Source: Dermatophagoides farinae
Lineage: Eukaryota; Arthropoda; Arachnida; Sarcoptiformes; Pyroglyphidae
Reading direction: 5' to 3'
DNA: 64,000 nucleotides
Assembly (NCBI RefSeq): GCF_024713945.1
Contig: NC_134683.1
Location: forward strand, 746,501 to 810,500
The translations under genes and the position numbers were made by a program. Each line of letters begins with the position of its first letter. Within the stretch, counting starts at the first letter, position 1. Below the pieces are notes generated by a model. The model made no database searches, was not told the origin of the DNA, and saw nothing but the letters and a program-made list of their open reading frames with translations. Shown one piece after another: positions 1 to 64,000 of the stretch.

Positions 1-104
1 AAAAAAAAATAAAGAAAAGATGATGATGATGATGAAAATTTTTGTGTTTCTCTATCATCATCATTATTTGGATAAACATACAAATAATGATTTGAAAATT
101 TTCA

Positions 105-548
105 TTAACGTCTTGGTATGATTGGACCACGACTGCTACCACCAACTGTATTACCTCGTCCACGGCCACGTGCCACTATAATTGATGATAAAATTAGTAA
201 TAATTGTGGAATAATTTATTGAAAAGATTCATTACCTTGTGCACGTAATATGGCCGATTTTCCACGATTAGCTGTTGATCCACCTTTGACCATTTTCTTG
301 AACATTGGTGCATTTTTCAACATATCCGGCAGTATTAGAAAACGAATTTTTGATCCACGAATGAAAACATTTTCCAATTGTGCAACACGACCATCACGAT
401 ATGTAACGGTTATATTGGACATTTGACAATTCATATTATCTTCAGCTTCCACTAATTTTCCACGATAAACTTCGCCCATAATCGTTTCACAGGTAATAAT
501 GTGACCTTCAGCTTCGTGTAATACTTTGATTGGAACACCGATTGACAT
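105..548 (-). CDS. SNRPD3: Small nuclear ribonucleoprotein Sm D3
   Basis: Core Sm-ring protein of spliceosomal U1, U2, U4 and U5 snRNPs, acting in cytoplasmic snRNP assembly and nuclear splicing. Two exons on the minus strand: 548-236, donor GTAATG, then 175-105 after a 60-bp intron ending TATAG. The spliced product is 127 residues; human SmD3 is 126. It starts [16 protein letters not shown], followed by the Sm1 motif ([19 protein letters not shown]) and Sm2 motif ([16 protein letters not shown]). Exon 2 supplies an Arg-Gly rich tail (VARGRGRGN...) ending PRR, which is the region methylated on arginine and bound by SMN in other animals. The first ATG fits the family start exactly. Identity is very secure; the intron was chosen because it joins RAQG to the RG tail in phase. 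Confidence 0.95.
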
Positions 549-2292
549 TTTTTATTTTTGTTGTAAATAAAAATTTAAATTTTTTTGTTGAATTTTGAAA
601 ATCTTTGTGTGCATAACAATACAATATAGCCGCGAATACAAAAACAATGCTCTTTTTTTTCAAGCCGCTATGGAACGCTGCTGTCAAAATAGTTATTATT
701 ATTATTATGGTTAAAATAGTCACCGAAAATTCGAATTGTAACAAAATTGCTGAATTGACAAAAAATCAAAAAGAAAAGAAAAAATTTTTTGGCTTCGATC
801 ATCATTAATATTTGTCGTTATTATCATGGAATTTCTTACTTGATTTGACTTTATCATATATGAACGGAAACAAGTCAAGTGAAAAAAAACGCCTACCAAA
901 TAAAAAAAAATTTCATTTCATCATCAAAAAAAAAAATCCTGATACAATGTTGATCAGATGATAATGATTAATGAATGATTCGTGATATGTTCGTGATACT
1001 CCAATTGACTTTGAATGTAACCAATTGTATTGACTACTGGATTCGTGAATAAAGTTTTTTACCATAAATGGCAAACAACAACAGCCATGGAAAAGGAAAA
1101 GAATCGAATTTCGAAATCTGATTACCAATTGATCATGATGATGATGATAATGATCAATCGATCATCATTAGTGTTCATTTCATTAGCCTCAATAAAACAA
1201 AGTATTGCAGAAAAAGGAACCTAACAATGACAACGACGACGACAAAAAAAATATCGATTTAATGGACGATGTGACAAGTCATCTCATCGATTCATTATAT
1301 AGAGAATCTTTCAACCTTGAAATTCAAGAAACGTTGCATTTTTTAAATTCCATTACAAATGGTTATTTCATCCGAATTCGGATTCATTTTTTTTCACATC
1401 CAAATGGCTATAGAAACAAAAACTATTGATCAATCTGACTATAAATGTCAATGTTCAACAACAATAGATTAAAAACAACAAAACCATTTTTTTGTGTTGT
1501 TTGATGAAAATCAAATTATGTAAATTGCTTGATTATAACAACAACAACAACTACTACCTTTACATTTATCAAATGGGAATCACGTATCCACATCAAGCAA
1601 ATATGTTCAATTCCAATACACAACAGATCAATTTATTCTGTGTGTGTGTGTGTATGAATTTCCATAATTCGGTCATATGAAAACATTATGAATATGGAAA
1701 ATCATGACAGAATAAAAAGTGGCTAAAAATATCGTCCCGGTGAAGAGAAAAAAAATCCAAAGCAATTATGTAAACAGAGAAAATTTCAAAAGTTTCAATT
1801 CCCAAACTTCATCATCATTATCATTTGTATACAAGCTGAAATTATGATAATATGTATCTCATCATCATCATCATCATCATCATTACGGAAATGTTAACGA
1901 CAAACAAAAACCATTTTCATTATTATTATAATGAACTTGAGATTCATTATAATATAATCAAATGGCCGATTGTTTGGAAAATAATCAACAAATCATTCAT
2001 ACAGTAGCACAAAACATCATTACCATTTTGAACAATCGACTAAATGAAATGTTTTTTTTTTGTTCTCTCGATGATGTTTTTGTCTTTGTATCCATGTAAG
2101 TTTGTTTTTGTTTTTGTTTTAATTCGGAAATTCCGGTTTCCGGGAAACATTTTTTTTTCAATTCCCTTTGAGGGACTACACACACATGCATGTATTTATT
2201 TTCATTTCTATAGAATAAACAGAAAAAAGAATTTCATATGATACAAACAACAAGCTAATATTTATTATAGTCATTTTTGTCAAACATGCATG

Positions 2293-2317
2293 CACACACA
2301 CACACACACACACACAA
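2293..2317. repeat. (CA)n microsatellite
   Basis: Uninterrupted CA dinucleotide run of about 12 units, followed by GAT repeats. Confidence 0.95.
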
Positions 2318-3422
2318 TGATGATGATGACAAAATTTTCCAATTCATGTGTCTAACATAATTCTTAATTAATCAAATAATAATAATTTAGTCATATGCAT
2401 GAATTTGCCAGAGAAAAAAAAATCTATCGTAAATCATGTAGTTTTTTTTTATTTGAAATGAAATTTTGACCAAATTTTTCCAACAACAGTGAAAATAGTT
2501 GGAAAAATTTGCCGAATGGTTTATAGTTGATTTATTGTGGTCATTCATATATAATAGCAACCACCAAAGATAATCATCATCATTATTATTATTATTATCC
2601 GATGAGTTTCATAGTCATGGTTCATTATCATAATGATGATGATGATCTTGATGATTATCTTTTTGATCCATTTGGATTGTAGAAACTAGAAAAATTATTC
2701 ATCAACATAAAACACAGCAAAAAAAAAAAAAACCGAACCAGAATTTATTTTCATGGTTGGTTGACCATCACAATAAATGGTCATTCGGTTTATTCTCTCT
2801 TTCTCTCTCTCATTCGTTTTTTTATGTCATTACAAAAATTGGATCAATCGAATTTTTTTCTGGGTAATTATCAAAATTGAATTTGTGTCATTCCGTTGTG
2901 GTGGTCGGTTGATATTAATCAAATTCATTCCTGTTGGTTTTCGGCTAATCGAATTCAATTTATCGTTACTCAATGTGGTCATCTGATTTCATTGATTCAA
3001 ATTTTTTTTTGTCACACAATAAAAAAAAATTTACATCCAAATTCACTTTTGATTTTGATTAATTGATTGATTGATAGATTGAAATGTTAGCAATTCTGTA
3101 TGTGTGGTTATCGTTATGGTTTCCCTGCAATAATGACATTTTTCTCATAAATTCCAGCCAGTAACACACACACACATACACATAAACAGGTAAACATTTG
3201 ATTAATGACAATGATGATGTAATTTGTGATTCTATAGAATATATTGAATGAAATTCTGTAGATTCCAATCATTAAAAAAAATGCTACAACACATAGATTA
3301 TATATATAATAAACACGGACACACAGGTAAAGAATTCTCTTTTTTATTATTTGAATTACACTAGGTTCCACTATTTTCCATGACCAAAAAATAAAATGGA
3401 CATGAAATATAGACTGTGAATT

Positions 3423-3567
3423 TGTGTGTGTGTGTGTGTGTGTGAAACTTTTAGTTTTGTTCCATGATATAATCTATTTGTTGGATGTGTTCATACTTCT
3501 TGTATGTGTGTGTGTGTGTGATAACAACAATGACACGCAATGAAACACACACACACACACACACACA
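3423..3567. repeat. Cluster of (GT)n and (CA)n microsatellites
   Basis: GT run at 3423-3444, a shorter GT run near 3504-3520 and a CA run at 3545-3567. The opposite-phase GT and CA runs could pair as a hairpin in single-stranded DNA or RNA. Confidence 0.9.
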
Positions 3568-5191
3568 TATACCGATAAAAAAAACTCATAATCCTGAGTT
3601 ATTTCTAAACAAAACCACAATGTTTAATATAACAATGTGTTTGCGTGTGTGTGTGTGTATGTATGGACAAGAACAATAGCAAAAAAAAAAAATTTTGAAA
3701 CCAAAAGAAAAAAAATGGACCAGCCTTATGAGAGTTTCAAAATGAATGAATGAATGATAAAAAAACAAAAAAAAACCAAAATATTTGAGGTAAAATAAAG
3801 ACCAAGAATTGAGAGAGTATGTTCTGGAATTGGGTTTCTCGGTCGGTCGGTTTGAATCATCATCATCATCATCATCATCAACACAAGAATCTATCCATTC
3901 ATGAATAAATTCGAATGATTCACCTTCTATATCATCAAGATTGCTATTACTATATATTATTGAGGATTAACAGTTTCCATTCCAGTGGTAGTAGTATTAG
4001 TAGTAATGGTAGCAGTAATATTCATAAAAGAATATTCTTTACATTTGATTTATAAAAAAATTATACTTAACCACTACTTAACTTATACTAACGAACAACA
4101 GAAAAAAACATGCATTTGCAATACTATCCCTTTTTCACCGGATACTCAGAATATTCCCGATTCCACATCTACACACATATATTATATTAACTATATATAT
4201 TTCTAATATGCCACTACTTTGTTTCATGTTTTTTTTCTATAAACAGAATTTCTATCAAATTCTATTTGCGTGCATACGATTCTTGGACCAAGTCTGTCTG
4301 TTTGTTGTAAATCGTTCGATTTTTTTTCTCTTTCTCTCTATGTTTTTATGTGTGGTATGTTTATGTTGTTCGTTTTTTTTTCTACTCTTCTTCTACTTAC
4401 CATCATCATCGTCATCATCAAACATCAACATTATCATCATCATCATCATCATCATCATCATCGTTTTTAAGAATCATCCTCTTGAAGAATTTTTTTTTTC
4501 GTTTTGCTCATTTTTCCCATATCATACATCCGGTTTTTTTCTTATTCTTCTTCACTCCACTTCATTATCTACAATTATCAAATTCAAAAGAGTGAAAAAA
4601 ATGAATTCCAATGATGATAATATAATGTGTGTGTGTGTGTGTGTTTGGGTTTGTTTGTTGATTACATAGCTTTGATTTGATAGTCTTTGAAAATTGCCAA
4701 ACAGCAATATTCATTCTACATCGATTCATCAATGATGATAATTCTATTAGTGATGTGTAAACTAATCTGATTTAGATTGATTGGATGAATATTTGCCTGT
4801 GTATCAACCTTAATATATTAGGTTCAGATTAATTAATTAGTGTAATCAATCGAATTATTTGGATATCATCATTACATTTTGATAACGATGACTTAATTAT
4901 CAATCATTGTGTGTGTGTTTGTGTTTGAACACAATATTCATTCATCATAATCGATGACATCGAAATAATAGAATCCAATCAAATTGATCAACAAAAAAAA
5001 AATTTTTTTATTCAGGTCAACTGTTTTTCTTGTGTCTGTTAATTTTAACATCCCAAAAAAGGTAAGAATATTATTTTTTTTTATATTTTAATAAAGGTTA
5101 TTCTGGTGCAACATCATCATCATCATCATCATCTTTATTTGATCGTAGATGATAGAATAAATTCATTCACATTGTTTAGCTTGAATATGTT

Positions 5192-5198
<7 letters not shown>

Positions 5199-5228
<30 letters not shown>
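5199..5228. repeat. (GT)n microsatellite
   Basis: About 15 uninterrupted GT units. Confidence 0.95.
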
Positions 5229-5229
<1 letters not shown>

Positions 5230-8019
5230 AATTTCCGTGGCATCGGAATATATAAATATTATAATTTTTTTCTTATTTTTTTTCGTCATCATCGTCATCG
5301 ACCTCGTTTTGGAAACGATAATTCGACAAAACAACGTCGATGGTCGAGGTTAATAATGACGTATGAACTATGATCATCATCATCATCATCGCCATAGCCA
5401 TTTATTCATTCGACAATGACACTGATGTTCAGGATGATGATAAATATGGAAGAAAAAACGCCCACACATACAAAAATAACAATTTGATTTGAACTTTAAA
5501 AAAAGACAGCAATAGAAAAAAAACAAATGTCGATTGAACGGGATTTTTTTTTTGTTTCATTCTATTTTTATTTTATTTTTTGCTACAAACAAAAATCTAT
5601 CAATTAACGGACAATGGAATCAATCGAATCAATCGAATCTTTTTTTTTGGCTTTTATTGTCCACAAAATTGTTATTCAAATTGATTGATTGATATGTGTG
5701 TGTGTTTGTGTGTTCATGTCGATACATTCACAATGTTCTTTATGGATCGATTGATGAAATTCAATTTAAATCGTATCGAATCGAATCGAATCGAATGCAA
5801 ATTGAAAAACAAAATAATCAATCAAACAGAACAAATAAAATAAAAAATAGATGAAAGAGAAATAATTGCTACATTTAAAAAAAAACTTGAACAATCTCTC
5901 TCTCTTTTTCTCATGTTCATTCTGTGAACAATCTTCGTCATCATATATAAAAACGAATTAATGATCGTAAAAAATATAATATATGAAAAATGAATATTAT
6001 TACATCTTTTTATTTCTTCTCTTATCTTTATACTACGAAAAGAAGAATAATGAACAAGAATTCAATTCTTGATTCTATGCAATTTATTTGTTTTCTGTTC
6101 CATGTTTAATGGCATATTCATTCATTCATTCATTCATTGTAACAACAGCAGCAACAAAAATCATATAAATGTAGCAATAAAATAATAAATAATAATGACA
6201 ATAACAATAATTTTTTTGTCTGTCTGTCTGTTTGTTTGTTTGTTTGAATGCAAAAAATAAAAAACAAATAAAATGCAAAGCTAAAAGCAAAATGAATGAA
6301 TGAATGAATATTTCAAACATATGAAAGCTTTACAAAACTTGACATATTTTCATTTTTTTTTTGTTGTTCAGAAATGAGAAAAACAACTAAGATTGAATGA
6401 TGATTATGAGAATCCTTTTAAATTTCAAAAACATCATTGATCCTCAAAACGGATTCTTTTGAATATACAAATCAACCAATACAGTGTGGAGATGGAATCG
6501 TTTTTTTTCTGTTTTGTTTTGTCGAAAATCAGTTGAGACAACAAAAAAAAAAACAAAAACCAAATTATGATTTTTTTCTCTCTCTTCTAAAAAACAACAA
6601 CAACAAACATATTTTGGCCATTCATTTGTGTGATGGTTATATATTTTATTTTTGGGTTTTCTTTTTTTTCCCATATTTATATATCTATATACACTAATTG
6701 TGAAATGATGAATGTTTTTTTTTTGCTTGTGATGAGAAACAAAATATTGATGCTGATGCTGGTGGTGGTGGTGGTGGTGGTTGTTACCGAAAATAAAACC
6801 ACAGAGAGAGAAAGAAAAACAATTCTTATGTTTCTATCTTTAGAGAATCTTCTTCATCATCATCATTTTCCCGCTACACACACACACAGACTATAAACAT
6901 TCTAAATATCAATTTAATATGTGTGTGTGTGTGTGTTTTTTATTTGAATTGAGTGAATCCTCAAAGCTGTGCTGGCTATTGCTAATGACTGTGATGACTG
7001 TGTGTGTTTGAATATGAATGATGTAATTGATACATAACAAAATTGCCTGGGTACCGGTTTTTTTTGTTTTCTTTCTCATGAAATATGGTCTAAAAAACTA
7101 GCATTTTTTTTATTTGTTTAGCCATTATGCATCCATAGTTTGAATGAATTTTCGTAGAATTTTTTTTTTGTTCCTGGAACGGGAACTTCTCTCTGTCATG
7201 TGTTTGCGTGTTTTTCTTGTTGTTGCTGGTGATGATGAATCAAGTTTATTCACAAATGTACGCAATGATGTCTTGTGAAACTTTTTTTTTTTGCCTGTTT
7301 TTTATTTTGTTTTTACATGCAACACGAAATATTATCATCATCATCATCATCATTAATTTATTAAAGATGATGTTGTTGTTGGTTGGTTTAAAAAAAAAAA
7401 ATTCATTTTCCGTTCCAAATTCAAATATATTCAATCAACATTGTTGTTTTTTATTCGTTTGGGTGAAACACACACACCCACACAACAGCAACAATGTGAC
7501 GTCAACAATTTTAATGAATTGAAACTTTTTTTTGTTGGTAGTTCGACAAACCTTTTTTTAAAAAAAAAAATCCGTTGCTCATCATCATCATTGTCGTCGT
7601 TGTTGTTGTTGTTCCAATCCGATTATATTTTAGATACAATTCGTTCATCATCATCATTCATGAATGTTTTGTGTCTTATTCAAGATTCTTCTGCTTCTTT
7701 TTTTTTGGATATTTTAATTTTAAATGTCAAAACCGACTTTTTTTTGGAAAGCTCGTCGATGGTGGTGTTGGTGGAACTTCGATCGATTCATTTTATCGAT
7801 TAGTGAAAGTGAAATGAAATTAGGTTTTTTTGTCATATTTTTTGAACAAAATACTCTAAATGATGATGATGATGATGATGATTATGGATGATGACCTTGA
7901 CTGCGTTTGCGTTTTCGTTTTTTATTTTGTTCAGAATTTTTCTTTTTAATCACTATTTTTCTTCGATTTTTTTTTCTTTCTATTCCACACACTTTAGAAC
8001 TTGAGAAAAAAAAATTTCC

Positions 8020-8020
<1 letters not shown>

Positions 8021-8053
<33 letters not shown>
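8021..8053. repeat. (CT)n microsatellite
   Basis: About 16 CT units, 0.8 kb upstream of the first slo coding exon. CT/GA runs can act as GAGA-type sites in arthropod promoters; that role is speculation here. Confidence 0.95.
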
Positions 8054-8055
<2 letters not shown>

Positions 8056-8840
8056 TCTTTGGATTGATTTTTTCTTCATTTCTTTACCACACACATAACG
8101 AAAATTCCATTTGTTTGGTTGGTTGGCTGGATGGATGGATGGTTAATTTCAGCAAAAAAAAAAGATACCGAAATGAAATGAAATCAGATTGATTGGAAAA
8201 TCTAATAATCAAATTCATTCGAGAATTGGAATTTTTTTTTCATTTTAAATTGAATATATAAGCCCAATGGATGCTCAATGTTATTGTCTCTCGTCATCAT
8301 CGTCATCACATCTCATATTCCTCATCATTACTTCTAAACAAAAACAGTTCTCTGGGACACACTATTCAATATGATCGATTGATTTTAATCAATTAATTAA
8401 TTCAAAGTGGACATATCCTAAACGATAGAAAAAGTGGTAAAAAAACATCATCATCATCATCATCATTAACAACCTCTCTACATGTGTGTCTTATCTTTGA
8501 TCATTTTTTTTTCTTGTTCTAATTTCAAAAAAGTGGCTGGAAAGATAAGAATTTTTTTTTTTTTTTTGGTTGTGAATTCATTCAATGACATCATCAGCGA
8601 AAAATATTACCTACGATTTACCAAAAATGAAAAAAACATGCCATCAACATTTGCAAGAGCTTGTTCCATTATATTGAAACCATTGTTTTGTTCCACCACC
8701 ACCACTACCATCATCAACAACAACAACAGCATTGAATTAAGATGTTTATTTGGTGTGTTTGAATTCTTAACAAACAAACAAAAAACAAGACAATTGTGTG
8801 TGTAGGTGTGTGTGTGTAACATATAATAAACAATTATAAA

Positions 8841-11800
8841 ATGTTACTACTTGCCTATTCTGAATATGATCTATATCGTGATGGCCAAATACCTGGCCGT
8901 GTTGGTCCATTACCAACATATTCACCGGATGAAGCTGCTTGTCTTAAAGATCGTAAATGGTGGGCATTCTTATTGTCCAGTATATTTACATTTTTAGCCG
9001 GAATTTTTATTGTTTTAATATATCGATTTTTTGAATTCATATTCTCTGGTGTATTATTTGGTTCATCATCATCATCACAACAACAACAACAATCCGGTGG
9101 ACAAGGTCCCGGTAATAAACAACAACAACAACAACAGCAACAACAACAAGGTCATCATGGTGGCAATAAAGATTTATTATTAGAATCATCATCATGTGAT
9201 CTTAAAGATCTCAAATCACATAGCCTAACCGATTCACAACCATTAATACAACAAGAATTAGGATGGATGACCGAAGCAAAAGATTGGGCCGGTGAATTAA
9301 TATCCGGCCAATCTACTACTGGCCGTATATTGGTCGTACTTGTATTCCTATTATCAATTGCATCATTAGTTATCTATTTTTTGGATGCATCCAAGTAAGT
9401 GGGCGATGGAAATGATTTTTTTTTTTTTTTTTTTGGTTTCACCATGAATGAAAACTTTGATAGAATTTTCTTACCAATTCCTTAGCCCGAAAAAAAAAAT
9501 TAAAAATAGAACAATATAATGTCCATGTAGTGTTGAAAACAAATCAAACTAATAATATCTATTCTATCTCTCTCTTTCTCTATTTTTTTTTCTTTCTAAA
9601 CATTCAATTTATAACAACTTTTGATTGGAAACTTTTTTTTTTTTTGGTTTCCATCCACCTACACACCTACCTACCTACACACCGATTTCCATTGAATGAA
9701 AACTTTTCTTCCTTTTGCTTATTTTTCAAATATAATAACAGTACTGGTCCACCTGGTGCTGGGTAATTATTCAAATAATCCACATAAACACAAACATGCG
9801 CACACATAATGCCTTGATTTATCATTGATCATTTTTTCTTTCTATTTTTTTCGTTTGTTTATTTCTTTCTCTCTTTGTTTGTTTGTTTGTTTTTTCGTTT
9901 CCTTTTTTTTCCTACTACAACACCTTCCTGTACACCTTCCTTTTATTGTTTGTGTCATTTGTTTTTTTTTATTATAAAAATCACTACCACCAAATTTTCT
10001 TCTTTACACATTTTTAATCCACAAACAACGTATCCATCCAACAAAAAAAAAAATTAATTACAAAACATCATTCATTCTCATCAAATTATACAATACACAC
10101 AGTGATAGTGTTGAAAAATGTCAGAAATGGAATGAAAATCCAACACAACAAGTGGATCTGGCATTGAACATCTTTTTTATGGTTTATTTTTTTATACGAG
10201 TAAGTTTTTCTTTTAGTCCAAAAAAAAAAAAAAATTTTTTTTTTTTTGTAATCGAATTTTTTGCTTTTTTATTTTCACAGTTTATAGCTGCTTCCGATAA
10301 ACTTTGGTTCATGTTAGAGCTTTATTCATTTGTCGATTATTTCACTATTCCACCGTCGTTTGTGTCAATATATGTGGATCGTACTTGGATTGGTAAGTGT
10401 AAAACTGATTTTTTTTCCGATGAAAACCCCTTTTTTTCTTTTCCCAGAAAAACAAAAACAAGTGAGAATAATCGACGAACAGGAAAAAAAATCAATAGAA
10501 TTAGCATTAGGCCAAGAATAATAAAATGAATGTATGAATCCCAGTCTGAAACTTTTTTTGCACACGAAAACTGGTGATAATTCAAAATGTTGAAATTTGT
10601 TTTGTTTTCTCATTGTTCAATTGTAATCCAAATATTTATTTTTCATTTCATTTTAGTTTGTTTTTTTTATCGAGCAAACGGCAAAAAATGAATTTTTCAT
10701 TGTAATTCATTCATGTTTCTTTTTTTATGTAAATAATGATGATGGTGATGGTGATGATTATTTTCTCGCTCACTCACTCAATCTTTTGACAAATAGAAAA
10801 AAATTCGATCATCATCACCACCGCCCATACACAAACACACGCAGACAGACATTTATTGTGAAATAGAATTTTGAATGTGAATTGTCATTGTGTCAGTTTT
10901 GTCAAGTTTTTTTTTATTAATTTTTCTTCGTCTTTTTTTTGTTTCATTTATTTTTTTAAAAAAAATAATGTGCAAGGTTTACGTTTTTTACGTGCACTAC
11001 GTTTAATGTCATTTCCAGATATATTACAATATCTAAATGTATTGAAAACATCATCATCGATACGTTTAGCTCAATTAGTATCGATTGTAGTGTCGGTCTG
11101 GTTGACGGCAGCCGGTCTCATACATTTGGTATGTGAAAAATGTTTTTTTTTCATCCTTTTATTGAATTTTTGTTGTTGTTGTTGTTGTTTAATTTCAATA
11201 CGTTTCTTCCAGCTCGAAAATTCTGGTGATCCATTAAATTTTGATAATGGCCATTTCATATCCTATTGGGAATGTGTATATTTTCTCATTGTTACCATGT
11301 CAACTGTAAGTGTTTCTTTTATTTAAATGTAAATCAATCAATCGATAATTTTTTAAATTTCATTTTCAAGGTCGGATATGGTGATATACATTGCACAACA
11401 ACATTGGGTCGTACATTTATTGTTTTATTTATTCTCGTTGGTTTGGTAAGTTATTTATGGATAATTATCTATGCAATGATCGTAGCTAAATTTATATATT
11501 TGATTGATTGATGATAAAAGGCCGTATTTGCATCATTGGTACCCGAAATAACTGAACTAGTTGGCCATCCATCTAAATATGCGGGAAATTATCAGAAAAA
11601 TCCAGCCAAAAAGTATGATTTTTAATGAAAAATTTTTTTTGATCGATGAAAGTATCTTGTTTTTTTTTGCGTATAGGCATATCGTTGTCTGTGGTCATAT
11701 CACATATGAAAGTGTAAGCCATTTTCTAAAAGATTTTCTACACGAAGATCGTGAAGATGTTGATGTTGAAGTTGTATTTCTGCATCGAAAACCACCGGAT

Positions 11801-14800
11801 CTGGAACTAGAAGGTCTGATTAAACGACATTTTACAACCGTAGCATTTTTCCAAGGTTCCGTAATGAATCCAATCGATTTGAATCGTGTCAAAGTACATG
11901 AAGCTGATGCATGTCTTGTATTATCGAATAAATATTGTCAAGATCCAGATGCAGAAGATGCGGCAAATATAATGCGTGTTATTTCAATAAAAAATTATAG
12001 CGATGATATTCGTGTCATCATTCAGCTAATGCAATATCATAATAAAGCCTATCTATTGAATATACCATCATGGAATTGGAAACGTGGTGATGATGTTATC
12101 TGTGTTAGTGAATTAAAATTAGGCTTTATTGCTCAATCATGTTTAGCTCCTGGTTTCAGTACAATGATGGCCAATCTATTTGCAATGCGTTCATTTAAAA
12201 CGGTTAGTTTTTTTTTCTAATTTTGTTGAAATTTTTATTTGTTCTAATTTTTTTTCTCATCAATCAATAGTCACCGGATACACCGCAATGGCAAAATGAT
12301 TATCTTTGTGGTACCGGTATGGAAATGTATACGGAAAATCTGAGCACAGCATTCGTTGCAATGACATTTGCTCAAGCAACAGAATTATGTTTTGTTAAAT
12401 TAAAATTATTATTATTAGCTATTGAAGTGAATAATGAAGATGGCCAAACACAGATTGTGATCAATCCAAAAGGTACTATCCGTATACAGCAAAATACACA
12501 AGGATTTTTTATTGCACAAAGTGCCGATGAAGTTAAACGGTAAATTTACATAACTGGATTGGATTTGATTGATCGACAAATTTAATTTCAATTTCCAATT
12601 TTTTTTCTGTTTCTAGGGCACTTTGGTTCTGTAAAAATTGTCACGAAGATGTTAAAGATGAAAAATTGATTCGTAAATGTAAATGTAAAAATTGTAAGTT
12701 TCAAATATCTACAAGATCAAAAAAAACCCATTAGTTTTACCAGTGTTTACTATGAAAAATCAGTGGCAATTTTATTTCAACAACCAGAAAAAAAACTTTT
12801 TTCCAGTTGAATATATATAATCGTTGTAAATTTTTCTTTACGCCTGTTCATTTGTTTTTTGTTTCATCTTCAATTTTTGTCCACCATTTTTTTCATTTTA
12901 TGTTTATGTTTTTTTTTGCATGATGATAAATATGTTTTGTGTTTTGGTTTGTTTACCATCGTTTATTGAGAGAAAACTTTTTTTTTTGCTTTCTTTATTT
13001 TTATTATTATCGTCCAAGTTTTGCTTTCATAAAGTTGTGTAAAGTTTTGGTCGTCATTGTCGTTTTTTTTGTTTTTGTTTTGTATGTTTCATCCCCATAA
13101 TTCTTTTGTAGGGAGAGATTCTGATTCTGATTCCTAATCTCTCAAATTTCAATTGTCTATCTAATCGGATTCTATTCTTGATAGAATTCCTTGGTTGTCG
13201 TGTTTTCTTGCATGAATCTTTCTGTGTTTTTTTTTTGTTTTTTTTCATTATCAAATTCCAACATTGATAGATAAAGTCAATCGATTTTATTCCACACCAC
13301 ACACATTTCATTAAAGCATCAAATTTTTTTCTCTCTTTCTTTTTCTTTGTATCATGAAATTCTGCCACTGCTGCTGCTGCTGCTTCCATGGTTTCTTTGG
13401 GCTTATATTACCATAAAAATGTCATTGCTTAAAAAAAAATCAACCACAAAAAAAAATATTCTCTGGTTATCTACCCACCCGTTCAAAAACAACCGAATTC
13501 CATCATTTCTCTTTATTCCATATATCTATGTGTGTGTGTGTGCTTTGCTTGTGTTTTTTCATGTGATTTATCCATTTATCCATCCATCCATCCATTCATC
13601 CAGTGGGCGCAATATTCAAAAAAGGCGTTCGTGTTGTACAAGCGGTCAATAGTAATGTTATTAATCGTCATTCAAATACGATTACCACAAGATTATTGGA
13701 TTCTACTGATCATCGTTCGTATTTTGTTTTATTCATATTTATTACTTCCACATTTTTTTTCTCTCTGTGTGCTTTATTTATGGTGCCATATATTCTTTTT
13801 TTTTTGTTTTTTCGTTCATCTAAATTTATTGTTATCGTTTTTTTTTGTGTTTTGAAAATTTTCCATCTTTTTTTTCCCCCCACACTCCAGTCTCTTTTAT
13901 TCCCATCTTTCGATCAATTTTTCATTTGTCCCAATAATTTTTCTGTGTGTGTGTGTGTGTGTGTGCGTGTGTGTTTGAACAACAAGAATTTCTGAATGAA
14001 AAGTGAAAAAAGACACTAATCGATGATCCATTAAAAAAAGTCAATTTAGAAACTTTTTCTTGATCCAAAACAAACAACAGGCACCAGTTAGATGATGAAT
14101 ATTTTTTTTCAATTTTTTATTTTTTTAAATTTAAATTTTAAAAATTTTTCTCTTTCACTTTAACTAATCGCTAATCGAATTGAATTAAATTACACAAACA
14201 AACAAACAAAAACATCAACATAATAATAATAGACATATTAATAGATGAATCATGTCATCTAATCGATATGAACAATCATCAAATCGATAATAATTGTCAT
14301 CAACGTATCGATAGTATTAGTAGTAATGATCAGTCATCATTACAACCACAAGATACTAGTGGCGGCGGTAATCATCATCATCATCGTCATCATCATCATC
14401 GACAACAACTACAACAATTACAAAGTTCAAATTTAATGGCCACCACCACTTCACGTAGTACAAGTAATATTCCTGGTTTATTATTATCAAAAAATTCTGC
14501 AACACCACCAACATCATCATCAACAACAACAACGTCGTTTATTAATTCAAATAATAATTTATCATTGATGAATATAACGACAAATCTTTCAATTATTGAT
14601 AGTAGTAGTAGTAGTATGATGATGATGAATAGTCCACAATCACAATGTTCAACAACAGCAACAACAATTTTACCGAAATTATCAAGAAAATTTCGAGGTA
14701 AAACTTTTTTTTTGTTTCACAATATAGTAGGTTAATTATTTGTTCTTGTGCTGTTTTATGGTTGTTGTTGTTGTTGTTGTTGTTGGCACATTTTTTTTCA

Positions 14801-17547
14801 TATGATAGCAAAATCTCACCGGTATTTGTTCATTCGTTGTTATATGGAATTTCGTAAATGATAATTTCAAAAACTAATTTTCACCAAAAAAAAAATCAAA
14901 TTAAATTTGCACCTGAAAATTAAAAAAACACATTCCACACACGCACACACCACATCACACACTTTTTTGGATTCTTTTTTTTGGTTCTGCATGTGTTTTT
15001 CTAATTTCCGTTTTCATTCATTTTCCTATATATAAAAATGATTTATATTTTTTCTAAAATACCAACTAATTCATCTTTTTTTCTTTCCATTTCATTTAAA
15101 AAAAAAAATTTAAAATTCTGCTAAATTTATGTGTGCGTTTTGCCATTTTTGTCTCTCTCTCTTTCTCTCTCGCTCTCCATGTGTATTCTGTCCACGTTCA
15201 ATGTCATTCATCGTCATCATTTTTAAAAAAAAATTTCCGCTTTTTTTCTGCTCAAATAATCACTAAATTTATGTCTGTGTTTTCTACCTGCGTGTGTATT
15301 TTTTAAATAGCAGATGGTTTTGGTGATCCAAGTGAAAGCAGTAAGTGTGTTTTATGTGTTTGTTTGTTTTTTTGTTTGCTTTGATCTATCTATCCATCCA
15401 TCCACCCACTCACATACATCAATTGATGATGTGTATGTGTGTATATTATTTCGTTATTTTATTGTCATGTTGAAAAGTTAAAGTTTCCGTTTGAAATTTT
15501 TGTTGTTTATAAAAATAAATTTAATATAATATATTGACGACGATAATAATCATTTTTTTTTTATTTCACTTGTTTCCAGTGCATCTAATACCACCTACAT
15601 CTGGTTCATCTACTGGTGGTAGACGTGCAGCACGTAATGGTAAACATCAACTTGGTAATATTGCCGGACAATTAACTGCTGCTATCGGTACTAAACAACA
15701 ACAACAACCGAATGCACATAGTCCGGTAAAACAATCGGGAATTACAGCCATCCCTGGAACGGCAACATCTCAACAACAACAACCTACTGGATCATCTTTT
15801 GGACCACAAATGCATCTAGCATATGAAGTGAAAAAATTAATGTAAATATATCTAATTAGTGAATGGATTTAAGTTTTGAAATTTTTTTTTTAAACTTAGG
15901 CCAGCTGCAGCACGTCCTACAGATGGTGGGACATCCGTATCGGTTGCACCATCAGCCGGATTTATTGATTCAAAAGATTTTGATTTTGAAAAAACTGAAA
16001 TGAAATATGATTCAACCGGCATGTTTCATTGGTGTCCAGCTAGGCCAATTGAAGATTGTATATTGGATCGTAATCAGGCAGCAATGACCGTATTGAATGG
16101 ACATGTTGTTGTTTGTTTGTTTGCCGATCCAGATTCACCATTGATTGGTTTACGTAATCTGGTTATGCCTTTAAGGTTTGTGTATTGTTCATATATTGAG
16201 TTTATTTCTAATTCATTCAAATGAAATCATCATTACAGAGCTTCAAATTTTCATTATCATGAACTGAAACATGTTGTTATTGTTGGTAATGTTGATTATT
16301 TACGTCGTGAATGGAAAATGTTACAGAATCTACCAAAAATTAGTGTATTGAATGGATCACCATTATCACGTGCTGATCTTCGTGCTGTTAATATCAATCT
16401 ATGCGATATGTGTGTCATTTTATCGGCTAAAATATCATCTAGCGATGATCCAACATTGGCGGATAAAGAAGCCATTTTGGCTAGTTTAAATATCAAAGCA
16501 ATGACATTTGATGATACGATCGGTGTTATTACGAATAATGCTGCTTGTCCTGATCCTGGATCACGAATACCGGGTAGTTCACCACCACCATTAGTTGTCC
16601 AAAGACGTGGATCTGTTTATGGTTCAAATGTTCCATTGATAACCGAATTAGTCAATGATACGAATGTACAATTTTTAGATCAAGATGATGATGATGATCC
16701 GGATACAGAATTATATCTGACACAACCTTTTGCTTGTGGTACAGCATTCGCTGTGTCCGTATTGGATTCATTAATGTCCACGACATATTTCAATGCAAAT
16801 GCATTAACACTAATACGTTCTTTGATAACTGGTGGTGCCACCCCAGAACTAGAGCTAATTCTAGCTGAAGGTGCCGGTCTTCGTGGTGGTTATTCAACAT
16901 TGGAAACGCTGAAAAATCGAGACCGATGTCGAGCTGGACAGATATCATTATATGATGGACCATTGGCTAAATATGGTGAAAGTGGCAAATATGGTGACCT
17001 ATTTGTCGCTGCCTTACGACAATATGGAATGTTATGTATTGGTGTTTATAGGTTTCGTGATACATCTGGTACGGCTGAAGCATCCACAAAACGTTATGTA
17101 ATAACAAATCCACCAAATGACCTTATACTCATACCAAGTGATATGGTAAACAAAAAAAAAGTTTTATTTTTTACAGTTTTAACACTTTTTCTCCCCTTCC
17201 CCTATTTATAGATATTTGTTTTGTTACAATTTGATCCTGGTCTTGAATATTATAAAGATCGTAGCCGTGGTGCATCTAGACAATTATCATCAACAAGCGC
17301 TACATCCGGTGCTATGGGAACCAATAATTTACAATCCGGTAGTGTTGTTGGTGGTATTGGTGGTGGACCAGTAGTTGTATCACAACAACAACAACAACAA
17401 CAACCGCAATCACAACCACCACAATCATCACAAACATCGAATATATTATCATCGGGCGTAAATACATCAATGATATCTAATAATCCTACAATGCCTACAG
17501 TGGCCGGTCAACATGGTAATATTGTTACTGGACAGCCACCAAGTTGA
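8841..17547 (+). CDS. slo: Calcium-activated BK potassium channel (Slowpoke)
   Basis: Pore-forming subunit of the large-conductance voltage- and Ca2+-gated K+ channel of neurons and muscle. Coding exons: 8841-9394, 10103-10199, 10281-10392, 10977-11128, 11213-11305, 11371-11445, 11521-11612, 11677-12202, 12271-12539, 12617-12693, 13604-13651, 14245-14697, 15311-15340, 15580-15841, 15900-16175, 16239-17145, 17212-17547. All junctions are GT/AG and in phase, giving 1452 residues. Visible parts: S0 ([15 protein letters not shown]), S1 ([15 protein letters not shown]), S4 ([15 protein letters not shown]), selectivity filter TVGYGD split by an exon junction, RCK1 ([16 protein letters not shown]), RCK2, and the calcium bowl ([16 protein letters not shown], about 16670-16715). 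The S0-S1 linker is expanded with poly-Q. Exon 13604-13651 and the start of exon 14245 are the least certain because that linker is variable; 14233 is an alternative start for the latter. Upstream first exons may exist, although in-frame stops precede the 8841 ATG. Confidence 0.95.
9742..9762 (+). other. slo: Candidate 21-nt cassette microexon of slo
   Basis: Lies in the slo intron 9395-10102. It is preceded by ATAACAG and followed by GTAATT, is 21 nt long and keeps the reading frame. Inclusion adds seven residues (TGPPGAG) between S1 and S2, giving [19 protein letters not shown]; skipping gives [12 protein letters not shown], which resembles the fly protein. Phase and both splice sites are seen; inclusion in any transcript is inferred. 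Confidence 0.6.
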
Positions 17548-18393
17548 CAAATACTCTGTAGTGCTCTGACTGACGGGCCATATTCATTCATTTAATTTAT
17601 TGATTACATAATGTGCACATCTCAGAACAAATTCACTCAGCAAAAACAAAACAAAAAAATCATTCGTGATTCTATTGTCTTGTCATCATTCACATAACCA
17701 TCATCACCATTGTCATCATTCAATAATCACATTGCCCGGCAGAAAATTTAACAAACAAACAAAAAAAAGAAAAAAAAACTCAACCATAACACCATAATCA
17801 TATTTCAGAGCACTACAGCAAAAGAAAAGAAAACTTTCGAAAAATTGAAATTTGATGATTTTGTTTTTGTTTGTAAATATTTTTCAAACTTTTGTCCTCT
17901 TTTTTTCCCCTTCAAGTTTACAATTATTTTATTTTGTTGTTGTTGTTGTTGTTGTTGTTTTAATGAATTTTCCCATTTTACAATTTATAATTTAATCCAT
18001 TTTTTTTCTTGCTGTTCTCCAGTATCATCCACCGTTATATTTGAAAAAAATGAACATATATTTGTAAAATTACTCACTTTTTGTGTGATCATTTTATGTG
18101 TTGTTGTTCTCCACATTCTGAATCCATTAAGTTCTATTAGTCAGTTAGTCGTATTCATTCAGTCGATTCATCATTTGTTTGTTTGTTTTTCATTCCCCAA
18201 TTTCGTATACGACACAAAGCAAACAAAACACGAAAAATTTTTTTGATTTAAAATTTTCTGTTTATTTATGCATGCGTGCATGTGTGTGTGTGTGCGTTTG
18301 GTTGTTGTTGTTTAGGTGACAAAAAAAATTATTGAAATTAAAAAAAAAAAATTTTGAAATTTAATTAAAATTAATTGAAATTTTATTCATAAT
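17548..18393. other. Slo 3' untranslated region / convergent gap
   Basis: Non-coding space between the convergent slo and carboxylesterase genes. It is GT- and poly-A-rich and contains a GTT run at 17936-17959. Two arms of a perfect 14-bp inverted repeat lie here (separate entry). Confidence 0.7.
17556..17818. repeat. 14-bp inverted repeat in slo 3' region
   Basis: CTGTAGTGCTCTGA at 17556-17569 and its exact reverse complement at 17805-17818, 235 nt apart, starting 8 nt after the slo stop codon. The arms are mixed sequence, not microsatellite, so this is unlikely to be trivial in such AT-rich DNA. It could form a stem in the slo mRNA. Confidence 0.8.
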
Positions 18394-20250
18394 TCAAACA
18401 TCATAATCATCAGGATTATCGGGAAATAATACTGGTTCCCAGAATTTACATCGATAAAAATTTGAATTAATAGTTATACGATATGGTTGATCAATAATCA
18501 TCTGTTTCCATGCAATTTGTGTTTTATTATCACCGAAACGTTGATTTGTTGAACGAAATTCTGGCCATTCTAATCCATCTAAATGGGCACCCGGTTTACC
18601 ATGGCGAGCAAAATTTACCCATGTTCGTATGATTTGTTTGCTAATTTTTGTATCAGTTGATGTAAATATTATTGGCAATAGATTTGGCGATGCGGCCATA
18701 CCAAACATGATTGGTACATCAGCCCCATGACATGGTCCCATCCACCGGAAACATAATACTAACATCATATATGGCGAAAAATGATCAAAACGATATGAAT
18801 AAACACGATTTGTATTGGAAGAATTTCTTGACAACATTTGTGCATATTTCAACGTAAAAAGATATGTTGGACAAATCATTATGCCATCAGATAATGTATC
18901 AACAAGTGTACGACGTAATTCTGTATTGGCTGGATATTCACGAAGATTTTTTGTATAAAAATTGAAAATATGACGTATATAATCCGGTGGTCCTTGCAGT
19001 GCCATTAATGATTTTCGAAATAATCTTTTCATATCATCATATGTAAATTTACGTATACCATTTATAAGTTCAGGCAATATATATGTTGTTATTGTACCTA
19101 ATTCACCATATGTAAAACCACTAATCAAATCGACTGGATTATAAATTCCTTTTGCTAACATTTTACTTGGTCTTTCAGGCATTATACCGCCTTTATCGCC
19201 ATACATAAGGAACATTTGTTTGCCTTCAAATATAGCCGGAAGATTGAATGATAATGTTTTGAATGTTAATTCTTCCACGCTTTTGTTCTGTAAACAATCG
19301 ACCATCATGTCCATATTATGTATGGGACATTTCATTCTTTTGGCAAATTTTTTCGAATTTTTCAATGAATTCTCCGGTGAATATGCTAAATATTCATTGA
19401 TTGAACCAGATCTCATGATTGCACGATGAAATAAACCACGTGCTAATGGTGAAATGATCATGGTCGAGATACTCATCGAACCAGCTGATTGACCAAATAC
19501 TGTAACGTTTCGTGGATCACCACCAAAACGATCAATATTTTCTTGGATCCAACGTAAAGACAGTATCATATCATGAACACCTTGATTACCAGGTGCACGA
19601 TCCGTTCCGGCGTATAGGAAACCAAATGATCCTAGTCTATATTGAACAGTGACAAATACACAATCACCTAAATCAGCAATACGACCACCATCAAAAAGTT
19701 GAGTAGAAAGTATATTTATATTTCCAAAATTGAATCCACTACCATAAAAATATACAATAACCGGTTTTAATTCGAAATTAAGATTATTTCTATCAAATGG
19801 TTGCCAGATATTGATGAAAAGACATTCTTCAATTCTAGATATGAATGGTAGACCTTGTGCACAGCCACCACGGCTAAATGTAGCATCATAAATACCTGAC
19901 CATGGCCGGGCCATTTTTGGTAAGCCAAATCTTACGGGTACTTCGCCAAAACGGATTGATTTGAAAAAATACATTCCCTTGTTTGATGCGCTTGTATCAA
20001 TTTTACCACGAACACGTGCACCATTTTTTAACGATACAATTCGATCCGGTAATGATGTCCACGAATAAATGCTTCTGTTGTTGCTGTGTTTATTGTTGTC
20101 GATAATCTTCCAGTTGTTGTTGTTATTGTTCCAGTTATTTCCACTTTTAATATTCTGATTCTTTGACCATTGTTCCCATGTTATGGATGAATTTACTGTT
20201 GTTGATAATAACACCATTAATAATGATAACAATAACAAATAGAAAATCAT
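18394..20250 (-). CDS. Secreted carboxylesterase / cholinesterase-like protein
   Basis: Single-exon alpha/beta-hydrolase of the type-B carboxylesterase family, 618 residues from the ATG at 20250. An upstream extension of the frame has no ATG. The N-terminus is a strong signal peptide (MIFYLLLLSLLMVLLSTTV), followed by an Asn-rich spacer of about 50 residues and then the esterase fold. Nucleophile Ser about 255 lies in the elbow VTVFGQSAGSMS. The acid is probably Glu in GFTYGELGT and the His is in CHGADVPIMFG, so the triad looks complete. The family motif EDCLxLN appears as EECLFINIW. The oxyanion-hole segment, usually HGGGF, reads YGSGF. Substrate cannot be told; it could be a detoxifying esterase, a hormone esterase or an adhesion-type member. 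It converges on slo and lies head-to-head with PAM16. Confidence 0.88.
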   Translation of the reverse strand: MIFYLLLLSLLMVLLSTTVNSSITWEQWSKNQNIKSGNNWNNNNNNWKIIDNNKHSNNRSIYSWTSLPDRIVSLKNGARVRGKIDTSASNKGMYFFKSIRFGEVPVRFGLPKMARPWSGIYDATFSRGGCAQGLPFISRIEECLFINIWQPFDRNNLNFELKPVIVYFYGSGFNFGNINILSTQLFDGGRIADLGDCVFVTVQYRLGSFGFLYAGTDRAPGNQGVHDMILSLRWIQENIDRFGGDPRNVTVFGQSAGSMSISTMIISPLARGLFHRAIMRSGSINEYLAYSPENSLKNSKKFAKRMKCPIHNMDMMVDCLQNKSVEELTFKTLSFNLPAIFEGKQMFLMYGDKGGIMPERPSKMLAKGIYNPVDLISGFTYGELGTITTYILPELINGIRKFTYDDMKRLFRKSLMALQGPPDYIRHIFNFYTKNLREYPANTELRRTLVDTLSDGIMICPTYLFTLKYAQMLSRNSSNTNRVYSYRFDHFSPYMMLVLCFRWMGPCHGADVPIMFGMAASPNLLPIIFTSTDTKISKQIIRTWVNFARHGKPGAHLDGLEWPEFRSTNQRFGDNKTQIAWKQMIIDQPYRITINSNFYRCKFWEPVLFPDNPDDYDV

Positions 20251-20812
20251 TGTTAACAGCAGAAAATGTAACAAAAATTTTGTTGCTGTTGTAATTATTT
20301 CCTTGCTGATCTTCGATTAATTGCATTTTTATATGAAATATGATGATGAGAGGGAAATAATTTTCAGATGTCTAAACAATTTCCTTTATCTTTATTTTGT
20401 TACAATTAGCTCAATAGCAAAAAAAAAATAAACCTTGACCTGATTTATAATTAATTTTTTAATTATTTTTAAATCACAAATTTGATGATCTATCAACCTA
20501 AATTTCACAAAAAATTGTTATTTGAAAAATTCTGATACGTCATTTTTGTACGGCTGCATGTCATGTGTTTTTTTTATAAAATGTTGATGATTCGCATGCT
20601 TCAAATTCATCATAGCATTATTTTTGTTTCATTTTGTTTTATTTTTAAATTTTTTTCCCCATTAAATAAATATAAATCAATGTGATCATAGCCGATGAAC
20701 AAAAATTCAAACATTTTGTTATCAATGAAATTGTGATTGTTTTTATTTTGTCGATAAAACAATAATTTCTGTTGAATTGTTTCTGGTTTGACATTTTTAT
20801 GTCCTCTAAAAA
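20251..20812. promoter_or_regulatory. Shared upstream region of esterase and PAM16
   Basis: 562 bp separating two divergent start codons, so it should carry both promoters. It is AT-rich, and no clear TATA box or conserved box could be assigned. Confidence 0.45.
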
Positions 20813-22687
20813 ATGGTATAATCATTTTTGTTTCGTTTCTAAAATTGATTGATTTGAAATGTAAATTTTTTTTTTCACAGGCAAAATATCTTGCACAGAT
20901 TATTGTCATCGGTGCACAGGCGATAGGTCGTGCATTCACACGTGCATTGAAACAAGAAATTGAAGGTAAATTTTTTTTTTTGAAAAAAAATTTGTCTGTG
21001 AAATTAATTAATTTTTTTTTGTAATCAAATTCAAACCAGCAAGCCAACGAGCTGCACAACAACGAAATACAAACAATTCTAGTGCCGCATCAGCAGCAGC
21101 AAATGCTAAATTGGGAATGAGTGTTCAAGTAGGATTTTTTTTTATTTGCAAAAATAAAAATTCCATTTTTTTCTCTTTCTCTCTCCATACATAGGAAGCA
21201 ATGCAAATACTGAATATTGAAAGCAATCAATTAAATGATCTAGAATTTATTGAAAAACGTTTTAAACATTTATTCGAAGTTAATGATAAAGCAAAAGGTG
21301 GTTCATTTTATCTACAATCCAAAGTGAGTATATTTTGAATACACGAATTGTCTCTTTGTTATATATTTCTGTTTATCAACAATTCGAACGACAACGACGA
21401 TGATGATGATGGTGGTGGCGGTGGTTGTTGCATGGCATGTTTATTTATCATCATCATCATCATTGGCTTTAAATATCTTTGTCATCATCATCCTCATCAC
21501 ACCCTTACAATTGCCAAAAAAAAACATATATATCACATGATGCTGATGATATTACTACTATAGACCTCTATGATGGTGTATGAAACGATGACGTTGAAGA
21601 GGATGATGATGAGGATGACTATGTTTGGTTCAAAATTTTTTACAACCAATAATTTATACTGCTGCTTTCATAATAACATCAGGTCAACAACATTTAATAG
21701 ACAAAAACCGTTTGACAATTATAATATTCATTACATTCAACAACGAACAATGGCTACGACAACATCAACAACAATAACAAATGAAAAATTGATTGAAGAT
21801 ATTGATCGTAATATTAATGAACAAAATTTACTTAAATGCATTGAACGTATGAAACGAATTCGATTAGGTGGCCGTTTACGTTCAGATTCAACAATGAAAA
21901 ATGCATCGGTTTTTGTACCATTTTGTCATGATCTTACAACAAATGAACCGGCCATTCTGTTTACAAGACGATCATTCACAATGACCAAACATAAAGGTGA
22001 AGTTTGTTTTCCTGGTGGCCTAGAAGAAGAATGTGATGAATCCTTAATTGAATCGGCTATTCGTGAAACCATTGAAGAAATTGGTGTCCATCGTTCCGAT
22101 TTGAAAGTGTATGGCGAATTGAATCCAATACCATTCAATGATTTAGCTTTGTATCCGGTACTTGGTTACCTTAAACTACATAATACTTTGGATCAATTTA
22201 AATTGAATCCAGATGAAGTACAATCCATACATATCATACCAATAACACGACTGTTGAATATGAAATTTTGGTTCAAAACACATTGGCGTTCTGGTTGGAC
22301 AACACCAGTGTATAAAGATGATGAAAATCCACGAATATGGGGAATGACCGGCAGCATTCTATACATGTTATTGGCCAATATATTCCATGGACATTTTCAA
22401 TTTGATTCATCATATTTGAATCGTGGACCAACATCACCTTCATCGGCAACATCATCATCATCGTCGTCTTCGCCGCAATCGTCAGCATCACAATCAGCTG
22501 ACAGTTCATCATCATCATTAAATGATCAAAAAACACGATGAATAACAATGAAAATTTTTTTTCCCCCATTTTCTTTCTTTAGGTTTATCGTGCAAAAGAA
22601 CGGATCGATGAAGAGCTTCAAACTTTACAACAACAACAACAATCATCAAAAAAGAATGGTCATCAATCGAAATCTGATTCAAGTTGA
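20813..22687 (+). CDS. PAM16: TIM23 motor subunit PAM16 / Magmas
   Basis: J-like protein of the mitochondrial presequence-translocase motor, which holds PAM18/TIM14 at TIM44 on the matrix side of the inner membrane. Exons: 20813-20815 (just the ATG), 20881-20965, 21040-21128, 21195-21323, 22583-22687. The junctions are in phase and give about 136 residues, against 125 in human. It begins [20 protein letters not shown], the typical hydrophobic start. The degenerate J domain follows, with [29 protein letters not shown] and [12 protein letters not shown]; the HPD motif is replaced, as is usual for PAM16. The tail is a short Gln/Ser stretch. Its last intron (1259 bp, far larger than the others) contains an entire Nudix gene on the same strand. 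A poly(A) signal AATAAA is at 22878-22883. The first exon carrying only ATG is my choice because ATG|GTATAA precedes the acceptor by one 65-bp intron. Confidence 0.9.
21570..22541 (+). CDS. NUDT8/NUDT7-like Nudix hydrolase nested in PAM16 intron
   Basis: Single-exon frame of 323 residues, predicted CoA or nucleotide diphosphatase of the UPF0035/CoA-pyrophosphatase group. The N-terminus is Met/Arg-rich and basic ([15 protein letters not shown]), so mitochondrial targeting is likely. The motif before the Nudix box reads [20 protein letters not shown]. The box itself, [20 protein letters not shown] plus EEIG, has the same spacing as human NUDT8, with RE..EE metal ligands present. The C-terminus is a Ser-rich tail. 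It lies wholly between PAM16 exons 4 and 5, on the same strand, ending 41 nt before the last PAM16 exon. It could be an independent gene with its own promoter, or an alternative product of the PAM16 transcript. An ATG at 21750 (MATTTSTT) could be a cytosolic start. Confidence 0.85.
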   Translation: MMVYETMTLKRMMMRMTMFGSKFFTTNNLYCCFHNNIRSTTFNRQKPFDNYNIHYIQQRTMATTTSTTITNEKLIEDIDRNINEQNLLKCIERMKRIRLGGRLRSDSTMKNASVFVPFCHDLTTNEPAILFTRRSFTMTKHKGEVCFPGGLEEECDESLIESAIRETIEEIGVHRSDLKVYGELNPIPFNDLALYPVLGYLKLHNTLDQFKLNPDEVQSIHIIPITRLLNMKFWFKTHWRSGWTTPVYKDDENPRIWGMTGSILYMLLANIFHGHFQFDSSYLNRGPTSPSSATSSSSSSSPQSSASQSADSSSSSLNDQKTR

Positions 22688-22927
22688 AGACAAGATTTTA
22701 AAAAATTCTCTTTAGATAAATGAATTGCCTTGATCGAATATATATTTTTTTTTTTGTAAATTCTGTTATTTTGTATAAAATTCCAATGAAAGAAAAATTG
22801 CTGATGATGATGATGATAATCTCTTTATGTAGTTAAATGAATTTTGTTTGTTTGTATGTCAAATGTAGATTTTTTCAAATAAAAAAAACTTTTGTTGATT
22901 TCTTTTCTGTTGTTGTTGTTGTTGTTC

Positions 22928-25199
22928 CTATATACAACGTTTTGTCTTTACACCTGATATATTATTAAGATCATCGATTTCCATGATAAGACCACCATAA
23001 CCATTTTTAGTTGCTTCATTGGTGCTAATATCGAAATATGTTTTCACATGATATTCACTTATTTTTTCCGTCGATTTCAATTGAACCATAAGACGATCAT
23101 ACATTTCTTGTGATTGCACTGGTTCTTCATATAATGTGTCCAAATATTGTTTCATTAGATTACAATAGGCATTTCGTTCGTTTCTGTTCCATATGAATGA
23201 TGAATAATAAACAAAATTAATTGATTGATTGATTGATTGATTTTATTATTTACAAAAAAAAACATACCGTATTTTTTGTACATTACAAAGATTTGGTCTT
23301 TCTGGATTGAACAATGCAATAGCAATCAATAATGACATTAGATAATCATTATAACGCCACTCAGGTTCAAATGACATTACATAACAACGATGTTTTTCAT
23401 ATAATTTTGGATTCGCTTCTTTAAGCATTTCCATTTTCAATGTAAATCGAAAATTTCTTTCCAAATCCTATTATTGTGATTTGTTTGAATTAGAAAATTG
23501 GAATGTATAAAAACAATCATCATAATAACATACCAATGCTTCCCAGCATTCTTTTTCAAGATTAATTGTCATCATTGACCATATGATTAATGTATCCATA
23601 ACACCACCTTTGACTAATGATACCTGATCTTCTTGACTTAGCTCCTGGAATGATATTAATTTTTTACACATTTTAATGAAATTAAATGTAACAATTTCAG
23701 CGATACGTATGAGATCGATAAATTTCTGATCAGTTGGTAGATCGGAAACAGTTTCAGCTGATAGAATCTGTACAATTGATGTAAGATATTTCAATCTACA
23801 GCTACCATGTTCAGTGAGTACATTTTTCGGATGATTCGATGATGTTGCACGTAGTAATAGATGAAATTTCGTTACACTATAACCACTTTCTCGAATGATT
23901 TTCACTTTGTTCATTAATTTAATCAATCGTTCATCGGCCATATTTTGTCGATCAATTTCTTCTTTATCGATTGTTTCCGATTCATAATCATCATCATCAT
24001 CATTGATTTCAATCACATCGGTTGGAATCATTCTGTTCAACGAATTATCGACATGATCAACAGCAACATCATGATGATGATGATGATGATGATAGATGAT
24101 ATCTTGACTATTATTACTATCGATACTATCGATGCTATTACCGGAACTATTTGAATCCAAAACGATTAAATTATCATTATTATTCGCCGGTGTTGCTGTT
24201 GTCGGTGATGGTGTTAGAATTGTTGTAAGAAAATTTCCATTCATCATCATTTTTTCATCATAAACAAATTCATTATAAGTTATCGGTGATGAACGGCGAG
24301 ATGATTCGATATCGATTAAACCATTGTTGTTGTCGTTGCTATTGTTGCTATTATTATTTATCACCATCAATGGTGTTGTTTGATCTGATTGATAATGTTC
24401 TTGTTGTTGTTGTGACTGATGATTATGATGTTGATTTGGATGATTATTGTGAGTATGATGATTATGATGATTATGATTATGATTATTATCCAAATGTCGA
24501 CCAATCGATAATTTTCTTTCATAAATTTTCATATTTCTTTCCTGTTTTTCAGCTTCGCTCATAATATATTCACTTTTCATACCCATCGAATAACATTTGG
24601 CCAGACGACATGCAGCACAAAATCTTCGTGAATGAACATTAATTTCACATTTGAATTGAAAATAACATTTTAATTTCTAAAATTTAAAAATTAAAAAAAA
24701 AAATTTTTGAAATATAAAAATATAACAACATTTACATTACATTTAATTTGAATGCATTACGACGAAAAAATTCTTTACATGAAGCACATGTTATGGCACC
24801 AAAATTACAGCCACGTGCACGATCACCACAGACAACACAATGGCTACGGCCAATAAATGGATTTTTTTGGCCATTCATCATCATCATTGTCATATGTTGT
24901 TGTTGTTGTTGCTGTTGTTGTTGTTGTTGTTGTGAAACATTCGAATGATGATGATTATCAACATTCCTCATCATTATCATTGATTGTTGTTGTTGTTGTT
25001 GTTGTTGCTGTTGATGATGATTTTCATATTGTTGTTGATTTAATGGAAAATATTTATCATTAAACATATGATTCTGGATAGATCCAACAGCAACAGAATC
25101 ATTAATGGCCATTGAATTTAATGATGATGATGATGATTCAATATGGCCATTCAAATTGCCATTTGTCATTTGATTTGTTGTTTGAAATAGATTCATCAT
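22928..25199 (-). CDS. Nuclear receptor, HR96-like (NR1J group)
   Basis: Ligand-regulated zinc-finger transcription factor; HR96 in flies and mites responds to xenobiotics and lipids. Minus-strand exons: 25199-24741, 24676-23534, 23467-23268, 23183-22928, all in phase, giving 685 residues. The first about 115 residues are Gln/His/Asn-rich. The DNA-binding domain spans exons 1-2: finger 1 [19 protein letters not shown]-box region [12 protein letters not shown], finger 2 [20 protein letters not shown]. The following [11 protein letters not shown] is the HR96 signature. A long Asn/His/Asp-rich hinge leads to the ligand-binding domain, with the signature [20 protein letters not shown] and an AF-2-like end ([11 protein letters not shown]). 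The P-box A-S-C-K-E differs from the ESCKA of fly HR96. It converges on PAM16 with 240 bp between stops. 5' non-coding exons may lie to the right. Confidence 0.9.
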
Positions 25200-26524
25200 T
25201 ATAATTTTGGAATCATTCGAAGGTCACAAATAAACAAACAAACAAACAAACAAACAAAACTATTGATTCAACAACAAAACAATAAATTGCACACAAAAAT
25301 TAGGTATTTTTCTTTTGGACGACACCAAAAAATTAAATGTTGATTATGTGATTTGATGATATTTACTTGGTGGAAAAAAAAGTGACGCCACACACACACA
25401 CACAAATAAACTATGCAATCAAAGAGAGATAAGTCAAAAGAAGAAAAAAATAAACTGATTATCATCAACATCAACATCACATAACAAGTAAATTGTACCA
25501 CATAATAATTTTGCACCACCACCAATATACAATAACGATAACAACATCCAATGTTGTAGTCAAGCACCAATGTATAATGTAGCCAATGATGATGTGATAA
25601 TGATTTTTTTTTATTTTTGGCTTTGTTTCACATTAGATTCGAAAATACGTAAATAATGGGCTGTACATATACATTGTAATCATTTTTTTTTTTGAGTTGA
25701 TTGAAAATTATGTCTGATGATGATCATCGATGATACACAATTGATGGTGTTTTCAAACACTCACACACACACACACACCTTGTGCACATAGATTAACAGA
25801 TAAAAGTAAAATATTTCCATTTGATAATCGATAAATGAAAAAAATGATCAATTTTCAAGAGGATGTTGTTGTTGTTGTTGTTGTTAATGATGATGATGCC
25901 AAAAAAAAAAAAAAACAATTATATCATACCAGAAATTGGAATGGATACCAGCCAACACTATCATGATGATCAGAGTAAAAAAAATAACGTGATTGAGGCG
26001 TATTCTTGAAGTGGGTGTGTCCAATTCGAATGAATTCGAATCATCGATTGTTGTAAATGATGAAATATCGGATAGTGAAAATGAAAAAAAATGAGGAAAA
26101 AATGATTCAATGTTCAAATCAATCGTCATTTTCAAAGATGATGATTGGATTTTCATGAAAAATTATCATCATCATCATCGTCATTGTCGTCACTTTTCTG
26201 GCCTGATCGATCATCATCATCATGATCAATAAATCGCAAATGTTTGATTTACAATAAACAACAAATCATTATCGCATTTTTTTTGTGTGTGTGTGTTCAA
26301 CAACGAAACGAAAAAAAAATGTGCCAGGATTTTGATTATTATATGATCAAATGAATAAGAACAAACCATCAAAGACTATGACCAAGACCACTGCGCGCTA
26401 TGTTATCATCAGAATGATAAATATAAGAAAAAAAAACCTGAAATAAATATCACAATAATTGATCGATTTTGAAATTACACGCGGAAAAACAAAACAACTA
26501 CGAAAACAAAAACAAAAAAAAAAA

Positions 26525-26534
<10 letters not shown>

Positions 26535-26555
<21 letters not shown>

Positions 26556-26607
26556 TACCATTTCAATATATATTCAATTCAATTAAAAAAAACAAAACAA
26601 AACAAAA
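26535..26607. repeat. 22-bp perfect hairpin of TTTTG/CAAAA units
   Basis: Arm 26535-26556 is TTTTG-type pentamers ending in seven T. Arm 26586-26607 is its exact reverse complement, with a 29-nt loop. Composed of simple pentamer repeats, so probably a snap-back of opposite repeat tracts. Confidence 0.8.
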
Positions 26608-26818
26608 AATCCTTCAAAACATTTTGGAATATATTTGGGTAACAAATAAATACGAATAAACAGAAAAATTGAAAAACAAAAATTCCAATAACCATAACAC
26701 ATCTATATATCTTTTATCGTCATCATTATTTTGTTAATTTGTTTTCATCATCATCATCATACACAAGCAAATAAACAAACAAAATTCCCAAGAATGAATA
26801 TAATCCATATATACATGT

Positions 26819-26821
<3 letters not shown>

Positions 26822-26869
<48 letters not shown>
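26822..26869. repeat. (AC)24 microsatellite
   Basis: The longest dinucleotide run in the window, 48 bp without interruption. Confidence 0.97.
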
Positions 26870-26871
<2 letters not shown>

Positions 26872-28016
26872 TGTAAACATTGAGAAAAACAAGTGTCCAT
26901 TATCAATAACGTGATTTTTTATTTTCTCTCGATGTATGTGTGTGTGTGTGAATGTTTTTTATTTAATATCAAAATTCTCGATCAAAAGCAAAAAAAAAAA
27001 AATCTTATAAACAACAAACATTCGATCCAATTATAGTGATTGATTATTATTGATTGATAAATCCTATATCAAGGTGTACAACACACTGTGTGTACTCTAC
27101 TGTATACTGTACTGTACTGTGTTGTTGTTGTTATTATTTGCTGGCACGAACAATTTTTATTCTGATAATAATCAAATTGATCAAATGAAAATTTCAAGGA
27201 AATCATGATTGATTTTTTTTTGTCAGGAAAACTTTTCTTTTCTTTTTTTTATATCTTGATTTTCTACTCCTTTTTTCATTGATTTTATCAAATTAATCAA
27301 TCAAATTTTTTTTTTTGATCATTTTTATCGTCGTTGGAATGTGTTTTTTTTTAATTCCTCATTTCAAGTGAATTTTAAATTTTTTTTTTCGTATGTTTGC
27401 CGCCAATCAAACAAGTAGTGGTGGTGGTGGTGGTGGTTTTTTAGTAGTGACAACACAGCTAGACTGAAAAATCATGACTTTTTTTTGAATGAGTGAAAAA
27501 AAACTCAAAAAACCTAAATAAATCAATGTTTTATGCGTGTGAGTGTGGATTATATCATCATTCAAATCATCAAATCATCAACATTATCGACGACGACGAC
27601 GACAACAACAACAACAACAAATTATTGCCATAATTATCAAAATCATAAAAAAAAGAACACATCATTAAAATTTGGATTTTGTATCTATTTGAACGAATTC
27701 CATCGCCATCGCCATTCATCATTATCTTCATTTTAACGGAGAGCAAAATAATAATAAAATTTTCATTTGAATATTCAATATATCAAAATCAAAATCAGAC
27801 CAAATGCATCAAGCATGGTTTGTTTTTTTTTTTTTTTTTGCTACTAATAATAAATTGTTGCATGGGATTAGGTAATAAAATGTCATTCATTTTTTTTTGT
27901 TGTTTTCTTTGTAAATAATAAAATGGTCAACAAATAAAAAAATTAAAGGTAAATGTATTTGGATGATTAAAAAACGTTTGATTGATTTTTGATGTTTTTT
28001 TTTCTGTTCTCATTTT

Positions 28017-28627
28017 CTAGATAAATCCACCAATACCACCGATACCACCATGAAGGCCACCAAGTCCTAAATGTCCTAGGCCACCGACACCACCATGACC
28101 GAAACCACCATGTCCAATAAGACCACCGGTTTTTGCATGTGCCAATAAATCTAATGCAGCACCTTTGGCCAGACCTTTTTCGGCAAATTTACCACCATAA
28201 AATATTGGTTCATGAATGATTGGCTGTTTTATTACACTATTTGTGTGTATGTGTTTTTGGACAGGTAAAATAATCAAAATAAATGATAATGAGTGTAAAT
28301 AAAAAATTTTTTTCCACATATAGAAAAATCAACAAAAGAATATACATACGGAATCGGTAATGGAAACGGAATAGGAATCTTTTTCTTATGAACCGAACTC
28401 AATGCAGCCAATGCAGCCACTTCAATGCCTTTTTTCTTGAAGAATTTTTTCTCTTTACGTATAAATTTATATAAATGTTTGGCAAATTTTCTATGTGCTT
28501 TGAATACCGATGATGATTCCACTGTAGTGATTGCCATTATAAAACAGATGAATATCATTATTAATAATGTTGTTATTATTAATTGATTCATTGATGATCG
28601 ATTCATTTTTTTTGAATGAATCAACAT
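28017..28627 (-). CDS. Secreted Gly/His-rich protein with PIPFPLPIP motif
   Basis: Two exons: 28627-28350 and 28236-28017, with a phase-2 intron inside the final Pro codon of PLPIP. The protein is about 165 residues. The ATG could be 28627, 28606 or 28591; all place a hydrophobic signal peptide (LIITTLLIMIFICFIMAITT) near the start. After it come a Lys-rich helix (KFAKHLYKFIRKEKKFFKKKG), AALAALSSVHKKK and the motif IPIPFPLPIP. Exon 2 has IIHEPIFYGG and an amphipathic Ala/Leu stretch, then a Gly/His tail (GHGGFGHGGVGGLGHLG) ending GGFI. Function unknown; the composition suggests a cuticle, silk-like or gland-secreted structural protein. A minus-strand TATA box lies about 210 bp upstream. Same architecture as the gene at 30266. 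Confidence 0.75.
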
Positions 28628-28832
28628 GTTTATTGATTATTTATTGTTTTTTCGATGATCAATGGTCAATGATGATGATGATGATGATGATGTGGATAAT
28701 GCAACAAAACAAATTTTCAAATGTTCAAAGTTTTTTTTATCATGGAACACATACATACACACACCGAAATATGGATTTGGAAACCGAATGCAAAAATGAA
28801 AAAAATATTTATCGACAAAGCGGAACTGAACA

Positions 28833-28839
28833 TTTTATA
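28833..28839 (-). promoter_or_regulatory. TATA box for Gly/His-rich secreted gene
   Basis: TATAAAA on the minus strand in the context GTATAAAATG. It would place transcription start near 28805, with a leader of about 180-200 nt before the start codon, like the partner gene. Confidence 0.5.
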
Positions 28840-30026
28840 CTGCAATTTTTTTTGTTTGTTTCATTCGCTGGAATACATTTATTCTCTTCCCGTTTTTTTT
28901 TGGTCTTGGTTTCTGGAACAATAACAACAACAACAACAACAACCGAATAGGAAATGAAATAAAATTCATTTCTCTTCACTTTCTTTTTTTTTTTGGATTA
29001 AATTGTTTGTTTGTTTGTTCGTTTTTTTTTTTTTTGGCCACCAGAAAAAATTGTGGATAAAATTTTTGCACTCAGTAAACACATGCGATGGTCATCATCA
29101 TTGAAAAGGAGAAAAAAAAACGAAAATTCATTGTCCACGTACCACAACAAAAAAAAAAATTCAGATCAACCAACCAACCAACCACCAATTATAAAATTAT
29201 TATTTATCAAATGTCAAATCACTAGAAAAAAACAGAATGTGAGAAAATGACACCAAAAAAAAAGAAAGAAATCAAATCAAAACAACAAAACCAGAGTAGT
29301 TTGTCAAATCAATTTTTATGAGGTAATAGAACAAAAAAAAATCATAATTATAAATTGGTCAGCCAAGAGAGCATGACTGGACATTATTATTATTATCATT
29401 ATGATGACCGTTGTGATTTTTTATTCGCCTGAAATGATCTGATTTTAATACCGTGAAATTCAATAATAATCATTCAACCGATTAAGTACACGCAAACACA
29501 AATTTTCGGTATTTCCAGGTGTGTGTGTGTGTGTGTGTGTGTGTACCAGGTCGGTCGATGTCAATTGTTGTGGACACTTGAACTATTAAATGTTCCATTT
29601 GGAACGTTGTTTTTTTTTATTGCTTATAATCAAGTGACAAATGATTATTATCATTTGCATGTGAACATATTTTATTTTCCCACTGGTACAATTTTTTTTC
29701 TTCTAAATTCCGGTTTTTACCATTAATTTTTTTGTTTTGTTTTTCACTTTTTTTTAAATTGAATTATTAATTATGGAACAACAAAAAAAAATTATTACCT
29801 TGTCGTTGTCGTTGTTGTTGTTGTCGATTAAATGATTGTGTGCATGTTTTTTTTTTCTCAACTGAACAAATAAACAACACAAGAGATTTGATTCAATGGT
29901 TTTCCGATGAACAAAAAAAAAAAAAAAAAATTCGAATCAAATTCACTTCTGGTTTTTTTCTCTGTTTTCTTTTTTTGGATTCATTCAAATGAAGAAAATC
30001 AAAAAATCCACTTGACCAGTAATATG

Positions 30027-30034
30027 TATAAAAG
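30027..30034 (+). promoter_or_regulatory. TATA box for Gly-rich secreted gene
   Basis: TATAAAAG in the context TGTATAAAAGG, a strong match. The predicted start site is near 30058, giving a leader of about 205 nt to the ATG at 30266. Confidence 0.6.
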
Positions 30035-30265
30035 GACAAATTTTATTTCCGATTTCCGAAAACAAAACTAATCCATTCGTCATTTGTATTTGAATCCAGT
30101 GTTTGTTTGTTTGTTTGTGTGTTCCATGATCAACCAAAAAACAAAACAAAACCAAACAAAACTTGAAAAAATTTAAAAAGTGAAATTATTGATAATAAAA
30201 TAAATGAATTCAACAAATTAGTGCAAAAAAAAAATCCTGACCTCAAAAATCCAGAATTTTTCATC

Positions 30266-30723
30266 ATGAAACTTTTCAATAATAATCTATTCATTTGTCT
30301 ATTATTGTGTATTGTTGGCCATTATGTCAATATTTGTTGGTCATTTCCAGTGAGCAAAGGAATTAAAGCAGCAGCTGCTGCTGCCGTTGCTGCTGCATCG
30401 ATTAGCAAGAAAAAATTCTTTCCACTTCCAATTCCAGTACCGATACCGTATGTATTTATTTTCATTTTTACATCTGGTTTCTCATCTGGATGATCATTTT
30501 TTGTTTTTGTTTTTTTTTTGTTGTTCTTTTGACATAAATTAGAATTATGAAACCACCAATTGTTGAAGGAATTCCCGTCCCGATATCATTGGTGGCATTC
30601 GGTGGATTTCGTGGCCCATATAGTTATGGTGGCGGTGGCGGCGGCGGCGGTGGTGGTGGTGGCTTTGGTGGCGGCGGTGGTTTTGGCGGCGGTGGTTTTG
30701 GTGGCGGTGGTTTTGGCCGTTAA
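30266..30723 (+). CDS. Secreted Gly-rich protein with PLPIPVPIP motif
   Basis: Two exons, 30266-30447 and 30543-30723, with a phase-2 intron splitting the last Pro codon of PIPVPIP; 120 residues. Signal peptide MKLFNNNLFICLLLCIVGHY ends near CWS. A poly-Ala helix follows (IKAAAAAAVAAAS), then SKKKFFPLPIPVPIP. Exon 2 encodes IMKPPIVEGIPVPIS, then FGGFRGPYSYGG and a tail of Gly runs punctuated by Phe (GGGFGGGG units) ending FGR. The Gly-Phe tail resembles cuticular and silk-like Gly-rich proteins; function is not known. Intron position and phase match the divergent gene at 28017-28627, so the two are probably paralogues whose tails have diverged. Confidence 0.8.
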
Positions 30724-31565
30724 TTATCAGCAAAAATTTTGTTCATATTTTTTTCTGTTCACTTGCTTATACCCATATACACATCATACATTTGTTTTTG
30801 ATATTTTTTTTTCATTATGTTGCTGCACAGGATGCTGAACAAAATAACAAAAAAAAAAGATTAAAAAAAAAATTATCAACAATTAAAATTAATATATACA
30901 CAAACATCGAAACAAAACAAAACAAAACAAAACAAAAAAATTTTGAATAAAATTCCAGATAAATTCCAGAGAAAACGAAATTATGATTGATGAATCATCA
31001 TGGATTCAATAAACAAACAAAACGGACAAATTGGATCAGATTACCAATGACGAAAATGAAATGATCCATGATCAATTTACATAATGATAATGTTAATGTT
31101 AAAAATTATTTTTATTCATTCATTATTATCATCATCATCATCATTAATCAATTAATCAATACAGTTGAGAATATTCTGCAAATTTCAAAAAAAATTTTTT
31201 TTTTTTTGGCAAATTCAGTGGCTTATTATAGGTAGTACACATAATGTATTTGTCATGTTTGTCTATTTTTAATCTAATTTTAAATTTTTTAAAAAACAAA
31301 TGCAAATATAAATGTTAAGTAGATTTGGTGTGTGTGTGTATGGTTGTAAATGAAATCTGAATTATAAAAATCAATGGATAAGTACAAAATTTTGGCCATT
31401 TAACACGTTTATAGTAGTGGTGTGTGCGTGATTAGTTAGAAAAACAAACAGATTACAAATTTTGATAAATGATTTAATCATGATTATTTAAATGAGCGAA
31501 TTGATCCAACAATTTGGTTTTTTCCATGGTTTGCATGTGAAACCGACCGGTCAAATATATAGCCT
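30724..31565. other. Non-coding gap between Gly-rich gene and septin
   Basis: 3' regions of two convergent genes. A/T-rich, with CAAAA pentamers near 30918-30938. No coding signal seen. Confidence 0.6.
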
Positions 31566-33296
31566 CTATTTCTTTTTCGATTTATCCACAATAACTTTAC
31601 CGGTCATCATTGGTAACATTGTACTACTACCAAGCACTGCTGCTTTTTTCGATGAAAATACTGACATTTCATCTTCAAGAAGATTTTTTTCTCGCTCTAA
31701 ACGTTTCTTTTCGTCACCATTTTCACGTTTAAGACGATCAAAACGATTATGCATTTCACGTTCAGCTTCTTTCAATTCTTGTTCTTTATCTTTAACACGT
31801 TGAACAAAATTTGCACGCATCTCTTCTTCACGACGTTGTAAGGATTCTTTTAATGCACGATGACGCCATTCAAATGTTTCATTGAAACTTGATCTATCCA
31901 TTTCATTTTCATCACCACCAAAACCCATCTGTTGTAGACGTATACGGCGATATAATTCATAATGTTTGGAATGTGTTGTATAACGTAAATCTTCCATATT
32001 CACACGAATGACCATATCGCGTAACCGTACAAAATCGCAATGATTTTCATTTTCAACTATTGCCAAAAAAAAAAAAAAAAACAATGAAAATTATCTAGTA
32101 ACACACACACACAAAAAAAAATAATATCACAATACCATGAACAGTTCCCCATGGATATTGACGTGCACGAATATGTTTACTACCAATACGAATAAATTCA
32201 TTACTTGCAACAACAGCAAATGGTGTCAATGAATTATTAGTAGTATTAATATCGGCCACTTCAGAATCATCAACAGGAAAACGATAATATTCAATACCAT
32301 TTGCATTCAATTCATTTGTAATACGTGTACGAAGTTTTTCCAATTCTTGTTTAGTAATCGTATCGGCTTTACCAATGACCGGAATTAGATTAACTTTATT
32401 ATGTAAAGCTTTCATTGTGACCAAATCTAATGCACGTAAACCATGGCCAATTGGCGATAGAATATATATACAACAATGTATACGACTATCGGTCAATGGA
32501 CTTTGTGAACGATGTATTTTTAATTCTTCTTGTAGATATTTTTCAAAATGTTCATCGATATATTCAACAATCGGTTTATATGAATCGGCTAATGAAGAAA
32601 ATGCAAAAAAAAATAATCGATTAGATTAGTCATATCCACAACGTTTCATCATTCCATATTAAACTTACTTTTATCGATCTGATCACCAAAACCTCTGGAT
32701 TCGACTAATGTTAATTTAAGTTTAATATTACCTTCATTCAATTCCAATTGTTGTGTTGAAACAGAAACACCAGACATATTATGATTACGTGTAACAGATT
32801 GATCTGTTGATAATTTTGTATTGAATAATGCTTCCAATAATGTTGTTTTACCAACACCTGTAGCACCTAATGCCAAAATATTGAAACCAAAACCATCACG
32901 TATAACACGCGATACTAATTGATCGGGTAATGTATCAAAACCAACATAGGTTTCTGGACGTAAAACACGAAGACCATTCTGGGTATTACCACCACCACCA
33001 TTATTATTATTAGCATTACCATTCATCATTGCACCGTTTGTATGATGAGAACCATTTGTCGAATGTAATGAAGATTTCATTGTTGTCGATGTCGATGATG
33101 GTTGTTGTTGTTGTTGTTGCTGCTGCTGCTGTGGAATATTACCCGGTGTTGATATTGATTGTAATGGAATTTTTGGTTTATTCGATACCATTGGTTTCGA
33201 AATTGGAACTGATGATGATGGATTTGTCAAACCACCACTTGCTGCCGTACCAATCAATTGATTATTCATGGCATCACTATGATGTTCAGCAGACAT
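31566..33296 (-). CDS. Septin, SEPT6 group
   Basis: Filament-forming GTP-binding cytoskeletal protein of the cell cortex and cytokinesis. Minus-strand exons 33296-32669, 32588-32136 and 32056-31566 join in phase to 523 residues. The frame runs further upstream but without an ATG, so [10 protein letters not shown] is taken as the start. The N-terminal about 120 residues are low complexity with poly-Q. The G domain starts [14 protein letters not shown]. The P-loop is GATGVGKTT, the G3 position reads ESRGFGDQ instead of DxxG, and G4 is GKAD. The septin unique element is [19 protein letters not shown]. The C-terminus is a coiled coil ([20 protein letters not shown]), typical of the SEPT6/8/10/11 group. 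Loss of the G3 aspartate fits the catalytically weak members of that group. Closest fly relatives would be Sep2/Sep5, from memory. Confidence 0.9.
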
Positions 33297-34768
33297 TTTT
33301 GACAGAATTTGATAATGTTCAATGAATTGTCTTGTCAATTGGCTAAATTCAATTAATTAAAAATTGATGAATGAAAATGAACAACAACAGCAAACATTCG
33401 AACGAATGAATAATGAACGTGAAAGCGAAACCAGAGACAAAAAAAAAGAAGAAAACATTAAGATTGACAAAAATGAAAATAGAGAAAAAAAATAGAATTA
33501 GAAATACTCACACAGCGCGACACAGATACAAACAAAAATGGACTTGACTTGTTGTTGGTTTTTTCGTTTTTTTTCCACGAAACGAGAAGAAAAAAAAACA
33601 AATTAATATTCAAACGAAAATTAAATTTGGAATGTTTTTTTTTCTTTTGCTCAAAGATGATGATGGTGATGGTGATAATGTCCGATGTTGATGACCGAAA
33701 GATAGAAAAAAAACCAGTATTTGACCGAAATATCAATAAATTTTTCTTCTCTGGTTGGTTATAAAACAAAGTGTCACCACATTAATTCACAATTTATCGT
33801 TTTTAGAAAAAAAAGAGTCAGCCAGTTTGACAAGCTAGACCATACCAATTTTTTCTATTTTATCATCATTTTGCACACAGCACACACACACATACTGTTT
33901 TTTTTACCAAGAAAAAAAACAGTTAGCAGCAGCAGAAGCAGCAGCAGCCATCATCGATAGGGAACTCCGTCAATCATCATTTCGTTTAAAGCCGTTTTTT
34001 TTTGCGCACAGTTTTTGGCACCACCCAATTTTTTCCTATTTCGATTCACAAGAATACAATGTGTGTGTGTGTGTTATTAAATCGCTACATCTAGCGCGAA
34101 TCATTCATATAGGACGTATATATTTTTTAAAGTTCAAAATTTTTATTTTTTATTTATTATCATTATCCATGTAATTTCATTTATTATAATCATCATCATT
34201 AAATATAATATTTCACTGTGTTATGTGTGTGTGTGTTTGTTTTTTTTTGGTGTCAAAGGGAAAATACAATCGGACAATGTGTTAGAGTCACACAGAAAAA
34301 AAAAGACAAAAAATTTTTTGAAAACAAGAAAAAAAAACTGGACACAAATAAATAATTGTTGTTGTCTTGTTTTTTTTTTATCTTTCGAAAATACATTGTT
34401 GATATCGTTGTTACTGATGATTGTGATGATAATCGATAATCGATGATTTTGACGGCCACAACGATGACAACGATGACATTGATGATGATGATGATGATGC
34501 AGATGACGATGATTGGATGAATTTTTTTGTTTTGATAATCACGAATTTTTTTTTTGAAATAAAGAATATCATAAATACTGTATATATGGTGTGGGTATAT
34601 GTGGTTGTTATTTGATGAATTCACACACACACAATAGATTTTTTAAAAAAAAACCAATGAAGAGAAAAAAAAATGACAAAGAATTTGAAATTCAAGAATT
34701 TTTTCGGGTTTATTTGTTTGTTTGTTTGTTTGTTTTTTTCGGGTTTTTTTTTCACCATTGCCATTCAA
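33297..34768. other. Septin promoter and EGMRF-gene 3' flank
   Basis: Should hold the septin promoter and leader next to 33296 and the 3' end of the peptide precursor next to 34768. Only low-complexity sequence was seen, with no supported exon. Confidence 0.55.
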
Positions 34769-37191
34769 TTAGAATCTCATTCCTTCACCATTTAAAATGT
34801 CCTCGTTTCCGATGATCTGCTTCCTATTTTGATTTCTATGATTTGTATGATTATCATCGATAAAATAATAATAATAATCATTATCATCATCATCATCATT
34901 ATTATTATTATGATTATATTGATTTTCATCATTATTTTTGTTGTTTTCATTATATTCATCATTTAATAATTTTATTAATTTTCTTTGTAACTTGCCTGTT
35001 TGTCTTTGTTGTTTTGATTGTTCGTTTGATGATTTTTGTTGTTGTTGTTGTTGATCCTTTTTATCATCATCATCATTCTTTTTAAAACGCATCCCTTCTT
35101 TATCCAATAATGATGGACCATTATTACCAGCAGCGTTATCTTTTTTAAAACGTAATCCTTCACCATCCAAAACAGATTTTCTTATTATAAGATTTTTATT
35201 CAATAATTCATTGGGATTTTTTTTAAAACGAAATCCACCATCTTCATTCAATAGAAATAATGGCCGTTTAAAACGCATTCCTTCATTATTCAATAGGCTT
35301 TGATCGGCTCGCCGAAAACGCATACCTTCATCATTCAAAAGGCTTGGATCAGCTTTCCTGAAACGCATACCTTCGTCATTGAATAATGGGTCTGGTCGCC
35401 GGAAACGCATTCCTTCATCATTCAATAGGTTTGGATCAGCTTTCCGGAAACGCATGCCTTCCTCATTTAAGAGGCTTGGATCTTTTTTAAAACGCATTCC
35501 CTCATCATTGAACAAAGGATCTGGACGCCGGAAACGCATTCCTTCATTATCCAATAAATTTGGTTTTTTAAAACGCATTCCTTCATTATCCAATAAATTT
35601 GGTTTTTTAAAACGCATTCCTTCATCATTGAATAATGTATCTGGTCGTCGAAAACGCATTCCTTCATTATTCAATAATGGATCTGGACGACGGAAACGCA
35701 TTCCTTCATCATTGATTAATGATGAATCTTTTTTATTCAATATTAATAATGGAAATGCAGACGACGATGATAATAGACGTTGATTGTTCATAATGGGAAT
35801 ATTTTGATGAAAATATGAATTTTCTAATGATGCTAATCCAATACCATCATTATTATTATCATCATCATAATCATCAATAATTGGTGCGATGAATGATGAT
35901 TTTTTACGAAAACGTAAACCTTCATCATTTAATAATGATTTTTTATATGTATTTGTTGGTGGTCGTATTATAATTGTTGCCATTGGATGTTGTTCACGTT
36001 GTTGTTGTTGTTGTTGTGGATTTTGATGCTGACGAACCAAATCAACGTTATCGTCATTATTATTATTATTATTATCTGAACAGGATTTTTTTTTATTCCA
36101 AAAGACAAGTGAATATTTTGATATTTGAAGTGGCAATTGGTGGTGGTGGTAATTGGAAAAAAATGAAAGAAAAATGAAATTAATAAATAACAAAAAATAA
36201 ATCAATAATCAAATCAAATATATGACACAATGTTGTTGTTTTTTAATCTTTCCGATCATCAACAAATGGTTTTCTATCCACCATTTTTATTAAACATTTG
36301 TTGATGATTGGAAAAGATTTAGATTTTTTTTTCTCTATTGATTGTCATCGATTGATCTAGAAATTATTATTATTTATTATCAAGTTTAATATGAAAAATC
36401 AATATTTTTTTTTTATTAATCCATCGCCATCATCATCATCATTATTATGTATTGAACATCAAATATTGGTGTTGACAGAAAAACAAAAAAACAAAAAAAA
36501 AAACTGTGAAACGATTCACAGATTGAGATACAGTGGAAAAAATTTTGAAATGTCAACAAACAAAGTGTTGTGTATATAAAATTAGAAAAAAAATGACAAC
36601 GATGACAGTTCCAGAAAATTGTGATTTATTAATTGTGATAAAGATGTGATGATGATGATGATGATGTCACATAATCATTGGATTGTCATTGTGCCATGCA
36701 TGTGTGTGTGTGTGTTTACGTAAATTCTGTCATTTAGGAATTATTATTACTATAATAATAATGACAATCGATTTGATTTGAACATTTGTCAAATAGACAT
36801 TTGACAAAGATACGATTCTGTGGTTCGGAGGGGAGCATGAATATACGATGAAGAATTAAAAAAGTGGGGTGGAGAATCCCAAATTCAATGGAAAATCCAA
36901 ATTCTTATTTACACACACACACACACAAACTAGTGGATAAACTTTTTTTTTTTTTTTTTGAAACTTTGTATATTGATTTCCATGGCAAAAGAAAAAACGA
37001 CAATTTTGTTATTTAATGAGAAAAAAAAACAAATTCATTCACTATGTACATCGACACACACACACACAAATAAAGTCTCATTTCCGGTGATACAAAAAAT
37101 TCAATGATTTTTTTTCTCTCTTGATCATATTATCAGAATTTTTTTTCTTTCGTTTCATTCGATATCCTGGCTACAAACAAACAATGTGTTT

Positions 37192-37226
<35 letters not shown>

Positions 37227-39567
37227 AATCAACAAAAGGCAATATCATCGATACAAACAAATATCCTGGAGCTGAAATTTGAATTAAACTCTGACTTTTT
37301 GATGTTGATGTTGATTTTGATTTTGATTTTGATTTGATTTTAATTTCAATTTCGAAATACAATATATCCACGCGTCAACAACAAAAATACAACAGGGTCA
37401 AAAATTCAAAAAAAAAGTGATTTGTTTGAATGAGTGAAAAAAAAATTCAATCGATTCATAAAATGAAAATTCAATTGACGATTGATTATTATTGACAAAT
37501 CAATATAGATATATAGATTGCAATTTATATTGTCAACAACAACAACCAGAACAACAATGATGATGATGATGAATATGACGACAATTGCTATTTTTTTTTT
37601 TTGGTAAAAAATCCAATCAAATTGAACAATAGAAAATTGTTGATGATTTCAATTTTGTTTATTTGCTTCTGGCTTTTGTAAAATTTTGATGAAATTTTTT
37701 TTAAGAATTTTTTTTTTTAACTTGTGGTTTTCAAATATTTGATAGAAATTCATTATTGAATTGATGATGATGGGCTATTTACACATTCTGGTTCCGGTTT
37801 TTTCGTTTTGTTTGTTTGTTTGACGTTGTATAAATATCAAATAAAATCATTTGATTTTCAATTTTATCCAGAAAAATCTTAACTTTTTCTTTGCAAAAAA
37901 AAAAAAAATTTAATTATAATCAAAAGCTCTCTATCTCACACGGGTTTTTTTCTTCTGTTTATCTCAAATAACAGAATCATCATCATCAAGAATCTCTTAT
38001 CGATTTTCATCATCATCATCATCATCATTGGCACAGGGGGAAAAAATCGATAAATTCAAATTAGTTACACATTAAATAAGAAAACAACGAATGAATAAAT
38101 AAAGATAGAATGAGAATATATAAATGCAACAATATGCAAATGTATGAACGAAAAACAAAAAAAAAAAATTTGTCACATCATCATCGTCGTCAAAGATGAA
38201 GATAATAATCGTCGATGATACAATGAGGTTTCTCAAATCTCTTGGGGTTTATTTCGTTCACTTTTTTCTTCTTTTTTTCAATTCATTTCGTTGAGTTTCT
38301 CACACATTTATAATAAATGCAACAAAGAAAACAGAATCCTTTTCCTATTAGAATATTCATGATGATGGAAAAGAGATAAAAAAAAATTTTTTTCATGGAA
38401 TGGAAAGAAAATGGCAAAAAATTCTTTATTGAAAAAAAAATAAAATGAAATAAAATTTTAATCTCATCACATTTAACCCACTAAATAAATAAAACACATT
38501 CCATCATCAACAACAACAACAACAACGAGAATGTTGTTCTGTATATTCCTGTATGTGTTTGGATGTTGATGATAATGATGATGGAATGTGTTTTGTAATA
38601 CGTGACGTAATGTGATACTTAATCTGCATAATAATAAGGTTTTTTTCTTGTTCATCTGATAATGAATAGTAAGTATATGACTGATTATCATTCGCACATA
38701 CACACACATAGGATGGTCATATGAGAATATCTATCATGTGTTTGTGTAAAAAAAAAAATCTAAATTCTTAATTCCAATTACAAATATCTAGTAGTGATAA
38801 TCATTATTGATGTCAAAAATGAATGTCAGAATATTTCATCATCATCATAATAATCATATAATTAACATCGATATGATGATGATTATGAAACATGTGTCAT
38901 CAATATGTTGTGTTAGTCAATTCAATGACTTGATAATAAATTAATGTATTATTAATCAATACACGCACACACACACACGAAAGAATTTTGATTTATTGAT
39001 CAATCAAAAATCGATTGAATTACACACACATAGGAATAGGATTGATGACACAACAACTTGAAATGATAGATATGGTAGATATTCGTGTCTGTGTGTGCAT
39101 GTATGTGTGTGTGATACTTGAATTATCGTCTGTCATTATTCGTGACCATAAATTATGATGATGATGGAAAAAAAATTTGAAATTTGATACTTTTCTAATG
39201 ATTCAAATATATGGAAAAAATTCCATTTAAAAGAATTAAACTTACAAAATTGTTTCCATAGATTAAAATGATGATTTGTTGGTGTTGATAAAAATGTCGA
39301 TAATGGTAATCGATTCATTTTATTGTGTTGATTTGATGCAGCCACAATTTGTGGCTGCCTCTGTTGTTGTTGTTGTTGTTGCTGCAGTTGTGGTTGTAGT
39401 TGTCTTTCGGTAAATATCTCTGAATTGACCTGATTATAAATTGTTGGCCATTGTATTATGATTGAATAGATCATTATCTGCATCCATAATAATGAATAAA
39501 TCGATGATGATGATGATCGACCTTTCTGTTGTGGAAATGATAGCTTTTCAATTATTGAATTCATCAT
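34769..39567 (-). CDS. Multi-copy EGMRF peptide precursor (candidate neuropeptide)
   Basis: Proposed exons: 39567-39246 (donor T|GTAAGT) and 36075-34769 (acceptor TTCAG), separated by a 3.2-kb intron; both are phase 1 and give 542 residues. Exon 1 has ATG ATG at 39567 and a hydrophobic segment (IYSLLWMQIMIYSIIIQW) that could be a signal peptide, then a Gln-rich part. Exon 2 carries about 16 copies of a 12-14 residue unit, such as PDPLFNDEGMRF and ADPSLLNDEGMRF. Each is followed by a dibasic pair (RR, KK, RK or KR), with acidic Asp/Asn-rich spacers. The last copy (DILNGEGMRF) ends at the stop codon. This is the layout of a prohormone cleaved at dibasic sites. No Gly follows RF, so the products would not be amidated, unlike FMRFamides. 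I do not recognise it as a known family. The exon 1 link is inferred; exon 2 coding is very clear. Confidence 0.7.
35072..35725 (-). repeat. Coding tandem repeat array (EGMRF units)
   Basis: About 14 degenerate units of 36-60 nt encoding L-[LFD]-[ND]-[DNE]-E-G-[ML]-R-F plus a dibasic pair. Further copies lie at about 35905-35945 and at 34769-34800. One unit reads EDGGFRF, two read EGLRF across the gene, and one position is decayed (LLNKNLIIRK). Synonymous differences between units show the array is not a recent slippage product. Confidence 0.85.
37193..37222. repeat. (CA)15 microsatellite
   Basis: Uninterrupted CA run inside the proposed long intron of the EGMRF precursor gene. Confidence 0.95.
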
Positions 39568-40980
39568 GTTGTTGTGTTGTGGCCAAAATAAACTTCGATC
39601 AATCAATTGATGGAAATTATTTGAATTGAATTTTTGTTCAAAAAAAGCAACAAATTTTTAAAATGAAACAAAAAAATTCTGTAAATAATGGAAATGTTTG
39701 GAAAATTTTTTTTCTCTTCACAAAATCATCACACATCGTTGAAAATCGAACATTATTATTGTTGGTGTTACTATTTTTTATTTTTTATTTATTTTTTTTT
39801 TTGGATAATCAACGAATGACCGTTGCTGTTGAAATGGATGATCGCACTATTTATATATCCGTTTCAGAAGTGAATTTTTTTTTTCGCATTCCGCTTGCTC
39901 GGTATATTAATATGTGTGCGTGTGTGTGTGTAATTTGTTGTGCGCACAATTTTTTTTTCTATAAAAAAAAAACAAAACAAAACAAAAAAATCATATATAG
40001 CCTATATTTTGACGCCCATAAGATGTGTTTTCACTTTTTTTTTTTTTGGACATCGGCAACAAACATCATCCATGACGATCGTCGATCGACCAGAACCTTA
40101 CCAAAAAAAAGCCAAATTTTATAGTGTCGATCATCATCATGATGATAATTTCTTTATTTCATCAGAAATCAATCGATGAACAGGGAAAATTGAAAATCAT
40201 TTGAAATCAATTCAAATCAAATTTAAAAAAAAAATTTCAATTACAAAAAAAAACACCCAGGCACGCACAGAATTCTGAAAAATTCTGAACAAAAAACCAT
40301 ACCATATATACGATAATACACACACAAATGATGATTTTTCATTATTGAAAGAGAAAAAAAAACAACCAATTTTCCAATGACAAACAAGAAAAAAAATTGC
40401 AGAAATTTATTACTTGAAATTGAATTTAATGATAAATAAATCTGAAAGATTTAATTTTTTGTTGGCCGTCTGAAATGATGATTTCCTTCCGTATAACAAA
40501 ATGAAATGAAATGAAATTTTCATCATTTGATGAGAAATGATGTGCGTGCGTGTGTGGGTGGGTGGGTGTTTCCGGGCAAAAAACTCTACTGAGTGAGAAT
40601 AATAGCAAAAAAAAAAAAACACCAAAATTCTACATCAATGTGGAATATTTTTTATTTTTTTTATGAAACAATAACAAAAATATTTTTTACTCCGGTCATT
40701 ACCTATAAATCAATCGTATTGTTACGAAAAATTTTCATCATTATCATCATCGCCGTCGTTGTTGTTGATCTCTAGGGTTTGTGACAAATTTTTTTTCCCA
40801 TTCTCTTTCAAACTGATAATAAATGGCAATTCGTTATTATTGGCTATTGTCCATTGTTGTTGTTGTTGTTGTTGTTGTTTTTTTTAATTTAATAAAATTA
40901 ATGTTTTCACATCATCAAGAATCGAGGCCATTGGTGGTGGATAATAATAATGATATTGATGTTTTATTTTAGTGTCTGTT

Positions 40981-41005
40981 TGTGTGTGTGTGTGTGTGTG
41001 TGTGT
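40981..41005. repeat. (TG)n microsatellite
   Basis: About 12 TG units. Confidence 0.95.
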
Positions 41006-42585
41006 CGTGTTGGAACTATGTTCTCATTTTCATTTTTCAAATACAAATAACACTGTTGTCGTCGTTGTTGTTGTTGTTGTTGTGGATTATATTGATATTA
41101 ACGTTCTGGTTTTTTTTTCTTTGACTTTTATTTTTCACTGTAATTCTCATTTTCGAATTGTTACTTCTTCTTTTTTTCTTTATTTCGCCATCATCATCAT
41201 CATCAACATCATCATCAGTTGGATTTTCAGCAACCCCAAAAAAAAAATGGTAACCATTGGATTGAATCAATGAATGAAGACAAGCCAAAAAAAAAGAGAG
41301 CAGAAAATAAAAAGCATTCTTAATCAAACAAAGAACTCATTTCCATTTTTTTTTCTTCTTTTTCTTCTTTTTCTTCTTCATTATTCCTTTTGATTCGCTT
41401 TGGGAATCATGAGCCAAAAAAAAAAAAAAAAATATTTGAAATTCCAATACAGAATTGCGAATATCGAATGGAACATTCTAATTTTTTGCCAACGAAAAAC
41501 AAAAAAATGAATCCAGAATGAAATTGAAAATCAAGAAATTGTCATTAACTGTAGAGAAAGTGAAAATAAATTTCCAGTTATTTTGAATTTCAAATAAAAG
41601 TTTCATATTTTTTTTTGTTTTCATTCAATTCTCGCGGTTATTTATTATTTTTTTTTTGAATTCTGATCCAATACAGAATATATTTTGACCATTTGTTGTT
41701 GTTGTCGTCGTCGTTGTTGTTGTTGTTGTTGTTATTGGTAACGAATCGATTCTAATGAATCTGAAATTTGAAAATAGGAAATATTTTCCAAAAAAATTTC
41801 ATTCTTTCTCTTGTATCGAGGCCGAATCAATCGAAAGAATTCGTGATCAATTGAAATATGACCATCGATGTTATGTGATGTCAATAAAATGGAATTCCAC
41901 CAAAAAAAAAAAACTTTGATTAATTATAATTATTATTATTGGGGAAAAACAAAAATTCCTTCAAAAATGGATACATGACGACAAACCAAAACCGAATCCG
42001 AAACCGAAACCGAATCAAACACAAAATTTAATGACACTCTATGATCTATGAACGTGATCGAAAAGAATATAAAAAAAAGAGAAAGAAAGAAAGAAAACAA
42101 AATACACACCATCGACTATAATCAAATGAATGGAATGGAATCAAATGGAATGGAATGGAATTGAATCAAATGAATCAACCGGAAGACCAGAGGTTTTTTA
42201 TTCATTTATTTATTCTTTGTTTGTTTATTGTAACAACAACAACAACAACAAACCAATATAATGATTAATGAGTTATGTCCAATTCACAACAACAACAACA
42301 ACAAAAAAACAAAAACACAGACACAGTGTATATGTGTATATTGTCTACGATGATGACGATGATAATCAATTTGGTAATTATAGTGGGGAGAAAAAAATAG
42401 AGTGGAAATAGAAGAAATAAAAAAAAAAACAAACACCAGATGAAAATTCGAAAGAAAACAAAAAAAAACCTGGTGTATCATGTGTAATAAAAAACCAAAA
42501 CAAATCTAAAAGTCATATATATATCGAAATGAAAATGATGATGATAATGATGATAATTCTCTCTGTATCATTTTTGTAATGAGAA

Positions 42586-42609
42586 AATGAATGAATGAAT
42601 GAATGAATA
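42586..42609. repeat. (GAAT)n tetranucleotide run
   Basis: About six AATG/GAAT units in tandem. Confidence 0.85.
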
Positions 42610-43193
42610 ATTTGATTACATCGTGTGTTTTGTTTGTGTATTTCTGTCTTTTTTTTCCTGTGCTTGTGTGTGTGTATGGTGGGTATGGTGGGTATGGGGT
42701 GGGCATTGATGTGATAATCATAACTTCATCATCATCATAATATTGATATTTAATAATTTATTTATATTCCAGGATCAGAATCCTAATAAATAAAATGAAA
42801 ACGTGTCGTATGGATATGTGTTGACCGTTGATCTTTCCATTGATATTATCATCAAATACTAATTGGCTAAGCAGAAGAACAACAACAACAAAAAAAAAAT
42901 TCGAATCAAAAAAAAAAAAAAATTTCTGATCCAGAATTCCTTTGAAATGGTAATAAATAAAAACGACAACAAAGAAAAATGAAAATCACAGCGATCACAA
43001 AAACAATTTTTTTTTTTGGGATCATCAAATTCTAAATGTCATCATCATTATCATCATCAAGATTGTCTTCAATAGAACTGGAATCGATTTTTTTTTTCAT
43101 TAAAAAAAATTGATTCCTTTTCAATTTTATTGATTATTAGTTCACAGATCATTTGTTAAAATAGTGAACAAGAAAAAAAAAATCAAAAAATCC

Positions 43194-43967
43194 TCATGAA
43201 CATTGACATGATCTACGTTCAAGATTTGTGCATGTTTCACAATGACAAATATTACATGCACCACCTTTATATCCTTGTTTACGACAAACTTGACTACATT
43301 TCCATTCTATGCATGATTGTCTTGGACCTTGTAAATTATCATGTTCAGGTTCTAGAATATTCTTTACGGTTGTTGGAATATAATGATCTGTAACGGTGGA
43401 TAGGATGAATGTACAAAAAAAAAATGAAAAATCAAGAAATGAGAATCAAATTAATGAAAAATAATGACAACAAACAAACCTGTATCCGGATCTGGTTTAT
43501 GATAGATACTCCATGGTGCTACAAATCGATCACAATAACATTTTTCACTGTCCCAATGTTCACAGGTATCACAATTACATGTTGTACATTTACCCCCTTT
43601 TTTACCACCATTTATACATTCACCAGAACAAATATCGGCTTGACATGATGCATCTTGTACACTATGATTTCTTTTTTCTTTTAATTTTCAAAAAACAAAA
43701 AAAAAATCCAAAAAATAATTAAAGAAACAACTAGGAGAAACATTTCATATAGTTACCTGAAAATGTGTCCATTACCCTTACATTATGATCAGGTCTTCTT
43801 GCTTATAATTTAAAAACCAAAAGATTAAAAAACAAAACAAAACAAAAAAAAAATTTCATATCCTTACTTGGAAATGTGTCCATTACTTTTGCTTGATTCG
43901 ATTCAATCATCATGATGATCAGATTGATTGAAAAAATGACCATCATCAATGATGATATTGTCTTCAT
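43194..43967 (-). CDS. Secreted two-domain Cys-rich protein A
   Basis: Four minus-strand exons: 43967-43868, 43801-43757, 43677-43480, 43387-43194, all phase 1; 178 residues with every exon. Signal peptide MKTISSLMMVIFSINLIIMM ends before IESNQAKVMDTF. Domain 1 runs SCQADICSGECINGGKKGG then KCTTCNCDTC...KCYC. The linker CDRFVAPWSIYHKPDPD follows, and then domain 2, SCIEWKCSQVCRKQGYKGG with ACNICHCETC...SCQC at the C-terminus. Each domain has nine Cys in the pattern C-x4-C-x3-C-x9-C-x2-C-x-C-x2-C-xn-C-x-C, somewhat like a CS-alpha-beta (defensin-type) knot with extra Cys. The odd count per domain could mean one bond between domains. Function unknown: antimicrobial, protease-inhibitory or structural roles are all possible. 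It lies next to a clear paralogue at 44537-45101. Confidence 0.78.
43757..43801 (-). other. 45-nt cassette exon of Cys-rich gene A
   Basis: Starts after ATAAG, ends before GTAACT, 45 nt and phase 1 on both sides, so it can be skipped without changing frame. It encodes RRPDHNVRVMDTFS. Its last part (GTAATGGACACATTT) is identical to the end of exon 1, suggesting it arose by local exon duplication. The paralogue at 44537 lacks it. Confidence 0.6.
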
Positions 43968-44045
43968 TTTTATTCGCTATTGTTTTTCAACGAAACGTTG
44001 GTATACCAATTTCAATGTGGATGGCAATCTCAGTATATGGCCGAG

Positions 44046-44054
44046 TATTAAATA
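44046..44054 (-). promoter_or_regulatory. Possible TATA box for Cys-rich gene A
   Basis: TATTTAATA on the minus strand, 79 bp upstream of the ATG at 43967. Weak because such strings are common in this AT-rich DNA. Confidence 0.3.
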
Positions 44055-44536
44055 GTGTTTGTTGGTGTGGTAGTTTTTTTTTTTTTTTTTGATTTAAATT
44101 TATTTGAAACGGTTTATTGGTTCAATTTCAAAATATCAAATGATTATTTTTCTTTCTAATCTGTTAATAATGGGCAAAGCAAAAAAAAAAAAAAAAAGAA
44201 GAAAAGTTCAAAGTAAAAAATAAACAAATAAAAATCTATTTACCATTGCCATTTTGTCATTGTTCAAATTGAACCGAATCGGAAATTTATGTAAATAGAA
44301 AAAAAAATGTCAACAGATTGTGAAAATAAATTCTTCGGTCAGACATTTATGTTTCAAGGTCATGATGGATAAAAAAAATGACGAAAGAAAAGATTGAAAA
44401 TTGAACATTTGATTCATATTTCGATATTTCGAACGAGAAATATTCCCGGATTTTTTTGTTTTCATTTTCAAATAGAAATGGTAATTTTCCATAAGTTTTT
44501 TAAATTTATTAAAAAAAATTTTTTTCAAAATTTGTT

Positions 44537-45101
44537 TCAAAAACAATGACATTGTTTACGTAGTAGTTTTAAACAATCTTTACAATGACAAATATGACAT
44601 AAACCACCTTGAAAACCTTTTATATGACAAATATGAATACAACGTGATTCTTCACATATTTCCGGACGATTTTCGGTATAATATTCATCATCAACAGCTT
44701 GTACATACATCTTTTTGGTTGTCGTTGTGTTCCGGACTTTATGGAACAAATTGAAAAATGAAAAAATGAAATAAAATCATAACAAAAAACAAACAAACAA
44801 ACAAACCTGGATCCATTTCTGGATCATTATAAACCGACCATGGTATTATAAATCGATCGCAAACACATCGCATAATTTTAAAATGTCCACAAGTATCACA
44901 ATCACATGTTCGGCATTGGCCACTTTGTTTACCAGATAATCTACATTCAGAATAACATTGGCCAGAATTTATACAACCAGACCAATGTATCCATATCATC
45001 GGCATAATAGTATGATTGTCCATTGTTTCTGTCCAATTCAATTCGATCATTATGGTCAAATTGACCAATAAAATGGTCATTATCACTGATATTGGCTTCA
45101 T
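44537..45101 (-). CDS. Secreted two-domain Cys-rich protein B
   Basis: Two exons, 45101-44807 and 44736-44537, with a phase-1 intron (donor GTTTGT, as in gene A); 164 residues. Signal peptide MKPISVIMTILLVNLTIMIE. Domain 1 is GCINSGQCYSECRLSGKQSG then QCRTCDCDTC...RCVC. The linker CDRFIIPWSVYNDPEMDP is nearly the same as in gene A. Exon 2 encodes a basic linker and domain 2, EICEESRCIHICHIKGFQGG with LCHICHCKDC...QCHCF. The Cys pattern, linker and intron position match gene A, so the two arose by tandem duplication. Here signal peptide and domain 1 share one exon, unlike gene A, showing intron gain or loss since duplication. No known family was recognised. Confidence 0.8.
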
Positions 45102-45967
45102 TCTTGTTGTTGTTGTTTTACATCATCTGACATTATGATTTGTAAACGTAGTATAATTGAGCAACAACAAGAAAATTCATTCAAAATGCCAAAAAAAAAT
45201 AAATTTACATTTTCGATTAAAATTCAAAATGTTAAAATGAAAAAAATGAACAAATGAACCGGAAATGTCAACATTTAAATTTCAAAAAAAAGGCAAAGTG
45301 AACAGCAATTTTCACTCAAAAAAAAAAAAAAAATCATTCGGCATAGAGAGATAAATTCTGGTAAATAGAAACTTTTCGTTTTTTTTATTTTATTATTATT
45401 CAAAAATTCAATTCAATTCCCTATAGAAAAATTCAATGAAAAAAAAAATTTCATCTAAAATTTTTTTTTGTTGTTTCGTTTCGTTTGTTAAAAAAAAATT
45501 CATGTAAATAATTCCGACCTGCACCTGCGTGTGTGTGTGTGTGTGTGTGTTTGTATAATTTGAAAAAAATGTGTATGTATCATCAGGTATAATGATAATA
45601 ATAATAGTGGATAATCAAAATGATAAAGTGGAATTTTTTTTTTCGTTTTGTTTTATCGACGATCAATGATGATGATGATGATAATTGATTAATTTATGAA
45701 ATAAAATGTAGGTGTGTGTGTGTGTGTGTGAAAAAAGATGATAATATAAACGATTACAAAATTTGATATTTTTTTTTTTAGAAAAAAATGGCGATTTGAG
45801 TTTGATAAGATGTAAAAAAAAAACACAATGACAATGAACCATTTCCTAACCGAGATACATACGATATACAAAACATAAACATAAGATGATCATGATGATG
45901 GTGATGATGATGATGATGATAAAATAACCGTAAATATCAGCTTTTCCATTTATTATTATCAGTATAA
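45102..45967. other. Gap between Cys-rich gene B and PP4
   Basis: Contains a (GT)n run at 45529-45551, the promoter side of gene B at the left and the PP4 3' end at the right. No exon supported. Confidence 0.55.
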
Positions 45968-47509
45968 TTAAAGGAAATAATCAGCTTGTGGTTTTTTAGA
46001 TGGTACGCCTCTTGTTTCCTATTGATAGATAGTGGATATAGAATTTGTGAAAAAAAATTTAGATTTTTCTCAATAAAAAAAAATGACACATACCTGTGGT
46101 GCAGCTTCGAATATAGTGAAACCACGTGTAAGATTTTCATCTAATTCAAGTATTGCGGCTACATTACCACAACGATAACAATAATTTGGTGCCGACCAAA
46201 CAGTCAACACTGATTCATTGAAATGCCATTTATATCCTTCCATTACTAATTGATGTGCACGACATATCATTTCCAAATGATTTGTATTATTGAATTGTTG
46301 GACAACATCTGAACCAAATAGAAAACCGGCACCACGTGGTGACATACCCCAGCCAGTTGTTTCTTCTGGATCAGACCATAATAGATCACACATTGGACCA
46401 TCATGAGGAACTTCTTGTTTACGATCAATAATACGTATTTCATCCAATGTTTGTATCGATGGTGAAAGGCCTCCATGAACACAGAATATCTTTAAATTAA
46501 AAGAAAAAAAAATTGATGTCAATAAAAACCAAGTTCATTTTCATATATTAAATAAACTTACTCGACCATCAATAATCGCAGATAAAGATAGATAATCAAA
46601 TACTTCGGTACAATAACGCCAAACTGTTGATGTACCATATTTACGAAGACATTCATCATAAAAGCCATACACTTGAGTGATTTGTCTTGATTCATGATTA
46701 CCACGAATCAATGTAATCCTATCCGGATATCGAACCTTCAATGCTAATAAAAGTAAAAATGTTTCTACCGAATAGAATCCTCTATCAACAAAATCGCCCA
46801 TAAATAGATAATTGGTAGTTGGAACATCACCGCCAACTTTGAATAATTCTTTGAGATCATAGAATTGTCCATGAATATCACCACAAACCTATTTAGTTAA
46901 ATAAACGATTATTTCCATAACATTGACCAGCAAAAAAAAAAAAACTCACCGTAACAGGTGCATCAACTCTTTGAACATTCGATTCTTCCAATAGAATTTC
47001 TCGTGCTTTTGAGCATAAACTTTTCACTTCACTTTCGGTAATTATTTCACAACGTCGTAATTGTTCAATTTGTCTATCTAGATCGGAATTTGTACAGCCA
47101 GTAACCACTGGATCGGTGGCAAATATTGATGTTGTCGATTTATTTATCGGTGATAATGATGATGTTATTGGTGTTGTTGTTGTTGTTGTAGTTGCAGCTG
47201 CTGCTGTTGATGATGATAATGATGATGATGATGACGTTGTTGCTGTTGTTGTTGTCGTAGCCGTCGAAGATTTATTTGTAGCATTTTGTTGTTGTAATTT
47301 ATTTAAATAATAATTGTTTATTATCGGAAGATCAACTTCAGCATCTTTAATATAGTGAAGAAATGAAAAAAATAATAAAACGAATAGTAATACATTTCAA
47401 ACAATCAATATATGAATGATTGATTACCTGTAATATTTGTTGCACAATTACTTGATTCATCACAAGTAGACATTTCCTCATCTTCTTGAAGTAAATCAAA
47501 TGATTTCAT
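45968..47509 (-). CDS. PPP4C: Ser/Thr phosphatase 4 catalytic subunit, N-terminally extended
   Basis: Metal-dependent PPP-family phosphatase acting in DNA-damage recovery, centrosomes and splicing-factor control. Exons: 47509-47428, 47344-46950, 46888-46562, 46489-46094, 46018-45968, all in phase; 416 residues against 307 in human. The conserved part starts at [15 protein letters not shown]. Active-site motifs are GDIHG, GDFVDRG and GNHES, followed by [18 protein letters not shown] and [12 protein letters not shown]. The C-terminus ends DYFL, the carboxymethylation tail of PP4. [18 protein letters not shown] marks it as PP4 rather than PP2A or PP6. About 109 residues precede the family start: an acidic Cys-containing piece ([20 protein letters not shown]) and a Thr/Ser-rich tract. 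There is no Met near the usual start, so the extension must be translated if these exons join as drawn. Confidence 0.92.
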
Positions 47510-49155
47510 TGATGAATATTGATTGATTCTTTGGTCAATATTAAGATATAAAAAATGAGGGTGATGGAAAAATCCGATCCAATAATTTATTTACTATATA
47601 TGATTATGATGAATGAATGAATTTAATTCGAACAAAAAAAAAAGTTTAGTAACAGCCCACTTGTGCAATCGAATGAGCAATTTTTTTTTGTTGTTGTCGT
47701 GGTTGTCGCCGTGAAAGCAATGGTTTTTTTTCACATGAAACAAACAAACAAACAAACAAAAAAAAATTCGTCCTAAGTTAATCAATCAGTCAGTTTTAAA
47801 TTTTCAACAATAAATAACAACAACAACAACAAGAATTCAATAACAATTATCGCCGATCGTAATTAATTAAAAAAAAACAATGAAAAGATTGCTAAAAATT
47901 GGTATTTAAAAAAAACAATTACAAGTTTTATTTGTAAAGAAAAAAAAATCTGAATATTTTTTTAGATAAAAATTTGAACAGAAAAAAAAACAAAATCAAG
48001 ACAAAATAAATTTAGGACATTTGTTGTATACACACACACACACATAAAACGGGCGAAACAGAATAACAATAAAAAAAAAATCAGACAACAACAGACATAC
48101 ACACACAAAGCTTGAATAGAAAAAAAAAATGGACAGCTCAAACAAAACCAATGTACGTTCATAAAGGACGTATAATTGAACCTTGAGTCAAATTTTTTTT
48201 TTTAACTAAACTAATCATAGGAATTTTGTCATGATTTAAAAATTTAAAAAAATGATGATGAAATCCAAGATTAAAAATAAATGAATGAAAAAAATTAATC
48301 AATCAGAAGATCAATATATTGATCGTTTTTTTTCATAGTAATGTTTTCATTCCATTTTGAAATGGGTCCAAGAAAAAAACCGGTAGAAAAAAAAGGTAAA
48401 CCAATTCCATTGTGATTTAATTATGATTGAAAAATTAGCCGATTGTTTGATGATGGTCTGATGGATTTTCCCAAACCAGAATGCAATATATTGTGCTTTC
48501 ACGCGCGTCATTAAAATGTTTATTTGTATGGGAAAAACCCGATTCCAAACATCATTGAAAGAGAAGGGCGGAGGGGAAGAAAGAACATTGTTCCTGGAAC
48601 CAAAAAAAAAAAAAAAAAGAAATTCTGATGACCCTGTCAAGCACACTAGATTTGACTATTCCAAAAAAAATTTTTTTCATCTTTCAAAATGAATGAAAGG
48701 TGTGGACAAGATACCCCCGCGTTGCGTGATGTTGCGCGCGTTCCATTTTTTTTTTTTTTATTCGGTTCCAAACCAATCGAACAAATTCGATTCATAACGG
48801 TTGTCATGTGTTTGTGAGTGGTGTTTGTGTGTTTGTTCGAGTGCGAGTGTGGCTGTTATACATGCACATCAAACAAATATAAAAATGAATGAATGAACGT
48901 AAACATTTCAAATCAATGTGAAATGTAAATTTTTTATTTTTATTTTTTGTTGCATCACCACCAAATGTGTTCAATAAATAATCGATTTGAATATATTTTT
49001 TAAAATGTCTCCAAGATTATTTATCAATTAATCATCATCATTGTTGAAGAAAATTCAATCCAATCAAATCGATCAATAGCAACAAAAAAAAAACAGAACA
49101 AAAACAACAAACGCACATATCGTCTAAAATAACGACGACGACGACGACGGAAATA
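47510..49155. other. Divergent gap between PP4 and flotillin
   Basis: Carries the promoters of two divergent genes. Poly-A/T rich, with no exon supported. A GC-richer patch near 48710-48745 (CCCCCGCGTTGCG, GCGCGCG) stands out and could be a promoter element. Confidence 0.5.
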
Positions 49156-51994
49156 ATGGGCAATATCAATACGGTTGGACCGAATGAAGCATTGATTGTA
49201 TCAGGTTTGTTTTGAATTTTTTTTTAATAACAAAAATTTTTCGAATTAAACACCAAAGTTTAAAAGAGCCACGAAAGAGACAAATGACAAAGATTCAAAT
49301 TTTAAACAAGTAAACAATTAGTAATTAGTAAATGAAAATGACAAAAGACAGGAAAAAAAACAATGATGAGCCAGCTCAAAGTTTGATTTGATTGTTGATG
49401 TTTTGTTTTCAATGTGTTTGTGTGCATTGTTTTCAATTCAATATAATGAATGTTATACTAATTAATTACCAAATTTATCATCATCGATTGGATAATCACC
49501 ACCAGCAGCACCACCACCACCACCAGCACCACCATCATCAGCTGCATCAATATCGGCCGCTTCTGAATCATATTTTGGTTCATATTTCGATTCATACATA
49601 TGTTCATAACTTGGTTTATATGATTCTTCATGATATGATGGATATGATGGATATGATGGATATGGTATAGCGATATATTCTTTCTTCTTTTTATGACATG
49701 GATTAATCATTAGTAGTTCACCGGATTTCTTTTTTTTACCACCACCACGCATCAATAATTGTGGTGGACAGCCATCTTCACCACCGATAATTACTATATC
49801 GTCACCTTTATCTTTACCACCAGCTTCAACAATATTGGTTGTAAATGATGAAAAATAAACGATGATTATGGTGATTGCCAAAAGTGAATATTTAATCATT
49901 TTTAGTTTATCTGTTGATACAATTGAAGAAGATGATCGAAACTTTAGTGTTTTGCCCGTTATGTTCGTGAATGTTGTTGGAACTTTTTTTCCATTATTCA
50001 TCGACTTTATATACGATACCAACATTTAGGTTGATTGTAACCATTTTTTCCGTTTTTTTTCCATCCGATCGTAAATTTCTCACTTTATTTTATTATCGAT
50101 CATTACTAGTTATAACCAGGTATGAACAACAACAGTATATGGATCGGTTAATCATCGTAATAATCAAAATTGAACAAACAAAAATTCACTAAATCATTAC
50201 AATGATCCAGAAAAACACAACATATATGTTTCCATAAATCAAATCAAGTTTGTTAGCAAAAAAAAAAAAAAAAATTTCCTTTCTGGTTCATTTGAATTTA
50301 GTAATACAAAAATTGGTGCCTGAATTATTGTGTGTGTGTGTGTGTATGTTTTTTGTCAAAAGGAAATGATGGTGTTTTGTTTTTGGTTGTCTATAATTAA
50401 ATTTAATCGTTATAACCTTCATTATCATTTTGTGATTCAGTGCATTCTCATTAATAATCTTGTTGTTGTTGTTGCTGTTTTTTTTTCATTCATTATCTAA
50501 ACAGGTGGATGCTGTAGACCAACGAAAAAAACCTACGTTGTTGGTGGCTGGTCATGGTCCTGGTGGCTATTGTCCGATGTTCAAACGTATGTGACATATA
50601 CAAACACACCCATAAATCGATTCTAATTTTTTTTTTCGTTTATCTAGAATAAGTTTAGAAGTAATGACATTGATGCCTAAATGTGAAAATGTTGAAACAT
50701 CTGAAGGTGTACAGTTAACCGTTTCGGGTGTTGCACAATGTAAAATTAAAAATGAAAAAGAACAATTATCAATTGCTTGTGAACAATTTCTAGGAAGAAA
50801 TGTTGATTATATTAAAGGAATATTACAACAAACATTGGAAGGTAATCTACGTTCAATTCTTGGCACAATGACTGTGGAAGAAATTTATCGTGAACGTGAT
50901 CAATTTGCATCGTTAGTACGGGAAGTTGCATCTTCAGAATTGGAACGTATGGGTATTGAAATATTATCATTCACAATTAAAGATGTTTATGATAATGTTA
51001 ATTATCTGGAATCATTGGGCAAAGCAAAAATTGCCGAAATCAAACGAAATGCAGCCATTGGTGTTGCCAATGCTGAACGTGATGCAGGCATCAAAGAAGC
51101 GGAATGTCAAAAAGCAGCAATGGATGTAAAATATTCGGCTGATGCTAAAATCGAAGACGCTACACGTGATTATCTAACGCAGAAAGCAATGTTTGAAGCC
51201 GAAGTTAATGCAAAAAAAGCAGAAGCTAATCTAGCGTTTGATTTACGTTCAACACATCTACAACAGGAAATATCGAAACAGCAAAAATTCATTGAACTAA
51301 TTGAACGAAAAAAATTGACTGAATTACAGGACCAGGAAATTGTTTTGGCTGAAAATGATCTAAAAGCTAAAGTTAATTTATTAGCCGATGCTCAATTATA
51401 TGAAATATGTCAATTAACTGAAGGTAAAAAACGACAAATATTAGCGGCAGCTGAAGCCGATGCTGAACGTATCAAATTGATTGGACAAGCAGAATCAGAT
51501 GCGGCAGAAATACGTGGCCGTGCTGAAGCGCATGGAATGTTGACTAAAGCTTCAGCATTAAAACAATTTGGTGAAGCTGCCATATTATCATTAACGTTGG
51601 AAAATCTACCAAAAGTATGTATCATTGATTGATTGAATAACAAATAATTGACAATTGTACAACGAAAAAACAAATGACAACAACAATAATCATTAGTATT
51701 AGTATAACAGTGAAACTAATAATCAGAACAAAACAAATAATCCTCATTTTTTCCAACTAATTTCAGATTGCAGCAGAAATATCGGCACCATTATCGAAAA
51801 CTGATGAAATTGTTTTACTTAGTGGTGATACTGGTAATCTAACAAAAGTTGTTTCACAAATTCCACCTACATTACAAGCGATGACCGGTATCGATGTGAA
51901 AAAGGTAATAAAAAAAAATCTTGTTTTCCATTTGTACAATTCATATTTTTTTCTTTTGATTTAGACATTATCAAAAATAACCGGTGCCCATTGA
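49156..51994 (+). CDS. Flo2: Flotillin-2
   Basis: SPFH-domain scaffold protein on the inner face of plasma-membrane microdomains and endosomes. Exons: 49156-49204, 50505-50586, 50648-51614, 51767-51904, 51965-51994, in phase; 421 residues. It begins MGNINTVGPNEALIVSGGCC: Gly2 for myristoylation and Cys19/Cys20 for palmitoylation. The SPFH/PHB domain follows (WSWSWWLLSDVQT, EQFLGRNVDYIKGILQQTLE, ERMGIEILSFTIKDVYD). A long Ala/Glu-rich coiled coil follows (NAERDAGIKEAECQKAAMD), and the end is LTKVVSQIPPTLQAMTGIDV. The N-terminal match to flotillin-2 rather than flotillin-1 is strong. Intron 1 is 1300 bp and hosts a secreted-protein gene on the other strand. A poly(A) signal is at 52250-52255. 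Confidence 0.95.
49462..49899 (-). CDS. Secreted Lys/Tyr-rich protein nested in flotillin intron
   Basis: Single-exon frame; the ATG at 49899 gives 145 residues with a clean signal peptide (MIKYSLLAITIIIVYFSSF) ending near VEAGG. The frame continues upstream to 50025, but a TATA box at 50005-50013 predicts transcription start near 49978, so 49899 is the first usable ATG. The mature part has two Lys clusters (GGGKKKKSGE and HKKKKEYIAI), two Cys, the repeat YPSYPSYPSY, a Tyr-rich segment (YKPSYEHMYESKYEPKYDS), an acidic Ala/Asp stretch and a poly-Gly run. Short, secreted, Tyr/Gly-rich proteins of this kind are often cuticular or adhesive; function is not known. The KKKK plus Pro motif recalls the two genes at 28-31 kb. 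Confidence 0.75.
   Translation of the reverse strand: MIKYSLLAITIIIVYFSSFTTNIVEAGGKDKGDDIVIIGGEDGCPPQLLMRGGGKKKKSGELLMINPCHKKKKEYIAIPYPSYPSYPSYHEESYKPSYEHMYESKYEPKYDSEAADIDAADDGGAGGGGGAAGGDYPIDDDKFGN
50005..50013 (-). promoter_or_regulatory. TATA box for nested secreted gene
   Basis: TATATAAAG on the minus strand, 106 bp upstream of the ATG at 49899, inside flotillin intron 1. It supports an independent antisense promoter and decides the start codon. Confidence 0.55.
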
Positions 51995-52978
51995 ATATGC
52001 ACATACACACAAAATTGAAATTTTGCTGGGAATTTAAATTCATTTGTATACACCTACCATATGCATTGAATCATTATCATCATTTCATTTTCATTCATCC
52101 AATGTCCACAATAATATCGCTGAACAACAATCACCCCCACCCTTCCAAAAAAAAGAACCAAACCATAAATTCAGATTCACAAACACAAGTCTAGTCTTCG
52201 GAAAAAAATCATCATCACATTTTTTTATTTATATCTTCATTTCTAATTGAATAAATTTTATCCGGAAAAATTTTTTTTATTGAAAAATAAATAAATAAAA
52301 TCCAGTTTAATCTGGAATTTACAACCAACCAACCAACAACAACAACAAAAAAAATCTATTGATTTGATTGACATTTGTATATGTGTGCACTGGGTGAGAG
52401 CAGTCATCAGTTTTTTTTTTCGTTTCTCTTATCAATCAATCAAAATTTGATATCACCAAAATTGCGGACTCACACACACACACACACACCGAAATGGTGA
52501 TCGATATCATTTGACCGATATAATTTATCATAACAAAAAAAAATTTTTTTTTGTTGTTGTCTCTATTCAACACACACACAAAAGATGTGCCGATACTCAT
52601 GTCAAAATCATTGAAATTGAAATCAATTCCAGTGAATTTTTGTTTTATTTGAAAATTATTCATTTTTTTTATTCATATTTACACACACACACACACACAC
52701 ACAGCACACGTACAAACCAAAAGACAAATATTTATCACATACAATGTACAACAAGAAATGAAAGTGATAATTAGAGATAAAGCGAAAATTTTCCAAAGAA
52801 AAAAAAAACATCATCAATTGATCTGACGATCGAAAATCCACTACTTATTGAATTTCGATCATTAATTTTTCTTGTCATCTATCCAAAATTGGATTCTAAC
52901 AACAACGAAAAGAAAAAAAAATTAAAATAAAAGATGAAAAAAATGACCAATCAACGATTCAAGGAAGCATCAAATCGA
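51995..52978. other. Flotillin 3' region and convergent gap
   Basis: Flotillin 3' UTR with AATAAA at 52250-52255, then (CA)n runs at about 52470-52488 and 52681-52703. No exon supported. Confidence 0.6.
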
Positions 52979-53605
52979 TTAGAATCGATCATTGACTATA
53001 TAATAATCAGCTAATTTGGCATTGATTAATTGATGATGATTATTATTGTTATTCGAATTGGAAGCATTTTGTTGCTGTTGTTGCGATTGCTGTGGTTGTT
53101 GTCGTTGTTTATTATCTTTCCAGCCAATAATGAAACCAGTTTGACATAGACGATATTCTTTCAATGATAATTCCATTATTGAATTGAACGATTGTTCCAT
53201 TGAATTATCCAAATGTTTGCAAAGAAAATTGCAATCATTCATCATTACAATTGGATCCATTTGATTGGATTCAGTACGTAAATGTTTTTCAAACATATTC
53301 AATAAATCTTGTTTAGTTTGTTTATGTTTCAATTTCAATTCAAACGATGTTGGCGGTAAATGTGGTTGCTGATAAATGTATGATACCATACGTTCTTCAT
53401 AATATTTAAGAAAATTATCCATTAAAGTGGCTGCATCCATTATGATCGATGATGATGATGATGATGTTGTTGCTGTTGTTGTTGTTGTTGATCCAACAAC
53501 ATTATTACCGATATTATCAGCAGTTTGTTGATTATTACCATCCATCATTGTAGTTGTTGTCGTTGTCGCCATCATCATTGTATTGTAATTACGATTAATT
53601 ATCAT
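52979..53605 (-). CDS. Uncharacterised protein with weak atlastin/GBP-like helices
   Basis: Single-exon frame of 208 residues from the ATG at 53605. The first about 60 residues are Met/Thr/Ser low complexity. A helical core follows (NFLKYYEERMVSYIYQQP, then LPPTSFELKLKHKQTKQDLL and NMFEKHL). The order YxxxM - P - L...H...K..L..F resembles the middle helical region of atlastin/GBP proteins, but no GTPase domain is present in or near this frame. The rest is Gln/Asn-rich, ending YYIVNDRF. The resemblance is judged by eye and weak. It could be an unrelated orphan or a diverged C-terminal exon of a gene reaching beyond what can be seen. Confidence 0.45.
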   Translation of the reverse strand: MIINRNYNTMMMATTTTTTMMDGNNQQTADNIGNNVVGSTTTTTATTSSSSSSIIMDAATLMDNFLKYYEERMVSYIYQQPHLPPTSFELKLKHKQTKQDLLNMFEKHLRTESNQMDPIVMMNDCNFLCKHLDNSMEQSFNSIMELSLKEYRLCQTGFIIGWKDNKQRQQPQQSQQQQQNASNSNNNNNHHQLINAKLADYYIVNDRF

Positions 53606-55463
53606 TATTTATTGTGTTTTTTTTTGTTCGAAAAGTGAAGAATATTTAGCCAAATTACAAAATTAGTGATGATTGATTTACATGTACATCAAATCGAACA
53701 ATGAAAAAAAAAAATTGCTGATGCAACTGAACGTTTATGGAACAAAATAAATTCACCAAAGAAAAACAAAACAAAACATTCGATATTCAAATCGATTGAA
53801 TGATGGTGACGACCAAGTTCTTATGTATTGTGTTTTTATTTATTTATTGATGATCATTGATGAGAAATGTGCAAAAGAAAAAACCATTTACATTCTGATA
53901 TGATTCAAAAACAAAAACGTCGTCATATGGGTTGTCTTGGTTGTTGTTGTTGTTGTCGTTGTAATCGTCGTCGTAATATTACGGAGTTACAATCGAATTA
54001 AAAAAAAAATTCAATTCAGCTGTTTATGTGTGTGAAATTGAAGTGTTTATTTTTTTTCTTTCTTCTATGGCCATTTTATATATAGCACGAGAAACCAATA
54101 AACAAACAATCATCATCATCATCAATTTATATCAGTTTGAAAATGAGAACAACCGCGTTACATGTATTTATATATAGAATATCGAGAAAAAAAAACTACA
54201 GCAAATAAAATACTGCTAGCTTTTCTATATACAATGATGATGATGATGATGATGATGATAGTGATTTGAAGATTCTCGAATTACAAAACGAACAAACAAA
54301 TGCACCCACCAAATATAAACACACATGAGATGAGATTAAAAAAAAAAGAAAACGATAAACGCGTGTTTGAATTTCTTTTTTTTTCTGCATTATTTGAATG
54401 TGTACACGTTTTGTGTGTATGTATGTGCATGTATTCGCGAAACATTGTATCATTTGTTTTGTTTTTTTTGAAAAATTGATTCGGGCGTGTATCCATCAAT
54501 TTCAACCAAAACAGACAACTGTAAATATTGTTTACACTGAATATATCTACCTCCTTCGCAAACGTACACATACATGCAATGAATGAATGGATGAATTTCA
54601 TAAATGTGAATTTTTTGAAGCCAAGTCATATGATCAAACACATTCAGCATATTTTTTTTTCTCCCATTATAATCATCATCATCGACATTATAAAGTCACG
54701 TCGACAAGTTCTAATGATGATGATGATGAAAATGATGGCATGAATGCAGCTGTTGCCGTTGTATACATTTGCATCGCAACATTTTTTTTTTTCGTTCTTA
54801 ATAATTATCATTCAAAGACATAAAAATCATTCATTCACTTCGTGATATTTGTCATCATCATCATAATCGACAGCAACAACGGGATTTTTTTCCCTATTAT
54901 CAACGGAAAAATTTTCGAAATTAAACCCTGAAAAAAATTCATCGGAATTGCGTTTTTTTTGCCCTGAAAAAAATTGATAATTTTTTTTTGATTTGTTTCA
55001 TCAGAAAAATAAGAAAAAAAACCAGCATACACACACACACATACAGAATCATTGAACTATCCATTCAAAATCGCATCGATTTGATCAATCAGTCGATCGA
55101 TCAATCGATCGAATCAAAGCCAAAAATAGCATCTAAATATTGTGAAACAACCCTTTTTTTCAAAAAATAAATCAATTTATTTTTGATTGATTGATTGATT
55201 GGCTGCAAGATAAAAGTTAAAGTGAAACAAAAAACGTCTGAATCATTTTGTCACAAATAATAAATTGAACATGTGTATTTGTGTATGTGTTCGAATTGAA
55301 CTTTGATTTGTTGTTTGATATGTGTACTCATATTTTTGATATTTTGTACCAAACATCCAATAATCATCATTTGATATAAAATAAAAACAATCTTGTGATC
55401 CTGCCTGCCTGTGTATGTGAGTGACCTATATTTTATTCAGAATAAACGACATAAAAGAAAATA
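53606..55463. other. Non-coding gap
   Basis: Between two divergent genes, so it should contain both promoters. (GAT)n, (CA)n and poly-A/T tracts only; open frames here are repeat translations. Confidence 0.55.
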
Positions 55464-56683
55464 ATGGATCAAAAATCGATTGAAAACAATGATATTGAAC
55501 CAACAATCGAAAAAAAAGATGCTAATAATGAAACTGAAGCCGGATTTCCTCTACGATTACCATCTGGTTTTGAACAACAATTAGGAATGTTAAGTTCAAT
55601 GATGCAACAAAATCATGGTCTATTTGATCAATTAATTGGTGGTAAACAAAATCAACAGAAAAAAGATGCAAATAATAATAATAATCCATCAACATCAGCT
55701 GATCATGAACAACGTCCAGATATGGCTGGAAAAATGTTTGAACAATCAATGGGTATGATTAATTCAATGTTTCGTGATCAAGGTGCTGCCGATATGTTTG
55801 GGAAATTTTTTGGCCAACGTACACCAACATCTACTGTTGCTGATCAACCAGCAGCTACAAATGTTTATCCGAAATTGGATGATATGGATGATAATAATAA
55901 ACGTCAACAGCAACAGCAGCAGCCACAACAACCAAAACAACAAGGTCAATTCGATATTGAAACACTTCTTACTCAAGGTATTGATCGTCTTGGTTTAAAA
56001 ATTACTGATCGAAATGCTGGTGATTTATTGGGACAATTATTGGGTCAGGTTAAAAAACAACAACAACAACCCAGTCAACCTTCGTATCCAACATCAGAAG
56101 GAAGGAATTTTTATCCAACATTGGATAACTTGGATATTGATAATAACAAGCCGAAACAACAGAGCCAACACCACCACCACCAACTTCGAATCAACCAACA
56201 AGTCCAATTAATTTAGATAATGTAATTAATCAAGGTATCGATGTTATTGGATCAGCATTGAAAGGCAATGCTGGTAGTATTTTTGGTTCATTTTTGAAAA
56301 ATTCAATTTCAACTAAAAGTTCGACCAATAGTAGTGGCAATCATCAATATGATGTACCACCATCATCAGTAGCACGTCCATCACAACCAGAACCGAAATC
56401 TTCCACACAACCATCATTCAAACAGGTGAATGTTGAATTTCCAGATGATGTCGTTGGTACCGGTGCTGGTAATAATGTTGTTAATCCACCAGCAACACCA
56501 TCAGCGCCAATACAAATGTCTGAACCAATCAGATCATCAAAACCAAAATCGAATAAAGATGATGATGACGATGATGATGATGGAAAATCGAATAAAACCA
56601 AAGATGGTGAAAAAATTTTGGATTTCATCCCTGATGATGCATTTGAAGCGGCATTTGATGCAATGGCTTTTGGCAAAAAATAA
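55464..56683 (+). CDS. Q-rich repetitive protein, frame broken once
   Basis: About 406 residues over one exon in two frames: MDQKSIENN... to about 56150, then a frame one base off to the stop at 56683. Both halves carry the same degenerate repeats, so they belong together. YPKLDDMDDNN recurs as YPTLDNLDIDNN, and LLTQGIDRLG recurs as VINQGIDVIG. NAGDLLGQLLG recurs as NAGSIFGSFLK, and the first part has MFEQSMGMINSMFRDQGAADMFGKFFG-like segments (MFRDQGAADMFGKFFG). Poly-Q, poly-H and poly-D stretches separate them. The C-terminus is ILDFIPDDAFEAAFDAMAFG. No signal peptide or membrane segment. Not recognised as any known family. The break lies around 56145-56175 in an ACA/CCA-rich tract and looks like one missing base. 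The stop is 156 bp from the convergent DNA2 stop. Confidence 0.7.
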
Positions 56684-56838
56684 TCCAAATCACTGCTTTT
56701 CTTTTGATGATATTATGAGGAAAAAAAACTACTACTAACCATCTTTGATTGTTTTTGTTTCTTGTTTGTTTTATTGCATTTTTTTTTCTATAGCAAAATT
56801 TAACAATTTTTATTATTATGAGAAAAAAATAATAAACT

Positions 56839-59800
56839 TTAAATGACAATATCATTGAAATCATTAAAATCAATCAATGGTACAATTTGTTCTTCATCAA
56901 GAACATTGAATAGATTACGGAATGGTAAATATCTGTTCAATGTATGACAATTACCAATAATGATTAATTTACGTTTTGCACGTGTTACAGCCACATTTAA
57001 ACGACGTTCATCTTTCAATAATTCTGAATCAATAATTGGTGTCTGGTACGAATCATTCGTTTCAACAGATGAACAGTTACTGTTTCTACTTTTTACACAT
57101 GAATAAATTATAACATCTTTATCACGGCCTTGATATTGATCCACTGTATTTATTTCAAGATGATTTTGTTCCAAAAATTGTTGTCCAAATAGTTCACGAA
57201 TTTTATTCACTTGACGACGAAATGGTGAAATGATGCCGATATTATCGGTATTGAAATTTGTTGCGTCATTCTTGTTGCCATAAATCAATAACAATGTTTG
57301 TACCACATGTAATATTAATTTTGCTTCAAATAGATTGATAACAAAACTACTTTTTGTATTATCATTTGATGGTGATGAATGGTCATTTGTATCATTATTC
57401 TGTGATCGTTGTTGTTGTTGTTGTTGAGGTAAAATATTAAATTCACCATTATCATTATCATATGTTTCAAATGCCAATGGAATTGATGTTGTGTCCAAGA
57501 ATACAACAGAATCATTAAGATTTGGACTTATAATTTTTGATATAAATGATGATTGATATTCTTCCAGAATATGGCATTTATCATTCGACAATAGATAATC
57601 CAATAATGATATTGTTTCCACTTGTTTATTAGCACATTTTAATTTATTACCATATGTTAATTTATTGGCCACTTGCATTATCACAGAATTCATACGATAT
57701 TGAATGAATAATGGAAATATTCGAATTGATTGACCATATGATGATGATTTATTATTTTGATGATTGGAATCTTTATTTCCAACATCGAATTCATCATTAT
57801 CAAAATCATCATCATAATGGCCAATATCTTGTTTACCCGATGTATTTAGCAAACGTGAGAATAGACTTTCATCCAGGCCATTTTGTCGTGCATATGAACT
57901 TTGAACTACTGGTGGCAGTTGTTTTTGATCACCAACCAATACAAAATTATGACAATTAAATAATGGTCCCAACGATGTGCATAGAAATACTTGACTTGCT
58001 TCATCCATGATGCAAAAATCAAATGTTCGTTTCTGAAATAATGGATGATTGAATACAGCTAAACAGGTGGCAGCCACAACCGGTATAGTGGAATAAAAAT
58101 GATTCAATGCAATGATATTTTCGGTTTCCAGCCATTTTTTCGTTCGATCATGATCTGAATATTTCAATAATTTTGGATTGATTCTTCGTGGCTGTCCCAT
58201 TCGTACGAAATCCACTTTTTTATCATTTTCATCATTAAAACGAACCAATTTCATTAGAATATTATCGACGGCATTATGTGTATAACTAGTGACTAGTACT
58301 GAATATCCATATTCGACAAGAATTTGAACCAATGAAACAATTGTTTGTGTTTTTCCAGAACCAGGACTACCAAACAGTAGAGAACATTTTGTTTTCAATA
58401 TGCCAAGAATACAACGTTTTTGTTGAATATTCAACTGTGATAATGTTGGTGAATTGTAAAGTTGATTATACGAACCAAATTTGTAACCATTCTGATTGGA
58501 TTTCGGCACACGGCCATGTATGATGATTTCACGAAGTTCACGGGCTCTAGCATTATCATCATCATCACCGTCATACATTAATCGTAAAAGATTGGAAAAA
58601 TTAATCAACATTGGACGATTATTAATATTTTTAAGAAAATCAATACGATACACTGCTTGTGGATTCAACATTGTTGCATCTTTTTCCAAACGAATAGTAA
58701 TCTCTTTTTGATCATCGGAAAATGATTCAATCTGTCCAATAACAATGCATAATTGGCGGCAAAAATTGCCATAAATTTCAAATGTTTTTGTTGAATTAAT
58801 CAATTCTTCACTGATGACTGCACGTCGTTCTTCCAATAATGTTAGATTAATTTTCAAATCATTATCTATGGTGAACAATTCTTCTGGTAACATTGTTGCC
58901 TTTGGATTACGTTGAAAAACAATGATACGGTCATCTTTATGTTTGATTTTCATTTTACACAGACCAATGCCGGATTTTTCACATTCTTCAGAACGATAAT
59001 TCCAAAAATCTATCAATTTTTCCGATGACATACAGAATTGTTTTTCAATCTCCAACAGTTCCAACATATTCGAAAAGAATTCCATTTCACGACCTTTAAG
59101 ATGTGATGTGACAGTGGATGAAAAATGTGAATCATTTGGATTGTCATAAAGATTTTGATCGAAACAACGATAAATCAATGAACAATCAAGATTATGTTCA
59201 CATTTGCTACAAATTCGTTCGGCATTTAGCGTTTCTGGCCCCTTCATAATTAAATCTTTTTTATTTCGTTCATCGATGACAACGCCCAATCGATCAAAGT
59301 AACGGACAAATCTGTTTCGTAATAGAATTAAATCACGAAATACATTATGATTGGTTTGAATATGCTCGGTTTTGGCCTCGTCTTTCAGATAAAGTAGATA
59401 ACCACCACAAGATTTATAATTGACATATTTATCGGTCATAATGAACGAATATAGAATCACTTGACCCATATGTGACGGAGAAAATGTATGGCGACCAGTT
59501 TTCAATTCCAATGGTATTAAATTCGAATATTTTGTCATATTATTCTTGTCTTCAACAATCACATCGAGACTTAAATCAATTTTACCAATGCAACCATATT
59601 TCGTTGACCAAATAGTATTTTCAACATCATGTAAACGTTGAATGGAAAATAGCTTTTTTACATTCATTATTATTAGTGGTAGTTGATTCATTACCAGCGT
59701 ATAGTTTGAGCCATTCAGAAATTGGACGAACATATGGTCTCAATTCTGTCATTACATCTTCACGAGTCATATTTAAATTATACAATTCTAATGTAAAATT

Positions 59801-60262
59801 GGAAATTATTGTATCAAGAAATATTTTCACAATTTGTCCAACATTATATTGTTGACGACGTATACATTCTTGAAACAATTCATGTACAATAGTGCCAATA
59901 AACAAAGCTTTATTTGGTTCGCCAAATATTTCAAACATTCGTGATAGCCATGCTTTTCGCATACAAAAACTGGCTGACATTAATGATGTAATCGGTATCA
60001 ATACATCTGGTCGAACAACAATTAAACCATTTAGATTATCAATAATCAATATGGAATCATTTTCAATTTTTGGGTCATATATATTGACAAATTCTTTGGC
60101 GTCTATTGTTAAATTTTTCCAATAATCACGTAGAATACATACGTATTTGTTGACTTTATCATTAATGGAAAATGTTGATTGTAATTGAAGTACAAGTTCA
60201 TCATTATCATTTTTATCACATTTTGTTACCATAAATCTGGTTGGAATTTTTTTCGGCCTCAT
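56839..60262 (-). CDS. DNA2: DNA replication helicase/nuclease DNA2 (one apparent frameshift)
   Basis: Processes long Okazaki flaps, resected ends and stalled forks. ATG at 60262 (MRPKKIPTRFMVTKCDK), stop at 56839, no introns, about 1138 residues when both frames are counted. Nuclease part: FCMRKAWLSRMFE holds the first Fe-S Cys, IPLELKTGRHTF is the E-x-K of the PD-(D/E)XK site, and ICSKCEHNLDCSL holds the other cluster Cys. Helicase SF1 part: Walker A LFGSPGSGKTQT, CIMDEASQ, GDQKQLPP, QYRMNSVIM, VDQYQGRDKDVIIYS and LNVAVTRAKRKLI. The frame changes in a run of six T (plus strand 59654-59659); one base fewer would keep it open. Both sides are fully conserved, so an assembly error is more likely than decay. 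It shares a 254-bp divergent promoter with PES1. Confidence 0.93.
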
Positions 60263-60516
60263 TTTGCCACTTTAATATGACCAAAGAATGATGATAAGGA
60301 GGATGACGATGAAATATTAAAATGCGCGGTTTTAATATAACCAACACACGATATTAACACAAAAAAATAAAAAAAAAATCATCGACTATTTACACATGAG
60401 TGTGATTTATATATTCACACAAGAATCCAACACAATCCACGTGTTTAGTGTTCACTTGAAAATTCTTTTGGATTCTTTCTGTTTCAAATAAATTTGGATC
60501 ATTTTGTGGATCAAAA
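60263..60516. promoter_or_regulatory. Bidirectional promoter DNA2 / PES1
   Basis: 254 bp between the two divergent start codons, so both genes must be driven from here. It contains a GCGCGG patch at about 60325 and no TATA box, as expected for housekeeping promoters. Inferred from geometry. Confidence 0.6.
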
Positions 60517-62398
60517 ATGGCTCGTAATATTAAAGGTAAAAAAGCTTTGAAAAAACGTCCAACAGCTTATATGACACGTAGTGAAGCATTGCAAAAATTG
60601 CAATTATCATTAAAAGATTTTCGGTAAGTTTTTTTTTGGATGATAATTCATTTAGAAAATCTTATCGTTTTTTTTTGTTGTTGTTGTTGTAGACGTTTAT
60701 GTATACTAAAAGGAGTGTATCCAGTTGAAGCAAAAAAGACAAAATCACAAAATACTTCACATACTAAAACCTATTATCTTCGAAAAGATATCCTGTACCT
60801 TAGCCATGAACCAATCATATGGAGATTCTGGGATTTTAAGGTATGTGTAAGAATGACAAATAAAATTGAAAATTTTAAATTTCAAAATCATTATTTATAG
60901 ATATTCATGAAACGTATGGCCAAAGCAAAAGGTCGTCGTGACAAGGAATGGATACAAAGAATACGTGAGAATAAACCATTCTATAAATTGGATCATATTG
61001 TCAAAGAACGTTATCCAACAATAATCGATGCACTTCGTGACATGGACGATGCTTTATCCATGGGTTTTCCTATATGCAATGTTTGGCAAATCTAAATCAT
61101 TGCCATTAGAATTGATTGAATTGAGTCGTCGTTTTACATTGGAATTTATGTATTACGTAATGGAAACGAAATCTTTGCGAAAATGTTTCATCTCTATCAA
61201 AGGCTATTATTATGAAGCGAATATTATGGGCCAAACAATACGTTGGATTGTTCCACATCAATTTGTAATGAAACGTGTTCCGGACGTTGATTTTCAAGTG
61301 ATGAAAACATTCACCGAATTTTACGTAACATTATTAGGTTTTGTCATCTATAAACTTTATGTTTCAAATTCATTCATATATCCACCAAAATTTTTTGAGA
61401 ACAAAAATATTAAAGAAGATGAAGAGAAATCTGAAGATGAAAATGATGATGAATATGATGATTCGGATGAGATTATCGCTGCATTGAATCATCCATTGAT
61501 TAATCGAAATGAATCGGATAATCAAATACTTGATGAACAATCGAAAATTGATAATTTTGAAACAGAATTAGCCAATGATGATGATGAGATTAAATTCGGT
61601 TCATCAGTGATGACATTTCATCAGCTACAAAAATTGCAGAATTTATTTGCCGGATTAAAATTCTTTATCAATCGTGAAGTACCACGTGAAGCACTTTGTT
61701 TTGTTATTCGTTCATTTTCCGGACAAGTTTCATGGGATCGAAATCTTTTCAACGGTGCTACATTCGATGAAGATGATGAAAGCATTACACATCAGATTGT
61801 TGATCGTGAAATTCCTAAACGTTTCGTTAATCGTTATTATATTCAACCACAATGGATTTTTGATTCAATTAATTCCCGTAAATTATTACCGGTTCAAAAT
61901 TATTTTATCGGTACAAAACTTCCACCACATTTAAGTCCATTTGTTGAGGAAAAAGTAGGTGATTATATTCCACCGGAAAAAGAAATGTTTGAAAATCCTC
62001 AACAACAACGTATCAATGACGAAAACGATGATGTTGATAGTCAAATGGATGAAGATGTCGATGATGATGATGATGATGATCAACAAGCAGACGAAATTGA
62101 CAATGATGACAACGAAGACGAAGAAGAACAACAACAGCAACAAATGATGGTGAAAAAAGGTAAACCAATCGAAATGAATCGATTTAAACAGAGCAAACAG
62201 AAACAGGATGAAGAAAAACGTTTACGTGTAATGATGATGCCAAAGAAGAGGAAAAAACTGTATGATTTAATCATTAAAAGCCAGAAAAAACAAAATCGTG
62301 AAACAGAAAGATTACAACGTAAACGACAAGACTATGATGAACGTCAACGGCGACAACAAAAATCAGCTGTGAATAATAAAAAAATGAAACAAAATTGA
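60517..62398 (+). CDS. PES1: Pescadillo homologue (one apparent frameshift)
   Basis: Nucleolar component of the PeBoW (PES1-BOP1-WDR12) complex needed for 27S/32S pre-rRNA processing and 60S assembly. Exons 60517-60623, 60693-60840, 60901-62398; about 583 residues, 588 in human. N-terminal pescadillo domain: [68 protein letters not shown] domain: [19 protein letters not shown] to [19 protein letters not shown], followed by [19 protein letters not shown]. An acidic Asp/Glu/Gln tract and a basic coiled tail end the protein. Within the GGG at 61062-61064 the frame shifts by one: with one G fewer it reads [20 protein letters not shown], as in the family. Both flanks are intact, so an indel error is likely. 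Confidence 0.93.
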
Positions 62399-62713
62399 TG
62401 ATTTTTTTTCTGAATTTTATTTTTCATTAAAAAATTTTTAGTTTCACAAACAAAAAAAAATTGAATTCTGTAAGTAGCGTGTGTTTGTGTATGTGAATGT
62501 GAGGTATGTATGTAAAATCAAGGGGAAAAAAAATGTAAAGAGATCAAATACACCGTTGTTTGATTAATGATGAATGAATTCTGATACAAAAGAAAAAACG
62601 AAATAAAATGTTAAAAAATGAGATATTTTTGAACTTTGAATTTTTTGCTTTTTTTTTACAAAATAAAATTATCGATACAATCAACAATCAGTATCGATAT
62701 CATCAATTTAAAA
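62399..62713. other. Convergent 3' gap
   Basis: 315 bp between the PES1 stop and the stop of the opposing Q/S/T-rich gene. A/T-rich 3' UTR sequence only. Confidence 0.6.
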
Positions 62714-64000
62714 TCAATCATTCGAATCTTTATCAGTAATTTTGGAATCTTTCGGCTGTGAAGTTGTCGTGGTCGTGGTAGTCGATGATGATGATGATGA
62801 TTTTGATGATGACATTAATGCTTCAATTAATGGAGATTCCTTTGGTTTAGCAATAGTCGATATGGTTGTTGTTGTTGTTGTTTGATTTGTCGATGGTGAT
62901 GATAATGTAGTTGTCGTATTCGAATATTGTTGTTGTTGTTGTTGCTGCTGCTGCTGCTGTGAATCAGCTTGTTTAGCTGCAGCGCTTAGAATTGAACCTA
63001 ATGTAGCACCGGATGTTTGTGTTGCCGTTGTTATTTTATTCGAAACAATTGGTCTTGGAAATGGTTGTTGTTGATTATTCGAAGCAATAGCCGCAGTATG
63101 TTGACCAATATTAATCAATGATACAGCTGTTCCAGAAGTTGTTTGAGCAATTATATTGGAATTCTGTGGATTTGATGATTGCATCAAAACAATTGGTATG
63201 GCTTTAGCTGAAACATTTGATGATGCAAGTGTACGTAGAATGGCAGCATTATTTGCTGTCACCGTTGTTGTTCCCGGTTGTTGTTGATGTTGATCACCAA
63301 TATTCGATGATGATGATGATGATTGTGATAATGCTGCTACTAAAGCGGATGTTTGGCTTGTATTTGGTACGGTAACTTGTTGAATTCCAACACCACCACC
63401 ACCACCACCACTACTAGTTGTTGTTGTTGATGATGATGATGATGTGGATGGATTCTTCAAAGTTAACGTACTCAAATGGACAGTATTTGATTGCGATGAT
63501 GATGTTGTTGATGATGATGACGATGTAGATGATGATGATGATAATTGACCAGCAGCACGTATGGCAAATGTTAATGTTTGATTTGGATTTGTTGTCGTTG
63601 TTGTTCCAGATTGATTATTGTGGCTAACCACTTGATGTAATAATGTTGGTGTCGTTGAATTAGGGCCAACACCACCACCACCACCACCACTATTACCGCT
63701 AATGATGATATGTCCTTTTGGTGTATGAGTTATCTGAGCATTTTGTGAAAGATTAATGGAAGATATAGTTCCTTGATGTTGTCCAGATTGTTGTTGCTGA
63801 TGCTGATGTTGTTGTTGTTGTTGCTGTTGCTGTATGGCAATGGTACCAGCTGATGTTGGCAGTAATTTTATTGTTGTTGATGAATCATTTGATGAAACGG
63901 CAATAAAATGTTGCTGTTGACTTGTACCAGATGTTGTTGTTGTTGTTGTTATTGTCGATGCTGTTGTTGTTGTTGTTGTTGAACCAACAGTAAATGTTTT
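62714..64000 (-). CDS. Q/S/T-rich protein, C-terminal part (runs off window)
   Basis: The minus-strand frame is open from the right edge (64000) to the stop at 62714, 428 codons without a stop, so the start and probably any folded domain lie outside the window. Composition is Gln, Ser, Thr, Ala and Gly with runs of each; less biased pieces include TIKLLPTSAGTIAI, HTPKGHIIISGN, LTFAIRAAGQL, AKAIPIVLMQSS and SPLIEALMSS, with a Lys/Asp tail (SKITDKDSND). Such Q/T/S-rich, hydrophobic-patched tails are common in metazoan transcription co-factors (for example NFRKB- or TAF4-like proteins), but no specific family can be named. The real frame is this one because the stop-free length is far above chance and the amino-acid repeats match its codon phase. 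Confidence 0.65.
   Translation of the reverse strand, partial: KTFTVGSTTTTTTASTITTTTTTSGTSQQQHFIAVSSNDSSTTIKLLPTSAGTIAIQQQQQQQQHQHQQQQSGQHQGTISSINLSQNAQITHTPKGHIIISGNSGGGGGGVGPNSTTPTLLHQVVSHNNQSGTTTTTNPNQTLTFAIRAAGQLSSSSSTSSSSSTTSSSQSNTVHLSTLTLKNPSTSSSSSTTTTSSGGGGGGVGIQQVTVPNTSQTSALVAALSQSSSSSSNIGDQHQQQPGTTTVTANNAAILRTLASSNVSAKAIPIVLMQSSNPQNSNIIAQTTSGTAVSLINIGQHTAAIASNNQQQPFPRPIVSNKITTATQTSGATLGSILSAAAKQADSQQQQQQQQQQQYSNTTTTLSSPSTNQTTTTTTISTIAKPKESPLIEALMSSSKSSSSSSTTTTTTTSQPKDSKITDKDSND

Follow-up and report, generated by a model that had tools for sequence, protein, structure and literature searches.

What does the tandem array of EGMRF-ending units on contig NC_134683.1 of Dermatophagoides farinae encode? 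A sequence-only reading had placed an exon with about 16 such units at 34769..36075 of the window (by which we mean the whole 64,000-nucleotide stretch of DNA analysed) and had seen in it the grammar of a neuropeptide or peptide-hormone precursor. Our analysis confirmed the frame, counted 16 units and added the strand: the gene lies on the minus strand, where a 479-codon open frame running from 36208 to 34769 spans the reported 34769-36075. A further exon upstream (39567-39246) joins exon 2 (36075-34769) in frame via GT/AG across a phase-1 intron, and the predicted spliced precursor comprises 542 residues. The features of the gene are as follows (a slash marks a splice junction).

39851..39857, minus strand: TATATAA, a TATA-like box plausibly placed some 290 bases ahead of the ATG; a consensus match only.
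39246..39567, minus strand: exon 1, with the ATG at 39567, a basic n-region, a hydrophobic signal-like core and a Gln-rich spacer.
Intron beginning at 39245, minus strand: exon 1 donor T/GTAAGT, phase 1.
36076..39245, minus strand: intron of 3170 bases, GTAAGT ... TCCTGTTCAG, phase 1.
34769..36075, minus strand: exon 2, the remainder of the precursor, with all 16 units, acidic and Asn/Gln-rich spacers and the stop codon at 34771-34769.
35078..35938, minus strand: 15-unit stretch with a basic pair after each unit, SLLNDEGLRF-RKK first.
34769..34819, minus strand: last unit, QIIGNEDILNGEGMRF, with the stop codon directly after it.
34709..34714, minus strand: poly(A)-type signal AATAAA, plausibly placed some 55 bases past the stop; a consensus match only.

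The acceptor TCCTGTTCAG ends at 36076, which makes 36075 the first base of exon 2, and the GTAAGT at 39245 is the sole one on the minus strand within 36000-40000. At the N-terminus of the precursor, K8, K15 and R17 precede the hydrophobic stretch SIYSLLWMQIMIYSIIIQW. The hydrophobic core occupies residues 23-45 (39501-39433), with a basic n-region before it and a Kyte-Doolittle peak of 1.69 over 15 residues; as judged from this hydropathy profile, the signal-like core begins 22 residues in. By eye, a comparably long region leads up to the hydrophobic signal core of this genome's FMRFamide precursor. Following the -3/-1 rule, VNS-E after the hydrophobic stretch is a plausible predicted site of signal cleavage. 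The precursor contains no cysteine, and in a three-frame translation of the intron, inspected by eye, no Cys-domain exon was assigned. Pfam returned no match above its cut-offs for the precursor. HipN (E 0.00027, 21 bits against a cut-off of 23) aligned with residues 304-319, about one repeat unit, and was taken as chance, while TFIIA and DUF3527 were weaker than HipN and likewise below cut-off.

The EGMRF ending described earlier for the units was found in 13 of the 16 and is not invariant, since two units end in EGLRF (residues 154-163 and 408-417) and one in GGFRF (379-391). Similarly, the dibasic pair said to follow each unit follows 15 of them (6 KK, 5 RR, 3 RK, the first of these being RKK, and 1 KR), and the sixteenth, QIIGNEDILNGEGMRF, has a stop codon in place of the pair. 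With this last unit flush against it, the stop would do the job of a convertase cut, as expected of a processed precursor. After SLLNDEGLRF-RKK and a spacer, the array runs from DSSLINDEGMRF-RR (from 35728) through DNAAGNNGPSLLDKEGMRF-KK; NPNELLNKNLII-RK, which lies between basic pairs among the units, looks like a decayed unit. The predicted products named in the sequence-only reading were all correct, with two copies each of PDPLFNDEGMRF and PNLLDNEGMRF and one of ADPSLLNDEGMRF. Glycine precedes the basic pair in 0/16 units and no G[KR][KR] site occurs anywhere in the precursor, so that the predicted peptides would be free acids, not RFamides, and amidation is not expected. The computed free-acid [M+H]+ values are 1437.647 for PDPLFNDEGMRF, 1305.626 for PNLLDNEGMRF, 1464.679 for ADPSLLNDEGMRF, 1402.678 for PDPLLNNEGMRF and 1198.537 for SPFDDEGIRY, a peptide of the second gene described below; the amidated forms would be about 0.984 lower.

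The 16 cores are written in 11 distinct DNA spellings. The claim that core and pair stay fixed despite synonymous differences holds for the core as strong constraint against looser flanks, not as invariance: compared pairwise across the 15 internal units, its five codons gave pS 0.469 and pN 0.065 (ratio 0.14) and the four codons upstream gave pS 0.489 and pN 0.270 (ratio 0.55). These figures are descriptive, since tandem duplication of the units, possibly with homogenisation by gene conversion, leaves the pairwise counts dependent on one another. The pair is fixed in kind, not in identity. Its codons showed pS 0.899 and pN 0.411, with every amino-acid change an exchange of K and R, and 83 of 270 single-base changes at basic codons keep K or R. 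We used the 15-internal-unit figure instead of an all-synonymous count over the 13 EGMRF units, which is circular in that the units were chosen by that string; a residue-shuffle test was trivial and was given no weight.

Of the 15 matches to the exact E-G-M-R-F DNA pattern across the genome (62.4 Mb), 13 fall in the window cluster, and the reversed-pattern control matched once. Neither match outside the cluster belongs to an array: one runs antisense to a long ORF and the other lies in a frame with stops. Within the window, in six-frame ORFs of at least 100 aa, 12 occurrences of EGMRF and two of EGLRF directly precede a basic pair, and only four other 5-mers recurred before basic pairs, each two to three times and all in the antisense frame of the array. 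On the strand opposite the array (35304-35783, plus), an open frame of 159 residues mirrors the repeat and was taken as a by-product of minus-strand coding.

Two further loci, both on C4, a contig other than that of the window gene, bear on the interpretation.

G000:C4:4236382-4239620, minus strand: EGIRY array gene, a tentative three-exon model of 830 residues with its start at C4:4239620.
G000:C4:4244398-4244981, plus strand: possible third gene, single-copy, a two-exon frame with one EGIRY-RR at 4244736.

A genome search with the window array retrieved C4:4236385-4236591 at 45% identity and E 2e-11, a value that is optimistic because the query is a repetitive composite of window units; the antisense strand of the window array appeared in that search at E 0.004 and 0.26. 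In the reverse search, a contiguous C4 array query returned the window array at E 2e-13 and 47% identity. The arrays of the two genes find each other, and the comparison covers the arrays only. The EGIRY array also matched C3:6694764 weakly (E 0.55, 25%). In the C4 array, SPFDDEGIRY-KK occurs five times before the final copy, APHMFNDEGIRY, which runs straight into the stop. Among the five SPFDDEGIRY units, which were picked by string and are all the full units of the array except the last, seven nucleotide columns vary, all of them synonymously, with 0.198 expected per random change.

In the C4 gene model, for which splice sites were chosen manually, the hydrophobic core is MALCISLMMMMMITVQPTHC and the introns are of phase 1. 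A candidate donor before the array, GAAG/GTATCC, leads into DKEGIRY-KK-SPF..., and an alternative donor, CACTG/GTAGTC, is also in frame. Left unspliced, the exon before the array reads EGIRF-KR-DIHNTG... and then reaches a stop, with a GTAAGT donor past that stop; this end could represent a product of alternative splicing or of a retained intron. The two array genes are alike in their E-G-x-R-aromatic core with acidic residues before it, in the KK after five array units, in the stop-flush last unit and in the phase-1 intron after the signal exon. They differ in that, in the C4 gene, I replaces M and Y replaces F, the units are shorter at 10 residues, the N-terminal part is long and has Cys residues, and an extra intron precedes the array.

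Genome-wide, the pattern E-G-[I/L/M/F]-R-[F/Y]-basic-basic gave 19 matches: 12 in the window gene (rather than 15, as the pattern omits some Arg codons), six in the C4 array gene and one at C4:4244736. Since the reversed control gave three, the lone match proves little, and its layout and nearness carry the argument for a third gene. This frame runs opposite in direction to the C4 array gene, 4.8 kb from the start of the latter, and has a short signal-like start and a two-Cys stretch (DDCADLY...RLYDLCLRS) directly before EGIRY-RR. BLAST yielded no alignment between this stretch and the two-Cys stretch of the C4 array gene, which is pieced together, so the case for a common origin, drawn from core, layout and nearness, is weak. 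A PDB search with the third gene returned no convincing relative (best E 0.7), a genome search with its second exon found only itself, and pieces of both C4 proteins had no Pfam match above cut-off. In the prokaryote and viral collections, 25 and 17 stretches fitted the pattern, none of which was confirmed.

We regard it as an even bet that D. farinae, and probably astigmatid mites widely, possess an undescribed hormone family of two to three genes with free-acid EG(I/L/M)R(F/Y) ends, in which two genes became arrays with a stop-flush last copy, the single-copy two-Cys gene may be near-ancestral and the receptor is mite-specific.

The signal-like upstream exon joined in frame, the stop-flush last copy, the constraint on the core and the second array gene support the precursor grammar noticed at the outset. 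The window gene is best read as encoding a putative precursor of many copies of a neuropeptide or peptide hormone, belonging to a family with free-acid EG(I/L/M)R(F/Y) ends. As far as sequence can speak, the case for a peptide precursor is strong, and a neuropeptide, as opposed to a gland or other peptide, is likely. We put the probability that the gene product is a secreted D. farinae prohormone with multiple peptide copies, most likely neuronal or neurosecretory, at roughly 0.78. Under this reading, the signal sequence would direct the precursor into the regulated secretory pathway, where a prohormone convertase would cut after the paired basic residues and a carboxypeptidase would trim these residues off. 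About 16 acidic peptides of 10-19 residues with a free-acid C-terminus, such as PDPLFNDEGMRF, PNLLDNEGMRF and ADPSLLNDEGMRF, would result. They would most likely be released from neurons or neurosecretory cells and may act on a G-protein-coupled receptor, perhaps one common to the EGIRY peptides of the C4 gene. Neuropeptides are cut out of larger precursors and act on GPCRs (excerpt of PMC5818035). Proprotein-convertase P-domains gave five exon hits in the genome, on two contigs, one of them with an internal stop codon. Counting against the prohormone reading, 14 of the 15 window sites are KK, RR or RK, compared with KR in the orcokinin units of this mite; the start of the hydrophobic core 22 residues in and the low complexity of the spacers also weigh against it.

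A secreted precursor cut in the same way could instead be made by a gland, the gut or the reproductive tract and supply seminal, salivary or defence peptides. The DNA itself does not tell which tissue is involved, and a secretion signal with basic pairs also serves furin-type enzymes outside neurons. However, typical antimicrobial peptides are cationic, whereas the five EGMRF and two C4 EGIRY peptides computed are acidic, with a net charge of -1 to -2, and a constant C-terminus on short peptides in tandem is what receptor ligands typically show. We consider such an origin unlikely.

Somewhat less probable still, although compatible with the prohormone reading, is a highly diverged member of a known arthropod family (orcokinin/pedal peptide, RYamide/luqin, sulfakinin or FMRFamide) that no longer has its amide glycine. 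A C-terminal MRF is common to sulfakinin and FMRFamide, RY is the ending of RYamide, and orcokinins are likewise multi-copy and not amidated. Against this, the standard motifs of orcokinin and FMRFamide each occur in a gene of their own in this genome, and that of sulfakinin in an exon; since these lie elsewhere, the window gene is none of them. Orcokinin was rejected because the N-F-D-E-I-D-R motif is absent from the window precursor and an array gene with the motif lies on C8. This locus (G000:C8:1587000-1590000) has seven FDE[I/M/L]D units ending in KR without glycine, four of the seven reading FDEMD, not FDEID; genome-wide, the FDEIDR pattern matched seven times, once in the C8 array and at six single sites. 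FMRFamide was set aside on the lack of an amidation glycine in the window units and the presence of a separate gene on C4 (G000:C4:1052200-1053600), in which five MRFG units carry glycine in 5/5 and a KK site also occurs. Sulfakinin was likewise rejected, the window gene lacking Y-G-H-M-R-F-G, which has a single genome match on C2 (G000:C2:3874658, DLDYGHMRFGRR). For RYamide/luqin, the marks sought in the window precursor were missing, with no Gly before the pairs and no Cys.

It is very improbable that the product is an uncut structural or adhesive protein whose repeat simply happens to include the basic pairs. The array is indeed made of tandem repeats of 39-45 bases, the spacers are low-complexity (Asn, Gln, Asp), and no Pfam domain exceeds its cut-off. 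Yet the spacing of the pairs varies while the five residues preceding them hardly do, K and R swap freely within the pair, and the last copy is pairless and ends at the stop. The C4 paralogue, whose repeat is 36 bases long and whose N-terminal residues are unlike those of the window units, nevertheless retains the basic pairs and repeats the stop-flush end, which counts against a structural repeat. That the locus is a chance open frame and not a gene is scarcely credible, since, rich in simple repeats as the region is, the 479-codon frame, the in-frame splice to a signal-like exon, the core pN/pS of 0.14 and the paralogue all stand against it.

The sequence-only reading knew of no arthropod family with an EGMRF ending, which agrees with the open-licence literature, among the matches listed. 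By their titles, no biology paper there contained EGMRF, and searches with EGLRF, EGIRY, EGIRF and similar strings returned no arthropod peptide precursor among the matches listed, as judged by title or start of abstract. A few EGLRF/EGIRY-type matches among those listed concern food or marine hydrolysate peptides. In D. pteronyssinus, 23 neuropeptides were counted and several named (excerpt of PMC12105342), and 38 neuropeptide genes were predicted in a tick (excerpt of PMC7828734). Excerpts of these two papers and of a further tick paper (PMC4116169) name no family with an EG(I/L/M)R(F/Y) ending. Within the open-licence literature, the family is probably unnamed.

Elsewhere in the window, a small secreted Cys-rich multi-exon protein (43967-43194, minus strand) was seen by eye, with two Cys blocks, CQADICSGECINGGKKGGKCTTCNCDTC and CIEWKCSQVCRKQGYKGGACNICHCETC, whose spacing presumably resembles that of CS-alpha-beta (defensin-like) proteins. 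From the look of their ORFs, we take the other neighbours to be a slowpoke-type potassium channel (8820-17211, plus), a septin (33356-31566, minus), a PPP phosphatase (46534-46070, minus), a flotillin (50616-51632, plus), a DNA2-like helicase (60271-56839, minus) and Pescadillo (61025-62398, plus). The genome also encodes a protein of group 5/21 type that equals Der f 21 across the aligned stretch after the first residue, and at a further locus the identity to Der f 2 is 99.2% over 119 residues; these two identities mark the genome as that of D. farinae. A Der f 2 paralogue at G000:C1:5872227 shows 43.6% identity to Der f 2 over 110 residues.

D. farinae is a major indoor-allergen source, and little on its peptide signalling emerged among the open-licence matches listed. 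A free-acid family of up to three genes would offer exact masses, short synthetic ligands and candidate orphan receptors, all directly testable, and if the family is limited to mites its receptor would be a possible target for selective control. Two arrays of one motif in one genome are also useful for studying how peptide copy number grows.

Among known systems, RYamide/luqin precursors recall the C4 relatives, which end in R-Y; the C4 units differ in having no amidation glycine, and the Cys pair that luqin precursors carry at their C-terminus was not seen after the peptides. Sulfakinin shares the C-terminal M-R-F after acidic residues and differs in its Y-G-H-M-R-F-G. FMRFamide-like precursors are alike in being multi-copy, in their M-R-F endings and in the KK site of the mite's own gene; they differ in the amidation Gly, present in 5/5 units there and in 0/16 of the window gene, and in a FREPMRF-type core unlike that of the window units. 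Orcokinin/pedal-peptide precursors differ in the FDEIDR motif, lacking in the window gene, and in their other C-terminus. That family is known for multi-copy precursors, paired-basic cutting and non-amidated products, and, as in the mite's own C8 gene, these traits, including the missing amidation glycine, are the ones it shares with the window gene.
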